56,161 nt of DNA from an uncultured Bacteroidales bacterium (GTDB lineage: Bacteria > Bacteroidota > Bacteroidia > Bacteroidales > Bacteroidaceae): assembly GCA_902801485.1 (NCBI GenBank), contig CADCIP010000019.1, positions 1 through 56,161 on the forward strand. The letters run 5' to 3'. Below, piece after piece: positions 1 through 56,161 of this stretch (position 1 is its first letter; every line of letters starts with the position of its first letter). The translations under genes and the position numbers were made by a program. Below the pieces are notes generated by a model. The model saw nothing but the letters and a program-made list of their open reading frames with translations, had not been told where the DNA came from and ran no database searches.

Positions 1-233
1 GCTACGACCGCAACGGTCAGGAAGTGAAGCGCGTAACGAGTGCCGACGAGGGTATCGTTGAAGATAACGATAACGTCAACGATAACGTCAACAATGGTGA
101 GGGCGAGAACCAGAACGGTGGCGGTACCAACGGTGGTGACAACACCAACGTAAATCCAAACCCTAACGAGGGTGGCGGCGACAACGGAGGTGACGACAAC
201 GGAGGTGGTGAGCCAGGAGCGGATGAAGACTAA
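1..233 (+). CDS. 3' end of probable HU-like DNA-binding protein with acidic low-complexity tail (partial)
   Basis: The gene enters from the left edge. The frame is open from base 3 to the TAA at 231-233. About 76 residues are visible. They begin YDRNGQEVKRVTSADEG and then become a disordered tail made almost wholly of Asn, Gly, Asp and Glu. No folded domain is visible here. The HU-like call is an inference: many Bacteroidetes HU-family proteins end in such acidic Gly-rich tails and sit directly before a smalltalk gene, as this one does 111 bp downstream. A GTG at base 24 could be mistaken for a start, but the frame is open upstream of it. It could instead be another secreted or acidic protein tail. 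Confidence 0.55.
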   Translation, partial: YDRNGQEVKRVTSADEGIVEDNDNVNDNVNNGEGENQNGGGTNGGDNTNVNPNPNEGGGDNGGDDNGGGEPGADED

Positions 234-244
234 GACCCCCTACC

Positions 245-289
245 CCCCTTTAGGGGGAATGGAGAGCGGGGCGCAAGCCCCCCTCTCTT
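245..289. repeat. two adjacent GC-rich hairpins
   Basis: Just after the acidic-tail gene there is a CCCCC/GGGGG hairpin with loop TTTA (about 245-257). A second follows, GAGAG-n-GGGG/CCCC-n-CTCTC (about 262-287). They may act as a terminator, but no T-run follows. They resemble the GC-rich palindromes seen elsewhere in the window. Confidence 0.5.
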
Positions 290-344
290 CAACTCTAAAC
301 GCTAAACTAAAAATGACTATTAACCTATTAACCTACTAAGCTAT

Positions 345-446
345 ATGAAAAAAGAAACGTGGAGGGCAATCCTCCAACTGATAGCGAGCATCATAACGGC
401 AGCTATCACAGCTTTGGGCACAGCAAGTTGTGTGCGTGGTCTTTAG
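345..446 (+). CDS. smalltalk family mini-protein
   Basis: This is a 33-residue ORF starting MKKETWRAILQLIAS and ending CVRGL. It matches what I know of the Bacteroidetes 'smalltalk' small-protein family: an N-terminal MKKETWK-like motif, then one hydrophobic helix (about residues 8-28) rich in Ile, Ala and Thr, then a late Cys. The family was recognised in surveys of human-microbiome small proteins. Its function is unknown. The position directly downstream of an acidic-tailed HU-like gene is the usual context. The hydrophobic stretch suggests membrane insertion. The start codon is the only in-frame ATG and gives the conserved N-terminus. Confidence 0.8.
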   Translation: MKKETWRAILQLIASIITAAITALGTASCVRGL

Positions 447-478
447 CTCCCTCCTTAAAGGGAGGGCGGGGGGAGGGT
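447..478. repeat. GC-rich palindrome (same family as the DUF559 element ends)
   Basis: CTCCCTCC-TTAAA-GGGAGGG followed by CGGGGGGAGG lies directly after the smalltalk stop codon. By eye it matches the reverse complement of the inverted repeat at 39902-39935 (CTCCCCTCC-TT-GGGAGGGG-GCGGGGGAGG) almost base for base. It could also serve as a weak terminator. Confidence 0.6.
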
Positions 479-488
479 CCCCAATCAT

Positions 489-606
489 TACCTGCTCACA
501 CTCAGCATAATTGATGCAAGCATCATTTTGCTCTCGCTTAATCGCAGCCTTGGCTGTTAGCTCTTGGCCTTGGCTTCTCTAACCGCTAACCTCTAACCTC
601 TAACCT
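489..606 (+). repeat. composite dispersed repeat, copy 1
   Basis: The core (about 489-560) runs from CCTGCTCAC through TGATGCAAGCATC and TTGCTCTCGCTTAATCGC to AGCCTT. It is followed by 7-nt-period CTAACCT-type repeats (about 578-606). The GATGC-AA-GCATC piece is a small hairpin. Related cores lie at 4072-4146 (reverse strand, inside cbiB) and 7683-7760. This copy fills most of the 277-bp gap before cobS. Confidence 0.6.
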
Positions 607-648
607 AAAAACTGCTATCTTTGATTAATAAGGTAGCAGTTTTTTTTG
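607..648 (+). terminator. Rho-independent terminator
   Basis: AAAACTGCTA and TAGCAGTTTT form a stem of about 10 bp around an 11-13 nt loop, followed by a run of T. It separates the smalltalk region from cobS. Confidence 0.75.
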
Positions 649-653
649 TTTTC

Positions 654-685
654 TTTGGTATTTCTCTCACTTAATCGTAATTTTG
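654..685 (+). promoter_or_regulatory. Bacteroidetes-type promoter for cobS-cobU-cobT
   Basis: TTTG at 654-657, a 20-nt spacer, then TAATTTTG at 678-685. This fits the -33/-7 consensus of the Bacteroidetes primary sigma factor. It lies 38 nt before the cobS ATG, which leaves no room for a riboswitch, so this trio seems not to be under the cobalamin switch seen at 17.1 kb. Confidence 0.7.
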
Positions 686-723
686 CATCAGAAATATCCC
701 TTAATAACGTAAACAAAAAAAAT

Positions 724-1509
724 ATGCAAGTAGAACTTAATAACATTCGATGGTACGACCGCTTGTGGGCTGCGCTTATCTTCTTTACCCGACTGCCCTT
801 CTACCGCTTGCATCAGCCGCCCGCAGAGAGTTATAAGGCTGTTGTGGAGTACTGGCCGCTGACGGGCTGGCTCACAGGCGGGCTGATGGCTGCCACGCTA
901 TGGGTGGGCAGCATGTATCTACCCTACATGATTGCCATTCTGCTGGCAATTGTTGTAAGGCTGTTGGTAACGGGAGCCTTGCATGAGGACGGGTTGGCTG
1001 ACTTCCTGGACGGCTTTGGCGGAGGAGGTTCCGACCGCGAACGCATCCTGACCATCATGAAGGACTCGCACATAGGAACCTTTGGCGTACTGGGCCTCAT
1101 CGTTTACGAGATGCTGCTGTTTGTAACCCTGTGTTCTATGACCCCGAAGATGGCGACCTTGGCTATTCTGGCGGCAACACCATACGCGAGAATGTTAACT
1201 GCACAGTTGATTATAATGATGCCATACGCCCGACAGGAAGAGGAAGCCAAGGCGAAGATGATTTACCGTAAGATGGACTGGCGGGCAGGCATAGGCCTTG
1301 CCATTCAAGGATTGCTGCCTATGGCGGCATTTCTATGGTGGACAGGCATTGACTGGGAAATGGTCATCTTTATCCCATGTGTTGTGATGTATTTCCTTTA
1401 TCTGCTCATCTGGAACAGATTACGCGGGTACACAGGCGACTGCTGCGGTGCCGTATGCCTGATCATAGAACTGACAACGTTACTTGCCATCTGCGTGGCA
1501 AGAGTTTAA
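724..1509 (+). CDS. cobS: adenosylcobinamide-GDP ribazoletransferase (cobalamin synthase)
   Basis: CobS joins adenosylcobinamide-GDP to alpha-ribazole (or its phosphate), the last assembly step of the lower ligand loop of B12. It acts in the inner membrane. The 261-residue protein has several hydrophobic helices and the family signatures GALHEDGLADFLDGFGGG (acidic, Mg/substrate site) and YTGDCCGA near the C-terminus. The start at 724 (MQVELNNIRWYDR) was chosen over the longer frame from 646, because the extra 26 codons overlap the promoter and do not look like protein. It is the first gene of a cobS-cobU-cobT run. The gaps between these genes are filled with 7-nt repeats. Confidence 0.93.
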   Translation: MQVELNNIRWYDRLWAALIFFTRLPFYRLHQPPAESYKAVVEYWPLTGWLTGGLMAATLWVGSMYLPYMIAILLAIVVRLLVTGALHEDGLADFLDGFGGGGSDRERILTIMKDSHIGTFGVLGLIVYEMLLFVTLCSMTPKMATLAILAATPYARMLTAQLIIMMPYARQEEEAKAKMIYRKMDWRAGIGLAIQGLLPMAAFLWWTGIDWEMVIFIPCVVMYFLYLLIWNRLRGYTGDCCGAVCLIIELTTLLAICVARV

Positions 1510-1616
1510 GAGTTCAAGGGTTCAAGAGTTTAAGACGGGAACAAAAACCGAAAACAAAAACAAAAACTTATCAAGGGTTTTAGAGTTCAAAAAACGGTAA
1601 ACGGTAAACAGTAAAC
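1505..1616. repeat. degenerate 7-nt-period repeats between cobS and cobU
   Basis: GTTCAAG/GTTTAAG units run from the cobS stop codon to about 1590. TAAACGG-TAAACAG-TAAACC then follows at 1595-1616, ending two bases before the cobU ATG. The same TAAACGG/TAAACAG pair is amplified after cobU at 2201-2298. Confidence 0.6.
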
Positions 1617-1618
1617 CA

Positions 1619-2149
1619 ATGAAACACATCATCATGATAACAGGCGGACAGCGTTCAGGAAAAAGCAGTAAGGCTGAGGAACTGGCATTAAGTCTTTCCG
1701 ACAATCCCGTCTATCTGGCTACAGCGCACATCTGGGACGATGAGTTCAGAGAGCGCGTACAAAGACATCAGGAACGTCGCGGACCTCAGTGGACGAACAT
1801 AGAAGAGGAAATTTACCTGAGTCGGCACGACTTAACAGGTCGTGTGGTTGTTATCGACTGCGTAACACTATGGCTAACCAACTGGCTGATGCCCGACGGT
1901 TCTCCATCAGGTAACACGCCATCTGTTGATGCCGTCCTTGCCAATGCAAAAGCCGAATTCGACAAGTTTACCCAACCCGATGCCACATACATCTTCGTCA
2001 CCAACGAGATTGGAAGCGGCGGCGTAAGCGACAATGCCCTCCAGCGTCGCTTTACTGACTTGCAAGGATGGATGAACCAATACATTGCCCAGAAGGCAGA
2101 CGAAGTTATCCTTATGGTTAGCGGAATAGCAGTTAGGGTTAAGGGTTAG
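1619..2149 (+). CDS. cobU: bifunctional adenosylcobinamide kinase / adenosylcobinamide-phosphate guanylyltransferase
   Basis: CobU phosphorylates adenosylcobinamide and then transfers GMP to it, producing the CobS substrate. The 176-residue length is typical. The P-loop GGQRSGKS is at residues 9-16. RVQRHQERRG carries the His expected to receive GMP. VVVIDCVTLWLTNW and NEIGSGGV are further family motifs. It acts in the cytoplasm. The C-terminal residues (IAVRVKG) and stop run straight into a GTTAGAGG-type repeat array, so the last codons may themselves be repeat-derived. It lies between cobS and cobT and is probably co-transcribed with them. Confidence 0.93.
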   Translation: MKHIIMITGGQRSGKSSKAEELALSLSDNPVYLATAHIWDDEFRERVQRHQERRGPQWTNIEEEIYLSRHDLTGRVVVIDCVTLWLTNWLMPDGSPSGNTPSVDAVLANAKAEFDKFTQPDATYIFVTNEIGSGGVSDNALQRRFTDLQGWMNQYIAQKADEVILMVSGIAVRVKG

Positions 2150-2196
2150 AGGTTAAGGGTTAGAGGTTAGAGGTTAGAGGTTAGAGGTTAGAGACC
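2139..2196. repeat. GTTAGAG tandem heptamers
   Basis: Several copies of GGTTAGA (7-nt period) begin over the last codons of cobU and lead into the larger TAAACGG/TAAACAG array. Both reading directions contain stop codons (TAG or TAA), and I find this unit only at gene ends or between genes in the window. Confidence 0.65.
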
Positions 2197-2200
2197 TTAG

Positions 2201-2298
2201 TAAACGGTAAACAGTAAACGGTAAACAGTAAACGGTAAACAGTAAACGGTAAACAGTAAACGGTAAACAGTAAACAGTAAACGGTAAACGGTAAACGG
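2201..2298. repeat. 14-copy heptamer array between cobU and cobT
   Basis: Exactly 14 units of 7 nt (98 bp), each TAAACGG or TAAACAG. The first ten alternate strictly, giving a 14-nt super-period. The array ends eight bases before the cobT ATG, so it occupies the whole translation-initiation region of cobT. Confidence 0.85.
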
Positions 2299-2306
2299 TT
2301 ATAGGA

Positions 2307-3363
<1,057 letters not shown>

Positions 3364-3380
<17 letters not shown>

Positions 3381-4449
3381 TTACCAGCCAGCAGCAAACA
3401 AGTAATATCATTAGAATCTCAGCCGTTCGGTTCACGCGAACAGCAATTCTCATGTCTTCTGTGGTGAGAGTCCGGTCATTGTCGCCAATATAAGGTTTAT
3501 CAAAGAGTTGGCCAAAATAATAATGAGGACCGCCGAATCGACAGTTCAAGATGCCAGCAAGGGCTGCCTCGGGATAGCCGCTGTTAGGAGAAGCATGACG
3601 GCGACCGTTCCTCCACACAAAGCTCGCCAGTTGTGGCTTGCCTGCCACAACAACCATCAGCAAAGCGGTAAGACGGGCGGGGATATAGTTTGCAATATCG
3701 TCGATGTGTGCTGCCCAACAGCCGAAGTCACGATAGCGGTCGGTCTTATAGCCAATCATGGAATCAAGGGTGTTAACCATCTTATAGGCCAACATGCCAG
3801 GAACGCCCAAAACAGCAAACCAGAAGAGCGGAGCTATCACGCCATCGCTGAGATTCTCTGCCAAGGTTTCCAAGGCCGCTGTTCTCACTTCCTGAGCCGA
3901 GAGTTCTGAAGTATCTCGCCCTACGATGCGAGCAACTTGCTTACGGCCTTCCTCCAACGAGCGATCAAGAGCAAGAAAGACAGCACGGACCTCACGGATA
4001 AGGGTGGTGCCGGCAAGACAGAAAAAAACGATTAAGGCTTCGAAGAAGCAAGTGAAGAGTGAAGAGTGAAGACCGCGATTGAGCGAGAGGAGAGCGATGC
4101 TCGCATCAGCTATCCCGAGCGTGAGCAGGCTCGACCGAAGGTCAAGAGTGAAGAATGTGCAGCCGATGTAATTAAGTACATAGCATAGGAAGCAAGTTGC
4201 GATATAAGTCACAGCAATTAACCCAATGGCAACGAAGGCACCTTTCACTTTCCGATGGCTTCCCCTATTGAGCCTGTGTTCGCAGAAAGCAATGGCCTTT
4301 CCGAACCCCACAACAGGATGCGGGAGCCAAGCGGGGTCTCCCAGAAGAAGGTCAAGCAGCCAGCCCAACAATAAAGTGAAGAGAAGGCCCCTCTCCCCGC
4401 TCCCCAAAAGAGGAGAGCCTATAATTAAACAATCTACAGGCATAGCCAT
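3364..4449 (-). CDS. cbiB: adenosylcobinamide-phosphate synthase (CbiB type) with two repeat-derived inserts
   Basis: CbiB attaches aminopropanol phosphate to adenosylcobyric acid at the inner membrane. The 361-residue protein has the family motifs LLDLLLGDPAWLPHPVVGFG, RTAALETLAENLSDGVIAPL and DSMIGYKTDRYRDFG. Two segments look foreign. The N-terminal SPLLGSGERGL comes from a GC-rich palindrome (4386-4420). A block of about 35 residues (FFTLDLRSSLL through LHSSLFTCFF) is the composite repeat at 4050-4155 read in frame. It overlaps the upstream decarboxylase gene by 16 bp, so it is translationally coupled at the end of the B12 operon. Pseudomonas-style nomenclature calls this protein CobD. 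Confidence 0.88.
4050..4155 (-). repeat. composite dispersed repeat, copy 2, in frame inside cbiB
   Basis: Read on the minus strand: TTCACTCTT units, then a core from GGTCGAGCCTGCTCACG through GCTGATGCGAGCATCGCTC and CTCTCGCTCAATCGC to GGTCTT (4072-4141), then CTTCACTCTTCACTC units again. The core is therefore nested in heptamer repeats on both sides, and the whole block stays open in the cbiB frame. Confidence 0.7.
4386..4420 (-). repeat. GC-rich palindrome coding the CbiB N-terminus
   Basis: GGCCCCTCTCCCC-GCTCCCCAAAAGAGGAGAG lies near the cbiB start and encodes SPLLGSGERGL. It belongs to the CCCCTC/GAGGGG palindrome group found at several places in the window. Confidence 0.5.
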
Positions 4450-5444
4450 TTCTCTATTGCATGTAATAACAAATCGTTTTCGGTCTTCTCTTGAACGGCA
4501 ATACGGAAGAAGGAATCGTCAAGCCCCTCGAAATTGCTGGCATCGCGTATCAGCAAACCATGTTCCTTTGCCAGATACTCTTTCAGGGCAGCAGCCTTGC
4601 CCATTCTAAGCTTACAGAGTAGGATATGGGTCTGCGAGGGCCAAACCTCGATACAACCCAGTGCAGACAGTTTATCAGCTACACGCTGTCGCTCATGCAT
4701 TAACTCGTGCAAGGGCAAACGAAACTCTTCGGGGTGACCTAAAAGGTAATAACCCGCATCTATAGCCACTTGGTTGACCGACCAAGGCATACGTTGTCGC
4801 CTTACCTCACTCAAAAGATTCTTATGAGCGGTAATATAACCCAGGCGCAAACCAGGAATAGCATATTCCTTGGTCATAGAATGCAACATCAGGACGTTGG
4901 GAAACATACAGGCTTCCGCAGCATTCAGCAAAGGTTCCTCTGTAAATGGTGCATAGCTGGCATCCAGAACATAAAGTGACTGGGGATGTTGCTGTATAGC
5001 CTGTATCAACTGGTCCTTATCGAGAACAGTCCCCGTTGGATTATTGGGATTGCAAAGCCAGATAAGTTGAGAATCGAGAGTGGAGAGCTGGGAGTTATGA
5101 ATGGAATGTATCTTATGCCCGTGAATCTGGCAGGCATCACGATACTCAGAGAATGTGGGCATGAGGATAGACGAACTCTTGCCCCTGAAAGTTTGGGCAA
5201 TCAGATAAATTGCCTCGGTAGCCCCATTGGTGACGCAGACTTCTTCGGGCTTTAAGTTCAACAATTGGGCAATACATTTCTCCAGACGGGCAGGCGCAGG
5301 CTCTGGATAAGAAACCACATTGTCCAACTTGTCGGCCAAATAGCAGAATAGCCCTTCATGGCAGAAATGATTATAGACATTGGAACTGAAATTGACCCTT
5401 ATGCCCTGGTACTTGTATGCGTCGTCGCCGTGTCCTTCAATCAT
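4434..5444 (-). CDS. cobD: PLP-dependent L-threonine-O-3-phosphate decarboxylase-like aminotransferase
   Basis: This fold-type I PLP enzyme (336 aa) probably makes (R)-1-aminopropanol phosphate, the linker added by CbiB. It starts GHGDDAYKYQGIRVNFSSNV, as threonine-P decarboxylases and histidinol-P aminotransferases do. CNPNNPTG is the cofactor/substrate motif. SMTKEYAIPGLRLGY holds the Schiff-base Lys. Assignment to threonine-P decarboxylase rather than HisC rests on its place between cobQ and cbiB, overlapping both (8 bp and 16 bp). A short in-frame heptamer insert (HNSQLSTLDSQ, coded at about 5065-5105) sits just before WLCNPNNPTG. Pseudomonas-style nomenclature calls it CobC. Confidence 0.85.
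   Translation of the reverse strand: MIEGHGDDAYKYQGIRVNFSSNVYNHFCHEGLFCYLADKLDNVVSYPEPAPARLEKCIAQLLNLKPEEVCVTNGATEAIYLIAQTFRGKSSSILMPTFSEYRDACQIHGHKIHSIHNSQLSTLDSQLIWLCNPNNPTGTVLDKDQLIQAIQQHPQSLYVLDASYAPFTEEPLLNAAEACMFPNVLMLHSMTKEYAIPGLRLGYITAHKNLLSEVRRQRMPWSVNQVAIDAGYYLLGHPEEFRLPLHELMHERQRVADKLSALGCIEVWPSQTHILLCKLRMGKAAALKEYLAKEHGLLIRDASNFEGLDDSFFRIAVQEKTENDLLLHAIEKWLCL
5065..5105 (-). repeat. in-frame heptamer remnant inside the cobD-type gene
   Basis: On the coding strand this reads as degenerate CAACTCTC-type units (CATAACTCCCAGCTCTCC...CTCAACTT), producing NSQLSTLDSQL. It is in the open orientation. Confidence 0.6.
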
Positions 5445-6903
5445 CGCTGGTCAGTATTTGATAGATTCGTTCCATATCCACATGCTGGCGCACATGGTCA
5501 GCCAACTTATTATACTGTTCCTCCTTGAAAGAGGCTGGGTCGGCGGCAGCAAATTCTATGCTTTTGACTTTGCCCTTTTCACTTAAAAGGTGTTCTATGA
5601 CGGACTGATTGTCCAGAAAACCATGAATATAGGTACCGATGCAATGTCCGGTCTGCATGATGGCTTCGTCGGTATCTGAAATGCCTTGATGAATCTCATA
5701 GCCCTTGCACTCCTGACCTTCGAACATGAAGGTTACTTGCTTTGTTGTCTTTTCTTTACCCATCGTAGTATGAATGGGTAAGAGACCAAGGCCAGGCAAT
5801 GTGGCAATACTGCCTTCTATGCCTTCCGGATCCTCAATCGTCTGCCCCAACATCTGGTAGCCACCACAAATACCTATTACTGTCCTGCCATCCCGGTGGG
5901 CTTGCAAAATGGCTTGGGCACAACCATTACGGCGGAGTTCCAGCAGGTCGTCCAACGTGGATTTTGTCCCAGGAAGAATAATAATGTCAGCCTGTATAAT
6001 GTCTTTGGGATTATTTGTATAAAAAAGATTGACGCGTGGATCACGTTCAAGCACATCAAAGTCCGTAAAGTTTGAGAGATGCAGTAACAATACTACGGCT
6101 ATGTTCAGTTGAGAGCTGAGCGTTGAGAGCTGAGCATTTTTCCCTGCAAGACTGACGGAATCTTCCTCGTCAATATAAATAGCTTTATAATAAGGTATAA
6201 TGCCCAGGACAGGTATGCCACAAAGTTCCTCCAACATACGCTTGCCCTCTTCAAAGAGCCGCATATCTCCCCTGAACTTGTTTATGATAATACCCTTTAT
6301 GAGTTTTCTGTCTTCGGGTGTCTGCAACATGATGCTGCCATAGACGCTGGCAAAGACACCGCCACGGTCAATATCACCTACCAGAATTATGTCCGCCTTA
6401 GCGTGCCGACCCATAGGCATATTTACCAAGTCAGTGTCTCTAAGGTTGATTTCAGAAATGCTGCCAGCTCCCTCCAGAACAATCGGATTATAAAGCGAGG
6501 CAAGACGGTCGAAGGCATCGCAGACTTCTTTCCTAAAATCCAGTTCCACTCCCCCTTGGGAGGGGTTAGGGGTAGGCTTTTTCCAATAGTCGTAGGCACT
6601 TTTATTGCCTATGGGCTTGCCGTGAAGCACAACCTGAGATGTATGGTCAGAGTTGGGTTTCAGGAGAATGGGATTCATATCCGTGTGGCAAGGAATACCA
6701 GCCGCTTCTGCTTGAACAGCCTGTGCCCGGCCAATCTCCAACCCGTCTGGTGTGACGTAACTGTTCAGTGCCATATTCTGGGCCTTAAAAGGAGCCGGCC
6801 GGTAACCGTCTTGTCTGAAGATTCGGCAAAAGGCTGCGGCAACAATGCTTTTGCCAACATCACTGCCTGTACCAACGAACATTATGGGATGAAGGGACTT
6901 CAC
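5437..6903 (-). CDS. cobQ: cobyric acid synthase (glutamine-hydrolysing)
   Basis: CobQ amidates four side chains of adenosylcobyrinic acid a,c-diamide using ATP and glutamine. The 488-residue protein has an N-terminal P-loop domain (VGTGSDVGKS, residues 10-19, then FKAQNMALNS) and a C-terminal class I glutamine amidotransferase-like domain (GICGGYQMLG with the Cys, YIHGFLDN with the His). It carries two repeat-derived inserts: PTPNPSQGG (coded at about 6549-6575) and NAQLSTLSSQL (about 6102-6136), both at loops before conserved blocks. It starts one base from the end of the ABC ATPase gene. With no upstream ring genes in the window, it may work on scavenged incomplete corrinoids. Confidence 0.93.
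   Translation of the reverse strand: MKSLHPIMFVGTGSDVGKSIVAAAFCRIFRQDGYRPAPFKAQNMALNSYVTPDGLEIGRAQAVQAEAAGIPCHTDMNPILLKPNSDHTSQVVLHGKPIGNKSAYDYWKKPTPNPSQGGVELDFRKEVCDAFDRLASLYNPIVLEGAGSISEINLRDTDLVNMPMGRHAKADIILVGDIDRGGVFASVYGSIMLQTPEDRKLIKGIIINKFRGDMRLFEEGKRMLEELCGIPVLGIIPYYKAIYIDEEDSVSLAGKNAQLSTLSSQLNIAVVLLLHLSNFTDFDVLERDPRVNLFYTNNPKDIIQADIIILPGTKSTLDDLLELRRNGCAQAILQAHRDGRTVIGICGGYQMLGQTIEDPEGIEGSIATLPGLGLLPIHTTMGKEKTTKQVTFMFEGQECKGYEIHQGISDTDEAIMQTGHCIGTYIHGFLDNQSVIEHLLSEKGKVKSIEFAAADPASFKEEQYNKLADHVRQHVDMERIYQILTSDD
6102..6136 (-). repeat. in-frame heptamer insert inside cobQ
   Basis: The coding strand reads GCTCAGCTCTCAACGCTCAG and then CTCTCAACT, giving AQLSTLSSQL. It is in the open orientation. 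Confidence 0.6.
6549..6575 (-). repeat. GC-rich palindrome inside cobQ (PTPNPSQGG)
   Basis: Plus strand: CTCCCCCTTGGGAGGGG, then TTAGGGG, then TAGGCT. It closely parallels the right inverted repeat of the DUF559 element (CCTCCTTGGGAGGGG, AAGGGGGAGGCT). It is translated in CobQ as PTPNPSQGGV. Confidence 0.65.
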
Positions 6904-6904
6904 T

Positions 6905-7660
6905 CTATACAGTTATTCTGTAACTCATTAAATCCGGATCGAATCGGATGCCGTCTGCTTGAATAAAACGAGAAAGTTCGCCACTCTTGGAAAGTTCTGC
7001 AGGCTTTCCTATCACAACCTCGCCGGGATGCATAATCCAAAGGCGGTCGCTAAGCTGGAGAGCCATCTCTACATCGTGCGTGCTGAGGAAGATAATCTTC
7101 TGCATCTCATGGGCCAGTCGGCGCAAAAGACGCATCATCTCCACCTTACTGGGAAAATCAAGGAAGGCCGTAGGCTCATCTAAGAGGATAACAGGAGTCT
7201 GCTGTGCTAACACCTTAGCTATCATCACCTTCTGACGCTCACCATCGCTGAGCGTACTGAACATGCGTGTCTCCAAGGAGGTAATGCCTGCCAGTTGCAT
7301 CGCTTCTGTGACGTAGCGGTTATCTTCTTCCGTAAGCCTGCCCCAGAAGCCGGTATAAGGACTGCGTCCCATGCTCACCATATCACGCACCGTCATATTC
7401 TGTACATCGGGACGCTCTGTCAGAACCACACCAATAAGCTTACTGAGTTCTGCGCTGGAAAGGGAACTGACGGACTTTCCCTGCAAGATAATCTCGCCCC
7501 CCAGGGGAGGAAGAAAAGTACAGAGGGTACGAAGCAAGGTGCTCTTACCCACTCCATTGGATCCCAGGAGGCTTGTCAGCTCCCCCGGAACCAATGACGC
7601 GTTGATATCAGTAGTTACAACACGAGAGCTGTAACCTGTTGTTAAATGCTGAAGCAACAT
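6905..7660 (-). CDS. btuD: ABC transporter ATP-binding protein, BtuD/FhuC type
   Basis: This ATPase energises import through the FecCD permease encoded at 9.5-10.5 kb. It has Walker A (LLGSNGVGKSTLL), the signature LSDGERQKVMIAKVLAQ, Walker B (VILLDEPTAFLDFPSK) and a switch His (STHDVE). I place the start at 7660 (MLLQHLTTGYSSR, 251 aa), where family members begin. The open frame continues up to 7834, but those 58 codons translate dispersed repeats (NSQFSILNCQLS and others). The B12 substrate is inferred from the riboswitch-headed operon. It is separated from the permease gene by a hexosaminidase gene. Confidence 0.85.
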   Translation of the reverse strand: MLLQHLTTGYSSRVVTTDINASLVPGELTSLLGSNGVGKSTLLRTLCTFLPPLGGEIILQGKSVSSLSSAELSKLIGVVLTERPDVQNMTVRDMVSMGRSPYTGFWGRLTEEDNRYVTEAMQLAGITSLETRMFSTLSDGERQKVMIAKVLAQQTPVILLDEPTAFLDFPSKVEMMRLLRRLAHEMQKIIFLSTHDVEMALQLSDRLWIMHPGEVVIGKPAELSKSGELSRFIQADGIRFDPDLMSYRITV

Positions 7661-7798
7661 TTGGTTGACAGTTGAGAATTGAAACTTCGTTTCGAGCCTG
7701 CTACGCCATGGCAAAGCTGATGCAAGCATCGCTATGCTCATTTGGCTTAAACGCAGCCTTGAGAGTTGACAGTTGAGAATTGAGAATTGAGAATTGTT
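7661..7798 (+). repeat. composite dispersed repeat, copy 3
   Basis: TTGACAGTTGAGAATTG units are followed by a core (about 7683-7760) running from TTTCGAGCCTGCTACG through GCTGATGCAAGCATCGCTATG to ACGCAGCCTT, then GTTGAGAATTGAGAATTG units. Again the core is bracketed by heptamer-type repeats. It forms the region just upstream of the btuD-like gene. Confidence 0.65.
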
Positions 7799-7846
7799 CG
7801 CTGTGTCAACTCCGGCATCGGCGGCACTATCCACTTTTTTAACTGA

Positions 7847-7882
7847 CTCTAAACTCTAAACACTAAACTCTAAACTCTAAAC
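7847..7882. repeat. CTCTAAA heptamers downstream of the GH20 gene
   Basis: Four to five copies of ACTCTAA (7-nt period). The unit holds stops in both directions (TAA on one strand, TAG on the other) and lies between genes. Confidence 0.65.
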
Positions 7883-7883
7883 T

Positions 7884-9482
7884 TTATTCAATAGCCGTGC
7901 AGTACTTATAGCCCAGACGACGATAGGTCTGCTGCAAGAGTGGTAAACGCTTGCAGAAATTCTCGTAGTTCTTAGCCTCGGGTTGCATCCACTGCACCTC
8001 TGACATAGCAGCCAAGCGGGGCAACAGCATATACATAGCATGGTCTGGACTTGCCACATACTCTGTCCACAAATTGCACTGAGCTCCCAAGATGAACTTA
8101 CCCTCCTCGGGAGTCAACTCAGCAGGAACAGGTTCCATGCTGTACACCTTACTTACGGGCAGATATCCGCCAATGGCCATAGGCTGTGCGTTATGGTCCT
8201 TCAACTGGTAGTAATCAATGTAGCAGTTGTCGGTGGGAGTCATGATAACGCGGTGATGCTGACGAGCAGCCTGAATACCACCATTGTAACCACGCCATGA
8301 CATAACGGTAGCATTCTCGCTGAGACCACCTTCCAGTGTCTCGTCCCAACCGATAAGTTCACGACCCTTAGAAGCCAGGAATTTCTCCATTTCCTTATTG
8401 ATATAGGTCTGTAACTCAGCTTCCTTTGTCAGTCCCAGTTCCTTCATCTTAGCCTGACACTTGGGGCAGGTCTGCCATTTACGACGGGGACTCTCGTCAC
8501 CACCAATATGGATGAATTTGCTGGGGAAAACATCGCAAAGTTCACCATAGACTTTCTTCAGGAAATCCAGCGTTTTGGGATTACCGGCACACAACACATC
8601 GTCAGAAATACCCCACTGGCACCAAACAGAATAAGGACCACCTGTACAGCCCAGTTCGGGATAAACACTCAGGGCTGCCACCATGTGACCCGGAAGGTCA
8701 ATTTCGGGAATAACCGTGATATAGCGCTCTGCAGCATATTCCACAATGGCCTTCATTTGATTCTGGGTATAGTAACCTTCCTCGGGTGTATCGTCGAAGA
8801 CGGTATTGGCAGCATCGCGCAAACCCACGTTCTTACCGATAATGGTATGCGGACGATAACCAGCTTTTTTTGCCAACTCAGGCAGTGCCTTCACTTCGAA
8901 GCGCCAACCCTGATCATCGGTAAGATGCCAATGGAACTGGTTTACACCATGCAATGCCAGAACGTCTATGTATTGCTTGATGAACTCGATGGGGAAGAAA
9001 TGACGGGCACAGTCTAACATGGTACCTCGATAACCGAAACGAGGCTCATCCTGAATGGTTACATAGGGAAGCCGAACAGTATCGCCTTTTTCTCCCTCTA
9101 TGCTCTTGCGAAGGGTTTGGATGGCATAGAAGACACCACTCTCGCTGGCACCCTGAATGTTAATACCTTTCTTATCAATAGTAATGGTATAGGCATCAGG
9201 ATTGGGGTTCTGCAGACCTAAAGAGATCTGCATGATGGCCTTCGACTTCTTGGAAGCCACCTCGGGAATCACACCCAGATACTCCTGTGCAAACTGAGCG
9301 TTACGCAACATCTTTGCATTCTCGGCAGGATAGGCAACACCCTGTCCCTTAACGAGTAAAACCACGTTACCTCCGGGCAACATATTGACGGAACGAGGCA
9401 GAGGGATAACCTGGTAAGTCACATTGGCATAGCCTGCAATAACCATTGCTGCTGCCATAAAGAATGATGTAAGTCTTTTCAT
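7884..9482 (-). CDS. GH20 beta-N-acetylhexosaminidase, exported
   Basis: It removes terminal beta-linked GlcNAc or GalNAc from glycans. The 532-residue protein has an N-terminal signal peptide (about 1-19), a GH20b-like small domain with the conserved FYAIQTLRK, and a (beta/alpha)8 barrel: YRGTMLDCARHFFP, HWHLTDDQGWRFE, PEIDLPGH, and the catalytic Asp-Glu pair in HIGGDESP. The substrate-binding Trp region WDETLEGG follows. It lies between the permease and ATPase genes of the B12 importer, 17 bp from btuC, so it should be transcribed from the same switch-controlled promoter. Whether it has any link to corrinoid use (for example freeing glycoprotein-bound B12) is speculation. Confidence 0.93.
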   Translation of the reverse strand: MKRLTSFFMAAAMVIAGYANVTYQVIPLPRSVNMLPGGNVVLLVKGQGVAYPAENAKMLRNAQFAQEYLGVIPEVASKKSKAIMQISLGLQNPNPDAYTITIDKKGINIQGASESGVFYAIQTLRKSIEGEKGDTVRLPYVTIQDEPRFGYRGTMLDCARHFFPIEFIKQYIDVLALHGVNQFHWHLTDDQGWRFEVKALPELAKKAGYRPHTIIGKNVGLRDAANTVFDDTPEEGYYTQNQMKAIVEYAAERYITVIPEIDLPGHMVAALSVYPELGCTGGPYSVWCQWGISDDVLCAGNPKTLDFLKKVYGELCDVFPSKFIHIGGDESPRRKWQTCPKCQAKMKELGLTKEAELQTYINKEMEKFLASKGRELIGWDETLEGGLSENATVMSWRGYNGGIQAARQHHRVIMTPTDNCYIDYYQLKDHNAQPMAIGGYLPVSKVYSMEPVPAELTPEEGKFILGAQCNLWTEYVASPDHAMYMLLPRLAAMSEVQWMQPEAKNYENFCKRLPLLQQTYRRLGYKYCTAIE

Positions 9483-9499
9483 ACGAATGAAATTTATAA

Positions 9500-10510
9500 T
9501 TAATGTTTTTTCAAGATCACATACAATATCACGGGGGCACCTATAAGGGGCGTAAGCACATTCACAGGAATAATGCTGCCACTACTGGGCACGTTGCAAA
9601 GCAAATTACACAACAGTGTCAAGCAGGCACCCATGAGCATGGTACCAGGCAATAAAATGCGATGCTGACTGGTGCGCAATGTCATGCGGGCAATATGCGG
9701 AACCGCCAAGCCCAAGAAGGAGATGGGGCCGCAAAAAGCCGTTGTAGTAGCAGTAAGCAAGCCCGTGCATAGTAACAGCCAGTTGCGTGTCTTATGTACA
9801 TTTACGCCTAAATTTGTAGCATAGCGTTCTCCCAAAAGAATAGCATCCAAAGGTTTCACCAACAAGACTGCCCCAATCATCCCAATAGCTAATAGAATGC
9901 AATAAAGGGGCAACCGATCCAGACTTACGCCACTGAAGTTACCCATTCCCCAGACAATGTAGTTGTGAACACCCTCTTCCGTAGCGCTGTAGTTAAGCAG
10001 AGAGATGATGGAACCTGTGACGTAACTGATGATGACACCCGTAATAAGAAGCATCACCTGATTACGCAGCACAGAAGAGAGCAAGAGCAGCAGCAGCATA
10101 ATGCACAAAGCACCCAGCATGGCTGCCACAATAACTAGCAAGTATCCGCTTACACTCAGGCTACCTAATGTTACGGTGCCACCCAAAAAGAGCATTACCA
10201 AAGCAACACCTAAGTTGGCACCAGCATCAATACCCAGAATGCTGGGACCTGCCAAAGGATTGCGGAAAAGTGTCTGCAACAGAAGTCCACAGGTACTGAG
10301 CGACATGCCGCAAAGCAATGCAGTAAGCATTTGCGGGAAACGACTTTCGCGAATGATAAAAGTCCACTGTGGGTGCGCCTCAACCTGTCCGCCCAGCAGA
10401 ATATGTACTGCATCGGCAGCAGGAATACGAAGCGAGCCCCATATCAGATTGGCCACTCCTAAGAGCAGCATAACCACAATTAAAGCTATGATAATGGCAC
10501 TCTGTCTCAT
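9500..10510 (-). CDS. btuC: FecCD-family ABC permease, BtuC type
   Basis: Inner-membrane channel of the importer, about 336 residues with roughly ten hydrophobic helices. Family motifs are RLPRL-like RESRFPQMLTALLCGMSLS, NPLAGPSILGIDAGAN, GERYATNLGV and CGPISFLGLAVPHIAR. The start at 10510 (MRQSAIIIAL) overlaps the stop codon of the upstream substrate-binding gene as ATGA, a sign of translational coupling. A TTG four codons earlier is possible but less likely. The family also moves haem and siderophores. The operon context argues for corrinoids. Confidence 0.87.
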   Translation of the reverse strand: MRQSAIIIALIVVMLLLGVANLIWGSLRIPAADAVHILLGGQVEAHPQWTFIIRESRFPQMLTALLCGMSLSTCGLLLQTLFRNPLAGPSILGIDAGANLGVALVMLFLGGTVTLGSLSVSGYLLVIVAAMLGALCIMLLLLLLSSVLRNQVMLLITGVIISYVTGSIISLLNYSATEEGVHNYIVWGMGNFSGVSLDRLPLYCILLAIGMIGAVLLVKPLDAILLGERYATNLGVNVHKTRNWLLLCTGLLTATTTAFCGPISFLGLAVPHIARMTLRTSQHRILLPGTMLMGACLTLLCNLLCNVPSSGSIIPVNVLTPLIGAPVILYVILKKH

Positions 10511-11598
10511 TCCAAGGGACAAAAATACGCTTTTTCCTCTTTAATACCAAGCTCAGGATGCAAAATATGAATAAGATTACGCAATAAAACATCGGGATGG
10601 AAGGGTGTCTGCTCATAAAAGCCGCTGTTGTAAGTGTCGCAAAGACATATTTTGGCTTTTACATTACGCAACGCTGGAACATCCTGAACTATCTGCTCCT
10701 TGTTGAGCGGTCCGTGATGCTTGATAAGCCAGACCTGAGCCGTCAAAGCCCTATCCAGAACTCTTTCTATGCTAAGTGCCGTACTGCCGCTTCCTTCTAC
10801 ATCACTGAAAAGATAATCGGCACCTGCATCATGGTACATAATGCCCATCGTACTCTTGCCACCCGGCACGTACCAGTACCCGCTCTGCGGCATCTCACAG
10901 ATTAAACGAGGCTTCTGTTTTGCATGAGAGGCAGCCTCACGAAGTTGCAGATAAGAATGCTCCACTTGCAAAAACAGACTGTCCACCAACTCAGCCTTTC
11001 CAAAAAGCCGTCCATAGAACCTTATCCATTCGGCACGGGCCAGAGGGGAGTTTTCCATGTACTCGGCACATTCTATAAGAGGAATACCCATGCGCTCTAA
11101 ACGACCATAGCCGCCACTGTTCTCGAAAGGACTCAGCATGATGGCATCCGGCTGCAAATCCATGATGCGTTCCAAGTTTGGCTCCATACCATTGCCCAAA
11201 TCCAGGATACGGCCCTCCTCTACTCCCTTATGAACATAAGGAATGTGAATGTATTCCAGTTCACAGATACCGCCTATGCACTCCTGACAACCTAACTCCA
11301 TGAGCAAGGAGCAGTGAACGGAGGTAAAGACAGCAGCATTCTTCAGCGGAACAACCACTTCGCCTTTCTTTCCCCCTGACTCTTTCACCAACGTATATGA
11401 ATTCAGTACGCGAGTGGTGTCCCACGGATTACGGATAGTGACCTTTGTATATTCGGGATATTCCACAATGGTCAGATTGCGGGCATAGCGCAGGTTTAAA
11501 GTGTCACCGTCAGCAGTTTCTTTTCCAACCTGATGTCCGCTACATGCAAGCAAGCCCAAAACCGACAAAAGCACCAATATCAATTTTTCAGTTTTCAT
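10507..11598 (-). CDS. btuF: periplasmic corrinoid-binding lipoprotein, BtuF-like
   Basis: Helical-backbone type substrate-binding protein that hands ligand from the outer-membrane receptor to the BtuC-like permease. About 363 residues. The start at 11598 (MKTEKLILVLLSVLGLLACSG) gives a lipoprotein signal with Cys after LLA and overlaps the receptor stop as ATGA. Visible features are a long bipartite layout, QPDAIMLSPFENSGGYGRLERMGIP in the hinge region, and GKSTMGIMYHDAGADYLFSDV near the C-terminal lobe. Ligand identity comes from context only, since haem/siderophore binders share the fold. Confidence 0.8.
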   Translation of the reverse strand: MKTEKLILVLLSVLGLLACSGHQVGKETADGDTLNLRYARNLTIVEYPEYTKVTIRNPWDTTRVLNSYTLVKESGGKKGEVVVPLKNAAVFTSVHCSLLMELGCQECIGGICELEYIHIPYVHKGVEEGRILDLGNGMEPNLERIMDLQPDAIMLSPFENSGGYGRLERMGIPLIECAEYMENSPLARAEWIRFYGRLFGKAELVDSLFLQVEHSYLQLREAASHAKQKPRLICEMPQSGYWYVPGGKSTMGIMYHDAGADYLFSDVEGSGSTALSIERVLDRALTAQVWLIKHHGPLNKEQIVQDVPALRNVKAKICLCDTYNSGFYEQTPFHPDVLLRNLIHILHPELGIKEEKAYFCPLE

Positions 11599-13625
11599 TC
11601 TTTCATTCTTAACTTTCTCCCCCATTGCGGTTTTATCTCCAAAAATATCTCAAAGTTACGGCCCGGCATGGGGCGGGAAAGAACGGTAACGTACTCTGAT
11701 CCCAACAGATTATTGACAACACCCTTCAACGATGCATGCACCTTGCGCCATTGAAAAGTTTTCTCCAGTGTAATGTCATTCATATAATAAGGTTTTAATC
11801 GTCCCGTGATATAAGACACCTCGTTGCTGGTAGTCGTAAAACGCTCGCTGTAGTAGGTCCACTGATAAGACAAGCTCCATGTTCGCCAAGAAAGACGTCC
11901 ATTCAGATTAGCAGAATGACGTGGCACATAAACCAACTGCTTGCCATAAGAGGCATCGTTAGCATCTAGCTTGTCGCTCTTATTGATGCTGGGCGTATAG
12001 GCATAGTTGCCTGTGAGAGATAATTTCCATTGATGTCTCATCTTAAGTTCTGCGGTTACCATCATCTCTGTGCCATAGTTATGAACCTTTTTCAAGTTCG
12101 AAGGCTGCCAATAGCCCTTGGCATTGGGTGTCCATAGAATCCAGTCGGTGATGTAGGAATCAAAGGCTGAAAGGTTCATTTTCAGCGAGAAGGATCGAAC
12201 CTGCAGGAATCCCTCAATACCGCCATCATAGGTAAAACCCTGCTCAGGTTGCAGATTGGGATTGCCTCCAGGCTTAAAATACAGGTCATCCATTGTGGGA
12301 TAACGGTAGTTTCTGGCTACGGAAGTTTTCAGGATAATATGCGAAGCTCCATTCTTCTTTATAAAACGGGGTGTAAAAACATACTCGGCAAAAAATGCGG
12401 GAATAACGGGTATAAAATCGTTTTTGTAACATTCTTCCCGGAGTACAGCAGAGAGCGTAAGATTCTTAACCGGCCGATACTTAGCAGAAATATTCAGGTT
12501 ATATTCTGCCCTGCCCAGATTGTAGTTATCACCAATATGGAAAGGACTTTTGTCCTCGCTCTTCACATGGTTGTAATAAACTGAGGCATTAGCTGTCAGT
12601 AACAAATTGGAACGTGGCATCCAGTCGGCATTGGCTTGAAGATACCCTTGATGACTGATACTGCGGGAATGTGTTATGTCGGTGTTTACCGTTTCCCTTG
12701 TAGTAGTATAGTCGTATGCAATATCCTGCCATACATAGCCGGCACGAGCTCCCACATTCCACTTTTCGAAGGACTTATCCCAACTCAGTACGCCGCGAAT
12801 GACATCCTGTTTATGCTCGTTCTTGAAATCTGTATTGTCTTTATAATCTACACTTAGGAAAGGCAGACCGCGCAAACTATGAGCAAACCAAAGCATTGCA
12901 CCGAAGCGACCTGCCGCGGGGCTATTGTAATAGACATCCTGTAAAACATGTACATCATCGAAATAGCCGCTCTTGTTACGTTCAACGGGATGACCTATCT
13001 TATCGTAGTTGGTGTACTTGAAATCGTTTTTCGAGGTGGAATAAACCGCCCTGGTACTGGTACTCCATCGATCGTTTCCATAGGTAAAACGCAGGAACTG
13101 ATCGTAAGTACTATAGGAACCTATTCCCTGTATATATTGTATAGAGTAGCCCTGATTGAAAAGAGGTAAAGTCTGCATATCCACGGCTCCACCCAATCCG
13201 CCTCCTGTAACGGTCAACGAAGAAGCTCCGTGCAACAGTCTGGCGTTATCCACAAAATAAGAAGGAATGGTACTGAAATCTACGGTGCCAATCATAGGCG
13301 AATTAATCTTCATACCGTTCCACAGCACTTGTGTATGACTGGGTGAGGTACCACGAAACTCTGCTGTTGATTCTGTGGCACGACCATAACTCTTAATGAA
13401 GAGTGTGGAGTGCTGCGACAGGATGTCCGACATACTGAGGGCAATATTCTGATGCAGTAGTGTGGTATCCAAAATGGTCTGCTGCACACCGGCATCTTTC
13501 ATGCGACGCGAGGCTTCCACCTGTACCTCATGTAACTGGTGATCCTGGGCAAAAAGTCCCCCTCTAACTCGCCCGTGAAAGGGGAGAATAAATACCGCCA
13601 GTATAAGCAAGGGAAACTTTTTCAT
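11595..13625 (-). CDS. btuB: TonB-dependent outer-membrane receptor, BtuB-like
   Basis: A 676-residue receptor. A plug domain follows the signal peptide (LHEVQVEASRR, a TonB-box-like stretch; DILSQHSTLFIKSYG; GTSPSHTQVLWNGMKINSPMIG; LTVTGGGLGGAVDM). It then has a 22-strand type barrel ending near YVTVLSRPMPGRNFEIFLEIKP. Its immediate partners are a BtuG propeller and a PKD lipoprotein upstream and BtuF/BtuC downstream, which fits corrinoid import. The signal peptide is odd: after the hydrophobic core (LLILAVFILPF) comes HGRVRGGLFAQ, coded by a GC-rich palindrome at 13557-13586. Export may still work, because cleavage after FAQ remains plausible. Confidence 0.88.
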   Translation of the reverse strand: MKKFPLLILAVFILPFHGRVRGGLFAQDHQLHEVQVEASRRMKDAGVQQTILDTTLLHQNIALSMSDILSQHSTLFIKSYGRATESTAEFRGTSPSHTQVLWNGMKINSPMIGTVDFSTIPSYFVDNARLLHGASSLTVTGGGLGGAVDMQTLPLFNQGYSIQYIQGIGSYSTYDQFLRFTYGNDRWSTSTRAVYSTSKNDFKYTNYDKIGHPVERNKSGYFDDVHVLQDVYYNSPAAGRFGAMLWFAHSLRGLPFLSVDYKDNTDFKNEHKQDVIRGVLSWDKSFEKWNVGARAGYVWQDIAYDYTTTRETVNTDITHSRSISHQGYLQANADWMPRSNLLLTANASVYYNHVKSEDKSPFHIGDNYNLGRAEYNLNISAKYRPVKNLTLSAVLREECYKNDFIPVIPAFFAEYVFTPRFIKKNGASHIILKTSVARNYRYPTMDDLYFKPGGNPNLQPEQGFTYDGGIEGFLQVRSFSLKMNLSAFDSYITDWILWTPNAKGYWQPSNLKKVHNYGTEMMVTAELKMRHQWKLSLTGNYAYTPSINKSDKLDANDASYGKQLVYVPRHSANLNGRLSWRTWSLSYQWTYYSERFTTTSNEVSYITGRLKPYYMNDITLEKTFQWRKVHASLKGVVNNLLGSEYVTVLSRPMPGRNFEIFLEIKPQWGRKLRMKE
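13557..13586 (-). repeat. GC-rich palindrome within the receptor signal peptide
   Basis: Plus strand: GTCCCCCTCTAACTCGCC, then CGTGAAAGGGGAG. It is read in the receptor frame as PFHGRVRGGL between the hydrophobic core and the cleavage region. Confidence 0.55.
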
Positions 13626-13671
13626 CTTTCTATTTATTCCTGCCCTGTAGGGTGGGATGAGAGGTCTTTCC

Positions 13672-15069
13672 TTATTCTAAATGATAATCGCTAATATAAT
13701 ACACTTCGGTACTGATTTCACCCAAATTAGGTGTAGATCCCGTTTGCGCTGTCTGAATTTTTATAAAATCGATATATTCCAGATCAGCAGGCTGGCCGTC
13801 CCAAGTGCGAGCATTGGATATCTTGTAATACCCCATTTTACCCGCAGGTCCATCAATAAAATCGCCTAAATTATCTGCATATCCCCAATCATAAGGTGGA
13901 ATATCTGAAATACCATTTTGATAGGTGCTACGGTCACGAAGACGAGAACCGAAGTAAGTGTACTCACTCCCCCTCACCCATGGCTGCCAATAGTATGGAG
14001 AGGGATTCCAATAACTGAGATATGGGATGTAGCCCGTATCGTTGTTGCTGTCGCGCCACCCCACAGCCGACTTAGCTTTTTCGGGTTTGAAATATGTGAT
14101 GGCATACTCTGTAGTGTGATTGTCCGAACCGTATTCCGATCCGGCCAACTCGAACCATTGGTCGTTAGGCAGTCCATCGCCATTATCATCCTGACTGACC
14201 CAAATAATGCCTGGTTCCGACTGATAGCTGAATGGATTACCCTTGATGCAGAGGTCGTAAGCAGCTCCTCCGCTGGGAACACTATGGTCGAAGCCCGCTA
14301 TCAGGTAGCCTCCCTGTCCACCCAGACTGACCGACCACTTACGAGAGAAATGAGCTAGAACCGAGTCACACGCCTGCTCATGGGTACAGTCTTTAGGATA
14401 AGCCTCGCCTGTTATGATATAGCCATTCACCTGATGGCCAGGAGCAGGCATGTATTCGTAAACACGATTCACCATAGCCTTTCCACGAGATGTACGGCGA
14501 TAGGTTCCAGGTGCGGGACAGACATTTATGACAAGATTCCGGGAGCGGCCATTATCGTTCAGGGATACGACATGGCGTCCTTGTTCATTAGCCGTAAATA
14601 CCTCGCTCACCTCATTATCAATCATATATGCCTTCACCTTGATAGTACGTCCCTGCGCCACATTTATTTCAGTCCACGGAAACTTCCAATCACTGTGCTC
14701 CGGAACCTCAGGCATCTCTACATTTTCTGCCTCCACAACGGTAATCTTCACTTCGTCTTCCACTTTGCCATAACGATTGTTGATGATGAGCTTCACGTAG
14801 TACACACCAGGCTCATCAGAAGTAAAGGTATAGTAATTTTCGTGCCCTACCGTCTTTCCCTCAATAATCCATGTGTAAACACTGGTCTCGTCGAGGTATT
14901 CAATGTCGGGCACCAATTGGATGCTTTCACCCGTTTGAATGGTGAAACGACCAGAGGACATCACCCATGTGATAACGGGAAGCGGGCCTGAGGGTCCTTC
15001 GGGTTCAGAATCGTTTTTGCTGCATGAGGCAAACGATAGAATAAGGAAAAAAAATAAAAGTTTTTTCAT
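13672..15069 (-). CDS. surface lipoprotein with PKD-like domain, B12 locus
   Basis: A 465-residue lipoprotein with signal MKKLLFFFLILSFASCSK (Cys anchor). The acidic/Pro linker after the Cys (SKNDSEPEGPSGP) suits surface export in Bacteroidetes. Residues about 35-110 form a PKD/Ig-like sandwich (IQLVPDIEY, YTWIIEGK, YYVKLIINNRYGKVEDEVKITV). A second Ig-like strand set follows. The C-terminal half (GGYLIAGFDHSVP, DLCIKGNPF, SQDDNGDGLPNDQWFELAGSEYG) matches a protein type I recall next to BtuG genes in Bacteroides. It overlaps btuG by 4 bp (ATGA). It may bind or help transfer corrinoid at the cell surface. No enzymatic motif is seen. Confidence 0.7.
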   Translation of the reverse strand: MKKLLFFFLILSFASCSKNDSEPEGPSGPLPVITWVMSSGRFTIQTGESIQLVPDIEYLDETSVYTWIIEGKTVGHENYYTFTSDEPGVYYVKLIINNRYGKVEDEVKITVVEAENVEMPEVPEHSDWKFPWTEINVAQGRTIKVKAYMIDNEVSEVFTANEQGRHVVSLNDNGRSRNLVINVCPAPGTYRRTSRGKAMVNRVYEYMPAPGHQVNGYIITGEAYPKDCTHEQACDSVLAHFSRKWSVSLGGQGGYLIAGFDHSVPSGGAAYDLCIKGNPFSYQSEPGIIWVSQDDNGDGLPNDQWFELAGSEYGSDNHTTEYAITYFKPEKAKSAVGWRDSNNDTGYIPYLSYWNPSPYYWQPWVRGSEYTYFGSRLRDRSTYQNGISDIPPYDWGYADNLGDFIDGPAGKMGYYKISNARTWDGQPADLEYIDFIKIQTAQTGSTPNLGEISTEVYYISDYHLE

Positions 15070-16178
15070 TTGAATGCAAAACCATTAGGAGTGATGCCTA
15101 CTCGGAATTTGTCGAGCAATGTACCGCTCTCACTATAGCGATAAACCACACCGCTCTGACTGTAGTCTACAGCATCGGCTACATATATCTCGCCATTGTG
15201 AGGATTCACACCAATACCATAAAGGAAGTGTTTTCTCCCGTTACTACCCGTCTCTGCCTCTATGAATGGACGTACAGGAACATGGGCTGCCGTCACCTCC
15301 ATGCGATAGACATCGTTGTTTATAATATATAATATGTTACCCGATGGATTGGTAGCCAACTGCACATTGGCATTGTCTGTATCAAGTGTCTGGTCCTGCT
15401 CGACAGTAAGCGTAGCAGCGTCAATACGATAAAGATGAGGAATATTGTCGCTGAAGCTATCGTCTTCCGTCTCATATCCGCCGTCGGTAATTACCCACAG
15501 TTTGCCGCGAGCGTCCAGCGCCATGCTCTTAGGTTGCCAACTGTCAAGCACAATACTGTCACAAACCTCGTCCTTCGTGGCATCGATGACGAGAATCTTG
15601 TTACTGTAACTCCAGCAATTAGTGAACACACGATTACCGAACTGCACCATCTCCTCTGTACTGTTGTAGCCGAAAGCATCGGGCTGTCCCGTGGGAATAC
15701 TACCGATGTACTGCATGGTGCGAGGATTTAAAATGGTGATGTACGGAGCGTAGAGGTCTGTAACATAAGCCTTTTCCGATGACAGAAAATGAATATAGCG
15801 CGGATTAATCATATGCTCCGTTTCTCCCGCTGTAAGTTTGCCCTTTACCTTAAAGGTTGTCGTGTCCAACGCCCAAATAACGCCGCTATTCTCCATAGCC
15901 ACATAGGCTACACCATTGTACAATTGGATGGATTGGCCAGTGTCGCCCATCTTGGCCTCATTTACTCGTTGGAATACACCGTTCTCCACTTTCCGAGTTT
16001 CGGGATTGTAGTAAGAGAGAGTGCTGTTTCCGGCCTGATAATTACCTTCGCAAAGAATAAGCACACCCTTGCCGGAACTGATGACATCATCCTTCGGTCC
16101 ATCCGGTTCCGAATTAGAACATGCTGCCATTAGCACCAAGGCTAACAGCAGCATGTATATTTCACTCAGTTTAATCAT
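15066..16178 (-). CDS. btuG: BtuG-like surface cobalamin-binding lipoprotein (beta-propeller)
   Basis: BtuG proteins of gut Bacteroidetes cap the BtuB receptor and grip B12 with very high affinity. This 370-residue protein has lipobox LVLMAAC and then repeated blade-like units: GVLILCEGNYQAGNSTLSYY, VAYVAMENSGVIWALD, AYVTDLYAPYITILNP, NKILVIDATKDEVCDSIVL, GKLWVITDGG, GNILYIINNDVYRM, GEIYVADAVDYSQSG. These form a YncE/DUF5074-type seven-bladed propeller. Asp/Ser-rich residues after the Cys suit surface export. It sits between the first gene of the riboswitch operon and the PKD lipoprotein, with btuB two genes on, the arrangement known for BtuG. Confidence 0.85.
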   Translation of the reverse strand: MIKLSEIYMLLLALVLMAACSNSEPDGPKDDVISSGKGVLILCEGNYQAGNSTLSYYNPETRKVENGVFQRVNEAKMGDTGQSIQLYNGVAYVAMENSGVIWALDTTTFKVKGKLTAGETEHMINPRYIHFLSSEKAYVTDLYAPYITILNPRTMQYIGSIPTGQPDAFGYNSTEEMVQFGNRVFTNCWSYSNKILVIDATKDEVCDSIVLDSWQPKSMALDARGKLWVITDGGYETEDDSFSDNIPHLYRIDAATLTVEQDQTLDTDNANVQLATNPSGNILYIINNDVYRMEVTAAHVPVRPFIEAETGSNGRKHFLYGIGVNPHNGEIYVADAVDYSQSGVVYRYSESGTLLDKFRVGITPNGFAFK

Positions 16179-16265
16179 TTAATACGTATAGTTTATGATT
16201 AAGCAGTTCCAAACCAAAAAGCCTGCTCTAAACTCTAAACTTTCAACATTCAATTGTAAAGAGGA

Positions 16266-17021
16266 TTACTTCTTTATTACAACATTATCAAATGCAAAGT
16301 ACTTGGGAGCCTTCATGCCATAGGCAGATACATCGTTAGACTCCATTTCAAATGTCACAGCGTCAACCTCGCCCAAAGAAGTCATATTTATTGTAGTCCA
16401 TTTTTCTACGAAGCCGCCATCCCTTGCAAGACCAATCTTCATGGTACCGGTTGCTTCTTCTCCCTTATATCCGGTAACAATAACATTCACATAGTCGCCA
16501 GTCTCCAGCATAGCCTTTGCATAACCATCACCGTTCTTAATGACTCCAAGCAGATAGGTTGTTCCGATAACATCCATCGACTTAATAATGCGGGCCTTAC
16601 CATCAGCGAAAGAAATAGATGCATCGCAGTAAACAACAGCAAAGTTAGCACTGCCGTTGCTAACGGGAACAGCCAATTGGTCTGTGTAAGAACGAGCCTC
16701 GCTGATATTGGCGTCAATATAGTTGCTGATAGCAATACCGCCTTCGGCAAAGCCGTAAGCACCACCCCAAGCCAAAGTCAGACTACTGGAAAGTTGGGTA
16801 GAAGAATCTGTCCAGCTGTAATTCTTGGCATTCTCGCCATAGAGCAATGGCCCATTGTATTGGGGAGCATCAATAAGGGCATCCCAATAAGAACCCTCGA
16901 AAGTTACTGTCTGTGTTTCTTCAACATCGATTTGGGGATTAAAGTCTGAATCATCTTTTGAACATGCAGTGAACATCATACCTACAGAAAGCAGGCTTAC
17001 AAAAAAATTGATTTTTTTCAT
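16266..17021 (-). CDS. DUF4465-type lipoprotein, possible BtuH-like corrinoid binder
   Basis: First gene after the cobalamin riboswitch. 251 residues, lipoprotein signal with MMFTACSKDDSD (Cys about 20). The body is beta-rich: TQTVTFEGSYWDALID, WGGAYGFAEGGIAISNY, FAVVYCDASISFADG, TYLLGVIKNGDGYAKAM, GEVDAVTFEMESND and the final YFAFDNVVIKK, all typical of DUF4465 jelly-roll proteins. Proteins of this sort occur in Bacteroidetes B12 loci, and I infer a surface B12-capture role like that described for BtuH. I cannot confirm the family link without a search. It is separated from btuG by 87 bp containing a few CTAAA repeats. Confidence 0.65.
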   Translation of the reverse strand: MKKINFFVSLLSVGMMFTACSKDDSDFNPQIDVEETQTVTFEGSYWDALIDAPQYNGPLLYGENAKNYSWTDSSTQLSSSLTLAWGGAYGFAEGGIAISNYIDANISEARSYTDQLAVPVSNGSANFAVVYCDASISFADGKARIIKSMDVIGTTYLLGVIKNGDGYAKAMLETGDYVNVIVTGYKGEEATGTMKIGLARDGGFVEKWTTINMTSLGEVDAVTFEMESNDVSAYGMKAPKYFAFDNVVIKK

Positions 17022-17055
17022 TTTGTGTTTTTATTTTAAAATTGGTTTATAATAC

Positions 17056-17172
17056 GTCCTCGCGTTTATGATTTACCATTACACCCTTGTGACAGATACT
17101 CTGACTTACCCTTTCCAAGGCTTACAGTTGCGGGACAGCTCCAGACTTTCACTGGATTCCTCCGTCATAAAA
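17056..17172 (-). ncRNA. cobalamin riboswitch
   Basis: On the minus strand, GGAATCCAGTGAAAGTCTGG and then AGCTGTCCCGCAACTGTAAG match the conserved core of cobalamin riboswitches (CCGCAACTGTAAG = plus 17121-17133). The 3' B12-box side appears as GTCAGAGTATCTGTC (plus 17091-17105). It lies between the promoter at 17179-17209 and the DUF4465 gene, so it should repress the whole uptake/late-synthesis operon when adenosylcobalamin is plentiful. Confidence 0.92.
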
Positions 17173-17178
17173 GTTTTG

Positions 17179-17209
17179 CAAAGGTACAAGTATTTTTGGA
17201 TACAGCAAA
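17179..17209 (-). promoter_or_regulatory. promoter of the riboswitch-controlled B12 operon
   Basis: Minus strand TTTG (17206-17209), a 19-nt spacer, TACCTTTG (17179-17186). This is a perfect Bacteroidetes -33/-7 pair. Transcription would begin just before the riboswitch. It diverges from the asnA promoter. Confidence 0.85.
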
Positions 17210-17302
17210 ATAAAAACAAAAAAAACTCTACCAGAAGATACTTTGTATAAGCAACAAAACTTAAACATACAAAAAACTCTCAATTGAAAAAACATAAAAA
17301 TA

Positions 17303-17334
17303 TTTGGCTTTTTGCACACTAATTCGTACCTTTG
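17303..17334 (+). promoter_or_regulatory. promoter of asnA
   Basis: TTTG (17303-17306), a 20-nt spacer, TACCTTTG (17327-17334), 40 nt before the asnA ATG. Confidence 0.8.
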
Positions 17335-17374
17335 CGCACAATTTTGACACAAAAACATAAAATAAGCAAGAAAA

Positions 17375-18412
17375 ATGAGCAAACTAGAGAAGCCGACAAA
17401 CTATAAAGCTCTGCTGGATTTGAAGCAGACTGAACTGGCGATAAAAAAGATAAAAGACTTTTTTCTAAGCAGCCTGAGCACAGAATTAAGACTGCGCCGT
17501 GTAACCGCACCCCTCTTTGTACTTAGAGGATTGGGACTGAACGATGACCTAAACGGAGTGGAACGTCCTGTGAACTTCCCCATTAAAGATATGAATGAGG
17601 CTATTGCCGAGGTGGTTCACTCGCTGGCAAAATGGAAGAGAGTAACATTGGCAGAGTACGAAATAGAGCCAGGCTTCGGCATTGTTACAGACATGAATGC
17701 CATCCGTGCCGATGAAGAGATGGACAACATTCATAGCCTGTATGTTGACCAATGGGACTGGGAACGTGTAATCAAGGCAGAAGACCGGAACATAGCCTTC
17801 TTGAAGAAGATTGTAAACAAGATATACAGCGCTATTCTGCGCACCGAATTCTATATATGCGAGACTTACCCGCAGCTGAAACACTTCCTGCCTGAGGACA
17901 TTTTCTTCGTTCACAGCGAGGAACTGGCGAGGATGTACCCTGACAAAACGGCTAAGGAACGCGAAGACCTGATATGCCAAAAGTACGGAGCAGTCTTTAT
18001 CATGGGAATTGGCGGAAAACTGAGCGACGGCAAGGAACATGACCTCCGTGCTCCGGACTATGATGACTGGAGCACCCCTAACGAGGATGGCTTTTTAGGA
18101 CTGAACGGTGACCTTTTGATTTGGTATCCTATACTGAATCGCAGTATTGAACTGAGCAGCATGGGTATCCGCGTGGATAAAGAGGCCTTGGAACGTCAGC
18201 TGAAGATCCAGGGCAAAGAGGAACGCAAACAATTGTACTTCCACCGACGTCTGTTGGACGGAACCCTGCCCCTAAGCATCGGCGGCGGTATAGGACAGAG
18301 CCGTCTGTGCATGATTCTATTACACAAGGCTCACATTGGCGAAACTCAGGCCAGCATCTGGCCCGACAATATGCGTCAAGAATGCCGCGAAGCAGGAATG
18401 ACTCTGATTTAG
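17375..18412 (+). CDS. asnA: aspartate--ammonia ligase (asparagine synthetase A)
   Basis: AsnA makes asparagine from aspartate, ammonia and ATP. It is related to class II aminoacyl-tRNA synthetases. The 345-residue length is typical of the family. Visible motifs are LRRVTAPLFVLRGLGLNDDLNG, VEFPIK-like RPVNFPIKD, EYEIEPGFGIVTDMNAIRADE, HSLYVDQWDWE, and the C-terminal IGGGIGQSRLCMILLHKAHIGE. All are well conserved. It has its own promoter and terminator and diverges from the B12 operon. Likely cytoplasmic. Confidence 0.95.
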   Translation: MSKLEKPTNYKALLDLKQTELAIKKIKDFFLSSLSTELRLRRVTAPLFVLRGLGLNDDLNGVERPVNFPIKDMNEAIAEVVHSLAKWKRVTLAEYEIEPGFGIVTDMNAIRADEEMDNIHSLYVDQWDWERVIKAEDRNIAFLKKIVNKIYSAILRTEFYICETYPQLKHFLPEDIFFVHSEELARMYPDKTAKEREDLICQKYGAVFIMGIGGKLSDGKEHDLRAPDYDDWSTPNEDGFLGLNGDLLIWYPILNRSIELSSMGIRVDKEALERQLKIQGKEERKQLYFHRRLLDGTLPLSIGGGIGQSRLCMILLHKAHIGETQASIWPDNMRQECREAGMTLI

Positions 18413-18430
18413 TTTAGTGTTTAGAGAAAA

Positions 18431-18466
18431 GACCTTAGGGACGACAAGCCCTTAAGGTCCTTTTTA
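18431..18466 (+). terminator. terminator after asnA
   Basis: GACCTTAGGG and CCCTTAAGGTC form a stem of about 10 bp around an 8-nt loop, followed by TTTTT. Confidence 0.85.
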
Positions 18467-18489
18467 CAATCTATTTTATTAATTAAAAA

Positions 18490-20529
18490 ATGTACAACAA
18501 ACAGACAAGAAAGCCAAAAGCTATCACTTGGAAGCAATTTGCCAATAAAGGCTATTGTGCTTTTGCCAGTCTAAGAAAGGAAGTACGCATAGGTGTGCTT
18601 AGCATTGCCACTTTGGGTGTAGCAGCCCAAAGTGAGGCTATGGCAAGCACATTCCGTATGCTGAACCCCGAAACAGAGGAGGCAGAAGACGAGCAAGAGA
18701 TGAGTGAGGTGACCATAAGCGGCACCATGGCACCGCTGACACTATTGCAGTCAGCACGAATTGTGAGTGTACTCACTCGCCAAGACATTGAACAGGCAGG
18801 AGTACAAAGTATCAACGATCTATTTAAGTTAGCTACCGGTGTGGATGTCCGGCAACGCGGTGGCTTTGGTATTCAAACGGACATCAGCATTGACGGCGGC
18901 ATCTTTGATCAAATTACCTTACTACTCAACGGTGTCAACATCAGCAATCCTCAAACTGGACATCTTTCAGCAGATTTTCCCGTAAGCGTCAATGACATCG
19001 AACGAATTGAAATTCTGGAGGGCGCAGCCAGCAGAGTCTATGGAGGACAGAGCTTTGGCGGTGCCATAAACATTGTCACCAGACACGAAGAAAGACGGGT
19101 AGCTGAAGTTGGTGTTCAAGGTGGCAGTTTCGGGACCTTTGAAGCAGATGCCCGACTGGGCTTTAGCATAAAAAACATTAACAACCGTATTAGTGGAGGA
19201 GGCGGAAGAAGCAACGGTGGAACAGACAATAGCGACTGGAAGAAAGGTCAGTTGTTCTATCAGGGCGACTATGCCAATGACCTATTGACCCTTGACTGGC
19301 AGTTCGGCTTCTCGAAAAAAGCATACGGTGCCAACACTTTCTATAGTGCAGCCTACCCCAATCAGTACGAACGGAACGAACGTTACATTTTATCGGTAAG
19401 CGCCGAGACAAAGGGAAAATTCCATTTTATGCCACAAGTGTACTGGAACCGCAGCTATGACAACTTCGAACTGATTCGGGACGAACGTTTTGGAGAGAAC
19501 TTCCACCAGACTGATGTGTACGGTTTAAAGGCTGGAGGTTTCTTCCGTTGGGTAGGCGGGAAGACCGCTCTCGGTGCAGAATTAAGACACGAAGGTATCC
19601 TAAGTACAAATTTGGGGCAAGAGCTGAAACCTGAGCAGTATGTTTCTGTTAGAAGCGAAAACAACATCTTTTATACAAAACAGGATGACCGAACTACGGT
19701 GTCCTTCAATCTGGAACATAATATCCTATTGAACCACTGGACTTTTTCGGCTGGCTTACTGGCCAGCATGACTACCTCGGTAGATCATAAGTTCCGCTTC
19801 TATCCAGGCGTTGATGTTGCTTATCGGCCCAATGCCTACTGGAAGGTATTCTTCTCGTATAACAAAGGTTTCCGTCTGCCCACCTTTACCGACTTATATT
19901 ATAAGAGCGTTACATTGGAAGGAAACAAGGGACTAAAGCCAGAAAACAACCATTCTGTGCAGATAGGTGGCCAGTTCCACAAGAACGGATATGCAGGAAC
20001 AATACGCGCCTTTTACCACAGAGGCAACAACATGATAGACTGGGTGATGTACACAGCAGAAGACACCTACCACAGTGCAGCTTTCCAGTTGGATAATATG
20101 GGAGTGCAAGTGGAAGGACGTTTCAACTTCGACGAGATAACCGGAACAAACGCATGGGTAAAGAACTTAACTCTGGGTTATACACACATTTATCAGAAAA
20201 GAAATGATGATACAAATATCTACAAGAGCAACTACGCTATGGAGTATCTGAGGAATAAGTTTGTGGCTACACTGTACCATAAGATTTGGAACCGTCTGAC
20301 CGCCACATGGAACGTCAGATTGCAAGACAGAATGGGCAACTACATCAGTTCAGGTCAACTGGTAGGCTACAGAACCTTCGCCAATTTGGATGTGAAACTG
20401 CAGTGGACTACACCCCACTATAACCTTTTTGTACAAGGAACCAACATAACAAATAACAAGTATTACGACTTGGGGAACGTCCCCCAACCTGGCATCTGGA
20501 TAATGGCGGGAGCAAGATGGAAGTTATAG
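18490..20529 (+). CDS. TonB-dependent receptor
   Basis: A 679-residue outer-membrane receptor. The N-terminal export region is long (about 55 residues) with a basic start (YNKQTRKPKAITWKQFANKGY) and a hydrophobic segment (IGVLSIATLGVAAQSEAMA), a form common for this receptor type in Bacteroidales. The plug (SARIVSVLTRQDIEQAGVQS, GIQTDISIDGGIFDQITLLL, IERIEILEGAASRVYGGQSFGGAINIVT) resembles BtuB/vitamin-type receptors. The barrel ends YDLGNVPQPGIWIMAGARWKL, with a terminal aromatic-hydrophobic strand. The substrate is unknown, and no riboswitch is seen upstream. It begins 24 bp after the asnA terminator with no clear promoter, so read-through expression is possible. Confidence 0.85.
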   Translation: MYNKQTRKPKAITWKQFANKGYCAFASLRKEVRIGVLSIATLGVAAQSEAMASTFRMLNPETEEAEDEQEMSEVTISGTMAPLTLLQSARIVSVLTRQDIEQAGVQSINDLFKLATGVDVRQRGGFGIQTDISIDGGIFDQITLLLNGVNISNPQTGHLSADFPVSVNDIERIEILEGAASRVYGGQSFGGAINIVTRHEERRVAEVGVQGGSFGTFEADARLGFSIKNINNRISGGGGRSNGGTDNSDWKKGQLFYQGDYANDLLTLDWQFGFSKKAYGANTFYSAAYPNQYERNERYILSVSAETKGKFHFMPQVYWNRSYDNFELIRDERFGENFHQTDVYGLKAGGFFRWVGGKTALGAELRHEGILSTNLGQELKPEQYVSVRSENNIFYTKQDDRTTVSFNLEHNILLNHWTFSAGLLASMTTSVDHKFRFYPGVDVAYRPNAYWKVFFSYNKGFRLPTFTDLYYKSVTLEGNKGLKPENNHSVQIGGQFHKNGYAGTIRAFYHRGNNMIDWVMYTAEDTYHSAAFQLDNMGVQVEGRFNFDEITGTNAWVKNLTLGYTHIYQKRNDDTNIYKSNYAMEYLRNKFVATLYHKIWNRLTATWNVRLQDRMGNYISSGQLVGYRTFANLDVKLQWTTPHYNLFVQGTNITNNKYYDLGNVPQPGIWIMAGARWKL

Positions 20530-20556
20530 AAAATTACCGCCTTTTCTCAAAAACGT

Positions 20557-20587
20557 TTTGGTATGTTACAGATTTTTCGTAATTTTG
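20557..20587 (+). promoter_or_regulatory. promoter of the amidase-MCE pair
   Basis: TTTG (20557-20560), a 19-nt spacer, TAATTTTG (20580-20587), 19 nt before the GTG start. Confidence 0.75.
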
Positions 20588-20606
20588 CAGCAAAAATTAG
20601 CCCCAA

Positions 20607-21353
20607 GTGAAGAAAATCATTATATTATTAATATGTGTATGCCTGAGTATCAGTACTCAAGCATACACTATTTGTATAGATGCCGGACATGGTGGGAAAG
20701 ACCCAGGTGCCTTGGGATTCTTCAGCAAAGAAAAAAACATAAGCCTATCTGTTGCATTGGAATTAGGCCGGCTGATAGAGCAAAACTGCCAAGGCACAAA
20801 AGTGGTTTATACGCGCAAGACCGATGTGTTTGTAGAATTGGATGAACGTGCTCATATTGCCAACCGTGCCAAGGCCGACCTTTTTATCAGCATACATGCA
20901 AACAGTACTGCAGCAGGAAAAAAGGGAACCAATGCCATCGGAACAGAAACTTATACCCTGGGTATGCATCGTGCTGCTGAAAATCTGGAAGTGGCCAAAC
21001 GAGAGAATACCGTCATCACGCTTGAGAGCAATTTTGAGCAAAAATACGAAGGGTTCGACCCCAAAAGTAGCGAGAGCTACATTATCTTTGAGTTGATGCA
21101 AGACCAGAATATGGCTTCGAGCGTGGGATTTGCCAAAGAAATCCAGAAACAGTTCAGGACAACAGCAAAGAGAACAGATAGAGGCGTACATCAGGCAGGA
21201 CTTTTGGTACTTGCTCGTACCTGCATGCCCGCAGTGCTGGTGGAATTAGGATATATAAACAATCGCACAGAAGAACAATACATGAACTCGAAAGCTGGCA
21301 TAGCTGCATTGGCTAAGAGTCTTTACAACGCATTCGTCGCATACAAAAAATAA
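20607..21353 (+). CDS. N-acetylmuramoyl-L-alanine amidase (Amidase_3)
   Basis: It cleaves the bond between MurNAc and the stem peptide and so splits or remodels peptidoglycan. 248 residues. The GTG start gives a clear signal peptide (MKKIIILLICVCLSISTQA). Amidase_3 zinc ligands are visible: the His in CIDAGHGGKDPG, a Glu in the strand around residues 75-80, and the His in ADLFISIHANS. The catalytic Glu is in VLVELGYINN. Relatives are AmiC-type. It is followed after 6 bp by an MCE-domain gene, a pairing that suggests envelope maintenance. Confidence 0.92.
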   Translation: MKKIIILLICVCLSISTQAYTICIDAGHGGKDPGALGFFSKEKNISLSVALELGRLIEQNCQGTKVVYTRKTDVFVELDERAHIANRAKADLFISIHANSTAAGKKGTNAIGTETYTLGMHRAAENLEVAKRENTVITLESNFEQKYEGFDPKSSESYIIFELMQDQNMASSVGFAKEIQKQFRTTAKRTDRGVHQAGLLVLARTCMPAVLVELGYINNRTEEQYMNSKAGIAALAKSLYNAFVAYKK

Positions 21354-21359
21354 ACAAAG

Positions 21360-22241
21360 ATGAAGAAAGAAGTTAAAATTGGAATCACTGGTATAATAGC
21401 ACTCGTAATACTGTTCCTTGGTATTAACTTTCTTAAAGGGAAGAACCTGTTCTCCTCAACTAGCACTTATTACATTAAGTTTGCCAACGCAAAAGGGCTA
21501 AGCAAAAGTAGCAATGTGTATGCAGACGGATTCAATGTGGGTGTCGTAAGTGATATTATCTACGACTTTGACCGCCCCGGAACCGTTCTGGTGGAAATTA
21601 GCACCAACAAAGAATTACGCATCCCCAAAGGCAGCAGTGCAAAACTGGACGAGGCTGTTTTGGGCGGTTGCACCCTGAAAATGCTTTTGGCTAATAACCT
21701 GACAGAAGCATACCACCCGGGTGATACCATTGAAGGGTCAGACACAGAAGGCATGATGGCCAAAGCAGCCAGTATGATGCCACAGGTTGAACAAATAGTA
21801 GCAAAGGTTGACACCCTTATTACCACGCTGAATAAACTAACCTCAGACCCTAACTTACCACAAATTATTCAGAATGCAGAACTAATAACCGAAAACCTGA
21901 ATAAGAGTACACGCGAGCTGAACAATATTCTTGAAAACAATGTGCCTCAACTCACCAACACCTTCAACAAGGTGGGAGAGAATGCCATCACCCTTACCAA
22001 CCACTTGAACGAATTGAACATGCAGGCAACATTAGACAGTGTTAACACAACCATCAGCAGCGTGCACCAACTGATGAACCAGATACAGAGCCCAAAAGGT
22101 ACACTGGGACTGCTCATGAGAGACCCTAGTCTTTACAACAACCTGAACCATACCGTTCAGAGTGCTGACAGCCTTGTCACTGATCTGAAAGCACACCCAA
22201 AAAGGTATGTTCATTTCTCCGTATTTGGAAAGAAAAATTAA
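21360..22241 (+). CDS. MlaD/MCE-domain protein
   Basis: Probable periplasmic lipid-binding component of an MCE-type lipid transporter. 293 residues. A single N-terminal membrane helix (IGITGIIALVILFLGINFLKG) is followed by the MCE domain (YYIKFANAKGLSKSSNVYADGFNVGVVSDI, RIPKGSSAKLDEAVLGGCTLKMLL, YHPGDTIEG). A long helical C-terminal region follows, rich in Asn, Leu and Thr with LTN/LNE spacing, likely a coiled-coil tunnel or barrel. The permease and ATPase partners are not in the window. It is co-transcribed with the amidase. Confidence 0.88.
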   Translation: MKKEVKIGITGIIALVILFLGINFLKGKNLFSSTSTYYIKFANAKGLSKSSNVYADGFNVGVVSDIIYDFDRPGTVLVEISTNKELRIPKGSSAKLDEAVLGGCTLKMLLANNLTEAYHPGDTIEGSDTEGMMAKAASMMPQVEQIVAKVDTLITTLNKLTSDPNLPQIIQNAELITENLNKSTRELNNILENNVPQLTNTFNKVGENAITLTNHLNELNMQATLDSVNTTISSVHQLMNQIQSPKGTLGLLMRDPSLYNNLNHTVQSADSLVTDLKAHPKRYVHFSVFGKKN

Positions 22242-22576
22242 TGCTTATTTTAATTTAATTCAAATAAGCACTCCTTTGCATCGTATTTCACACAAAACCA
22301 AATAAGAATATATATTCTTGTAAGTTATGCAAGATTTCTATTCAAAAAATAGTATCGGGGCATTTCTTACGGACTTGTCTAAAACACAAAGAGTTGCATA
22401 TTTGCAAGACGCAGGAAAAAAAACATCTCATTTATTTTTCTTTCACTATTGTAAAACAGAAAGTTAAGACTTCAGCTTGATTTTTTATCTAAAACGTTGA
22501 ATTTTGCCATAAGAAGAAAAAGACATAACTTTGCATTCGCTAAACGACAAAAAAAGCTTTTACCTAGAAAAGAAAT
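22242..22576 (+). other. AT-rich gap before dnaA: hairpin and promoter
   Basis: TGCTTATTT (22242-22250) and AAATAAGCA (22262-22270) form a 9-bp stem right after the MCE stop, a possible weak terminator. I find no gene and no cluster of DnaA boxes (TTATCCACA type), so I do not call an origin. The dnaA promoter lies at the right end. Confidence 0.55.
22503..22533 (+). promoter_or_regulatory. promoter of dnaA
   Basis: TTTG (22503-22506), a 19-nt spacer, TAACTTTG (22526-22533), 43 nt before the dnaA ATG. Confidence 0.75.
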
Positions 22577-23986
22577 ATGACTACTTCGCCACGCATATTG
22601 TGGACACAATGTCTGGAGATTTTCCGGAACAACGTGAACGAGCAACAGTATCAGACTTGGTTTACATCTATAAAATTCAAGTCTTACGATGCTGAGGCCA
22701 AAGAGTTAGTTATATCCACTCCTACCCAGTTCTTTTATGAGTACCTTGAGGAACATTTCCGCAATATAATACATTTTACAATAAATAGAGTATTTGGAGG
22801 AAATATCAGTTTAGTCTATGAGGTAGAGGTTGTCAAAAACGGTCCTGTGAAGATGAAAAGTGACGATATGCCCTCTATTGATAAAACAGAGCCCAGCAAA
22901 CGTCAGCCCAATCAATCCCCTACCCTTACACAGGCAGTCGGTCCCGCTCAGGATTTGGATTCACAATTGAATCCTAAGCAGACATTCAGCAACTTTATTG
23001 AAGGCACCAGCAACAAATTGCCTCGAAGCATTGGACAGGCTATTGCAGAAAGGCCCAATCAGCAGACTTTTAATCCATTATTTATATATGGACCCAGCGG
23101 TGTGGGAAAGACACATCTGGTTAATGCCATTGGAACTAAGCTGAAGGAGTTGCACCCCGAAAAGCGTGTACTCTACCTGAGTGCTCACCTTTTCCAAGTT
23201 CAATACACTGATTCTATACGTCACAACACCTTCAATGATTTCATGCACTTCTACCAAAGTATTGATGTGCTGATTATTGATGACATTCAAGAGATGATAG
23301 GCCTAGAAGGAACACAATATGCTTTCTTCCATATCTTTAACCACTTGCGACAGAACGGACGACAAATTATTCTTACAAGCGACCGCCCCCCCGTTTCAAT
23401 GCAAGGCATGGAAGACCGTTTGCTCACACGTTTCAAGAGCGGACTACTGGCCGAATTAGAGAAGCCTGAGGTACAGCTGCGCAAAGATATCTTGCGCAGT
23501 AAGATTGAGCACGACGGGCTACAGATTCCCGAGGATGTTATTGACTTCATCTCGCAAAATGTCTCAAGCAGTGTTCGAGAATTGGAAGGCGTTATACATA
23601 GTCTTTTGGCTTATTCTGTAGTTTACAATAAAGATGTTGATTTGGATTTTGCCCAAAGCATCATTCAACATACACCAAAGACTATTGTCAAAGAAGTAAG
23701 CCTGGATAAAATTGTCGAGGAGGTTTCTAATATATATAACATAAGCCAGGAAGATATATACGGAAAAAGCAGAAAGGCAGAAATTGTGCAGGCTCGCCAG
23801 TTAAGTATTTATCTGGCTCAGCTTCACACACAGCTATCGGTAAGCAAGATAGGCCTGCTCATCGGGAACAAGAACCATGCAACCGTTCTGCACAGTATAA
23901 AGGCAATAAAAAATCGTCTGAAAACAGACAAGGCTTTAAAAGAGCAGATTGATGAGCTGACAGACATATTAAAAGGTAACAGATGA
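22577..23986 (+). CDS. dnaA: chromosomal replication initiator DnaA
   Basis: DnaA binds oriC boxes and opens the origin. 469 residues with the four classical domains: the N-terminal oligomerisation domain (LWTQCLEIFRNNVNEQQYQTWF), a Pro/Gln-rich linker (about 95-135), and the AAA+ domain with Walker A GPSGVGKTHLVNAIG and Walker B VLIIDDIQEM. The Arg-finger region is MEDRLLTRFKSGL. The C-terminal box-binding helix-turn-helix has ARQLSIYLAQLHT and IGNKNHATVLHSIK. It overlaps the next gene by 4 bp (ATGA). No origin is evident beside it. Confidence 0.97.
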   Translation: MTTSPRILWTQCLEIFRNNVNEQQYQTWFTSIKFKSYDAEAKELVISTPTQFFYEYLEEHFRNIIHFTINRVFGGNISLVYEVEVVKNGPVKMKSDDMPSIDKTEPSKRQPNQSPTLTQAVGPAQDLDSQLNPKQTFSNFIEGTSNKLPRSIGQAIAERPNQQTFNPLFIYGPSGVGKTHLVNAIGTKLKELHPEKRVLYLSAHLFQVQYTDSIRHNTFNDFMHFYQSIDVLIIDDIQEMIGLEGTQYAFFHIFNHLRQNGRQIILTSDRPPVSMQGMEDRLLTRFKSGLLAELEKPEVQLRKDILRSKIEHDGLQIPEDVIDFISQNVSSSVRELEGVIHSLLAYSVVYNKDVDLDFAQSIIQHTPKTIVKEVSLDKIVEEVSNIYNISQEDIYGKSRKAEIVQARQLSIYLAQLHTQLSVSKIGLLIGNKNHATVLHSIKAIKNRLKTDKALKEQIDELTDILKGNR

Positions 23987-25215
23987 ATATCAAAGAAAGA
24001 AGAACAATTCGCAAATACACTCAGCAGCCCATCCAAGATGAGCTGCTGAATCGGTTATTAGAAGATGCTGCCAGGACCCAGACTATGGGTAACTTACAGC
24101 TCTATAGCGTGGTAGTAACCAAGAGTTCAGAAATGAAGAAAAGACTAGCTCCTGCGCACTTCAACCAACCCATGATTACGGAGGCGCCCGTAGTGCTTAC
24201 TGTCTGTGCCGATTTCCGTAGGACAACAAATTGGTGTGAGTTCCGCAATGCAGTTCCTGGTTACAACAACCTGCTCAGCTTTATGAATGCAGCTACCGAT
24301 GCTCTCCTCTATACACAGACATTCTGTAATCTGGCAGAAGAAGAAGGTTTGGGTGTATGCTTTTTAGGAACCACAATTTATTCGCCTCAGCAGATAATAG
24401 AAATTTTGGATCTCCCTAGGCTGGTATTCCCTGTTGCAACCCTTACCATAGGGTGGCCCGATGAAAATCCAAATCTAACAGATAGGCTCCCCATGGGTTC
24501 GTTCGTTCATAACGAAACATACCACTCATACACAGAGCAGTCCATTAACGATTTCTATGCTAACAAGGAGTCTTTGGAGGAAAACAAACATTTTGTAGAA
24601 ATCAACAACAAGGAGACGCTAGCTCAAGTATTCACTGACATCCGATACACCAAGAAAGACAATGAACACATGTCTCAAGGCTTCCTTAATGCCCTTCTAC
24701 ATCAAGACTTCATAAAACCCGATAGTGCTCCTATACTTTCTGTTGTTGAAACAAGACCTGAGATCCTAGAATGCGATGTAGTCAGATTTCAGAATAAGAA
24801 AGAGAAGTGGGTAGCTTTCGTAGGTCTGCTTGACAACCTCCCATACGAAATATTCACTGGCCTAATGGACGAAGAAGAAGGAATAGCCCTTCCAAAGAGC
24901 GTTACCAGCGGACGTATCATCAAACATATAGATAGGGACGGACAAAAACGTTACGACTTCCAATTCATCAACAAACGCGGTTATAAGACAACGATTGAGG
25001 GACTAAGCGAGAAGTTCAATCCCGAATATTGGGACTATGCCAAACTTATCAGTGGCGTTCTGCGTTATAGGATGCCAATTGATCATGTAATCCGTCTGGT
25101 TACCTCACTTCAGTTGGAAAGCGACAGCATTAACTCCTGGAAAGTGGGCGTGGCACGAGTCCTTAGGAAATACTTACCAGAGTCACAACAGGAAGAACTA
25201 CTAGAAGAGGAATAA
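23983..25215 (+). CDS. nitroreductase-family protein fused to a class II ribonucleotide reductase C-terminal domain
   Basis: 410 residues in two parts. Residues 1 to about 245 form an FMN-dependent NfsA-like nitroreductase (ERRTIRKYTQQPI, RTQTMGNLQLYSVVV, GLGVCFLGTTIYSP, VATLTIGWPDENP). They include the usual short helical tail (LAQVFTDIRYTKKDNEH). From about 255 to 400 (RPEILECDVVRFQNKKEKW, GLLDNLPYEIFTG, RYDFQFINKRGYKTTIEGLS, YWDYAKLISGVLRYRMPI, SLQLESDSINSWKVGV) it reads like the region after the catalytic barrel of adenosylcobalamin-dependent NrdJ. The barrel, radical Cys residues and the terminal CxxC zinc motif are absent. No stop or frameshift marks the junction. It overlaps dnaA by 4 bp. 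The function of the second half is unknown. Confidence 0.8.
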   Translation: MNIKERRTIRKYTQQPIQDELLNRLLEDAARTQTMGNLQLYSVVVTKSSEMKKRLAPAHFNQPMITEAPVVLTVCADFRRTTNWCEFRNAVPGYNNLLSFMNAATDALLYTQTFCNLAEEEGLGVCFLGTTIYSPQQIIEILDLPRLVFPVATLTIGWPDENPNLTDRLPMGSFVHNETYHSYTEQSINDFYANKESLEENKHFVEINNKETLAQVFTDIRYTKKDNEHMSQGFLNALLHQDFIKPDSAPILSVVETRPEILECDVVRFQNKKEKWVAFVGLLDNLPYEIFTGLMDEEEGIALPKSVTSGRIIKHIDRDGQKRYDFQFINKRGYKTTIEGLSEKFNPEYWDYAKLISGVLRYRMPIDHVIRLVTSLQLESDSINSWKVGVARVLRKYLPESQQEELLEEE

Positions 25216-25312
25216 ATTTACCATCTATATGTTAACTTTTTGCCGTAAAAATGCTCAAATTGAAGAAAAAATGAGTAATTTTGCGGCAAATTTTATATAA
25301 AATACATTGTTT

Positions 25313-25570
25313 ATGAATAATTTAGGTGTTGGCTTTGAGCTCATGATTGTTGGTATGAGCACGGTTTTCCTTATTTTGCTAATTGTTATTTGGGGTGGTA
25401 AACTCCTCATTAAGACTGTTAATAAGATTGCTCCCGAAGAAACTGTTTCTCCCAAGAATAGCGGGGCATCCGTTGCAGCTATTGACAATAATACTATGGC
25501 TATTCTACAACAAGTAGTCAGTCAGATTACTGGCGGTAAGGGACAAGTTTCCTCAGCAAAGAGAATTTAA
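25313..25570 (+). CDS. Na+-pumping decarboxylase gamma subunit (OadG-like)
   Basis: An 85-residue protein with one N-terminal membrane helix (FELMIVGMSTVFLILLIVIW) and a charged, Ala/Ser-rich tail, typical of OadG/MmdC-like subunits that anchor the biotin-bearing alpha subunit to the membrane. The start at 25313 (MNNLGVGFELM) was chosen. A TTG two codons upstream is less likely. It precedes the alpha and beta subunits, forming a complete three-gene pump. A -7-like TAATTTTG is at 25276-25283, but I see no matching -33 element. Confidence 0.85.
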   Translation: MNNLGVGFELMIVGMSTVFLILLIVIWGGKLLIKTVNKIAPEETVSPKNSGASVAAIDNNTMAILQQVVSQITGGKGQVSSAKRI

Positions 25571-25625
25571 TAACAGATTGCTATTTACAGCAACATTTAT
25601 AAAGGTAAAAATCAAGATAACAAAT

Positions 25626-27467
25626 ATGGAAAAAGAAGTAAAGTTTAGTCTGGTCTTCCGTGATATGTGGCAGAGTGCTGGAAAATATCAGCCACGTGTA
25701 GATCAGTTGGTAAAAATTGCCCCCGCTATTATCAGAATGGGATGTTTCGACCGTGTTGAGACAAATGGTGGCGGTTTTGAACAAGTCAATCTTCTCTACG
25801 GAGAGAACCCCAACAAAAGTGTACGCCAGTGGACAAAACCTTTCCATGAGGCTGGCATTCAGACCCACATGCTGGATCGTGCCCTGAATGGTTTGCGTAT
25901 GAGTCCCGTACCCAAAGATGTACGTAAGCTCTTTTATGTGGTTAAAAAAGCACAGGGAACAAATATCACCCGTATTTTCTGTGGACTGAACGATACCCGT
26001 AACGTCATTCCCTCAATCCAGTATGCCAAGGAAGCTGGCATGATTGCCCAAGCATCACTATGTATCACTTACAGCCCCATACATACAGTTGAGTATTACG
26101 TAAACTTAGCTAAGACATTCATTGAAGCCGGTGCCGATGAAATCTGTCTGAAGGATATGGCGGGTATTGGGCGACCTGTATCTTTGGGCAAAATTGTTGC
26201 CGGCATCAAGGCTCTCAAGAAAGATATTATCATACAATACCATTCTCATGCAGGCCCCGGATTCTGTATGGCCAGTATTCTTGAGGTAGCCAAGGCAGGT
26301 TGCGATTATATCGATACAGCAATGTCTCCCTTAGCATGGGGAACTGGACATGCAGACATCATCGCTGTTCAGGAGATGCTGAAGGATGCAGGCTTCAAGG
26401 TTAAGGATATCAATATGGAGGCTTACATGGAGGCCCGTACACTTATTCAAGAAATGTACGATGACTTCCTCGGCTACTATATTCCCGCCCTTAACCATAT
26501 CAATAACTCACTGCTTGTTAAACCCGGTTTGCCCGGTGGCATGATGGGTTCACTTATGACCGACTTGGAAGATAATCTAAAGAGCCTGAACAAGTGGAAA
26601 GTGAAGAATAACCAACCAGAACTGACCACAGACCAGCTCTTGGTGAAACTTTTCGATGAGGTAGCATACGTATGGCCCAAGGTAGGTTATCCCTGTCTGG
26701 TAACACCTTTCTCTCAGTACGTTAAGAACTTAGCCCTGATGAACGTTATCCAGATGGAAAAAGGAAAGGAGCGTTGGAGCATGATAGCAGACAATATCTG
26801 GGACATGATACTTGGAAAGAGTGGAAGGTTACCCGGCCCTGTTGCTCAGGAACTGGTGGATATGGCTAAGGCAGAAGGTCGCGAGTTCGAGACAAACGAT
26901 CCTCAGAGTTATTATCCCGACAAATTGGAAGACTTCAAAAAAGAAATGCAGGAAAACGGATGGGAGCTGGGCGAAGACAACGAGGAACTTTTCGAGTTGG
27001 CTATGCACCCCGAACAGTACCGTGCCTACAAGAGCGGCAAGGCAAAGGCCGACTTCGAGAAGGATCTGGCTGAGCGTAAGGCTAAGAAGAACGCTCCCGC
27101 TGCAGGTGCCAAACTGCCCACGCAGATCAAGGTCAGCCTGAACGGTCAGACCTATGAGGTTAATATCGCATACGGAAATGAGGCTCCTGCTGCTTCAGCT
27201 GCTCCTGCCGCTGGCACTGCAGCTCCTGCCGGTGAAGGCGAAGACCTGCTGGCACCACTGGAGGGTAAGTTCTACTTGGTAAAGGATAACTCAGAGACTC
27301 CTAAGAAGGTTGGCGACAACATTCAGGAAGGCGATGTGCTGGGTTATATCGAGGCGATGAAGACCTTCAATGCCATCCGTGCTGACAAGGCCGGTGTTAT
27401 CACAGCCATCCTTGTTAACAGCGGAGATTCAGTTGAAGAAGATGATCCGATCTTTAAGATTGCATAA
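25626..27467 (+). CDS. oxaloacetate decarboxylase / pyruvate carboxylase B-type alpha subunit with biotin domain
   Basis: 613 residues. The N-terminal carboxyltransferase barrel has FRDMWQSAGKYQPR (usually FRDxHQS), RVETNGGGFEQV, EICLKDMAG with the catalytic Lys-Asp region, and the metal ligands in YHSHAGPG. A conserved PYC/OadA C-terminal domain follows (PGGMMGSLMTDLED). An Ala/Pro-rich hinge (APAASAAPAAGTAAPAG) then leads to the biotinyl domain with GYIEAMKTF (Lys 579). EAMKT replaces the usual EAMKM, a common variant. With the gamma and beta genes on either side it should decarboxylate a biotin-carried CO2 and drive Na+ export. The start at 25626 (MEKEVKFSL) is used. The substrate could be oxaloacetate or methylmalonyl-CoA. 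Confidence 0.9.
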   Translation: MEKEVKFSLVFRDMWQSAGKYQPRVDQLVKIAPAIIRMGCFDRVETNGGGFEQVNLLYGENPNKSVRQWTKPFHEAGIQTHMLDRALNGLRMSPVPKDVRKLFYVVKKAQGTNITRIFCGLNDTRNVIPSIQYAKEAGMIAQASLCITYSPIHTVEYYVNLAKTFIEAGADEICLKDMAGIGRPVSLGKIVAGIKALKKDIIIQYHSHAGPGFCMASILEVAKAGCDYIDTAMSPLAWGTGHADIIAVQEMLKDAGFKVKDINMEAYMEARTLIQEMYDDFLGYYIPALNHINNSLLVKPGLPGGMMGSLMTDLEDNLKSLNKWKVKNNQPELTTDQLLVKLFDEVAYVWPKVGYPCLVTPFSQYVKNLALMNVIQMEKGKERWSMIADNIWDMILGKSGRLPGPVAQELVDMAKAEGREFETNDPQSYYPDKLEDFKKEMQENGWELGEDNEELFELAMHPEQYRAYKSGKAKADFEKDLAERKAKKNAPAAGAKLPTQIKVSLNGQTYEVNIAYGNEAPAASAAPAAGTAAPAGEGEDLLAPLEGKFYLVKDNSETPKKVGDNIQEGDVLGYIEAMKTFNAIRADKAGVITAILVNSGDSVEEDDPIFKIA

Positions 27468-27469
27468 TT

Positions 27470-28726
27470 ATGGAAATGATATATGACATACTTGACAAGC
27501 TGTACCAGATGACAGCCATCTCTGCCATTGCCGAGAATCCGCTATTCATCGTCATGTACCTGCTTGCTTTCACCCTGCTCTATCTGGGCATCGTGAAAAA
27601 GTACGAGCCTCTGCTGCTTGTCCCTATTGCCTTCGGTGTACTCATCGCCAACTTCCCCGGCGGTGGAATGGGTGTACTGCAGGCCAACAGCCAAGGTCTT
27701 GTACCCGTTACAGTCAATGGTGTTACCACCATGCGTAATATCTACGAAATGCCTTTGCATGAGATAGCTCACGATTTGGGTCTGATGAACTATCTCTACT
27801 ATGCCCTTATCAAGAGCGGTCTGCTACCACCCATCATCTTCATGGGTGTAGGTGCGCTTACCGACTTCGGCCCTATGCTCCGTAACCTCAAACTCGCTAT
27901 CTTCGGTGCTGCTGCCCAAATGGGTATCTTTGCCGTGTTGTTGGTTGCTCTGTTGGTTGGTTTCACTCCTCAGGAGGCAGGTTCATTAGGTATCATTGGT
28001 GGTGCCGACGGTCCTACCGCCATCTTCACAACCATCAAGTTGGCTCCCCACTTGCTGGGCCCCATCGCCATTGCAGCCTATAGCTACATGGCTCTTGTAC
28101 CTGTTATCATCCCCTTGGTGGTAAAGCTACTTTGCTCAGAGAAAGAATTGCGTATCAATATGAAAGAGATGGACAAACTCTACCCCGATACTATTGAGAT
28201 AAAGAATATGCGCGTCCTGAAGATTATCTTCCCCATTGCCGTTACTACCATCGTAGCCATCTTTGTACCCACAGCGGTCAGTCTAGTAGGTATGCTTATG
28301 TTTGGTAACCTGCTGAAAGAAATCGGCAACGACACGTTCCGTCTCTTCGATGCTGCCAGCAATGGTATCATGAATGCTGCTACGATCTTCCTTGGTCTCT
28401 GCGTGGGTGCTACCATGACGGTAGATGCCTTCATTAACGTCACCACCCTTGGTATCGTAGCTGGAGGTTTCTGCGCCTTTGCTCTCAGTATTGCCAGTGG
28501 TATCTGCATGGTTAAGATCTGGAACCTCTTTGCTAAGAAGAAGATTAATCCGCTGATTGGCGCTACGGGTCTAAGTGCCGTTCCTATGGCCAGTCGTGTC
28601 TGCAACGGTATCAGTACCAAGTACGATCCCAAGAATCACGTACTCAACTATTGTATGAGTTCCAACATCTCTGGCGTTATCGGCTCTGCCGTAGCCGCAG
28701 GTGTCCTCATCAGTTTCTTAGGATAA
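27470..28726 (+). CDS. Na+-translocating decarboxylase beta subunit (OadB/MmdB)
   Basis: Integral membrane subunit that decarboxylates carboxybiotin and exports Na+. 418 residues with about nine to eleven helices. Signature sequences are GVGALTDFGPML (with the ion-binding Asp), GIIGGADGPTAIFTTIKLAP, and near the end ATGLSAVPMASRV and NYCMSSNISGVIGSAVAAG. It starts 2 bp after the alpha-subunit stop. It is the last gene of the pump operon and is followed by a strong bidirectional hairpin. Confidence 0.95.
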   Translation: MEMIYDILDKLYQMTAISAIAENPLFIVMYLLAFTLLYLGIVKKYEPLLLVPIAFGVLIANFPGGGMGVLQANSQGLVPVTVNGVTTMRNIYEMPLHEIAHDLGLMNYLYYALIKSGLLPPIIFMGVGALTDFGPMLRNLKLAIFGAAAQMGIFAVLLVALLVGFTPQEAGSLGIIGGADGPTAIFTTIKLAPHLLGPIAIAAYSYMALVPVIIPLVVKLLCSEKELRINMKEMDKLYPDTIEIKNMRVLKIIFPIAVTTIVAIFVPTAVSLVGMLMFGNLLKEIGNDTFRLFDAASNGIMNAATIFLGLCVGATMTVDAFINVTTLGIVAGGFCAFALSIASGICMVKIWNLFAKKKINPLIGATGLSAVPMASRVCNGISTKYDPKNHVLNYCMSSNISGVIGSAVAAGVLISFLG

Positions 28727-28782
28727 GAAAGGTTTAAGAAGTTCAAGAAGTTTAAGGGTTATCGTTAACGTTAGCTTTATAA

Positions 28783-28816
28783 AAGGAAGCAGGCTCACAT
28801 GAACCTGCTTCCTTAT
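28783..28816. terminator. bidirectional terminator between the pump operon and the convergent HExxH gene
   Basis: GGAAGCAGG-tTC and GA-CCTGCTTCC form a stem of about 11 bp with a short loop, with A-rich and T-rich flanks. It is shared by the rightward oadB transcript and the leftward operon that ends at 28813. Confidence 0.8.
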
Positions 28817-29136
28817 TTATACCTATAACGTTTTCTGTTCTTCAGATAGCAGAGGTCAGCCTGATGGTTGTATGCCTCTTCCTCAAAGCGGATATGACGG
28901 TAAGCCTGCATACGGTCTCTGTACTTTATCAGCAGAGCCAGCCACTCCAACACATACCATATAAAGAAAGGTATATACAGCAGTTCCTTCTGCTGCTCTG
29001 CATGAATCAGTTCATGATTCACTTCCTGAGCATTCAACGGTCTTACAGAGAAGATAAAGCCAAACAGGCATATAGCATTGTAGTTTTCCCCCCCAGGATG
29101 CCGTTTGATTAAATGTACCCTCTGACTCCGGCTCAT
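28813..29136 (-). CDS. small HExxH-containing protein, possible zinc peptidase-like
   Basis: 107 residues, last gene of a leftward run. It has VNHELIHAEQQKELLYIPFF, an HExxH-type zinc motif with a following Glu-rich helix, then a hydrophobic stretch (FFIWYVLEWLALLIKY) and RHIRFEEEAYNHQADL, whose Glu could be a third ligand. Such short Bacteroidetes proteins exist, but I know no characterised one. It starts 2 bp downstream of the S9 peptidase stop (29139), so the two are likely co-translated. It may be a catalytically active mini-protease or a degenerate M56-like domain. Confidence 0.65.
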   Translation of the reverse strand: MSRSQRVHLIKRHPGGENYNAICLFGFIFSVRPLNAQEVNHELIHAEQQKELLYIPFFIWYVLEWLALLIKYRDRMQAYRHIRFEEEAYNHQADLCYLKNRKRYRYK

Positions 29137-29138
29137 AT

Positions 29139-31217
29139 TTATTTCACTTCACTCCACTTTGGCGGTTCGATATTCAACAGATGACGGACAAAGAAATCAT
29201 AACGTTTATGGTCTCCATAGTTCTCACCCATAGTATGATGGGCGCCGGCTACCACCACCAGTTCGAAATCTTTTCCAGCTTTTTCCAAGGCATTGACAAC
29301 CTGCATAGTGGAGGCTGGGTCCACATTATCGTCCAATTCACCAACGACCAACATCAAAGGACGTTCCAGTCGGTATGCATTCTCTACATTTGAACACTCT
29401 ACATAACTACTGTCTATGGGGTATCCCATCCACTGCTCGTTCCACCATATTTTGTCCATTCGGTTATCATGACAGCCACAGGCTGCATAAGCGGCTTTGT
29501 AAAAGTCGCCGTGCCATAACACAGCTGCCAGCGCATTCTGTCCACCCGCGCTGCAACCATAGATGCCCACTCTGTCGATGTCCATATAGGGATACTTCTC
29601 GGCTGCTGCACGAATCCATGCTATGCGGTCGGGCAGCCCACCATCTTTCAGATTCTTGTAGCATACCTCCTCGAATTCGCGAGTACGAAAAGAGGTAGTC
29701 ATTGCGTCAAGCTGTACTACGATGAATCCCAATTCTGCCAGATTTGTCATCGGCCATATCATAGGCGTGAAGCTTTTTGGTACATATTGATCGCCCGGAC
29801 CAGAATAAATATACTCTATGACAGGATATTTCTTCGTTGGATCGAAATTAGAGGGGCGCTGGATGATTCCCCACATATCAGTCTTACCGTCACGTCCTTT
29901 GGCAACAAAAACCTCCGGTGCCTTCCAACCTTCAGATTGGAGCGCAGTTATATCAGCAGTTTCCAGGATACGCAGTACCTTTCCATCCTTACCGGAGCGT
30001 AACACTGTGACCGGCGGTGTTGATACTGTAGAATATATATCAATCAGATAGGACATATCATCTGTAAAGGTGGCATTATGGTTACCCTCCTCAGGAGTAA
30101 GGCAGACCAAGTTTTTTCCATTGAGCCCAATCTTATAGTAATGTATCAGATAGGGGTCTTCGCTTTTACTCATGCCACAAGCCGAAAAATAGATGACACC
30201 TTCTTCTTCATCTATGTATTGGATATCTCGAACATAAAATTCTCCCTTTGTTACCTGACGTACAGGCTTGCCTTTCTGTCTATCGTAAAGATAGATATGG
30301 TTACGGCCATCGCGTTCACTGGTCCAAACAATATGTTTTCCGTCTGCAAGGTCGAAACGTCGCTGACGGTTATAATTGATATACTTCTCGTTCTTTTCCT
30401 CTATCAGTGTACGTACCTGTCCTGTCTGTACAGAGAGTTCCAGTACACGATAAGTCTTGTGACCGCGCTCATTAAACTCAAATGTCACATGTTCACTATC
30501 GGATTCCCAACGGGGGGCTGATACGTAATACTGTTGATGAAATAGTTCGGTAGAAGGTTCCACCACATTACCTGTAGCCAGTTCAACAATTACAGGCACA
30601 CGATAATTGAGCGTATCACCAGGCTTGGCATACTCCTGTTTATGCAACACAGGCTCAACTTGGTCCTTGGGTGAAGACTCCACATAATAAACATAATGCT
30701 TTGGAGCCGGTTTGATGCGAACCGTCGCATAATAGCGTCCGTTGGGCGAAAAACTACCCCAGGCCGAGTAGTAATAAGAGGAATCGCCATTGGTGGTCAG
30801 AGCATATTCCTGATCATCCTGTTTTATCCACAGATTATTATTGCGATGAAACACCTGTTTTTTACCGTCGGGAGAAGTTTGAATACCATCCTTCTCATCG
30901 GGAACTTCCATCCAATGGCGCTGAGGCCCTTTTCTTTCTCGGTGACGGTTTTGTTTTTCCGGATCTTCGTCTAATGTCACGACAGTATTATTGTCAGCAT
31001 CAACCAATTTAAACACTTGCTCTTTACCATCGTAAGCAGAATACCAAAACTGGTGAGTACCTCTTTTCTGGTGAACACGCACATCCCCGTACTTAACTTT
31101 CCACGAGTACTTTTCACTTATGGCAAAAGCACGTCTGTAGCTATCTGTGATATTATCAGCCATAGTAGTCTGAACCATCATCAGCAACATCACAAAAGTC
31201 ATGGTCTTAGTTGTCAT
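29139..31217 (-). CDS. S9 family peptidase (dipeptidyl-peptidase IV-like)
   Basis: 692 residues, exported (signal about 1-20, TFVMLLMMVQTTMA). The N-terminal half forms the beta-propeller typical of DPP IV enzymes (WSAYDGKEQVF, HVTFEFNERGHKTYRVL, YFSACGMSKSEDPYLIHYY). The C-terminal alpha/beta hydrolase carries the Ser in YGCSAGGQNAL (Ser 556), the Asp in GELDDNVDP and the His in GAHHTMGE. It removes dipeptides or oligopeptides from peptides in the periplasm or at the surface. GxSxGG is here GCSAGG, a minor variant. It is followed directly by the HExxH mini-protein gene. Confidence 0.92.
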   Translation of the reverse strand: MTTKTMTFVMLLMMVQTTMADNITDSYRRAFAISEKYSWKVKYGDVRVHQKRGTHQFWYSAYDGKEQVFKLVDADNNTVVTLDEDPEKQNRHRERKGPQRHWMEVPDEKDGIQTSPDGKKQVFHRNNNLWIKQDDQEYALTTNGDSSYYYSAWGSFSPNGRYYATVRIKPAPKHYVYYVESSPKDQVEPVLHKQEYAKPGDTLNYRVPVIVELATGNVVEPSTELFHQQYYVSAPRWESDSEHVTFEFNERGHKTYRVLELSVQTGQVRTLIEEKNEKYINYNRQRRFDLADGKHIVWTSERDGRNHIYLYDRQKGKPVRQVTKGEFYVRDIQYIDEEEGVIYFSACGMSKSEDPYLIHYYKIGLNGKNLVCLTPEEGNHNATFTDDMSYLIDIYSTVSTPPVTVLRSGKDGKVLRILETADITALQSEGWKAPEVFVAKGRDGKTDMWGIIQRPSNFDPTKKYPVIEYIYSGPGDQYVPKSFTPMIWPMTNLAELGFIVVQLDAMTTSFRTREFEEVCYKNLKDGGLPDRIAWIRAAAEKYPYMDIDRVGIYGCSAGGQNALAAVLWHGDFYKAAYAACGCHDNRMDKIWWNEQWMGYPIDSSYVECSNVENAYRLERPLMLVVGELDDNVDPASTMQVVNALEKAGKDFELVVVAGAHHTMGENYGDHKRYDFFVRHLLNIEPPKWSEVK

Positions 31218-31248
31218 TTTTGTATTATTTTAAATCGGCTGCAAGGGA

Positions 31249-32817
31249 TTAGGATGTAGGCTTCAACCCAATCTCTGCAGCTTTCTGCAACATAAACTGT
31301 CGGGCAGCATCATGGTCGTTGGGAATAAGAGAATCCCAAATGGCATCCTTGACGGCTTGCTTGAGGACACCAATCTCGCGACAGGGCTTCAGTCCAAAAG
31401 TTTCCATTATTTCCTCTCCTGTAATGGGATTCTGCCATGTGCGGTAGTTATCGCGCGCCTGAAGGTCAGCCAGTTTTTCACGTACCAATTGAAAGTTATC
31501 CAGGAACCGCTGTTTCTTCTGTTGATTCTTACTCGTGATATCAGCTTCGCATAGAGCCATCAAGTCATCTATATCCTCGCCTGCCTCAAAAAGCAAACGA
31601 CGCACAGCGGAATCTGTAACCTCTTCGTCGGCAATTGTAATGGGACGCATGTGCAAGCCAACCAATTTTTCGACATAAGCCATACGCTCATCCAGAGGTA
31701 ACTTCATACGACGAAAAATAGGGGCGACCATCTTCTGCCCTATATAATTATGGTTGTGAAAGGTCCAGCCGACCTTTTCCTCCCAACGCTTGCTGCGTGG
31801 CTTGCCTATATCGTGCAGGAGGGCAGCCCAGCGGAGCCAGAGCCCCCCTTCAACCTCCCCATGAGGAGGGAGGCTTTCTTTACCCTCTCCTTGGAGAGGG
31901 ACTTGAGATGAGGCCACATTATCCAACACCTCAAGGGTATGATAGAAGTTGTCCTTGTGGGCACGACCATTCCGGACCTCTACGCCTTCCAGCGCTGCCA
32001 TTTCGGGGAAAATGAGTGGGAGCAGGCCGCAACGGCTCAACTCTACAAACCCGATACTGGGGGTAGGAGAAAGCATTATTTTGTTGAGCTCGTCAATGAT
32101 ACGCTCCTGAGAGATAATCTTGATACGCTCCGCATTACGACTGAGTGCCTCCTGTGTCTCGTCCTCGATCTGGAAATGCAACTGGGTCGCAAAACGTATG
32201 CAGCGCATCATGCGCAAGGGGTCGTCGCTAAAGGTGATATCGGGATCGAGAGGCGTAGCAATAAGTCCGTCCTCCATATCCAAGAGTCCGCCAAAGCGGT
32301 CAATAAGCCGCTTACCATCTACCAGTCCCTCGGAAGTAAGACAGTAAGCCAAAGCGTTGATGGTGAAGTCGCGACGGTCCAAATCATCCTCCAGCGTTCC
32401 GTCCTCAACAATAGGCTTACGACTGTCATGACTATAGCTCTCCCTGCGAGCACCCACAAACTCCACCTCTTGGCCTTTCCACTTAACCTGTGCAGTGCCA
32501 AAGTTACGGAAAACACTCACGTGCGCTCCCTTGCCCAACCGTTTGCCCAATGCCTGAGCCACACGAATACCAGGCCCCTCATTGAAAGATGAGAGTTGAG
32601 AGTTGAGAGTTGAAAGGAGAGATTCGGTTAAGATTGAACACCTTGGCTCCACCACTACACAGTCTATGTCTTTTGAGGGGCGCTCTAAAAAGAGGTCACG
32701 CACATATCCGCCCACTGCATAACAGTAAAGCCCCATTTGGTCCGCCACCTCACCGATAGCACGGAACATAGGAGTATCAAACAGATGAGAAAGATCTTCT
32801 TCTGTTAGATGCTTCAT
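31249..32817 (-). CDS. CCA tRNA nucleotidyltransferase / poly(A) polymerase family with HD domain, bearing two repeat inserts
   Basis: 522 residues. The N-terminal nucleotidyltransferase domain has AVGGYVRDLFLERPSKDIDC (GG and DxD) and EDDLDRRDFTINALAY. The RNA-binding helices are at DPLRMMRCIRFATQL. A C-terminal HD domain has the histidines in FYHTLEVLDNV and WAALLHDIGKP. It adds or repairs tRNA 3'-CCA. Two stretches are repeat-derived. SLLSTLNSQLSSF is coded at about 32589-32625. SSQVPLQGEGKESLPPHGEV is coded at about 31841-31912 and lies between the first HD histidine and the LLHD motif. It overlaps the upstream lipoprotein gene by 4 bp (ATGA). All catalytic motifs remain. Confidence 0.9.
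   Translation of the reverse strand: MKHLTEEDLSHLFDTPMFRAIGEVADQMGLYCYAVGGYVRDLFLERPSKDIDCVVVEPRCSILTESLLSTLNSQLSSFNEGPGIRVAQALGKRLGKGAHVSVFRNFGTAQVKWKGQEVEFVGARRESYSHDSRKPIVEDGTLEDDLDRRDFTINALAYCLTSEGLVDGKRLIDRFGGLLDMEDGLIATPLDPDITFSDDPLRMMRCIRFATQLHFQIEDETQEALSRNAERIKIISQERIIDELNKIMLSPTPSIGFVELSRCGLLPLIFPEMAALEGVEVRNGRAHKDNFYHTLEVLDNVASSQVPLQGEGKESLPPHGEVEGGLWLRWAALLHDIGKPRSKRWEEKVGWTFHNHNYIGQKMVAPIFRRMKLPLDERMAYVEKLVGLHMRPITIADEEVTDSAVRRLLFEAGEDIDDLMALCEADITSKNQQKKQRFLDNFQLVREKLADLQARDNYRTWQNPITGEEIMETFGLKPCREIGVLKQAVKDAIWDSLIPNDHDAARQFMLQKAAEIGLKPTS
31841..31912 (-). repeat. GC-rich palindromes inside the HD domain of the CCA gene
   Basis: Two palindromic units: CCCCTTCAACCTCCCC with ATGAGGAGGGAGG, then CCCTCTCCTTGGAGAGGG. 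They are translated in frame as QVPLQGEGKESLPPHGEVEGG. They belong to the group that flanks the DUF559 ORF. Confidence 0.6.
32589..32625 (-). repeat. in-frame CAACTCT array inside the CCA gene
   Basis: About four CAACTCT units on the coding strand, giving LLSTLNSQLSS. The insert lies just before GPGIRVAQALGK, in the open orientation. Confidence 0.75.
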
Positions 32818-33158
32818 TCTGCGTCTTTCTTTTTATCCTCTAAAAGTTTACGTTCGAAGAACTGCTGCTTGATATGCAAGCGCTCCCATTCCTCACCCTG
32901 GGCATTCTGCATACTGTCTGCAGCTGCAGCCATCTCTATACTGTCCAGCAAAAGAATAGCCTGTTTTCGGGCCTCAATAGCAGTAGGATACTTCTGACGC
33001 AGGGAAAGAATAGAATCCTTTGCCTCGGCATAATGTTTATAACGAAGAGCAACACGGGCATCGGAGAGCATGCGAGCAGCGTTCTCGCCGGTATTATCAC
33101 TACCACAGGCACTTAAAAGCAGAAGTAGTGTCAAAAGGGAAAAGATTTTTTTCTTCAT
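32814..33158 (-). CDS. small lipoprotein of unknown function
   Basis: About 114 residues. Lipoprotein signal MKKKIFSLLTLLLLLSACGSD. Then a helical, charged body (ARMLSDARVALRYKHYAEAKDSILSLRQKYP) that looks like a single TPR-type helix pair, and a C-terminal coiled region (EWERLHIKQQFFERKLLEDKKKDAE). The ATG at 33158 is preferred to a TTG three codons upstream. It lies between rseP and the CCA gene, overlapping the latter by 4 bp. I do not recognise a characterised homologue. It may be a periplasmic scaffold. Confidence 0.75.
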   Translation of the reverse strand: MKKKIFSLLTLLLLLSACGSDNTGENAARMLSDARVALRYKHYAEAKDSILSLRQKYPTAIEARKQAILLLDSIEMAAAADSMQNAQGEEWERLHIKQQFFERKLLEDKKKDAE

Positions 33159-33163
33159 AATAA

Positions 33164-34576
33164 TCAAAAACCAAACAAGGGAAGAATAAAGTTACGTATA
33201 TCATTGCTGAAGGCCAGCAGCATAAGCAGACAGAGCAGACCTATACCAATCTTCTCGAACCACTCGGCAGCCTTATCTGAAGGTTGCTTGCCTGTGAGCC
33301 CCTCCCACAAAAGGAACATAATGTGCCCTCCGTCCAATCCCGGAATTGGAAGGATGTTCATTACGGCAAGAATGATACTAATAAAAGCGGTCAGCGTCCA
33401 GAATTGCATCCAATCCCATGCTGATGGGAAAATATTACCTATGGTGATGAACGAACCGACACTCTTAGCACCTTCTGCACTGGCAACATACTTAAGATCG
33501 TTGACATAGCCACAAAGTGTACGCCATCCCTGCTGCAAACCGGCAGGAATACAGGAGAGCAGTGTATAGGAAACGTGTTCTTTCTCAAAAGGTATCAGAC
33601 GGGTAACACCCATCATATAATTCTCATCGAGCATAAGCATTGCGGTATCAGGCTGAGCAGACTCTGCCAACTTATAAACTACCTGCATCTGACGCATTTT
33701 AAGGCTATCGGCATGTGTACAACCAGAGGCTGCCAGAATATCCTGACGACGCAAGCTGTAGTCGTCAAAATCAGCCCAAGTTGAAATTTCCTTTCCATTA
33801 ACTGCCAAAAGGCGCGTTCCCTTCTGGAAACCAACCTTGGAAGCCGGAGAACCGGGAACTACGCTGTCCACGACAGAAGGCATAATGGGAGCAATGAACT
33901 TAGGAACGCTCTGTAGCATCTCCAACATATTCAGTCCATCTTCGGGCATCTGCAAATCAACCCTCTTTCCATCACGCAGCACAGTTACAACAGAAGCATT
34001 TGACAGGGTACGGATAATGGCTGTGTTATACTCTATAATCTCCTTGCCGTCAATAACAACAGGTATATCACCGTTACGGAAACCTATACGTTGGGCAGAC
34101 TCGTTAAACTGAAAACCTTGTGTTATGTTACGCATGGGGATATAATCCCTTCCCCACGTAAACATAATTGCACTATACAGGAACCATGCCGTGAGAAAAT
34201 TCATTAGCACTCCGCCGAACATGATGAAAAAACGCTTCCAAACCTTCTGGGAACGGAACTCGTTAGACTGAGCAGGCTTTTTCATCTGTTCCAAGTCCAT
34301 ACTCTCGTCTATCATACCGGATATCTTAACGTATCCGCCCAGAGGAATCCAACCAATGCCGTATTCCGTCTCGTTATTCTTGAAATACGGGAACAGACGG
34401 GTAAACCATTTGGCACGCGTGCTAAAGAGGTGGAACTTGTAGTCGAAGAACATATAGAACTTCTCTACCTTCACCCCAAAGAGTTTGGAGAACCCGAAAT
34501 GACCTCCCTCGTGTAAGACAACCAACAAACTTAGGCAGCACAAGAGCTGCAATGCTTTTATAAGAACTACTTCCAT
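33164..34576 (-). CDS. rseP: site-2 protease RseP
   Basis: Inner-membrane zinc metalloprotease that cleaves transmembrane segments, for example of anti-sigma factors. 470 residues. HExxH appears as VLHEGGHF. The second zinc motif is LPIPGLDGGH. GWIPLGGYVKISGM follows the family. One or two PDZ-like regions lie in the middle (GFQKGTRLLAVNGKEISTW). About four membrane helices. It lies between dxr and a small lipoprotein gene, an order often seen in Bacteroidetes. Confidence 0.94.
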   Translation of the reverse strand: MEVVLIKALQLLCCLSLLVVLHEGGHFGFSKLFGVKVEKFYMFFDYKFHLFSTRAKWFTRLFPYFKNNETEYGIGWIPLGGYVKISGMIDESMDLEQMKKPAQSNEFRSQKVWKRFFIMFGGVLMNFLTAWFLYSAIMFTWGRDYIPMRNITQGFQFNESAQRIGFRNGDIPVVIDGKEIIEYNTAIIRTLSNASVVTVLRDGKRVDLQMPEDGLNMLEMLQSVPKFIAPIMPSVVDSVVPGSPASKVGFQKGTRLLAVNGKEISTWADFDDYSLRRQDILAASGCTHADSLKMRQMQVVYKLAESAQPDTAMLMLDENYMMGVTRLIPFEKEHVSYTLLSCIPAGLQQGWRTLCGYVNDLKYVASAEGAKSVGSFITIGNIFPSAWDWMQFWTLTAFISIILAVMNILPIPGLDGGHIMFLLWEGLTGKQPSDKAAEWFEKIGIGLLCLLMLLAFSNDIRNFILPLFGF

Positions 34577-34602
34577 ATTTATATTAATCCTTTTTACCTA
34601 TT

Positions 34603-35748
34603 TCATAAAATAAGTGAGGCGGCAACCCTACGCGATTCTGCATCGCAAACCAGATAGTCATCAAGTGTATTCTGCTCCTGATGAGCCACCTTCTGTAGGG
34701 TTTTCTCTATCACATCTGCCATCTGCAGGAAACCGCAACGCTCCTGACGGAAGGCAAGGTTAACAATCTCGTTGGCGGCATTAACGATACAAGCAGCATT
34801 TCCGCCCAAACGGATAGCCTCATATGCCATGTGAAGGCAACGGAACTTATCCTCATCGGGACGCTCGAAGGTGAGATCCTTCATCTGCCACCAGTCCAGA
34901 CGAGGGAAATCGCTTTGCAGACGCTCAGGATAGGAAAGGGCCAACTGAATGGGCACACGCATATCGGGTGCTCCTAACTGAGCCTTTACAGCGCCGTCCT
35001 TGAACTGTACTCCACTGTGGATGATGCTCTGCGGATGTACCACAACCTGAATCTGCTCGGGCGTTACATCAAAGAGCCAACGGGCCTCTATAACTTCGAA
35101 GCCTTTGTTCATCATACTGGCGCTGTCTATCGTTATCTTGGCACCCATATCCCAGTTGGGATGCTTCAGCGCCATAGCAGGCGTTACATTCTGCAGCTGC
35201 TCCTTGGTAAAATTGCGGAAGGGACCGCCACTGGCTGTTAAGATAATTTTCTCTATCTCGCTCTGTTCGCCCATCAGACTCTGGAAGATGGCGCTATGTT
35301 CACTATCCACAGGCAGAATGGGCACATGGTTCAGCAGGCAGAGGTCGGTAATCAATTCACCAGCTACCACCAACGTCTCCTTATTGGCTAGAGCGATGGG
35401 TTTCTTGGCCTTTATAGCACTGATAGTAGGACGCAAGCCGCTAAAACCAACAAGGGCTGTCAACACCACATCCACGGGCTCCATCTGCACCACCTGACAG
35501 AGCGCATCGGCTCCTGCAAACACCTGAATAGGCTCGGAAGCCAAAGCATCCTGCACACACTGATACTTGCTCTCGTCGGCAATGACAACAGCAGCCGGTT
35601 GGAACTTACGAGCCTGCTGAATAAGCAAATCGGCCTGTGAGTTGGCAGTAAGCACGTAAGCCTCAAAGAGGTCGGGATGCTCCTCTATCACTTGAAGTGT
35701 CTGAGTTCCGATACTTCCAGTGGAGCCTAATATACATACTTTTTTCAT
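34603..35748 (-). CDS. dxr: 1-deoxy-D-xylulose 5-phosphate reductoisomerase
   Basis: Second step of the MEP isoprenoid pathway (DXP to MEP, NADPH-dependent). 381 residues from the start at 35748 (MKKVCILGSTGSIGTQTLQV). An upstream TTG four codons earlier lies in a TTGAACA-type repeat and is not used here. Motifs: the NADPH loop GSTGSIG, the metal ligands in PVDSEHSAIFQ, LTASGGPFRNF, MGAKITIDSASMMNKGFE and VVHPQSIIHSGVQF. IspF of the same pathway is encoded at 41.5 kb. It follows rimM closely. Confidence 0.96.
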   Translation of the reverse strand: MKKVCILGSTGSIGTQTLQVIEEHPDLFEAYVLTANSQADLLIQQARKFQPAAVVIADESKYQCVQDALASEPIQVFAGADALCQVVQMEPVDVVLTALVGFSGLRPTISAIKAKKPIALANKETLVVAGELITDLCLLNHVPILPVDSEHSAIFQSLMGEQSEIEKIILTASGGPFRNFTKEQLQNVTPAMALKHPNWDMGAKITIDSASMMNKGFEVIEARWLFDVTPEQIQVVVHPQSIIHSGVQFKDGAVKAQLGAPDMRVPIQLALSYPERLQSDFPRLDWWQMKDLTFERPDEDKFRCLHMAYEAIRLGGNAACIVNAANEIVNLAFRQERCGFLQMADVIEKTLQKVAHQEQNTLDDYLVCDAESRRVAASLIL

Positions 35749-35756
35749 TTTCAATC

Positions 35757-36278
35757 TCAATGTTCAATATTCAACTCGAGAAGCCCCTCTGGCAGCTTCA
35801 TAGTTATAAGGCGTGCCTGATGATCGACATGTGTAATGAATGATTCAACGGCCGGTATAAGCCTATCTCCAACATAAAAGAGAACATTCTGGGTGCTGTC
35901 ATCCACGTGCGTTATCTCTCCTAACTCTCCTGCCAGTTCATCTACGACACGGAAACCCGTAAAGTAGCGCCACGAATATTCATCCTCTTCCTCCGGTGCC
36001 GGTGTAAGAGTGTAAGGGAAGTACACATCGCAACCGCAAAGTTCCTTAGCAGCATCAGCAGAATCATAATCCTGAAACTTGACCAGCGCCGTAGTATCTG
36101 AGCGGAAGCGATACTCCTCCATAAAAAAGGGCACTAAGATTCCATCTATGCGCAACACCAGATAATCGGCATCGGCACGGTCCCACACATCATCGGTAAA
36201 AGAAAGGGACACCTCGCCTTTCACACCATGTGTACGGGTAATGCTTCCAATCTTATATACATCCGACTCTTTTATCAT
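35757..36278 (-). CDS. rimM: 16S rRNA processing protein RimM
   Basis: RimM helps mature the 30S subunit by binding S19 and the 16S head. 173 residues. The N-terminal barrel has IGSITRTHGVKGEVSL and FRSDTTALVKFQDYDSADAAKEL. The PRC-like C-terminal barrel has YFTGFRVVDELAGELGEI, DRLIPAVESFITHVD and the final LPEGLLELN. All are standard family features. It lies 40 bp after murA and ends just before dxr. The last codons (NIEH-stop) merge into TTGAACATTGA repeat-like sequence. Confidence 0.95.
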   Translation of the reverse strand: MIKESDVYKIGSITRTHGVKGEVSLSFTDDVWDRADADYLVLRIDGILVPFFMEEYRFRSDTTALVKFQDYDSADAAKELCGCDVYFPYTLTPAPEEEDEYSWRYFTGFRVVDELAGELGEITHVDDSTQNVLFYVGDRLIPAVESFITHVDHQARLITMKLPEGLLELNIEH

Positions 36279-36291
36279 ATCATCATTTTTA

Positions 36292-36318
36292 CTCTCCCCT
36301 CGGGGAGCAAGGAGAGGG
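36292..36318. repeat. GC-rich palindrome between murA and rimM
   Basis: CTCTCCCCTCGGGGAG followed by CAAGGAGAGGG. It occupies most of the short gap between the two genes. Confidence 0.55.
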
Positions 36319-37626
36319 TCAATCTACCCTCTTTATATTGGCACCAAGGGCGTTCAAGCGCTCCTCGATGTGTTGGTAACCACGGTCAATCTGACCGATA
36401 TTCTCAATACGACTGGTCCCCTCTGCACTCATAGCTGCAATAAGCAAGGCAATACCTGCACGGATATCAGGACTTGTCATACGACGAGCATGAAGAGGAA
36501 GCTTATGATTATGCCCTACCACAACTGCCCGATGGGGGTCGCAGAGAATAACCTGTGCACCCATATCTATGAGTTTGTCCACAAAGAAGAGTCGGCTCTC
36601 GAACATCTTCTGATGAATGAGCACGGAACCCTTGGCCTGTGTACAGACAACCAGTAGAACACTCAGGAGGTCGGGAGTAAGTCCCGGCCACGGAGCATCT
36701 GAGATAGTCATGAAGGAACCGTCAAGGAACGACTCAATCTGATAACGCTCATGTCGGGGCACAAAGATATCGTCACCCTTATGCTGTACCTCAATACCTA
36801 AACGGCGGAATGTGTCGGGGATGATTCCCAACTCATTATAGGCTACACCTTTAATAAGAACGCCATCACCCACCATAGCGGCCATTCCGATGAAGGAGCC
36901 CACCTCAATCATATCAGGCAGGATGGTATGTTCTGCGCCTCCCAACTCTGTAACGCCCTGAATGGTAAGCAGGTTACTGCCTATACCACTGATACGGGCA
37001 CCCATTTTGTTGAGCAATCGACACAACTGCTGAATGTAAGGCTCGCAGGCAGCATTATACACGGTGGTAGTACCTTCTGCCAAAACTGCAGCCATGACAA
37101 TATTAGCAGTTCCCGTAACAGAAGCCTCATCAAGGAGCATGTAACAACCCCTCAACCCATCGGTAGTGATGGTAAAGACACCACGTTCTGCATCATACTG
37201 GAACTGCCCGCCCAACTTCTGCAAGCCAAGGAAATGGGTATCCAAACGACGGCGACCTATATTATCGCCACCCGGACGAGCCACCTCAGCCCGGCCGAAA
37301 CGTGCTAAAAGTGGGCCGAGCAGCATAACACTGCCACGAAGACTTCCGCAACGATGCAGAAAATCATCGGTATGCAAGATATCGCTATTTACGTGATCTG
37401 CTTGGAATGTATAATCGCCAGGGGCATTCTTAACAATGCTTACACCTATATCCCCGAGAAGGCAAATCTGATTGTTTACGTCGGCTATATCAGGGAGGTT
37501 CTTAATTCGAACAGGCTGAGAGGTAAGCAAAGTAGCACAGAGAACCTGCAGCGCCTCGTTTTTAGCCCCCTGAGGAACAATCTCTCCCTTTAACCGGTGT
37601 CCGCCTTCTATTACAAATGATGGCAT
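36319..37626 (-). CDS. murA: UDP-N-acetylglucosamine 1-carboxyvinyltransferase
   Basis: First committed step of peptidoglycan synthesis. 435 residues, two-domain inside-out barrel. MPSFVIEGGHRLKGEIVPQG with GAKNEAL gives the catalytic Lys-Asn site. RGSVMLLGPLLARFG and FEVG-like IEVGSFIGM follow. The loop that normally reads PGGC(x)IG is RPGGDNIG. The Asp at position 121 takes the place of the Cys alkylated by fosfomycin, so this enzyme should be insensitive to that drug. It lies between the DUF4290 gene and rimM. Confidence 0.95.
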   Translation of the reverse strand: MPSFVIEGGHRLKGEIVPQGAKNEALQVLCATLLTSQPVRIKNLPDIADVNNQICLLGDIGVSIVKNAPGDYTFQADHVNSDILHTDDFLHRCGSLRGSVMLLGPLLARFGRAEVARPGGDNIGRRRLDTHFLGLQKLGGQFQYDAERGVFTITTDGLRGCYMLLDEASVTGTANIVMAAVLAEGTTTVYNAACEPYIQQLCRLLNKMGARISGIGSNLLTIQGVTELGGAEHTILPDMIEVGSFIGMAAMVGDGVLIKGVAYNELGIIPDTFRRLGIEVQHKGDDIFVPRHERYQIESFLDGSFMTISDAPWPGLTPDLLSVLLVVCTQAKGSVLIHQKMFESRLFFVDKLIDMGAQVILCDPHRAVVVGHNHKLPLHARRMTSPDIRAGIALLIAAMSAEGTSRIENIGQIDRGYQHIEERLNALGANIKRVD

Positions 37627-37653
37627 AAACTTATAGAAAATAAGGGATGAGAC

Positions 37654-38250
37654 TTAACGTTTTTTCTTTTTACTCTTACCGTTATTAGCCAACTGGGAAT
37701 TGGAGGGAATACCAACAGTAGCGAAACGGAAATCAGATGGCAGCTCCAATAAACCTTCTGAATAACGTTCAATATCCTGCATCACCAGATTCTCATCCAT
37801 AGAGTCACGATTCCACACGAAAAGGTCCTGTTTCATCTGATTAGCCACCATACCAACTAATGCTGTCCGTTCCTCACCCGCAGGAAGGGTCTGCGCATAC
37901 TGTAAGGCACTCTCTACGAGGTGTCCGTAATGACGACGACGAATCTTCTTCATCGGATAAGGTAATGGTTTGGGGTGCTCCATAGCTTCTAACTCAGGAA
38001 CAATCTCTACCGGATAGTCGATGTCAAGCTTATATCGCGAAATCTTGGCCAAATGGTTCCAAAGACGAACCTCATAATCTGCCGTATTAGCATTCTCAGG
38101 CTGAATACGGGACATAATAGCCACGATAGTATTTGCACACCTTTGACGTTCCTGCTTGTCGGGCAGGGAAATTGCCAAGTCAACCATGTACTGAATACCA
38201 CGTCCGTACTCTGGCATTACCAATTGTTCTCTCTGTGTATTATATTGCAT
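37654..38250 (-). CDS. DUF4290 family protein
   Basis: 198 residues, Bacteroidetes-specific family of unknown function. It starts QYNTQREQLVMPEYGRGIQ, as the family does, then RYKLDIDYPVEIV, KIRRRHYGHLVESAL and a basic C-terminal tail (NGKSKKKKR). It is all helical and has no signal peptide or membrane segment. The family commonly lies beside murA/rimM as here. It shares one base with the tsaB stop codon, implying coupling. The basic tail suggests nucleic-acid or ribosome contact, an inference only. Confidence 0.88.
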   Translation of the reverse strand: MQYNTQREQLVMPEYGRGIQYMVDLAISLPDKQERQRCANTIVAIMSRIQPENANTADYEVRLWNHLAKISRYKLDIDYPVEIVPELEAMEHPKPLPYPMKKIRRRHYGHLVESALQYAQTLPAGEERTALVGMVANQMKQDLFVWNRDSMDENLVMQDIERYSEGLLELPSDFRFATVGIPSNSQLANNGKSKKKKR

Positions 38251-38942
38251 TACAATAACGGTTTTGATTTTATAGCTATAAATTCTTTCAGATAGTAAGG
38301 TTCAAAATATGCTACATCCTGGAACTCCCTCAGATACATACTACGTTCTGCAAGGGGGAACATATTCTTGGCTAATGGATGAACACCCTCAATAAAATGG
38401 GCATTGGGATGCATAATGACTGTCTGGCATTTCTTCGCACCGTTGCCAAAAAAATAGACAGGAAACCGATTCAAATACTCCTGATAGGTCTCTGCCGTTA
38501 CCACGTCGGCCTGAACAGGACGAATCTCTTTTAGTGCGCGATTATATACGGCTGAATAGACTTCCATGCGGCGGGCATCTATCATGGGAACCAACAGGGC
38601 ATTTTCCGGAAGTTCCTCCCTACCAAGAAGGACAGGCACACAAAGCACCTTCAGTGTGGGTACAGCTATCAATGGTAAGGCACGACCGTAACAAACTCCC
38701 TTAGCCAAAGAAACACCAATTCTCAGACCTGTATAACTGCCAGGTCCCATGCTTACGGCTACCGCATCAACAGGTATAGCATGGCTGTTGGCAAAAGACA
38801 GCGCTTCGTCAACATAAACACCAGAGGTTTCCGAATGGCCGGGGCCATCAAAATCCTCGTGGTGATACAGCAGTTTGCCATCTTCACTAAGGGCAACCGA
38901 ACACACCTTTGTGCTTGTCTCTATATGTAGAATACAAGGCAT
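38250..38942 (-). CDS. tsaB: tRNA threonylcarbamoyladenosine biosynthesis protein TsaB
   Basis: Partner of TsaD in forming t6A37 on tRNAs that read ANN codons. 230 residues. The N-terminal ASKHA fold has LHIETSTKVCSVALSEDG (usually LxIDTSxxxxSVAL), VDAVAVSMGPGSYTGLRIG and AKGVCYGRALPLIAVPTL. DARRMEVYSAVY follows. The C-terminal region is VAYFEPYYLKEFIA. It is the first gene of the leftward run, diverging from the yicC-family gene. Confidence 0.94.
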   Translation of the reverse strand: MPCILHIETSTKVCSVALSEDGKLLYHHEDFDGPGHSETSGVYVDEALSFANSHAIPVDAVAVSMGPGSYTGLRIGVSLAKGVCYGRALPLIAVPTLKVLCVPVLLGREELPENALLVPMIDARRMEVYSAVYNRALKEIRPVQADVVTAETYQEYLNRFPVYFFGNGAKKCQTVIMHPNAHFIEGVHPLAKNMFPLAERSMYLREFQDVAYFEPYYLKEFIAIKSKPLL

Positions 38943-39028
38943 TCTTTGAACTTACATTTAAATTTCGCCACAAAATTACTATTTTTTGCCATTATTTCCG
39001 TACTTTTGCAAAAAATAATTGAGAAAAT

Positions 39029-39904
39029 ATGATACAATCAATGACGGGATACGGAAAAGCCTCGGCCGAATTCCAAGGAAAAAAGATAAATGCAGAGGTA
39101 AAATCACTGAATAGCAAAGCGCTGGACCTATCTACCCGACTGGCTCCCATCTACCGGGAAAAGGAGATGGAAGTGCGTGCTCTTATCGCTCAAACACTAG
39201 AACGCGGAAAGGTTGAATTCAACCTGTGGATAGAACAGCCAGAAACTCAGAATGCAGCATCCATAAACGGTGAGTTGGTTGCCAACTACTACAAGCAGAT
39301 TACAGATATTGCCGAAAAATACGACATCGACGAACCCGAAGATATCTGGACCGTTCTGCTGCGTATGCCCGATGTCTTGAACAAAACAGATATTCAGGAA
39401 CTGACAGAAGAGGAATGGGCCGTTGCCAAAAGCGTAGTGGAGAAAGCCATACAGCAACTAACGGACTTCCGTAAACAGGAAGGCATGGCGTTGCAGAAAA
39501 AGTTCGAGGAGAAACTGGACAACATAGCTTCTTTGCTGGCCAGCATTGAATCATACGAGACAAGTCGTACGGAGAAAATTCGCCAGAAACTGGTAGATGC
39601 TCTGCAAGCGATTCCCGAAGTGGAATATGACCGTAACCGTCTGGAGCAAGAGATGATTTATTACATCGAGAAATTAGATATCAACGAGGAGAAACAACGT
39701 CTGACCAACCATCTGCATTATTTCCGTCAGACAATGGAGGAAGGCCACGGACAAGGCAAAAAACTGGGATTCATTGCGCAAGAGATGGGACGCGAAATTA
39801 ACACCACGGGCAGCAAGAGCAACCAAGCCGAAATGCAGAACATAGTGGTAAAGATGAAAGACGAGTTGGAGCAGATCAAGGAACAAGTACTTAATGTGAT
39901 GTAA
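39029..39904 (+). CDS. YicC-family endoribonuclease
   Basis: 291 residues. The N-terminal YicC domain starts MIQSMTGYGKASAEFQGKKI with VKSLNSKALDLSTRLAPIYR. The C-terminal DUF1732 has LEQEMIYYIEKLDINEEKQRL, HLHYFRQTMEEG and KKLGFIAQEMGREINTTGSK. YicC proteins act as RNases in small-RNA and mRNA turnover. A TACTTTTG box (39001-39008) may serve as -7. In many bacteria this gene is followed directly by gmk. Here the DUF559 element begins at its stop codon. Confidence 0.93.
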   Translation: MIQSMTGYGKASAEFQGKKINAEVKSLNSKALDLSTRLAPIYREKEMEVRALIAQTLERGKVEFNLWIEQPETQNAASINGELVANYYKQITDIAEKYDIDEPEDIWTVLLRMPDVLNKTDIQELTEEEWAVAKSVVEKAIQQLTDFRKQEGMALQKKFEEKLDNIASLLASIESYETSRTEKIRQKLVDALQAIPEVEYDRNRLEQEMIYYIEKLDINEEKQRLTNHLHYFRQTMEEGHGQGKKLGFIAQEMGREINTTGSKSNQAEMQNIVVKMKDELEQIKEQVLNVM

Positions 39905-40369
39905 TTAGCCTCCCCCGCCCCCTCCCAAGGAGGGGAGTTTAATAATTATTTTATATGAAGCGAGGTTACGAAACAGCAAATTGTTGGGCTTATGATTTGA
40001 TGCTTCAATCATCGAAAGAGAATCGAAAGAATCCAACAGAAGCTGAGAGTATCTTGTGGAATGCCATTCGCGCCTCTCAATGTGGAGTCCGTTTTAGAAG
40101 ACAACACATCATCGGAGATTACATTATAGATTTTGTATGTTTGTCGAAACAGCTTATCATTGAAGTGGACGGAGCATATCATCTAAACGAAACACAAATG
40201 TTGTTTGACGAACAGCGAAGTGACAAACTAAAACAATTAGGATTTCGGGTGATACGTTTAAAAAATGAAGAGATAATAACAAATGTTGACAGAGTCATGG
40301 ACAAAATAAGGAAAGAATTAGCTCATAATGGTTCACCCCTCCTTGGGAGGGGAAGGGGGAGGCTAATTA
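39902..40369. mobile_element. candidate DUF559 element with near-perfect 34-bp inverted repeats
   Basis: Left end (39902-39935): TAATTAGCCTCCCCC, GC, then CCCCTCCCAAGGAGGGG. The reverse complement of the right end (40336-40369) reads TAATTAGCCTCCCCC, TT, then CCCCTCCCAAGGAGGGG. That is 32 identities in 34. Each end also has an internal CCCCTCC-CAA-GGAGGGG hairpin. Between them is a DUF559 ORF, with no other gene. The outer TAATTA may be part of the repeat or a target duplication. The element lies exactly between the yicC-family stop codon and the first conserved residues of guanylate kinase. Confidence 0.6.
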
Positions 40370-40923
40370 TAGTTTCTGCCCCTTCGGGTAGCGGAAAGAG
40401 TACAATTGTACAGTATCTGATGAAGGAACACCCCGAATTTAGGTTAGCTTTCAGCATCAGCGCTACCAGCCGCCCCCCACGCGGCGAGGAGAAAAATGGT
40501 GTGGAATACTTCTTTCTCTCACCCGAAGAGTTCCGTCAGCGCATTCAAAACAACGAGTTCCTGGAGTACGAAGAGGTCTATCCCGACCGCTTCTACGGGA
40601 CCTTGAAAGAACAGGTTGACAAACAGTTGGAAGCGGGGCAGAATGTTGTTTTCGACGTTGATGTAAAGGGAGGATGTAATATCAAGAAGTTCTATGGAGA
40701 ACGAGCCTTAAGCCTATTTATCCAGCCACCCAGTATAGAGGAACTGCGTCGCAGGCTGGAAGGCCGCAATACTGACTCTGCCGAACAGATAAAGATTCGT
40801 TTGGACAAAGCAGAATACGAGATGAGCTTTGCTCCCCAGTTCGACAGAATCCTAATCAACGACGATTTGGAAAAAGCCAAACAGGAAGCAATCAGGATTC
40901 TGACAGAATTCCTAAACTCCTAA
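39955..40923 (+). CDS. gmk: DUF559 nuclease-like domain fused in frame to guanylate kinase
   Basis: 322 residues. Residues about 1-122 form a DUF559 domain (Vsr/PD-(D/E)XK-like fold): NPTEAESILWNAIRASQ, FRRQHIIGDYIIDFVC (Asp 59), LIIEVDGAYH (Glu 70, Asp 72), LKQLGFRVIRLKNEE. A linker SPLLGRGRGR (127-136), coded by the right inverted repeat, joins it to guanylate kinase (137-322): P-loop APSGSGKS (142-149), SRPPRGEEKNGVEYFF, FYGTLKEQV, FDVDVKGGCNIKKFY. Gmk phosphorylates GMP and is normally essential. No ATG, GTG or TTG lies in frame between the repeat and the P-loop, so Gmk must be made as the fusion, or from the internal ATG at 40297 (residue 115). Confidence 0.88.
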   Translation: MKRGYETANCWAYDLMLQSSKENRKNPTEAESILWNAIRASQCGVRFRRQHIIGDYIIDFVCLSKQLIIEVDGAYHLNETQMLFDEQRSDKLKQLGFRVIRLKNEEIITNVDRVMDKIRKELAHNGSPLLGRGRGRLIIVSAPSGSGKSTIVQYLMKEHPEFRLAFSISATSRPPRGEEKNGVEYFFLSPEEFRQRIQNNEFLEYEEVYPDRFYGTLKEQVDKQLEAGQNVVFDVDVKGGCNIKKFYGERALSLFIQPPSIEELRRRLEGRNTDSAEQIKIRLDKAEYEMSFAPQFDRILINDDLEKAKQEAIRILTEFLNS

Positions 40924-40950
40924 TGTTCAATGTTCAATGTTCAATGTTCA
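40923..40950 (+). repeat. ATGTTCA heptamer array that supplies the nadD start codon
   Basis: Four units of ATGTTCA, giving ATG triplets every 7 nt at 40923, 40930, 40937 and 40944. Only the one at 40930 is in frame with nadD. The first overlaps the gmk stop codon. Confidence 0.85.
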
Positions 40951-41523
40951 ATAAAGACTGGTCTGTACGGAGGTAGCTTCAACCCCATTCACAACGGACA
41001 CATCCAACTTAGTCAGGCCCTGCTGGATGCACGTCTTGTAGATGAGATGTGGCTGCTGGTTTCTCCGCAGAACCCCTTCAAGGTAAATCAGAAGTTATTA
41101 GATGATAATGCCAGACTTAGACTGGCACAACTGGCAGTAAAAGACAGAAACAACCTTACCGTCAGCGACTACGAGTTCCACCTACCCCGCCCTTCATATA
41201 TGTTTCACACTCTGGAGCATTTACGTCAGGATTATCCAGAAAGAGAGTTTATCCTTATTATAGGAGCCGACAACTGGGAACGTTTTCCCATGTGGTACAA
41301 GAGCGAGGAGATTCTGTCACACCACCGGGTGATAGTCTATCCAAGATCAGGATGCGAGCTCAAGAACATCCCTGAAGGCGTAACCATAGCCGACACACCC
41401 CTTATTGACATCAGCAGTACTGAAATCAGAGAGAAGATCAGCAACCCGGACTATCACGGCGAGGATCTCCCTCCCGCTGTCTGGGAAGAAATAAAAAAGA
41501 AGAAGTACTATTATGAAGATTAG
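40930..41523 (+). CDS. nadD: nicotinate-nucleotide adenylyltransferase
   Basis: NadD adenylates nicotinate mononucleotide in NAD synthesis. 197 residues. GLYGGSFNPIHNGHIQLSQ is the nucleotidyltransferase HxGH-type site. EMWLLVSPQNPFK, IGADNWERFPMWY and ISSTEIREKI (the ISSTxIR motif) follow. The first residues (MFNVQCS) are translation of an ATGTTCA repeat array. The codon ATA at 40951 stands where relatives have their ATG (MKxTGLYGG), so the natural start seems lost and a repeat ATG took over. It lies between gmk and ispF, overlapping ispF by 11 bp. Confidence 0.92.
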   Translation: MFNVQCSIKTGLYGGSFNPIHNGHIQLSQALLDARLVDEMWLLVSPQNPFKVNQKLLDDNARLRLAQLAVKDRNNLTVSDYEFHLPRPSYMFHTLEHLRQDYPEREFILIIGADNWERFPMWYKSEEILSHHRVIVYPRSGCELKNIPEGVTIADTPLIDISSTEIREKISNPDYHGEDLPPAVWEEIKKKKYYYED

Positions 41524-41992
41524 AGTTGGATTTGGATTCGACGTTCACAAACTGGTAGAGGGGCGTGAACTCTGGTTGGGCGGCATTCGCTTGGAGCACA
41601 CTCACGGCCTGTTGGGTCACAGTGATGCCGATGTGTTGATTCATGCCATCTGCGATGCCCTGTTAGGCGCTGCCAACATGCGCGACATCGGCTATCATTT
41701 CCCGGACAATAGCGCAGAATTCCATAACATCGACAGCAAGATTCTGCTCCATAAGACCGTAGAACTGATAGCCACCAAAGGCTACCAGATAGGAAATATT
41801 GACGCCACCGTCTGTGCCGAGCGCCCCAAACTGAAAGCCCACATCCCTGCCATGCAGGAATGCCTTGCTCAGGTAATGGGTATAGATATTGACGATGTTA
41901 GTATCAAAGCAACCACTACAGAGAAACTAGGCTTCACCGGTCGCGAAGAAGGCATCTCAGCCTACGCTACCGTACTTATAGAAAACAAATAA
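41513..41992 (+). CDS. ispF: 2-C-methyl-D-erythritol 2,4-cyclodiphosphate synthase
   Basis: MEP pathway enzyme that makes the cyclic diphosphate. 159 residues. RVGFGFDVHKL has the zinc Asp/His. LLGHSDADVLIHAICDALLGA, DIGYHFPDNS and ATTTEKLGFTGREEGI complete the family pattern. It forms a cytoplasmic trimer. The start at 41513 overlaps the end of nadD. The stop codon lies inside a 32-bp perfect palindrome that forms the terminator. Confidence 0.97.
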   Translation: MKIRVGFGFDVHKLVEGRELWLGGIRLEHTHGLLGHSDADVLIHAICDALLGAANMRDIGYHFPDNSAEFHNIDSKILLHKTVELIATKGYQIGNIDATVCAERPKLKAHIPAMQECLAQVMGIDIDDVSIKATTTEKLGFTGREEGISAYATVLIENK

Positions 41993-42017
41993 AGAAGGAG
42001 ATCTCCTTCTTTATTTG
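41986..42017. terminator. perfect 32-bp palindrome, bidirectional terminator
   Basis: CAAATAAAGAAGGAGA followed by its exact reverse complement. It includes the ispF stop codon and faces the porV end at 42046. The A- and T-rich arms suit termination from both sides. Confidence 0.75.
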
Positions 42018-42045
42018 TTTATATATTCTTAAGAGGATATTACCC

Positions 42046-43230
42046 TTATCTTCTTCTCTTCATCTTGCCAAAAAGGTCACGCATACCATCCAGATCGAAG
42101 CCCAAAGAGAAACGCATTGTCTGATCCAAGGGGTTAGTCTGGGCAGTACTGAAGCAGTAGGCTGCATCTATGGTGAAGACACTCATGTGGAATCCGGCAC
42201 CAACAGTGAAATACTTACGGTTACCCTTGTTCTCAGACTCATGATGATAACCGGCACGAAGCATAAAACGATCGTTATAGGTGTACTCGCAACCTATACT
42301 CCAACGTATCTCCTGCATTTCCTCCTTGAAACCACCGGGGGCATCACCAAAACTCTTGAAGATACCGGCAATAGGAGAAACATCGTAATAATCACGCTGT
42401 ATGCGGTCCAGATAATCATTCTCGGCCTCTCCTTCCTGCTGCTTGGGATAAGTGGGAATCAAGAGTTTATTGGCATCGAAAGCAAGGCTGAACTTATTGT
42501 ATTCGTTGAAAGGTACGGTAAAGTTCAAACCCAAACGTAAGTTGGTAGGTATAAACTCTGCATCGTCAGAGCCTCCGAACGAGATTTTAGTACCGATATT
42601 ACTGATATTGATACCCCAACCCAGACTGCATTCGCGATTGCCAACCATGAAGTAACCCAGACGATACATGGCAATATCTGCAGCAAAAGCCTTTCCTGCG
42701 CTGCTCTCTGCCGTATAATCATACTTAATATCAGAGAAAATAAAACGTAAGTTTACACCCATTGAGAAACACTGGCTGAGCATGCGGCTGTAACCGACAT
42801 CAACAGCAAGTTCATAAGGTTTAATGGTCATATCTTGCATATCACTAAGATACACCTCACCCAGACTGAAATATCTCAGAGAAGCAGAAACTGCAGAATA
42901 GTCGCCAATACGATAAAAGCCTGTAACATTTGCCAGATTGATATCACTCACCAACTTACGCAACCAAGGCGTATAACTGATTCCAACACCAGCACGTGCC
43001 ACATTGAAAGGATACTTGGCAGGATTCCAATACTGAGCAAAAATGTCGGCCTCTGTAGCAGCACCGATATCACCCATAGAGCCACCACGTGCATCAGGAG
43101 CAATGGCCAATGAAGTTACACCATACTGTTCAGGATTGAAGACATTTTTCACATCCTGGGCTTTTGTGGCTGTGACGCTGAGCAACACAGCCAGAAGCAG
43201 AGCTATCTTTTTATAATTTGTCGTTTGCAT
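42046..43230 (-). CDS. porV: type IX secretion outer-membrane protein PorV
   Basis: PorV is an outer-membrane beta-barrel that receives T9SS cargo from the translocon and passes it to the PorU sortase. 394 residues with signal peptide (about 1-24, ending TATKAQ). The N-terminal part (VFNPEQYGVTSLAIAPDARGGSMGDIGAAT, WNPAKYPF, GISYTPWLRKLVSDINLANV) is the PorV signature. The body alternates beta strands, and DDAEFIPTNLRLGLNFTVPF and MLRAGYHHESENKGNRKYF follow the FadL-like plan. It lies 24 bp downstream of porU. A functional T9SS in this organism is implied, though the core PorKLMN genes are not in the window. Confidence 0.93.
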   Translation of the reverse strand: MQTTNYKKIALLLAVLLSVTATKAQDVKNVFNPEQYGVTSLAIAPDARGGSMGDIGAATEADIFAQYWNPAKYPFNVARAGVGISYTPWLRKLVSDINLANVTGFYRIGDYSAVSASLRYFSLGEVYLSDMQDMTIKPYELAVDVGYSRMLSQCFSMGVNLRFIFSDIKYDYTAESSAGKAFAADIAMYRLGYFMVGNRECSLGWGINISNIGTKISFGGSDDAEFIPTNLRLGLNFTVPFNEYNKFSLAFDANKLLIPTYPKQQEGEAENDYLDRIQRDYYDVSPIAGIFKSFGDAPGGFKEEMQEIRWSIGCEYTYNDRFMLRAGYHHESENKGNRKYFTVGAGFHMSVFTIDAAYCFSTAQTNPLDQTMRFSLGFDLDGMRDLFGKMKRRR

Positions 43231-43254
43231 ACAATATAAAAACTCTGTTTTTCC

Positions 43255-46200
43255 TTATTTATTGTTCAAGATAACAATTTTTTGCGTTTTTGACACTTTC
43301 TTGCTATCACCACAAGTCATCTGACAGCGATAGAAGTATATTCCGGTAAATAATTTGGCTCCTGCATTGGTACAAAGATTCCAGGGGATTGTGTACAAAC
43401 CGCCAGGAGAACTACCCTGTTCCTGATGATACCAGACCCTACGGCCAGAGAAGTCGAAGACCTCGAGTGTAAATTCACAGTCGGTTCCGGCAAGGTCGTA
43501 CGATATAAGGAAGTTGGTACTGGTACGTGCCGGATTCTGGCTTGCTGTAAGTTTGAAGATGGTGGGTGCTACGGTAGGATCTACAACAAAATTCAGTGTT
43601 GTAGCACTGGTATTATTCAGCACATCCCAAGCACGGAAGCTAAGTGTATGAGTACCTGACTCTAATTCCGGAAGTACATAAGAAACGGTACCTCGGGTAA
43701 AGTCGCCAAATTCCTGAACATAGTAACTGTTCAGGGTGTATGTTTTTGTAACGTCATTATCTACGCAAAGGACTAAATCGTGTCCTATTCCGTTTCCGCT
43801 ATAATTAATACCGCTTTCGTCCTCCAGCTTAGCTACGAAGTATGGTGTCTTGTTGACTGTTCCTCCATTCGCAAAGTCTTCCGAGTTCAGGCCTGCAAGA
43901 ATCTTAGGTCCTATAGTATCCTTCTCTTCTTCTTCCCTTCCGCCCAAAAGGAACTTCTCATTGTATCCATTAGCTTCCATTATACGCTCGTTATTCAGAG
44001 CAAAGAAAGCGAAACGGCCAGCCTCGCTACTGTTATTGATATCAATAGGAATAACAAATTCGAGGTCGAACTTTCCGTTAACCACACTATCCTGACTAGT
44101 ATAGATACCCGTACGGTCCTCAAAAGTGAAGACACGGCTGGCACCCTGATTGTTATGGCAGGTGATGGTTTCTTCATTGTCGTACATTCTGGTTGTCATG
44201 GTTCCTGTAAAATCTGTCTTCAGCTCACCTTCGGAATCTGTAAGATGACCCGACAGGCGAATGCGCTGTCCAGCCTTAAGAGAAATCTTGGACGAGGAAG
44301 TAACACTTGACCCATTTATACTGTCAAGAATAACCTTCTGGAGAGGCTCTCCAAACTGTAAGGAAGGATCGCCAAGCAAAGCATACTGTAGTTTATTCTC
44401 GCGATAAGAAGACTCCATATTACCTGTTATCAAAGCATTTTTAGCCAAACGGATAGCATCGCCTACCTTATATCTTCTTCCCTTGGCATCTTTTCCGAAC
44501 AAATACCTCATAAAGTAACGATTCATATACAGGTTTTGGGTAGCATATACGGTGCGGGCGGTTCCATAGAATGCCAAAGCTCCACCATTAGGATTCAGAA
44601 CTGCCGTCTCACCTACATTTTCCACTTGTCCATCGAAAGGCATTACATCACAGGCTGCTGTTACCCATAGAGCCAGTTTATTGCCGCAAGGCTCAGCGAA
44701 ATCATTTACGCGGAGTACAAACTCATGACTGAAGCCGTATGTGGCAGCATGTCCTACATAATTAAAAACAGAAGCACCCTCTCTCATTGCACGCTTAATA
44801 TCCTGCGTACAGGTAGGATAAGACAGGTTACTTGCTGTGCTCTCTATCTTGTAAGCATCCCACATTATCTTGCGGACTTCCATCTCGGGATATGTTCCCT
44901 TAACAAGTTCGGCAACGTCGTCAGCATATCTCATGTGCTGATTCTCGTCACCGTCATCTCCCAAAAAGTACAAAAGATTCTTCCATCCGCCTGCATTCTC
45001 CCCGCTTAGATAAGAGATAGTCTTATCCACCATGATTTTGGCATCAGAATTTGAAGTTACAGGGAAACGGCCTATGCCAAGGTCGGGTTTATCCCTAAGG
45101 ACATTTGTACCTTCTCCATCGTCCAGCAAACCGAAATAATCTTCCATCACGAAACTTCGGGTATCGCTGAAGCTGTTCTCGCTGGGGTAGCATAGCAGGT
45201 AATCATCTGGCGAATATTTTCTCCACTGAATACTTACCATACGGTTGTCCCAAGCAGCATCACCTAAGAGAAGCAAATATTTGGGTGCATCATCTATGGT
45301 GTTAGCCTTGTCATACAACATCTTCATAAGACGCCGATAGGCTGTAGCATCAGGTGTACCGCTGGAGAACTCATTGTATATCTGATTGGCATAGACGATG
45401 GCGCATCTAATTCCGTCGTATTGATTATGAGCTTCCTCCAGACGAATGGCCTGGTCCAATAATTTTCCGCTTGTAGGAATGATAATGACCATATCAACGC
45501 TGTCAAGGGCATGCAAATCCTGATTGGCGACGGTGCCGACGTACGACGGTTCCGGGAACTCATAACCATCATCAAAGGCTACATACCGACGAGTCGGGTC
45601 CTCCACCATTACTGAATAGATGGAGCCTTCTTGAGTTCCTTCTATCAGTGTGGCAGGTTCACCCGGACAACCAATACGCATCACCTTAAGTCCGGTTCCT
45701 TCTATATCAAACCTACTACCCCCAGGGCCTTCTTTCTCAAGAATACTGTCTGGCACATTTGGTTGGATTTGGCTGAAAGCGACATAACCGGAAGAAGGCT
45801 TAAGCTTTCTGCTGTAGGCAAGCGAAAGATAATCCAGACGGGCGTTCTGGCCTGCTGTTGATGTCAGTCGGATGTTCCAATTATTAGAACGCTCCAACTT
45901 ACTTAAATCATATTTAGCCGTTGTTTCTGATCCGTAAATATATATTTCCGTTGCAGCCAAAGACATTGTTCCCATCTGCGTTCCGTTTACATACGTTGTC
46001 ATTCGGGTTGGCGTCTTATTGGAAGCAGAGAATGCAACCGTCAGCGTTGTTACACTATCTTCGTATTCGGGATCTATGGTCTGAAGACTATAGGTATGAG
46101 AATTAGTATTGACATAATTTGTATTCTCGAACAGGCTTCGCCCGCCATGATACCATGCATACTCGTCCTTCTCGTATAGCACATGATCTGTAAAACTGCT

Positions 46201-47031
46201 GTAAATGGTATCACATCTTCCTGTATAAGAAGACTCTTTTCCTATGGAAGCAGCATCTTCTGTTTCCTCTGTCAGGAAATAGAAAGCTTTGTTGGCATAG
46301 AAGTTTGTCACCCTCTCATCCCCCTTATAGAAAGTCAGGCCATTGCCCCAGAAAAGCCAGGCATCCAGCTTGGAACTGTAATAGAGGGGCACCTCCACCA
46401 TATCATCATACTCCTCACCTGTAAATAGCACCTCGTCCTGTAAATGACCGCCATAGCCATACAGATGCACTTTGGCAGGATTGGAGAAACCCATATTCTT
46501 AAGGGCTGAACGCGTGAGGCGATACATACCGTCGTTTGTAATTGATATCTTTATCCATCGGCCGCTCTGCAACTTAGAATGTGCGGCATAACGTTTAGCC
46601 TTGTCAGCAGGTGCTCTACGAACGAAGCGCTTGGGAGTCGAGTTAATAACAATCTGCGCACTTAGAAGTTTTAAATAAGAGCTCCCCCGGCGGATAATTG
46701 GAACAAAAGCTATATCCAGCATCCCTTCACCACGAGACACACCCACAAAACTCTCAATGTCTATTCTCTCCTTAATCAAGCTGTCAAATTTCAGCGCCTC
46801 TTCTGTTTCCTTTGGTGTCAGAGGGGCATACTCGGGATATTCGATTGTCACACTGTAATTATACAGAGAGTAATCGGACTGAAGTGGAACAACCTCGGTA
46901 TAAACGGGAAGAACGGAGTCTATCTTCAACTCATCCCAATTAAGATTGGTAATCTCTAATCTGCCATTTTCCTCTGCCATTAGGGGCAAAACGATAAACA
47001 AGGATAGTATGTATTGTATGATGCGTCTCAT
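43255..47031 (-). CDS. porU: type IX secretion sortase PorU
   Basis: PorU is a gingipain-type (C25) cysteine peptidase that removes the C-terminal signal of T9SS cargo and attaches it to A-LPS. 1258 residues with a signal peptide (about 1-19). The N-terminal beta-domains include SGRWIKISITNDGMYRLTRS and LHLYGYGG-like VHLYGYGGHLQDE. The central C25 domain has YLLLLGDAAWDNR, DYFGLLDDGEG, DLGIGRFPVTS, the His in FNYVGHAATYGFSHE and the Cys in LWVTAACDVMPF. The C-terminal end (FSGRRVWYHQEQ, LFTGIYFYRCQM) is Ig-like, similar to cargo tails. It is paired with porV. Confidence 0.93.
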   Translation of the reverse strand: MRRIIQYILSLFIVLPLMAEENGRLEITNLNWDELKIDSVLPVYTEVVPLQSDYSLYNYSVTIEYPEYAPLTPKETEEALKFDSLIKERIDIESFVGVSRGEGMLDIAFVPIIRRGSSYLKLLSAQIVINSTPKRFVRRAPADKAKRYAAHSKLQSGRWIKISITNDGMYRLTRSALKNMGFSNPAKVHLYGYGGHLQDEVLFTGEEYDDMVEVPLYYSSKLDAWLFWGNGLTFYKGDERVTNFYANKAFYFLTEETEDAASIGKESSYTGRCDTIYSSFTDHVLYEKDEYAWYHGGRSLFENTNYVNTNSHTYSLQTIDPEYEDSVTTLTVAFSASNKTPTRMTTYVNGTQMGTMSLAATEIYIYGSETTAKYDLSKLERSNNWNIRLTSTAGQNARLDYLSLAYSRKLKPSSGYVAFSQIQPNVPDSILEKEGPGGSRFDIEGTGLKVMRIGCPGEPATLIEGTQEGSIYSVMVEDPTRRYVAFDDGYEFPEPSYVGTVANQDLHALDSVDMVIIIPTSGKLLDQAIRLEEAHNQYDGIRCAIVYANQIYNEFSSGTPDATAYRRLMKMLYDKANTIDDAPKYLLLLGDAAWDNRMVSIQWRKYSPDDYLLCYPSENSFSDTRSFVMEDYFGLLDDGEGTNVLRDKPDLGIGRFPVTSNSDAKIMVDKTISYLSGENAGGWKNLLYFLGDDGDENQHMRYADDVAELVKGTYPEMEVRKIMWDAYKIESTASNLSYPTCTQDIKRAMREGASVFNYVGHAATYGFSHEFVLRVNDFAEPCGNKLALWVTAACDVMPFDGQVENVGETAVLNPNGGALAFYGTARTVYATQNLYMNRYFMRYLFGKDAKGRRYKVGDAIRLAKNALITGNMESSYRENKLQYALLGDPSLQFGEPLQKVILDSINGSSVTSSSKISLKAGQRIRLSGHLTDSEGELKTDFTGTMTTRMYDNEETITCHNNQGASRVFTFEDRTGIYTSQDSVVNGKFDLEFVIPIDINNSSEAGRFAFFALNNERIMEANGYNEKFLLGGREEEEKDTIGPKILAGLNSEDFANGGTVNKTPYFVAKLEDESGINYSGNGIGHDLVLCVDNDVTKTYTLNSYYVQEFGDFTRGTVSYVLPELESGTHTLSFRAWDVLNNTSATTLNFVVDPTVAPTIFKLTASQNPARTSTNFLISYDLAGTDCEFTLEVFDFSGRRVWYHQEQGSSPGGLYTIPWNLCTNAGAKLFTGIYFYRCQMTCGDSKKVSKTQKIVILNNK

Positions 47032-47044
47032 TGCAAACTATATA

Positions 47045-47662
47045 TCACTTAACATTGAATTCCAAAATCTTTCTGCCCTCAAGGTAGCCCTCAAGGTGAT
47101 CATCTATATGAACCGGCCCAACTCCGACGGGTGTACCGGTAAAGATAATATCTCCCGTTTTAAGTGTAAAAAACTGACTGATAAAACTAACCAGTTTATC
47201 CACGCTATGTATCATATCGCCAGTAAATCCACTTTGCACGGTCTTTCCGTTTATATCCAGATGAAAATGCAGATTCTGCACATTGCCCACTGTTCCAAGC
47301 GGCAGCCATTCACCCACTACAGCACTTCCATCAAAGCCTTTGCATAAATCCCAAGGCAATCCTTTCTCCCGAAGGGACTTCTGCAGGTCACGGGCTGTAA
47401 AATCTATCCCAACAGATACCTCGTCATAATACCGATGGGCAAACCGTTCGGGAATACTTCGGCCCAAATGATTAATGCGGACTACCAATTCCGTTTCATA
47501 GTCACACTGCTGGGTATAGGCAGGGATAAAGAACGGCTTGCCGCCCGTAAGCAAGGAAGAGTCTGCCTTTGTAAAAACCACAGGCTCCTCTATATATAAT
47601 AACGTACCATGAAGCTCTTTATTGTGCTCCATATAGTTCATTCCTATCCCAAATATCTTCAT
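47045..47662 (-). CDS. fumarylacetoacetate hydrolase-family protein
   Basis: 205 residues, the short bacterial FAHD1-like form (acylpyruvase/oxaloacetate decarboxylase-like). IGMNYMEHNKELH (binding loop), CDYETELVVRINHLGRSI with the metal Glu residues, VGIDFTARDLQ, KGFDGSAVVGEWLP and GDIIFTGTPVGVGPV are family motifs. The exact substrate is not predictable. It starts after the terminator of the ribosomal/EF-Ts operon and ends 13 bp before porU begins, so it may be the first gene of the porU-porV transcript. Confidence 0.88.
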   Translation of the reverse strand: MKIFGIGMNYMEHNKELHGTLLYIEEPVVFTKADSSLLTGGKPFFIPAYTQQCDYETELVVRINHLGRSIPERFAHRYYDEVSVGIDFTARDLQKSLREKGLPWDLCKGFDGSAVVGEWLPLGTVGNVQNLHFHLDINGKTVQSGFTGDMIHSVDKLVSFISQFFTLKTGDIIFTGTPVGVGPVHIDDHLEGYLEGRKILEFNVK

Positions 47663-47690
47663 TTAGCAGCTAAATACCCTTATTTCTTGG

Positions 47691-47735
47691 CAAAGGTATA
47701 AAAAAAAGTGAACCTATCATGCGAAAGGCTCACTC
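47691..47735 (-). terminator. terminator of the tsf operon overlapping a -7 box
   Basis: Minus strand: GTGAGCCT (47733-47726) and AGGTTCAC (47715-47708) form an 8-bp stem, followed by eight T (47707-47700). The next bases on the minus strand, TACCTTTG (47698-47691), form a perfect -7 box for the FAH gene, though the -33 region is weak (CATG). Confidence 0.75.
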
Positions 47736-47768
47736 TTTTTATGAAATTATTTCAGTTCGCGACAGAAA

Positions 47769-48761
47769 TTATTCAGCACGAAGTGTGAAACGCTTGAAAT
47801 CTGTAACTGTCAAGTCCTTATCAACAGACTGCAGGTAAGAAGCAACGGTGAAATTCTTATCCCAAATATACTCTTGGCTCATCAGACAGTTCTCCTTGAG
47901 GAACTTGTTCAGACGACCCTTGGCGATATTCTGAATCATTGCTTCGTTCAGGTTAGCAGACTTCTCTGCTGTCACATCAGCAATAATCTTCTTAACGGCA
48001 ACAACATCCTCAGCTGTAATCCAGCCCTTGGTCTGGTTGCTCTCCATGTGATCCTCTGAATCGAAGTGAGCAGGGTTGAAGCCAGCTTTCTTGATAGCTG
48101 CCTCAACAGCTTTCTGAATCTGCTCAGCCTTGGTCTTCTCGATAGCAACGGCAATCTCGTTGTCCTTAACAGACTGAGGAACACCATCCTCGTTGATAGC
48201 AACTGGAGCTGCACTGGCAATCTGCATGGCAATATTCTTACCAACGGTAGGATCCTCGACAGCCTTATTCAGAGCCAACATGGTGCAAAGACCATTACGG
48301 TTCATGTGGTTATAAGTAGCAATGTTCTCAGACTCGATGTAGCAGTAACCATCCAGTTCCATCTTCTCGCCTGTTACGCCACTGCGCTCTGTAACAGCAT
48401 CAGCTACAGTAACATCACCCAAGGGAAGAGCTTTAACCTCGTCCAAAGACTTAGCCTTGGCAGCAACAGCAGCATCCAGAATCTTCTGGGTAAGAGCTAC
48501 GAAATCTGCATTGTTTGCAACGAAGTCAGTCTCACACTTCAAAGCGATGATAGCACCAAAACCGTTCTCAGCCTTTACGAGAACACAACCTTCTGAAGCT
48601 TCGCGATCGCTGCGCTTAGCAGCAACAGCAGCACCCTTCTTACGCAGGTATGCAACAGCACCGTCCATGTCATCAGACTCAGCCAAAGCCTTCTTGCAGT
48701 CAGCCAAGCCAGCACCGGTCATCTCACGGAGCTTCTTAATATCAGTCATTGTAACGTCCAT
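47769..48761 (-). CDS. tsf: translation elongation factor Ts
   Basis: EF-Ts recycles EF-Tu from GDP to GTP form. 330 residues. MTDIKKLREMTGAGLADCKKAL (UBA domain) and GAVAYLRKKGAAVAAKRSDREASEG are standard. ALKCETDFVANNADF holds the TDFV motif that contacts EF-Tu. It lies downstream of rpsB in the usual order. The family tail ends with QEYIWDKNFTVASYLQSV. Confidence 0.96.
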   Translation of the reverse strand: MDVTMTDIKKLREMTGAGLADCKKALAESDDMDGAVAYLRKKGAAVAAKRSDREASEGCVLVKAENGFGAIIALKCETDFVANNADFVALTQKILDAAVAAKAKSLDEVKALPLGDVTVADAVTERSGVTGEKMELDGYCYIESENIATYNHMNRNGLCTMLALNKAVEDPTVGKNIAMQIASAAPVAINEDGVPQSVKDNEIAVAIEKTKAEQIQKAVEAAIKKAGFNPAHFDSEDHMESNQTKGWITAEDVVAVKKIIADVTAEKSANLNEAMIQNIAKGRLNKFLKENCLMSQEYIWDKNFTVASYLQSVDKDLTVTDFKRFTLRAE

Positions 48762-48802
48762 AGTACGTTTTCTTTTTTTAAATGGTTTGTGAATGAAATA
48801 AA

Positions 48803-49669
48803 TTACTCAGCAGCCTCTTCTGCGGGAGCCTCTGCAACTTCCTCAGCAGCCTCTTCTGCGGGAGCTTCTGCAACTTCCTCAGCAGCCTCTTCTGCAGCCT
48901 TCTCTGCCTTGCTCTTGCGAGCACGCTTTACTACGGGCTGGTCTTCCTGCTCAGCAGCAGCATCGCTGTCGGCCTTCTCTGCCTTACGCTCTTCCAGACC
49001 TTCGTTGATAGCAGCGCAGCAAGCATCCAGGATAACCTCAACGCTCTTGCTTGCGTCATCGTTAGCAGGAATCATGAAGTCGATGTTGTCAGGATTAGAG
49101 TTGGTGTCAACAATACCGAACACGGGAATACCCAAACGATTTGCCTCACGAACAGCAATCTGCTCCTTCAGGACGTCAACCACAAACAAAGCTGCGGGCA
49201 GACGAGTCAGGTCGGCGATAGAACCAAGGTTCTTCTCCAACTTGGCACGCTGACGCTGTACCTGCAGAATTTCACGCTTAGACAAGTTACTGAAAGTACC
49301 ATCAGCTGTCAACTTGTCGATATTGGCCATTTTCTTAACAGCCTTACGGATTGTGGGGAAGTTGGTCAGCATACCGCCGGGCCAACGCTCAATTACGTAG
49401 GGCATATTCACAGCTGTAGCCTTGTCTGCCACAATCTGCTTAGCTTGCTTCTTAGTAGCTACAAAAAGAATCTTCTTTCCGCTCTTGGCAATCTGCTTCA
49501 TAGCTTCAGCAGCCTCATCCACCTTAGCAACGGTCTTGTGCAGATCGATGATATGAATACCATTACGCTCCATGAAAATGTAGGGAGCCATAGCGGGATT
49601 CCACTTTCTCTTCAGGTGACCGAAATGACAACCGGCCTCCAACAGGGTATCAAAATTTGTTCTAGACAT
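48803..49669 (-). CDS. rpsB: 30S ribosomal protein S2 with Ala/Glu repeat tail
   Basis: S2, 288 residues. FDTLLEAGCHFGHLKRKWNP, GIHIIDLHKTV, FVATKKQAKQIV, RWPGGMLTNFPTI and GIPVFGIVDTNSNPD are typical. After about residue 230 the protein has a basic/acidic segment (KRARKSKAEKAAEEAAEEV). An Ala/Glu/Pro repeat (EEVAEAPAEEAAE) then follows, coded by a 36-bp tandem repeat. Such tails on S2 are known in several Bacteroidetes. It is followed by tsf. Confidence 0.96.
   Translation of the reverse strand: MSRTNFDTLLEAGCHFGHLKRKWNPAMAPYIFMERNGIHIIDLHKTVAKVDEAAEAMKQIAKSGKKILFVATKKQAKQIVADKATAVNMPYVIERWPGGMLTNFPTIRKAVKKMANIDKLTADGTFSNLSKREILQVQRQRAKLEKNLGSIADLTRLPAALFVVDVLKEQIAVREANRLGIPVFGIVDTNSNPDNIDFMIPANDDASKSVEVILDACCAAINEGLEERKAEKADSDAAAEQEDQPVVKRARKSKAEKAAEEAAEEVAEAPAEEAAEEVAEAPAEEAAE
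48809..48897 (-). repeat. 36-bp tandem repeat in the rpsB tail
   Basis: About 2.4 copies of a 36-bp unit (CAGCAGCCTCTTCTGCG, GGAGCCTCTGCAACTTCCT on the plus strand). A single-base difference separates the first two copies. It keeps the reading frame (12 codons per unit). Confidence 0.8.
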
Positions 49670-49830
49670 AGTCTTTTGTTTTGTTTAAATTGTTTACCTT
49701 CTTTTTAATTCTTTTCTTTCGTTAGAATCAATCTGCGAGTAGTCCACCCGATTATACCTTATTATATGATATAGGAGTCACGCAGATTTAGATACTAAAC
49801 TAAGCGGCGTTTCTAACCATCCGACAAACA
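49670..49830 (-). promoter_or_regulatory. rpsB 5' region with a long-range inverted repeat
   Basis: AATCTGCG (49730-49737) and CGCAGATT (49781-49788) could form an 8-bp stem upstream of rpsB, enclosing a smaller AT-rich hairpin candidate. It may be an S2 autoregulatory leader or the rpsI terminator region. No clear promoter is seen. Confidence 0.35.
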
Positions 49831-50229
49831 TTAACGCTTGCTGAACTGGAAACGACGACGTGCCTTTGGACGACCTGGCTTCTTACGCTCAACCTCACGG
49901 CTATCACGAGTCATGAAGCCTTCAGCACGAAGTGCCTTCTTGTCCTCTGCATTAATCTTTACCAAAGCGCGGGCAATAGCCAGACGCAATGCCTGTGACT
50001 GACCGGTAAAGCCACCACCAAACATGGTTACCTTAATATCATACTTCTCGGCAGCATCCAACAGGTTCAAAGGCTGCTTTACCACAAACTGCAGGATGGG
50101 GCTGGGGAAATATTCAGTAAGATCTCTCTTGTTGATAGTAATCTTACCATTACCTTCAGCAACATATACGCGAGCCACAGCACTCTTGCGGCGACCCAAT
50201 GCATTAGCAATATATTTTACTTCGCTCAT
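49831..50229 (-). CDS. rpsI: 30S ribosomal protein S9
   Basis: S9, about 132 residues. NALGRRKSAVARVYV at the start, INKRDLTEYFP, VTMFGGGFTGQSQALRLAIARAL, and the basic end KKPGRPKARRRFQFSKR, whose C-terminal KR reaches the P-site tRNA. It is coupled to rplM, 9 bp upstream. Confidence 0.97.
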   Translation of the reverse strand: MSEVKYIANALGRRKSAVARVYVAEGNGKITINKRDLTEYFPSPILQFVVKQPLNLLDAAEKYDIKVTMFGGGFTGQSQALRLAIARALVKINAEDKKALRAEGFMTRDSREVERKKPGRPKARRRFQFSKR

Positions 50230-50238
50230 CTCTTACTA

Positions 50239-50700
50239 TTATTTATACAGGTTAATATCAATTGCCTTGGGGCTCTGAGCCTGCTGCTTGTGCTCTGCAC
50301 CTTCATAGATGTACAAATTGCTCAGCAGACGGTCTGCCAACTTATTCTTGGGGAGCATACCCTTTACAGTCTTACGCAACAGTTTGTCTGCACCGTTAGG
50401 CTTAGCCAGGATGCTGGCGGGAGTTGCCTCACGTTGACCACCGGGATAACCTGTGTAAGAATAATAGATACGGTCTGTCATCTTCTTACCAGTCAGACGG
50501 ATCTTCTCGGCATTAACGATGATAACATTATCGCCACAATCTACATTAGGAGTAAACTCGGGCTTGTACTTACCTCTCAGCAATTTTGCCACCTTAGTAC
50601 AGAGGCGACCCAGAACCTGGTCTGTAGCATCTACTACAACCCATTCCTTCTTGGCGGTTGCCTTGTTGATAGAGATGGTCTTGTAACTCAAAGTGTCCAT
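50239..50700 (-). CDS. rplM: 50S ribosomal protein L13
   Basis: L13, 153 residues. KEWVVVDATDQVLGRLCTKVA, LLRGKYKPEFTPNVDCGDNV and IYYSYTGYPGG are family motifs. MLPKNKLADRLLSNLYIYEG closes the conserved part. It is the first gene of the rplM-rpsI pair, preceded by a strong promoter and an untranslated leader of about 140 nt. Confidence 0.97.
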   Translation of the reverse strand: MDTLSYKTISINKATAKKEWVVVDATDQVLGRLCTKVAKLLRGKYKPEFTPNVDCGDNVIIVNAEKIRLTGKKMTDRIYYSYTGYPGGQREATPASILAKPNGADKLLRKTVKGMLPKNKLADRLLSNLYIYEGAEHKQQAQSPKAIDINLYK

Positions 50701-50840
50701 TCTTTGTTTTTTTTGTTCTTTTTGTTTTTACTACTAATTCACTTGTTTTTGCATGCTTTTACCGAACTGCTTTGTCTGGCCAAAGAACAAGCTATTCTAA
50801 CATGCATGGAAGGCATTTTCTACCCACCTTGATAATAATC
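50701..50840 (-). promoter_or_regulatory. rplM leader, candidate L13 autoregulatory RNA
   Basis: The leader between the promoter and the rplM start holds an inner hairpin CTTTG-GCCAGA-CAAAG, nested within an outer pair TGCATG/CATGCA on the minus strand. L13 leaders have been proposed in Bacteroidia. I infer this could be one from position and nested helices, not from a model match. Confidence 0.4.
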
Positions 50841-50846
50841 GGCGTG

Positions 50847-50877
50847 CAAAGGTACAACAATTTCTGAAACCGACAAA
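50847..50877 (-). promoter_or_regulatory. promoter of rplM-rpsI
   Basis: Minus strand TTTG (50874-50877), a 19-nt spacer, TACCTTTG (50847-50854). This is a perfect Bacteroidetes-type promoter. Confidence 0.8.
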
Positions 50878-50964
50878 CCCTAAACCTCTTTTTTTTATAA
50901 AAAAAGTACCTTTATCGCCCCTAATATGGGGATAATCTGATTTTTCTTTGTAATTTTACAAACA

Positions 50965-52818
50965 ATGAAGACAAGAATCATAATAATATTAGTATCTTTC
51001 CTGTTGTGTATGCCAACCCTCTTGGCACAAGAGGACGTCAAGATGAAACAGTGGAAGGCAGGCGAGACAGTGAGCAACGAGACAGTGGAGCGCTATGGCA
51101 TGGCCCGTTGTTTCATAGCTATGGAAATACCAGACAACATCTGGCACCGTATGCAAGGACAGACCTATAAGGATAACCCCTACATCACACGCAAAGACCT
51201 CCGTTACCTGAAGCTTTTGCACTGGGACTATGACCAGCAGATACACCTCGGCGAGATGATATGTAATGCAGCCATCGCACATGAACTTGTAGATATCTTC
51301 CGCCAGCTTTACCAGGCCCACTACCCCATCCAACGCATGGTGCTGCCTGATAACTATGGGGCAGACGATGAGCGACAGATGAGGGCCAACAACACATCGT
51401 GCTTCTGCTATCGGGCCATCAGTGGGACTAAACATCTTTCAAAGCATGCAAGAGGACTGGCTGTTGACCTGAATACCCTTTACAATCCTTACGTGATTCC
51501 ACACAAGGGTAGACGTACTGAAATCCAACCTACGACAGCTGCCGAATATGCCAACCGCAGCAAGTCTTTCCCTTACAAGATAGACCACAACGACCTTGCT
51601 TACAGACTCTTCAAGACCTATGGCTACAAATGGGGCGGTGACTGGCAAAGCCTAAAGGACTATCAGCATTTCGAGAAAGACGAAGCTAAAATAACCAAGC
51701 GAGTAATGACGGGCGACGAGCAGACAGAACTTTATCTGCCACTTATCAACGGGAAGCGTGTAGCACTGTTCTGCAACCAAACAGGACTTGTGGGAACAGA
51801 TCAGGAGCATGTGTTAGACCTGCTGGTAAGAAAGGGAATAAACGTAACAGCAGTATTCTCGCCCGAACATGGTTTCCGAGGCCGCGCCGATGCAGGAGCC
51901 GTTGTTGCAGACGAAGTGGATGAACGGACAGGCGTTCACATTCTTTCACTTTACGGACAGAACCGGAAAAAGCACTTGGGAGAGGAAGCTATGAAACTGT
52001 TCGACGTGCTGCTTGTAGATATTCAGGATGTAGGCTTGCGCTATTATACCTACTACATCACCATGTGTCACCTGATGGATGCCTGCACGAAATACGGACG
52101 GGAAGTTATCATACTCGACCGTCCGAATCCTAATGGACACTATGTTGACGGACCCATCCTAAACATGGCACTGCGTAGCGGAGTAGGACATCTGCCCATC
52201 CCCGTAGTACACGGCATGACGCTGGGTGAACTGGCACGCATGGCTGTGGGAGAAAAATGGCTGAACGAGGGAAACCAGTGCAAACTGACGGTAATTTCCT
52301 GCCAGAACTACACCCATCAGACACACTACGCCCTACCTGTAGCACCATCACCCAATCTGCCCAACATGCAGTCCATCTATTTATACCCTTCCCTCTGCCC
52401 GTTCGAGGGAACTGTTGTCAGTTTAGGACGTGGAACGGACAAACCATTCCAACAGTATGGACATCCGCAGATACATGAGTGCCATACTTATTCCTTTATG
52501 CCACAGAGCATGCCGGGAGCCACAAATCCGCCCTTGCTGGGACAGAAGTGTTACGGCAAGGATCTCTCCACTCTACCCTACGAGACAATATGGCAACGAC
52601 AAATGAGCCTGACATATGTCATAGATGCCTATAAGTGCATGCAGAAAGCGGGGAAAGCAGATGGATTCTTTACCACTTTCTTCGACAAATTGCTGGGACA
52701 GACTTATGTCCGCGAGATGATAGAGAAAGGATGCAGCGAAGCAGAAATCCGTGCCCGATGGAAAGAAGATGTGGAAAAATTCAAGCAAAAAAGAAAGAAA
52801 TATCTTTTATATGATTAA
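50965..52818 (+). CDS. M15 peptidase fused to NamZ (DUF1343) exo-muramidase domain
   Basis: 617 residues with a signal peptide (about 1-21, ending LLAQ). Residues about 40-240 form an M15C-type D,D/L,D-peptidase (VanY/endolysin-like). SGTKHLSKHARGLAVDLNTL holds the zinc ligands His 161 and Asp 168, and KDYQHFE has the third ligand, His 235. From about 255 to the end lies DUF1343, now known as NamZ (exo-beta-N-acetylmuramidase): NGKRVALFCNQTGLVG, FSPEHGFRGRADAG, LLVDIQDVGLRYYTY, ILDRPNPNG, PNLPNMQSIYLYPSLCPFEG. One exported protein could thus trim the stem peptide and remove MurNAc from glycan ends. NamZ is commonly a separate protein. Confidence 0.88.
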   Translation: MKTRIIIILVSFLLCMPTLLAQEDVKMKQWKAGETVSNETVERYGMARCFIAMEIPDNIWHRMQGQTYKDNPYITRKDLRYLKLLHWDYDQQIHLGEMICNAAIAHELVDIFRQLYQAHYPIQRMVLPDNYGADDERQMRANNTSCFCYRAISGTKHLSKHARGLAVDLNTLYNPYVIPHKGRRTEIQPTTAAEYANRSKSFPYKIDHNDLAYRLFKTYGYKWGGDWQSLKDYQHFEKDEAKITKRVMTGDEQTELYLPLINGKRVALFCNQTGLVGTDQEHVLDLLVRKGINVTAVFSPEHGFRGRADAGAVVADEVDERTGVHILSLYGQNRKKHLGEEAMKLFDVLLVDIQDVGLRYYTYYITMCHLMDACTKYGREVIILDRPNPNGHYVDGPILNMALRSGVGHLPIPVVHGMTLGELARMAVGEKWLNEGNQCKLTVISCQNYTHQTHYALPVAPSPNLPNMQSIYLYPSLCPFEGTVVSLGRGTDKPFQQYGHPQIHECHTYSFMPQSMPGATNPPLLGQKCYGKDLSTLPYETIWQRQMSLTYVIDAYKCMQKAGKADGFFTTFFDKLLGQTYVREMIEKGCSEAEIRARWKEDVEKFKQKRKKYLLYD

Positions 52819-52914
52819 GGAGGAAAAAGCAACAAAGAGCAATTAAAACTTTTTTGTTTTAGAAAAATTCACTATTTTTGCGGTCGAATTATTCCCATTC
52901 AAATAAAAACTGGC

Positions 52915-55029
52915 ATGAAACGACTCATTACTATCTTCTGGTACTCATTACTTGTGTATTCACTCCACGCACAGCTTGTACCTGGCAACACATACCGCAT
53001 CGTTCCCGTCTCAGAACAGTCTAAGTCCCTCTTCGTCAAAGATGCGAGCCGTTCTGCCAATGCTGATGTGCAGTTATGGACAGAAACAAACGTTCCCGCC
53101 CAGCAGTGGACCCTGATAGTTTCGGGCACCAACTATATATTCCGTAATGTCTATACTGGAATGTATTTGGGGCTCTCTGGCACCAACCGTGGAGCCACAA
53201 CCCGCCAATTAGCCGCGACAACCAGTAGCCGATGGAAACTGGAGGCTGTTGATGAGGCCGCCGGTATCTACAAGTTGAAACCCTCTTTTGGCACCAGCTA
53301 CCTCGCTGCAGCTAACCCAGCCGACGGCAACATGCCTGCACTTGCCGCCAAGACCGACACACCAGAGCAGCAATGGATTTTCAAGGAGGTCGAAGCCAAG
53401 ACCGAATTTAATACCGTCCTGCGCGAGGATGCCATGGACAGCTTCATCGCAGCCTTTGTCACACGTCATGGCAGTTACCGGTCATTCGGAAGCGGTGGAT
53501 GGGGCAATGCCGAAATGCTTGAAGTGGGGTTAGATGCCTACGAGACAACAGGCCTCCAGAAATACATCGACCTCTGCAAGACCGACTACCAATGGTTCAG
53601 CCAGAATGTGGGCTCAAACTGGGACCATCTGGTCTGGAAAGATGAATACAAGTGGTTTGGCCACGACTTCAACGACGATGTTATGTGGGAAATCATCGCT
53701 GTTGCCCGTATGGCATGGCTTACTGGAGAGAAGATATACCTCACTGCTGCCAAGCGTAATTTCGATATTATCTATAAACGCGCCTACATGCCCCAATGGG
53801 GAATGATGCGCTGGGCCGAAGATTCAGGCGACGACAACGGCACAAACTCCTGCATTATGGGCCCGACAGAGGTTGCTGCATGCTATCTGGCTATGGCAGG
53901 AGCTGGAGAGGAATACTTCGAGAAAGCCCGAGACCTCTATGCCAAACAACGCCAGTATCTGGCCAATATGCAAACAGGGCAGGTATATGACAGTTTTGTA
54001 TGGGATCCCAATACAGGCAAAGTGGCACGTGACGAAAACGGAAAAGAGCGCCGTAACAATTGGGCTTCCACCTACAACCAAGGCACCATGCTCGGAGCTG
54101 CCGTCCTGCTTTACAACCACTACGGAACAAAACAGTATGCCACCGATGCCGACAAAATTATGGATTATACTGTCAGGAACCTTTGTAATTCCGATGGCAT
54201 CATCAGCGTTTGTCAGGTCAACGATGGCGACCTCTGCGGCTTCAAAGGCATACTCATGCGCTATGTCCGCCGCTATGTTCTCGACCTTAACCGTCCGAAG
54301 TATCAACAGTGGCTCACCAACAATGCCTTCCACGCTTACAACAATCGCGACAAACGTGGTGTTACCACATCGGCTTGGCTAACCAAGTCCAAGAACGAAG
54401 ATACAAACAGCGCCTTCAGCTGCTCTTGTGCTGCCAGTGCCGCCGTTAATACCGTACTGGGCAATGTCGAGAAGGATGCCTACGCACCGCTGCCTGCCAC
54501 AGACTTCGACTACCAGAGCGGACTCTTTGTAGTCGCAGCAACCGACAAATCGCCTGCCCTCAGCATCAAGAATAACACTTGGGTAGCCTACGATAACATT
54601 ACTTTTGGCACTACGCCCGTACAAAGCATCGCTTTATCCATTGGCCGTTACCCCTATACCGGCAATGCCACAGTAAGTATCTATCTCGATAAGATGGAGG
54701 GCGACCCCTTGGCTACACTCGACATCACACGAGATAATGTCGAATCCTCCGTTGTTGCCGACATTCCCCCCACCGTTGGGACACATCATGTTTATCTGAA
54801 ATTCGCCTATAGCATCACAGCCCGGACCAATGCTTTCCAGCTCAAAACCCTTCAGTTCTCAACCCAGACATCCCAGGAATTTGCCGACGGCATAGAGGAA
54901 ATCGATAATAAGGAAATAGCAAACTACAATTGGATTAGTGGTAAATATTTCGACCTCAGTGGTCGTCAAGTTAATCCTGGCCGCCAGAAGGGTCTCTATA
55001 TCGTGAACGGAAAGAAGGTTATAAGATAA
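52915..55029 (+). CDS. GH76 family alpha-1,6-mannanase-like glycoside hydrolase
   Basis: 704 residues, exported (signal about 1-20). N-terminal ricin/trefoil-like domain (GNTYRIVPVSEQSKSLFVKD, QQWTLIVSGTNYIFRNV; about 22-155). GH76 (alpha/alpha)6 core from about 165: WGNAEMLEVGLDAYE, DEYKWFGHDFNDDVMWEI with the paired Asp expected for catalysis, WASTYNQGTMLGAAV, and FSCSCAASAAVNTV. A carbohydrate-binding-like sandwich follows (about 520-650: YDNITFG, ATVSIYLDKMEGDPLATLDI, HHVYLKF). The end is a Prevotella-type C-terminal tag (YFDLSGRQVNPGRQKGLYIV, NGKKVIR), suggestive of T9SS export. The target may be fungal-type alpha-mannan. A -7-like TATTTTTG is at 52873-52880. Confidence 0.88.
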   Translation: MKRLITIFWYSLLVYSLHAQLVPGNTYRIVPVSEQSKSLFVKDASRSANADVQLWTETNVPAQQWTLIVSGTNYIFRNVYTGMYLGLSGTNRGATTRQLAATTSSRWKLEAVDEAAGIYKLKPSFGTSYLAAANPADGNMPALAAKTDTPEQQWIFKEVEAKTEFNTVLREDAMDSFIAAFVTRHGSYRSFGSGGWGNAEMLEVGLDAYETTGLQKYIDLCKTDYQWFSQNVGSNWDHLVWKDEYKWFGHDFNDDVMWEIIAVARMAWLTGEKIYLTAAKRNFDIIYKRAYMPQWGMMRWAEDSGDDNGTNSCIMGPTEVAACYLAMAGAGEEYFEKARDLYAKQRQYLANMQTGQVYDSFVWDPNTGKVARDENGKERRNNWASTYNQGTMLGAAVLLYNHYGTKQYATDADKIMDYTVRNLCNSDGIISVCQVNDGDLCGFKGILMRYVRRYVLDLNRPKYQQWLTNNAFHAYNNRDKRGVTTSAWLTKSKNEDTNSAFSCSCAASAAVNTVLGNVEKDAYAPLPATDFDYQSGLFVVAATDKSPALSIKNNTWVAYDNITFGTTPVQSIALSIGRYPYTGNATVSIYLDKMEGDPLATLDITRDNVESSVVADIPPTVGTHHVYLKFAYSITARTNAFQLKTLQFSTQTSQEFADGIEEIDNKEIANYNWISGKYFDLSGRQVNPGRQKGLYIVNGKKVIR

Positions 55030-55151
55030 ACCATGAACGATTCTCCACATGATACATACCCTGCCAATACGTAACGTTGCAAACTATTTGACATATTTTG
55101 AGATTATGATCTGGACTGCTTCCATATTTTCATAGAATAAACTAATACGAC

Positions 55152-55997
55152 ATGAAAAATAGACTTTTTTATATAATACATTATATTCGGCAACATATCA
55201 ACCGATTAGTCGAGCCGGTTAACAGGAACAAGATATCAAGCCTTTATGATTTGGTAATGTTCATAGCAATCGTCATAGGTATTTATCCCCTGATGTTCAG
55301 GACGCAGACCGTACTACACTGGTATTTCGATTTAGTATCGGGTCTGTGCTTCATTATCGACTACCTGCTACGCTGGTCTGTGGCAGATTTGAACTCCAAA
55401 AGAAATAAATGGATAGCCCTTGCCTTTTACCCGATTACCCCAATGGCCATTATTGACTTGCTGTCGATTTTGCCAATCTTTAATATACTTAGCCCGGTTT
55501 ATAAGGTTGTCCGAGTCTCCAGATTGTTAAAGATGCTTCGAATAATAAGGATAGTCAGATATTTCGAATCGTTAATAATTATTGTAGAAGTAATACGTCG
55601 GCAAGGTAAATTCCTTCTCACTGTCCTGTTCTTAGCAGTATTCTACATTTTCATCACAGCACTGATTATGTTCAATGCAGAGCAAGACATCAATCCGGAA
55701 ACGGGTCAATATCTTTTCGAGAATTTCTTTTCTGCCTTTTATTGGGCTGCATGTACTTTAACAACTGTCGGCTATGGCGATCTCTGCCCCGTATCAGATA
55801 CCGGCAGAATCATCTGTATTATCTCTTCACTGGTTGGAATAGCCATCATAGCTCTCCCTTCGGGTATTATTACCGGCGGGTATATGGACGAGATGAAGAG
55901 AAGAAGGGAGATGAAGTCAAAGAAACAAAAAAAAACCAGACCAAACTTAGGCCCCCGTCCATACGACGAGCATGAATCATTGCGCAGAAAAATATAA
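55152..55997 (+). CDS. voltage-gated-like potassium channel (ion transporter family)
   Basis: 281 residues, six membrane segments. S1-S3 lie in about 30-110. S4 has positive charges every third residue (RVSRLLKMLRIIRIVRYFES, residues 121-140). S5 (KFLLTVLFLAVFYIFITAL), the pore helix, the K+ filter TTVGYGD (204-210) and S6 (IICIISSLVGIAIIALPSGI) follow. A short basic tail (KRRREMKSKKQKK) ends it, with no RCK domain. Related proteins are Kv-type bacterial channels. The substrate is K+ by the filter. It lies alone after the GH76 gene, 122 bp downstream. The 3' end abuts the transposase fragment. Confidence 0.92.
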   Translation: MKNRLFYIIHYIRQHINRLVEPVNRNKISSLYDLVMFIAIVIGIYPLMFRTQTVLHWYFDLVSGLCFIIDYLLRWSVADLNSKRNKWIALAFYPITPMAIIDLLSILPIFNILSPVYKVVRVSRLLKMLRIIRIVRYFESLIIIVEVIRRQGKFLLTVLFLAVFYIFITALIMFNAEQDINPETGQYLFENFFSAFYWAACTLTTVGYGDLCPVSDTGRIICIISSLVGIAIIALPSGIITGGYMDEMKRRREMKSKKQKKTRPNLGPRPYDEHESLRRKI

Positions 55998-56000
55998 AGT

Positions 56001-56161
56001 TTTCTTCGTTTCCCGCAACCTTCTCGTGTTTGATAGCTACAAGCACCTTGTCGCGCACGCCAGAAAAGGCCTTCATGAAGTACCTGTTCAAATCCTGGAA
56101 CACATGGAAGCGGTCGAGCGAGATCCTGGCATTGGGGAATGCCGTCTGAGCTATCAGCTTC
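56001..56161 (-). mobile_element. ISL3-like transposase fragment (partial, runs off the window)
   Basis: Read leftwards from the edge, the frame gives KLIAQTAFPNARISLDRFHV, then FQDLNRYFMKAFSGVRDKVL. This is typical of the DDE core of ISL3-family transposases (the second catalytic Asp in LDRFHV). The frame continues only as antisense of the K+ channel gene, so the C-terminal part of the transposase appears lost or interrupted near position 56000. The rest lies beyond the window. Confidence 0.6.

Follow-up and report, generated by a model that had tools for sequence, protein, structure and literature searches.

A 56,161-nucleotide stretch of DNA from an uncultured Bacteroidales bacterium, analysed whole and hereafter called the window, raises the question of how a nuclease gene could come to supply the beginning of gmk, the gene for guanylate kinase. 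At positions 39902-40369 we found a DUF559 nuclease gene bounded by two inverted 34-bp palindromes that agree at 32 of 34 positions, the whole starting at the end of yicC. This yicC-family gene, the 5' neighbour (39029..39904, + strand), has a complete C-terminus and stops at the left palindrome (39902..39935, +), its TAA stop codon, which ends at 39904, forming the first triplet of the repeat. The left palindrome comprises an outer TAATTAGCC tail and an inner palindrome; its partner (40336..40369, +), likewise 34 nt long and 94% complementary, follows after a spacing of 400 nt. Within each of the two lies a shorter palindrome capable of forming a hairpin, which as RNA folds modestly above shuffles (z -2.0 on the left and -1.0 on the right). 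TAATTA flanks the element on both sides; this motif is itself palindromic, and a base-level clean empty/filled pair is absent from the loci compared.

The nuclease is read from ORF 39955-40923, whose 322 residues comprise a DUF559 (Vsr-like) domain (residues 18-122; 39955..40332, +) and a guanylate kinase (residues 135-316; gmk at 40363..40923, +), with no stop codon between them and whole-protein E-values of 1.3e-31 and 2e-44, respectively. The right palindrome is read as the linker PLLGRGRGRLI at the nuclease-Gmk junction, and the start codon of gmk itself has been replaced. Repeat, ORF and domain searches thus bear out the anatomy given in the preliminary description, namely a DUF559 ORF between inverted repeats with hairpins of their own, its position between a yicC-family gene and gmk, and a right repeat translated into guanylate kinase. 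The same description had Gmk without a separate start codon and dependent on the element, and both claims stand in part. At the gmk boundary there is indeed no separate start, and the element has taken over the start of the gene; however, an in-frame ATG within the 3' end of the nuclease (40297..40299, +) is a candidate start from which, judging by the reading frame, a shorter Gmk of 208 aa with a 22-aa leader is possible, so that Gmk need not strictly depend on translation of the nuclease. In all seven in-frame gmk fusions, in-frame ATGs lie 8-33 codons ahead of the right palindrome, and relatives with an unoccupied site begin gmk with ATG-GGG-AGG, ATG-AAA-GGG-AGG or other short N-termini. 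Such empty yicC-gmk sites are present among relatives, with 27 of 30 gmk loci lacking DUF559 (one of them truncated, leaving 26 informative). A search for a second gmk returned one gmk match in the window's own assembly (G000), which is only 85% complete. Counting the bacterium of the window, the genus has at least five members with a captured gmk.

The palindromic ends recur at other DUF559 ORFs far beyond chance. Inverted palindromic ends with a score of at least 16 occur in 64 of 69 genus copies, in 46 of 75 further loci from a genome scan and in 11 of 26 from the best-scoring loci of a phylum sample, whereas segments taken at random from these loci show them in 2 of 580 cases. Outside the genus, many copies have no detectable ends, with 29 of the 75 and 15 of the 26 falling under that score. 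At a score of at least 14, the counts rise to 65/69, 52/75 and 18/26, with 11/580 in the control. Of 88 DUF559 places listed, the 71 best were examined, the 17 weaker ones having E above 1.4e-26, and the genome-scan set was drawn from the best 80 of 582 confirmed places. Ends were undetectable at 3 of 8 loci from other phyla, and only 19 of 37 internal copies reach a score of 14. Within the genus, DUF559 is found in 37 of 61 genomes, most copies have an element length of approximately 450-690 bp, and the right-end tails carry a loose motif in 57 of 64 copies, a count without a control. An artefact of metagenome-assembled genomes or contamination was dismissed as a general cause because near-identical elements occupy diverged flanks and because a named strain, Hallella mizrahii (L129), in which an argG-like gene is captured, also carries the element. 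Carriage by phages was rejected on a search of 50,697 phage records, a set without the IMG/VR viral contigs, in which 3 matches with identities of 32-36% turned up. An Rfam whalefall-1 match on the palindromes lies far under the gathering score and was dismissed.

Most genus copies are codirectional with the host gene and sit at its start. At a score of 14 (n = 65), 46 copies stay in frame across the right palindrome and enter a host frame, 13 lie just 5' of the host ATG, 3 have an open frame that lacks an ATG and 3 are arranged otherwise; in 38 of the 46 in-frame copies, the next in-frame ATG occurs more than 45 nt beyond the palindrome. The 13 copies that merely precede an intact host ATG speak against the homing reading set out below. 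By a tally of the copies, more than 25 clusters of host genes besides gmk are captured, so the proposal that a spreading nuclease/palindrome element took the start of gmk holds, but not as a single case. Where the leader is separate (38 of 40 copies measured), its ATG overlaps the nuclease stop or lies no more than 30 nt past it in 35 of 38 copies, with an overlap in 22 and one of exactly 4 nt in 13; translational coupling may operate at this leader ATG. Unoccupied cysS begins with a MNNQPLLIYNTL-like sequence and unoccupied leuC with an MKTLFDKIW-like one, and cysS in L275, L279 and L280 retains the leader without an intact nuclease, such leaders possibly representing relics.

Outside the genus, 36 of 101 DUF559 copies reside inside genes with the frame kept, and such internal copies occur in Flavobacterium and Winogradskyella, which are cultured environmental Bacteroidota. 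Six enzyme genes with in-frame internal copies yielded no intein domain, and a search with Rfam detected no intron at the window copy. Since that intron search was negative and internal copies keep the host-nuclease-host frame, we rejected the idea that ribosomes bypass the element or that RNA splicing removes it. A conserved internal Met was present in 8/21 versus 17/112 of the fused-copy comparison (p = 0.03), and we set it aside as weak support for a second start.

The element's repeats, as initially described, match solitary palindromes elsewhere in the window. Allowing up to three mismatches, the palindrome core has five matches against 0.11 expected from shuffles; these represent three places, both element repeats matching on both strands. 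Chance repeats are ruled out by these shuffles together with the random segments described above. A solitary palindrome with a tail (6549..6579, +) resides in cobQ (cobyric acid synthase; ORF 5437-6903, minus strand), and two more (31844..31900, -), the second with four mismatches to the core, reside in a CCA tRNA nucleotidyltransferase-like gene (ORF 31249-32817, minus strand), a label whose scores fall under the NCBIfam cut-offs. Those in both genes are translated in frame, and alignments of the two genes revealed relatives without the palindrome. A further solitary palindrome with a tail (448..480, +) lies outside every ORF of at least 60 aa. The window's own genome contains 179 matches to the palindrome pattern (overlaps counted) versus 15 to the reversed pattern, and one solitary palindrome (G000 C6:484-510) matches, at all of its 27 nt, an end of the DUF559 element in another species (L103). 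Thirty solitary loci were fetched and 22 inspected once overlapping repeats had been dropped; 12 of the 22 lie 15 or more codons deep in an open frame that spans no fewer than 288 codons, and L219, L222 and L239 are tail-less and chance-like.

To follow the movement of the element, we compared copies with their flanks. Two pairs of species, each at one gene, carry elements identical at 462 of 463 (99.8%) and 574 of 578 (99.3%) positions, with flanks that differ by 12-13% and 13-18% within 300 bp. Only 1 and 4 mismatches are seen inside these elements versus 59 and 91 expected, and the nearest flank mismatches occur about 9 to 36 bp outside; by sequence, the two pairs represent recent, site-precise lateral transfer. 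In the pairs L005/L042, L054/L176, L096/L098 and L116/L142, element and flank identity are similar, and the pairs other than the two near-identical ones look vertically inherited. Host labels on a quick nuclease tree (119 columns; 104 labelled rows in 26 clusters) require 36 changes versus 79-91 in 200 shuffles, the minimum being 25, and just 10 of the 26 host clusters form monophyletic groups; nuclease lineages, on this tree, largely follow host genes. Such tracking is equally expected under vertical inheritance. For dN/dS, 11 pairs were considered, of which 4 were saturated or too similar and 4 of the remaining 7 had a dS of at least 1.5; the three with a dS between 0.1 and 1 gave 0.14, 0.05 and 0.05, values that indicate purifying selection on the nuclease. 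No clean target-site duplication was found at the gmk, cysS, leuC and transferred-pair junctions compared.

The DUF559 family is still labelled in Pfam as being of unknown function. In fold and sequence, the nuclease is closest to 3hrl and to I-Bth0305I (3r3p, TM 0.78 by target; sequence E 1e-4), which is a homing endonuclease of the EDxHD group. Residues invariant in 33 of 33 aligned copies include E31, D59, E70, D72, H76 and D85, and the fold together with these conserved acidic and histidine residues fits Vsr-like/EDxHD homing endonucleases. Our literature search, which left out most subscription papers and preprints, found no account of DUF559 with palindromes or start capture.

Taken at the sequence level, the anatomy, the in-frame capture, the unoccupied sites and the leaders without nuclease are directly apparent, and we consider it probable that they belong to a homing-type element that dispenses with intron and intein and persists through its translatability and its capture of gene starts. 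The nuclease would most likely cut the unoccupied allele of the host gene, and repair off the occupied copy would write the element in, with vertical inheritance between homing events; the palindromes may contribute to this mobility. Translatability would spare the host, since the GC-rich palindromic ends of the element are translated in frame into short linkers. Where the element sits at the start of a gene, its own start codon, often a leader ATG overlapping the nuclease stop, would replace the native one, and inside a gene the element would become an additional in-frame domain. The nuclease may later decay, and the leader would stay because it is now the start of the gene. Vsr-like homing endonucleases such as I-Bth0305I share with the element the fold, lineages that largely follow the host, patchiness and same-site transfer, here in two pairs; unlike them, the element has no intron or intein, bears translatable palindromes, and captures starts or becomes an in-frame domain. 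The embedding typical of intron and intein homing is absent from the element, as judged from the intron search in the window, the six internal fusions and the kept frame.

The layout also recalls REP/RAYT systems (REPtrons), in which a nuclease gene lies inside inverted hairpin-plus-tail repeats that are also found alone. By analogy, DUF559 could recognise the palindromes and transpose both the unit and the solitary copies, with in-frame inserts at gene starts being those that selection tolerated. The abundance of solitary matches in the window's own genome, the 27 nt shared with L103 and the ends of both transferred elements, which fall near the repeat ends, agree with such transposition; yet nuclease lineages largely track host genes across species rather than scattering, the two members of each near-identical pair occupy the same gene, target-site duplication was not identified, and random insertion followed by selection should have left neutral copies between genes, pointing either way, whereas the genus copies are mostly codirectional at a gene start. 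We therefore regard this reading as rather unlikely. The likeness drawn in the preliminary description, a REP/RAYT-like layout with an unrelated protein, stands as to layout and enzyme, but the spread in two cases is homing-like, at the same site, and not a genome-wide scatter. REP/RAYT enzymes are Y1/HUH transposases, whereas the window ORF has DUF559 and no Y1_Tnp; the GTAG tag of REP/RAYT occurs in a few of 64 genus tails without conservation, the tails reading roughly AGRCC/GGYCT by eye; and element ends here differ per host gene, with spread between species at the same gene.

A RAYT or other transposase might instead mobilise the palindromes, with DUF559 a mere passenger that profits. Y1 transposases exceed the cut-off in 17 of 61 genus genomes, 6 of them with E <1e-15, and G000 has two weak matches over it; the other 44 genomes have none over the cut-off, whereas DUF559 is present in 37 of 61 and itself sits between the palindromes, and we hold this account to be very unlikely. 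Least credible is a domesticated, vertically inherited and useful unit in which hairpins and nuclease exert translational control before housekeeping genes: the low dN/dS, operon-like position with coupled ATGA starts, leader hairpins and several vertical-looking pairs suit it, but not the patchy distribution, in which many relatives have the gene concerned unoccupied, nor the near-identical elements between species with diverged flanks, the variety of unrelated pathways to which host genes belong, the copies located inside enzymes, or the nuclease-free leaders.

Palindromes in frame inside protein genes are known from Rickettsia palindromic elements and intragenic REPs (PMC3733652), a trait shared here by cobQ and the cca-like gene. 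The CGTC tail described in PMC3733652 was not seen by eye among the printed genus tails, and the accessible text of that paper names no nuclease gene for these repeats, whereas in the present system the palindromes come in pairs, bear a nuclease between them and take over gene starts. The DUF559 protein VsrA of Caulobacter, likewise a Vsr-like nuclease, is treated alongside a solitary methyltransferase in the text available to us, and 'palindrom' and 'inverted repeat' do not occur in the main text of PMC12907096.

More broadly, we see about even chances that these elements constitute a new class of mobile DNA, namely intron- and intein-free homing nucleases within translatable palindromic bounds. 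They would persist by taking over start codons in essential genes throughout Bacteroidota, have similar-ended relatives in Cyanobacteria, Deinococcota and Proteobacteria, and leave behind in-frame peptides in the form of solitary palindromes; these would be a counterpart, and perhaps a source, of palindromic elements of the Rickettsia type. By the general view, a homing element in an essential gene depends on an intron or intein, or on a neutral intergenic spot. The element appears to solve this problem by being translatable and becoming the start of the gene, so that its deletion is punished. If true, this would suggest a role for DUF559 and offer a candidate driver for the entry of palindromes into coding sequence, a puzzle that dates back to the Rickettsia elements. 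It would also account for unusual N-terminal extensions and insertions in many housekeeping proteins.

The preliminary description had a DUF559 reading frame between inverted 34-bp repeats taking over the start of gmk, and the window copy has this arrangement. The 34-nt repeats, at 39902-39935 (left) and 40336-40369 (right), agree at 32 of 34 positions with a spacing of 400 nt, and the DUF559 frame between them continues, stop-free, into guanylate kinase. The resulting 322-aa ORF comprises DUF559 (residues 18-122) and Guanylate_kin (residues 135-316). The yicC-family gene stops at the left repeat, its stop codon being the repeat's first triplet, and the right repeat contains the beginning of the gmk coding part (...GRGRGR-LIIVSAPSGSGKS). 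Each repeat carries an inner palindrome, with RNA hairpins only modestly more stable than those of shuffled sequences (z of -2.0 on the left and -1.0 on the right). Since an ATG at 40297 lies in frame within the nuclease gene, as a possible start of a 208-aa Gmk, two sizes of Gmk protein are possible. The genome of the window (G000; 3.6 Mb in 85 contigs, 85% complete) holds four DUF559 copies, and this 85% complete assembly yields one gmk match. The closest named relative of the gmk-linked copy, from the uncultured Bacteroidales MAG isolate RUG12069 (L105, 90%), has the identical type of fusion. Downstream, an AATGTTC tandem repeat (7 bp, 4.4 copies) at 40922-40952 overlaps the start of a nadD-like gene; every unit contains one ATG and, because a 7-bp unit is not a whole number of codons, copy number could shift or switch that start.

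Among the 30 best gmk loci, all within the genus, DUF559 is present in three (L005, the window locus, L016 and L023) and absent from 27, one of which (L012) ends too near gmk to be informative. The DUF559 search yielded two further captures of gmk in the genus (L042 and L080), five in total including the window. With some loci of the genus occupied and others not, this site is polymorphic for the insert. In unoccupied loci, 14-127 nt separate the end of yicC from the aligned part of gmk, and gmk carries a start of its own (ATG-GGG-AGG-CTT and ATG-AAA-GGG-AGG are examples). Several of these sites open with ATGGGGAGG, similar to the element's right end; such beginnings may be a target or a scar. 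The gmk-linked copy of genome G020 has an internal TAG, which we take as a sign of decay. At gmk loci L011 and L013, long N-terminal extensions with no DUF559 resemble leaders captured long ago.

Native starts are also replaced at cysS and leuC, for which 30 loci each were compared. Unoccupied congeners begin cysS with MNNQPLLIYNTLSRQKELF or similar, versus MEASGNAILPPTGGVREGLLIYNTLSRQKELF in an occupied one; unoccupied leuC mostly begins MKTLFDKIW or similar, and the occupied leaders terminate ...GVSLFDKIW, ...GGSATLFDKIW or ...GSCLFDKIW. DUF559 occurs in three of the 30 cysS loci, a fourth (L280) retaining a 17-aa remnant, and in three of the 30 leuC loci. Palindrome-type leaders without an intact nuclease are found at cysS loci L275, L279 and L280, and long leader-like N-terminal extensions without DUF559 at leuC loci L326 and L329. 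We read the nuclease-free leaders as having outlived their nuclease, a reading supported at L280 by the remnant and based on resemblance at the other loci.

Palindromic ends are widespread among DUF559 copies. The genus search placed DUF559 in 37 of 61 genomes, at 88 places, of which the best 71 left 69 distinct copies with sufficient flanking sequence; we added 75 loci from a genome scan (best 80 of 582 kept) and the 26 best-scoring loci of a phylum sample in which 78 of 148 genomes carry the domain. At a score of at least 16, inverted palindromic ends were found in 64/69, 46/75 and 11/26 copies, respectively, and in 2/580 random segments of the same loci; at a score of 14, the counts were 65/69, 52/75, 18/26 and 11/580. 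The palindrome sequence varies among copies, yet the left and right arms of each copy match.

How the element meets its host gene was classified in the 65 genus copies with ends at score 14. Six are fused in frame with the host gene. Another 40 have a separate leader with its own ATG, which runs through the right palindrome and on in the frame of the host gene. Of the others, 13 lie immediately upstream of a host ATG, three are open with a leader lacking an ATG, and three are of other kinds. In 38 of the 46 in-frame copies, the next in-frame ATG lies more than 45 nt past the palindrome. For 38 of the 40 copies with a separate leader, the ATG of the leader could be placed relative to the DUF559 stop; it overlaps that stop in 22 (by exactly 4 nt in 13) and lies no more than 30 nt past it in 35 of the 38. 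This overlap or close trailing suggests that leader and nuclease are translationally coupled. Host genes above the NCBIfam curated cut-off are cysS, leuC, argC, fmt, purD, der, mutS2, thrC and that of dTDP-glucose 4,6-dehydratase; a tenth named host, argininosuccinate synthase, falls below it.

Other copies count as internal to a gene by a frame criterion, a reading frame that stays open for 40 codons or more on either side. There are 37 (27/75 in the scan, 9/26 in the phylum sample and 1/69 in the genus), and 19 of these have ends at score 14. Pfam analysis of six of these places DUF559 within leucyl-tRNA synthetase, a second class I tRNA synthetase (isoleucyl by our own reading), a UvrD-like helicase, cobalamin-dependent methionine synthase, a CCA-type nucleotidyltransferase and MazG, and detects no intein domain in these six fusions. 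In G137 and G113 (phylum sample, 61 genomes), DUF559 stands directly before the leuS motif TTRPDTIFG or an equivalent of it; in G133 it occupies a different leuS position. Leucyl-tRNA synthetase and its class I relatives seem to have taken up the element at more than one internal position (L113, L182 and L211; L123, L139, L156, L170, L177 and L189, named by motif except L170). On contig 16 of G075, two elements (L040 and L078) are separated by about 1.3 kb, and one is internal and in frame. Beyond Bacteroidota, eight plasmid loci were selected from 39 matching records; inverted ends beat the best of 100 shuffles in five (Sphingomonas, two Deinococcus, Picosynechococcus and Pseudanabaena) and did not in the Photobacterium, Azospirillum and Sinorhizobium loci. 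The Pseudanabaena copy sits in frame within a large gene, and the Deinococcus copies stop short of their neighbours, without fusion.

Screening all copies for near-identical nucleases gave two informative pairs. At the dTDP-glucose dehydratase gene (L101/L102), the elements share 462 of 463 bases and the flanks differ by 12-13% within 300 bp; at thrC (L053/L067), the elements share 574 of 578 and the flanks differ by 13-18%. The elements thus hold one and four differences versus 59 and 91 expected at flank divergence, and the first flank mismatches lie about 9 to 36 bp beyond the element ends. Judged from these alignments, both pairs represent recent, site-precise movement between species. By eye, the last codons and stop of the gene upstream of L101/L102 appear to fall within the left palindrome, in which case the preceding gene may also receive its stop codon from the element. 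Among the pairs compared, lateral transfer is not the rule: L005/L042, L054/L176 and L096/L098 (elements 89-91% identical, only slightly closer than well-aligned flanks) and L116/L142 (element and flanks both close) fit vertical descent.

From 170 nuclease domains (119 columns) we built a quick tree that carried host labels on 104 rows in 26 host clusters, ten of them monophyletic. The labels need 36 changes, where 200 shuffles gave 79-91 and the minimum is 25, which indicates that most lineages keep to their host gene, through descent or same-site spread, with some switches. Of 11 pairs analyzed for dN/dS, three have dS of 0.1-1, with ratios of 0.14 (window versus L042, dS 0.39), 0.05 and 0.05; the other pairs comprise four at dS 1.5-3.1 (ratios 0.06-0.11), two at saturation and two with almost no differences.

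The structure model of the nuclease (mean pLDDT 85) is closest to 3hrl (an endonuclease-like protein) and to the homing endonuclease I-Bth0305I (3r3p), with a weaker match to Vsr; sequence search likewise ranks 3hrl and then I-Bth0305I. PADLOC matches the window protein to DpdF (1.6e-6), a homing-endonuclease profile (2.9e-6) and two weaker profiles. Residues E31, D59, E70, D72, H76 and D85 are invariant across 33 aligned copies. EDxHD is the name in use for a homing-endonuclease family.

Solitary palindromes are a further component. A hairpin-plus-tail pattern matches G000 179 times, counting overlaps, versus 15 for the reversed pattern; of 22 inspected cases, 12 are located 15 or more codons within an open frame that spans at least 288 codons, and three look like chance matches. 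In the window they occur in frame in cobQ (6549-6579) and in a cca-like gene (31844-31900). Alignments of cobQ (30 loci) and the cca-like gene (motif in 28 of 30 loci) contain relatives' versions without the insert, and several relatives have other inserts at the same variable loops, some palindrome-like as peptide. One solitary palindrome of G000 shares 27 identical nucleotides with the end of a DUF559 element of another species (L103). Solitary palindromes may be non-autonomous copies or relics. RAYT may contribute, as Y1 transposases exceed the cut-off in 17 of 61 genomes, including G000. At locus L235, which also holds a solitary palindrome, a GC hairpin region (572-742) gives sub-threshold Rfam matches (rli53 and microRNA families), probably just hairpin-rich DNA.

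Our literature search found no account of a DUF559-palindrome start-capture system. Excerpts of PMC3733652 cover REPs, intragenic REPs and Rickettsia elements, describe a dedicated transposase as seemingly missing for CGTC repeats, and name tyrosine transposases and not DUF559. PMC12907096 describes a Caulobacter DUF559 protein as a Vsr-like nuclease, and PMC2864571 was consulted on whalefall-1. DNA cleavage by the nuclease and repair are putative, as is the function of the palindromes. The best-supported mechanism is a homing-type one, in which an element that encodes a nuclease, and has palindromic ends compatible with translation, spreads and persists by capturing gene starts.
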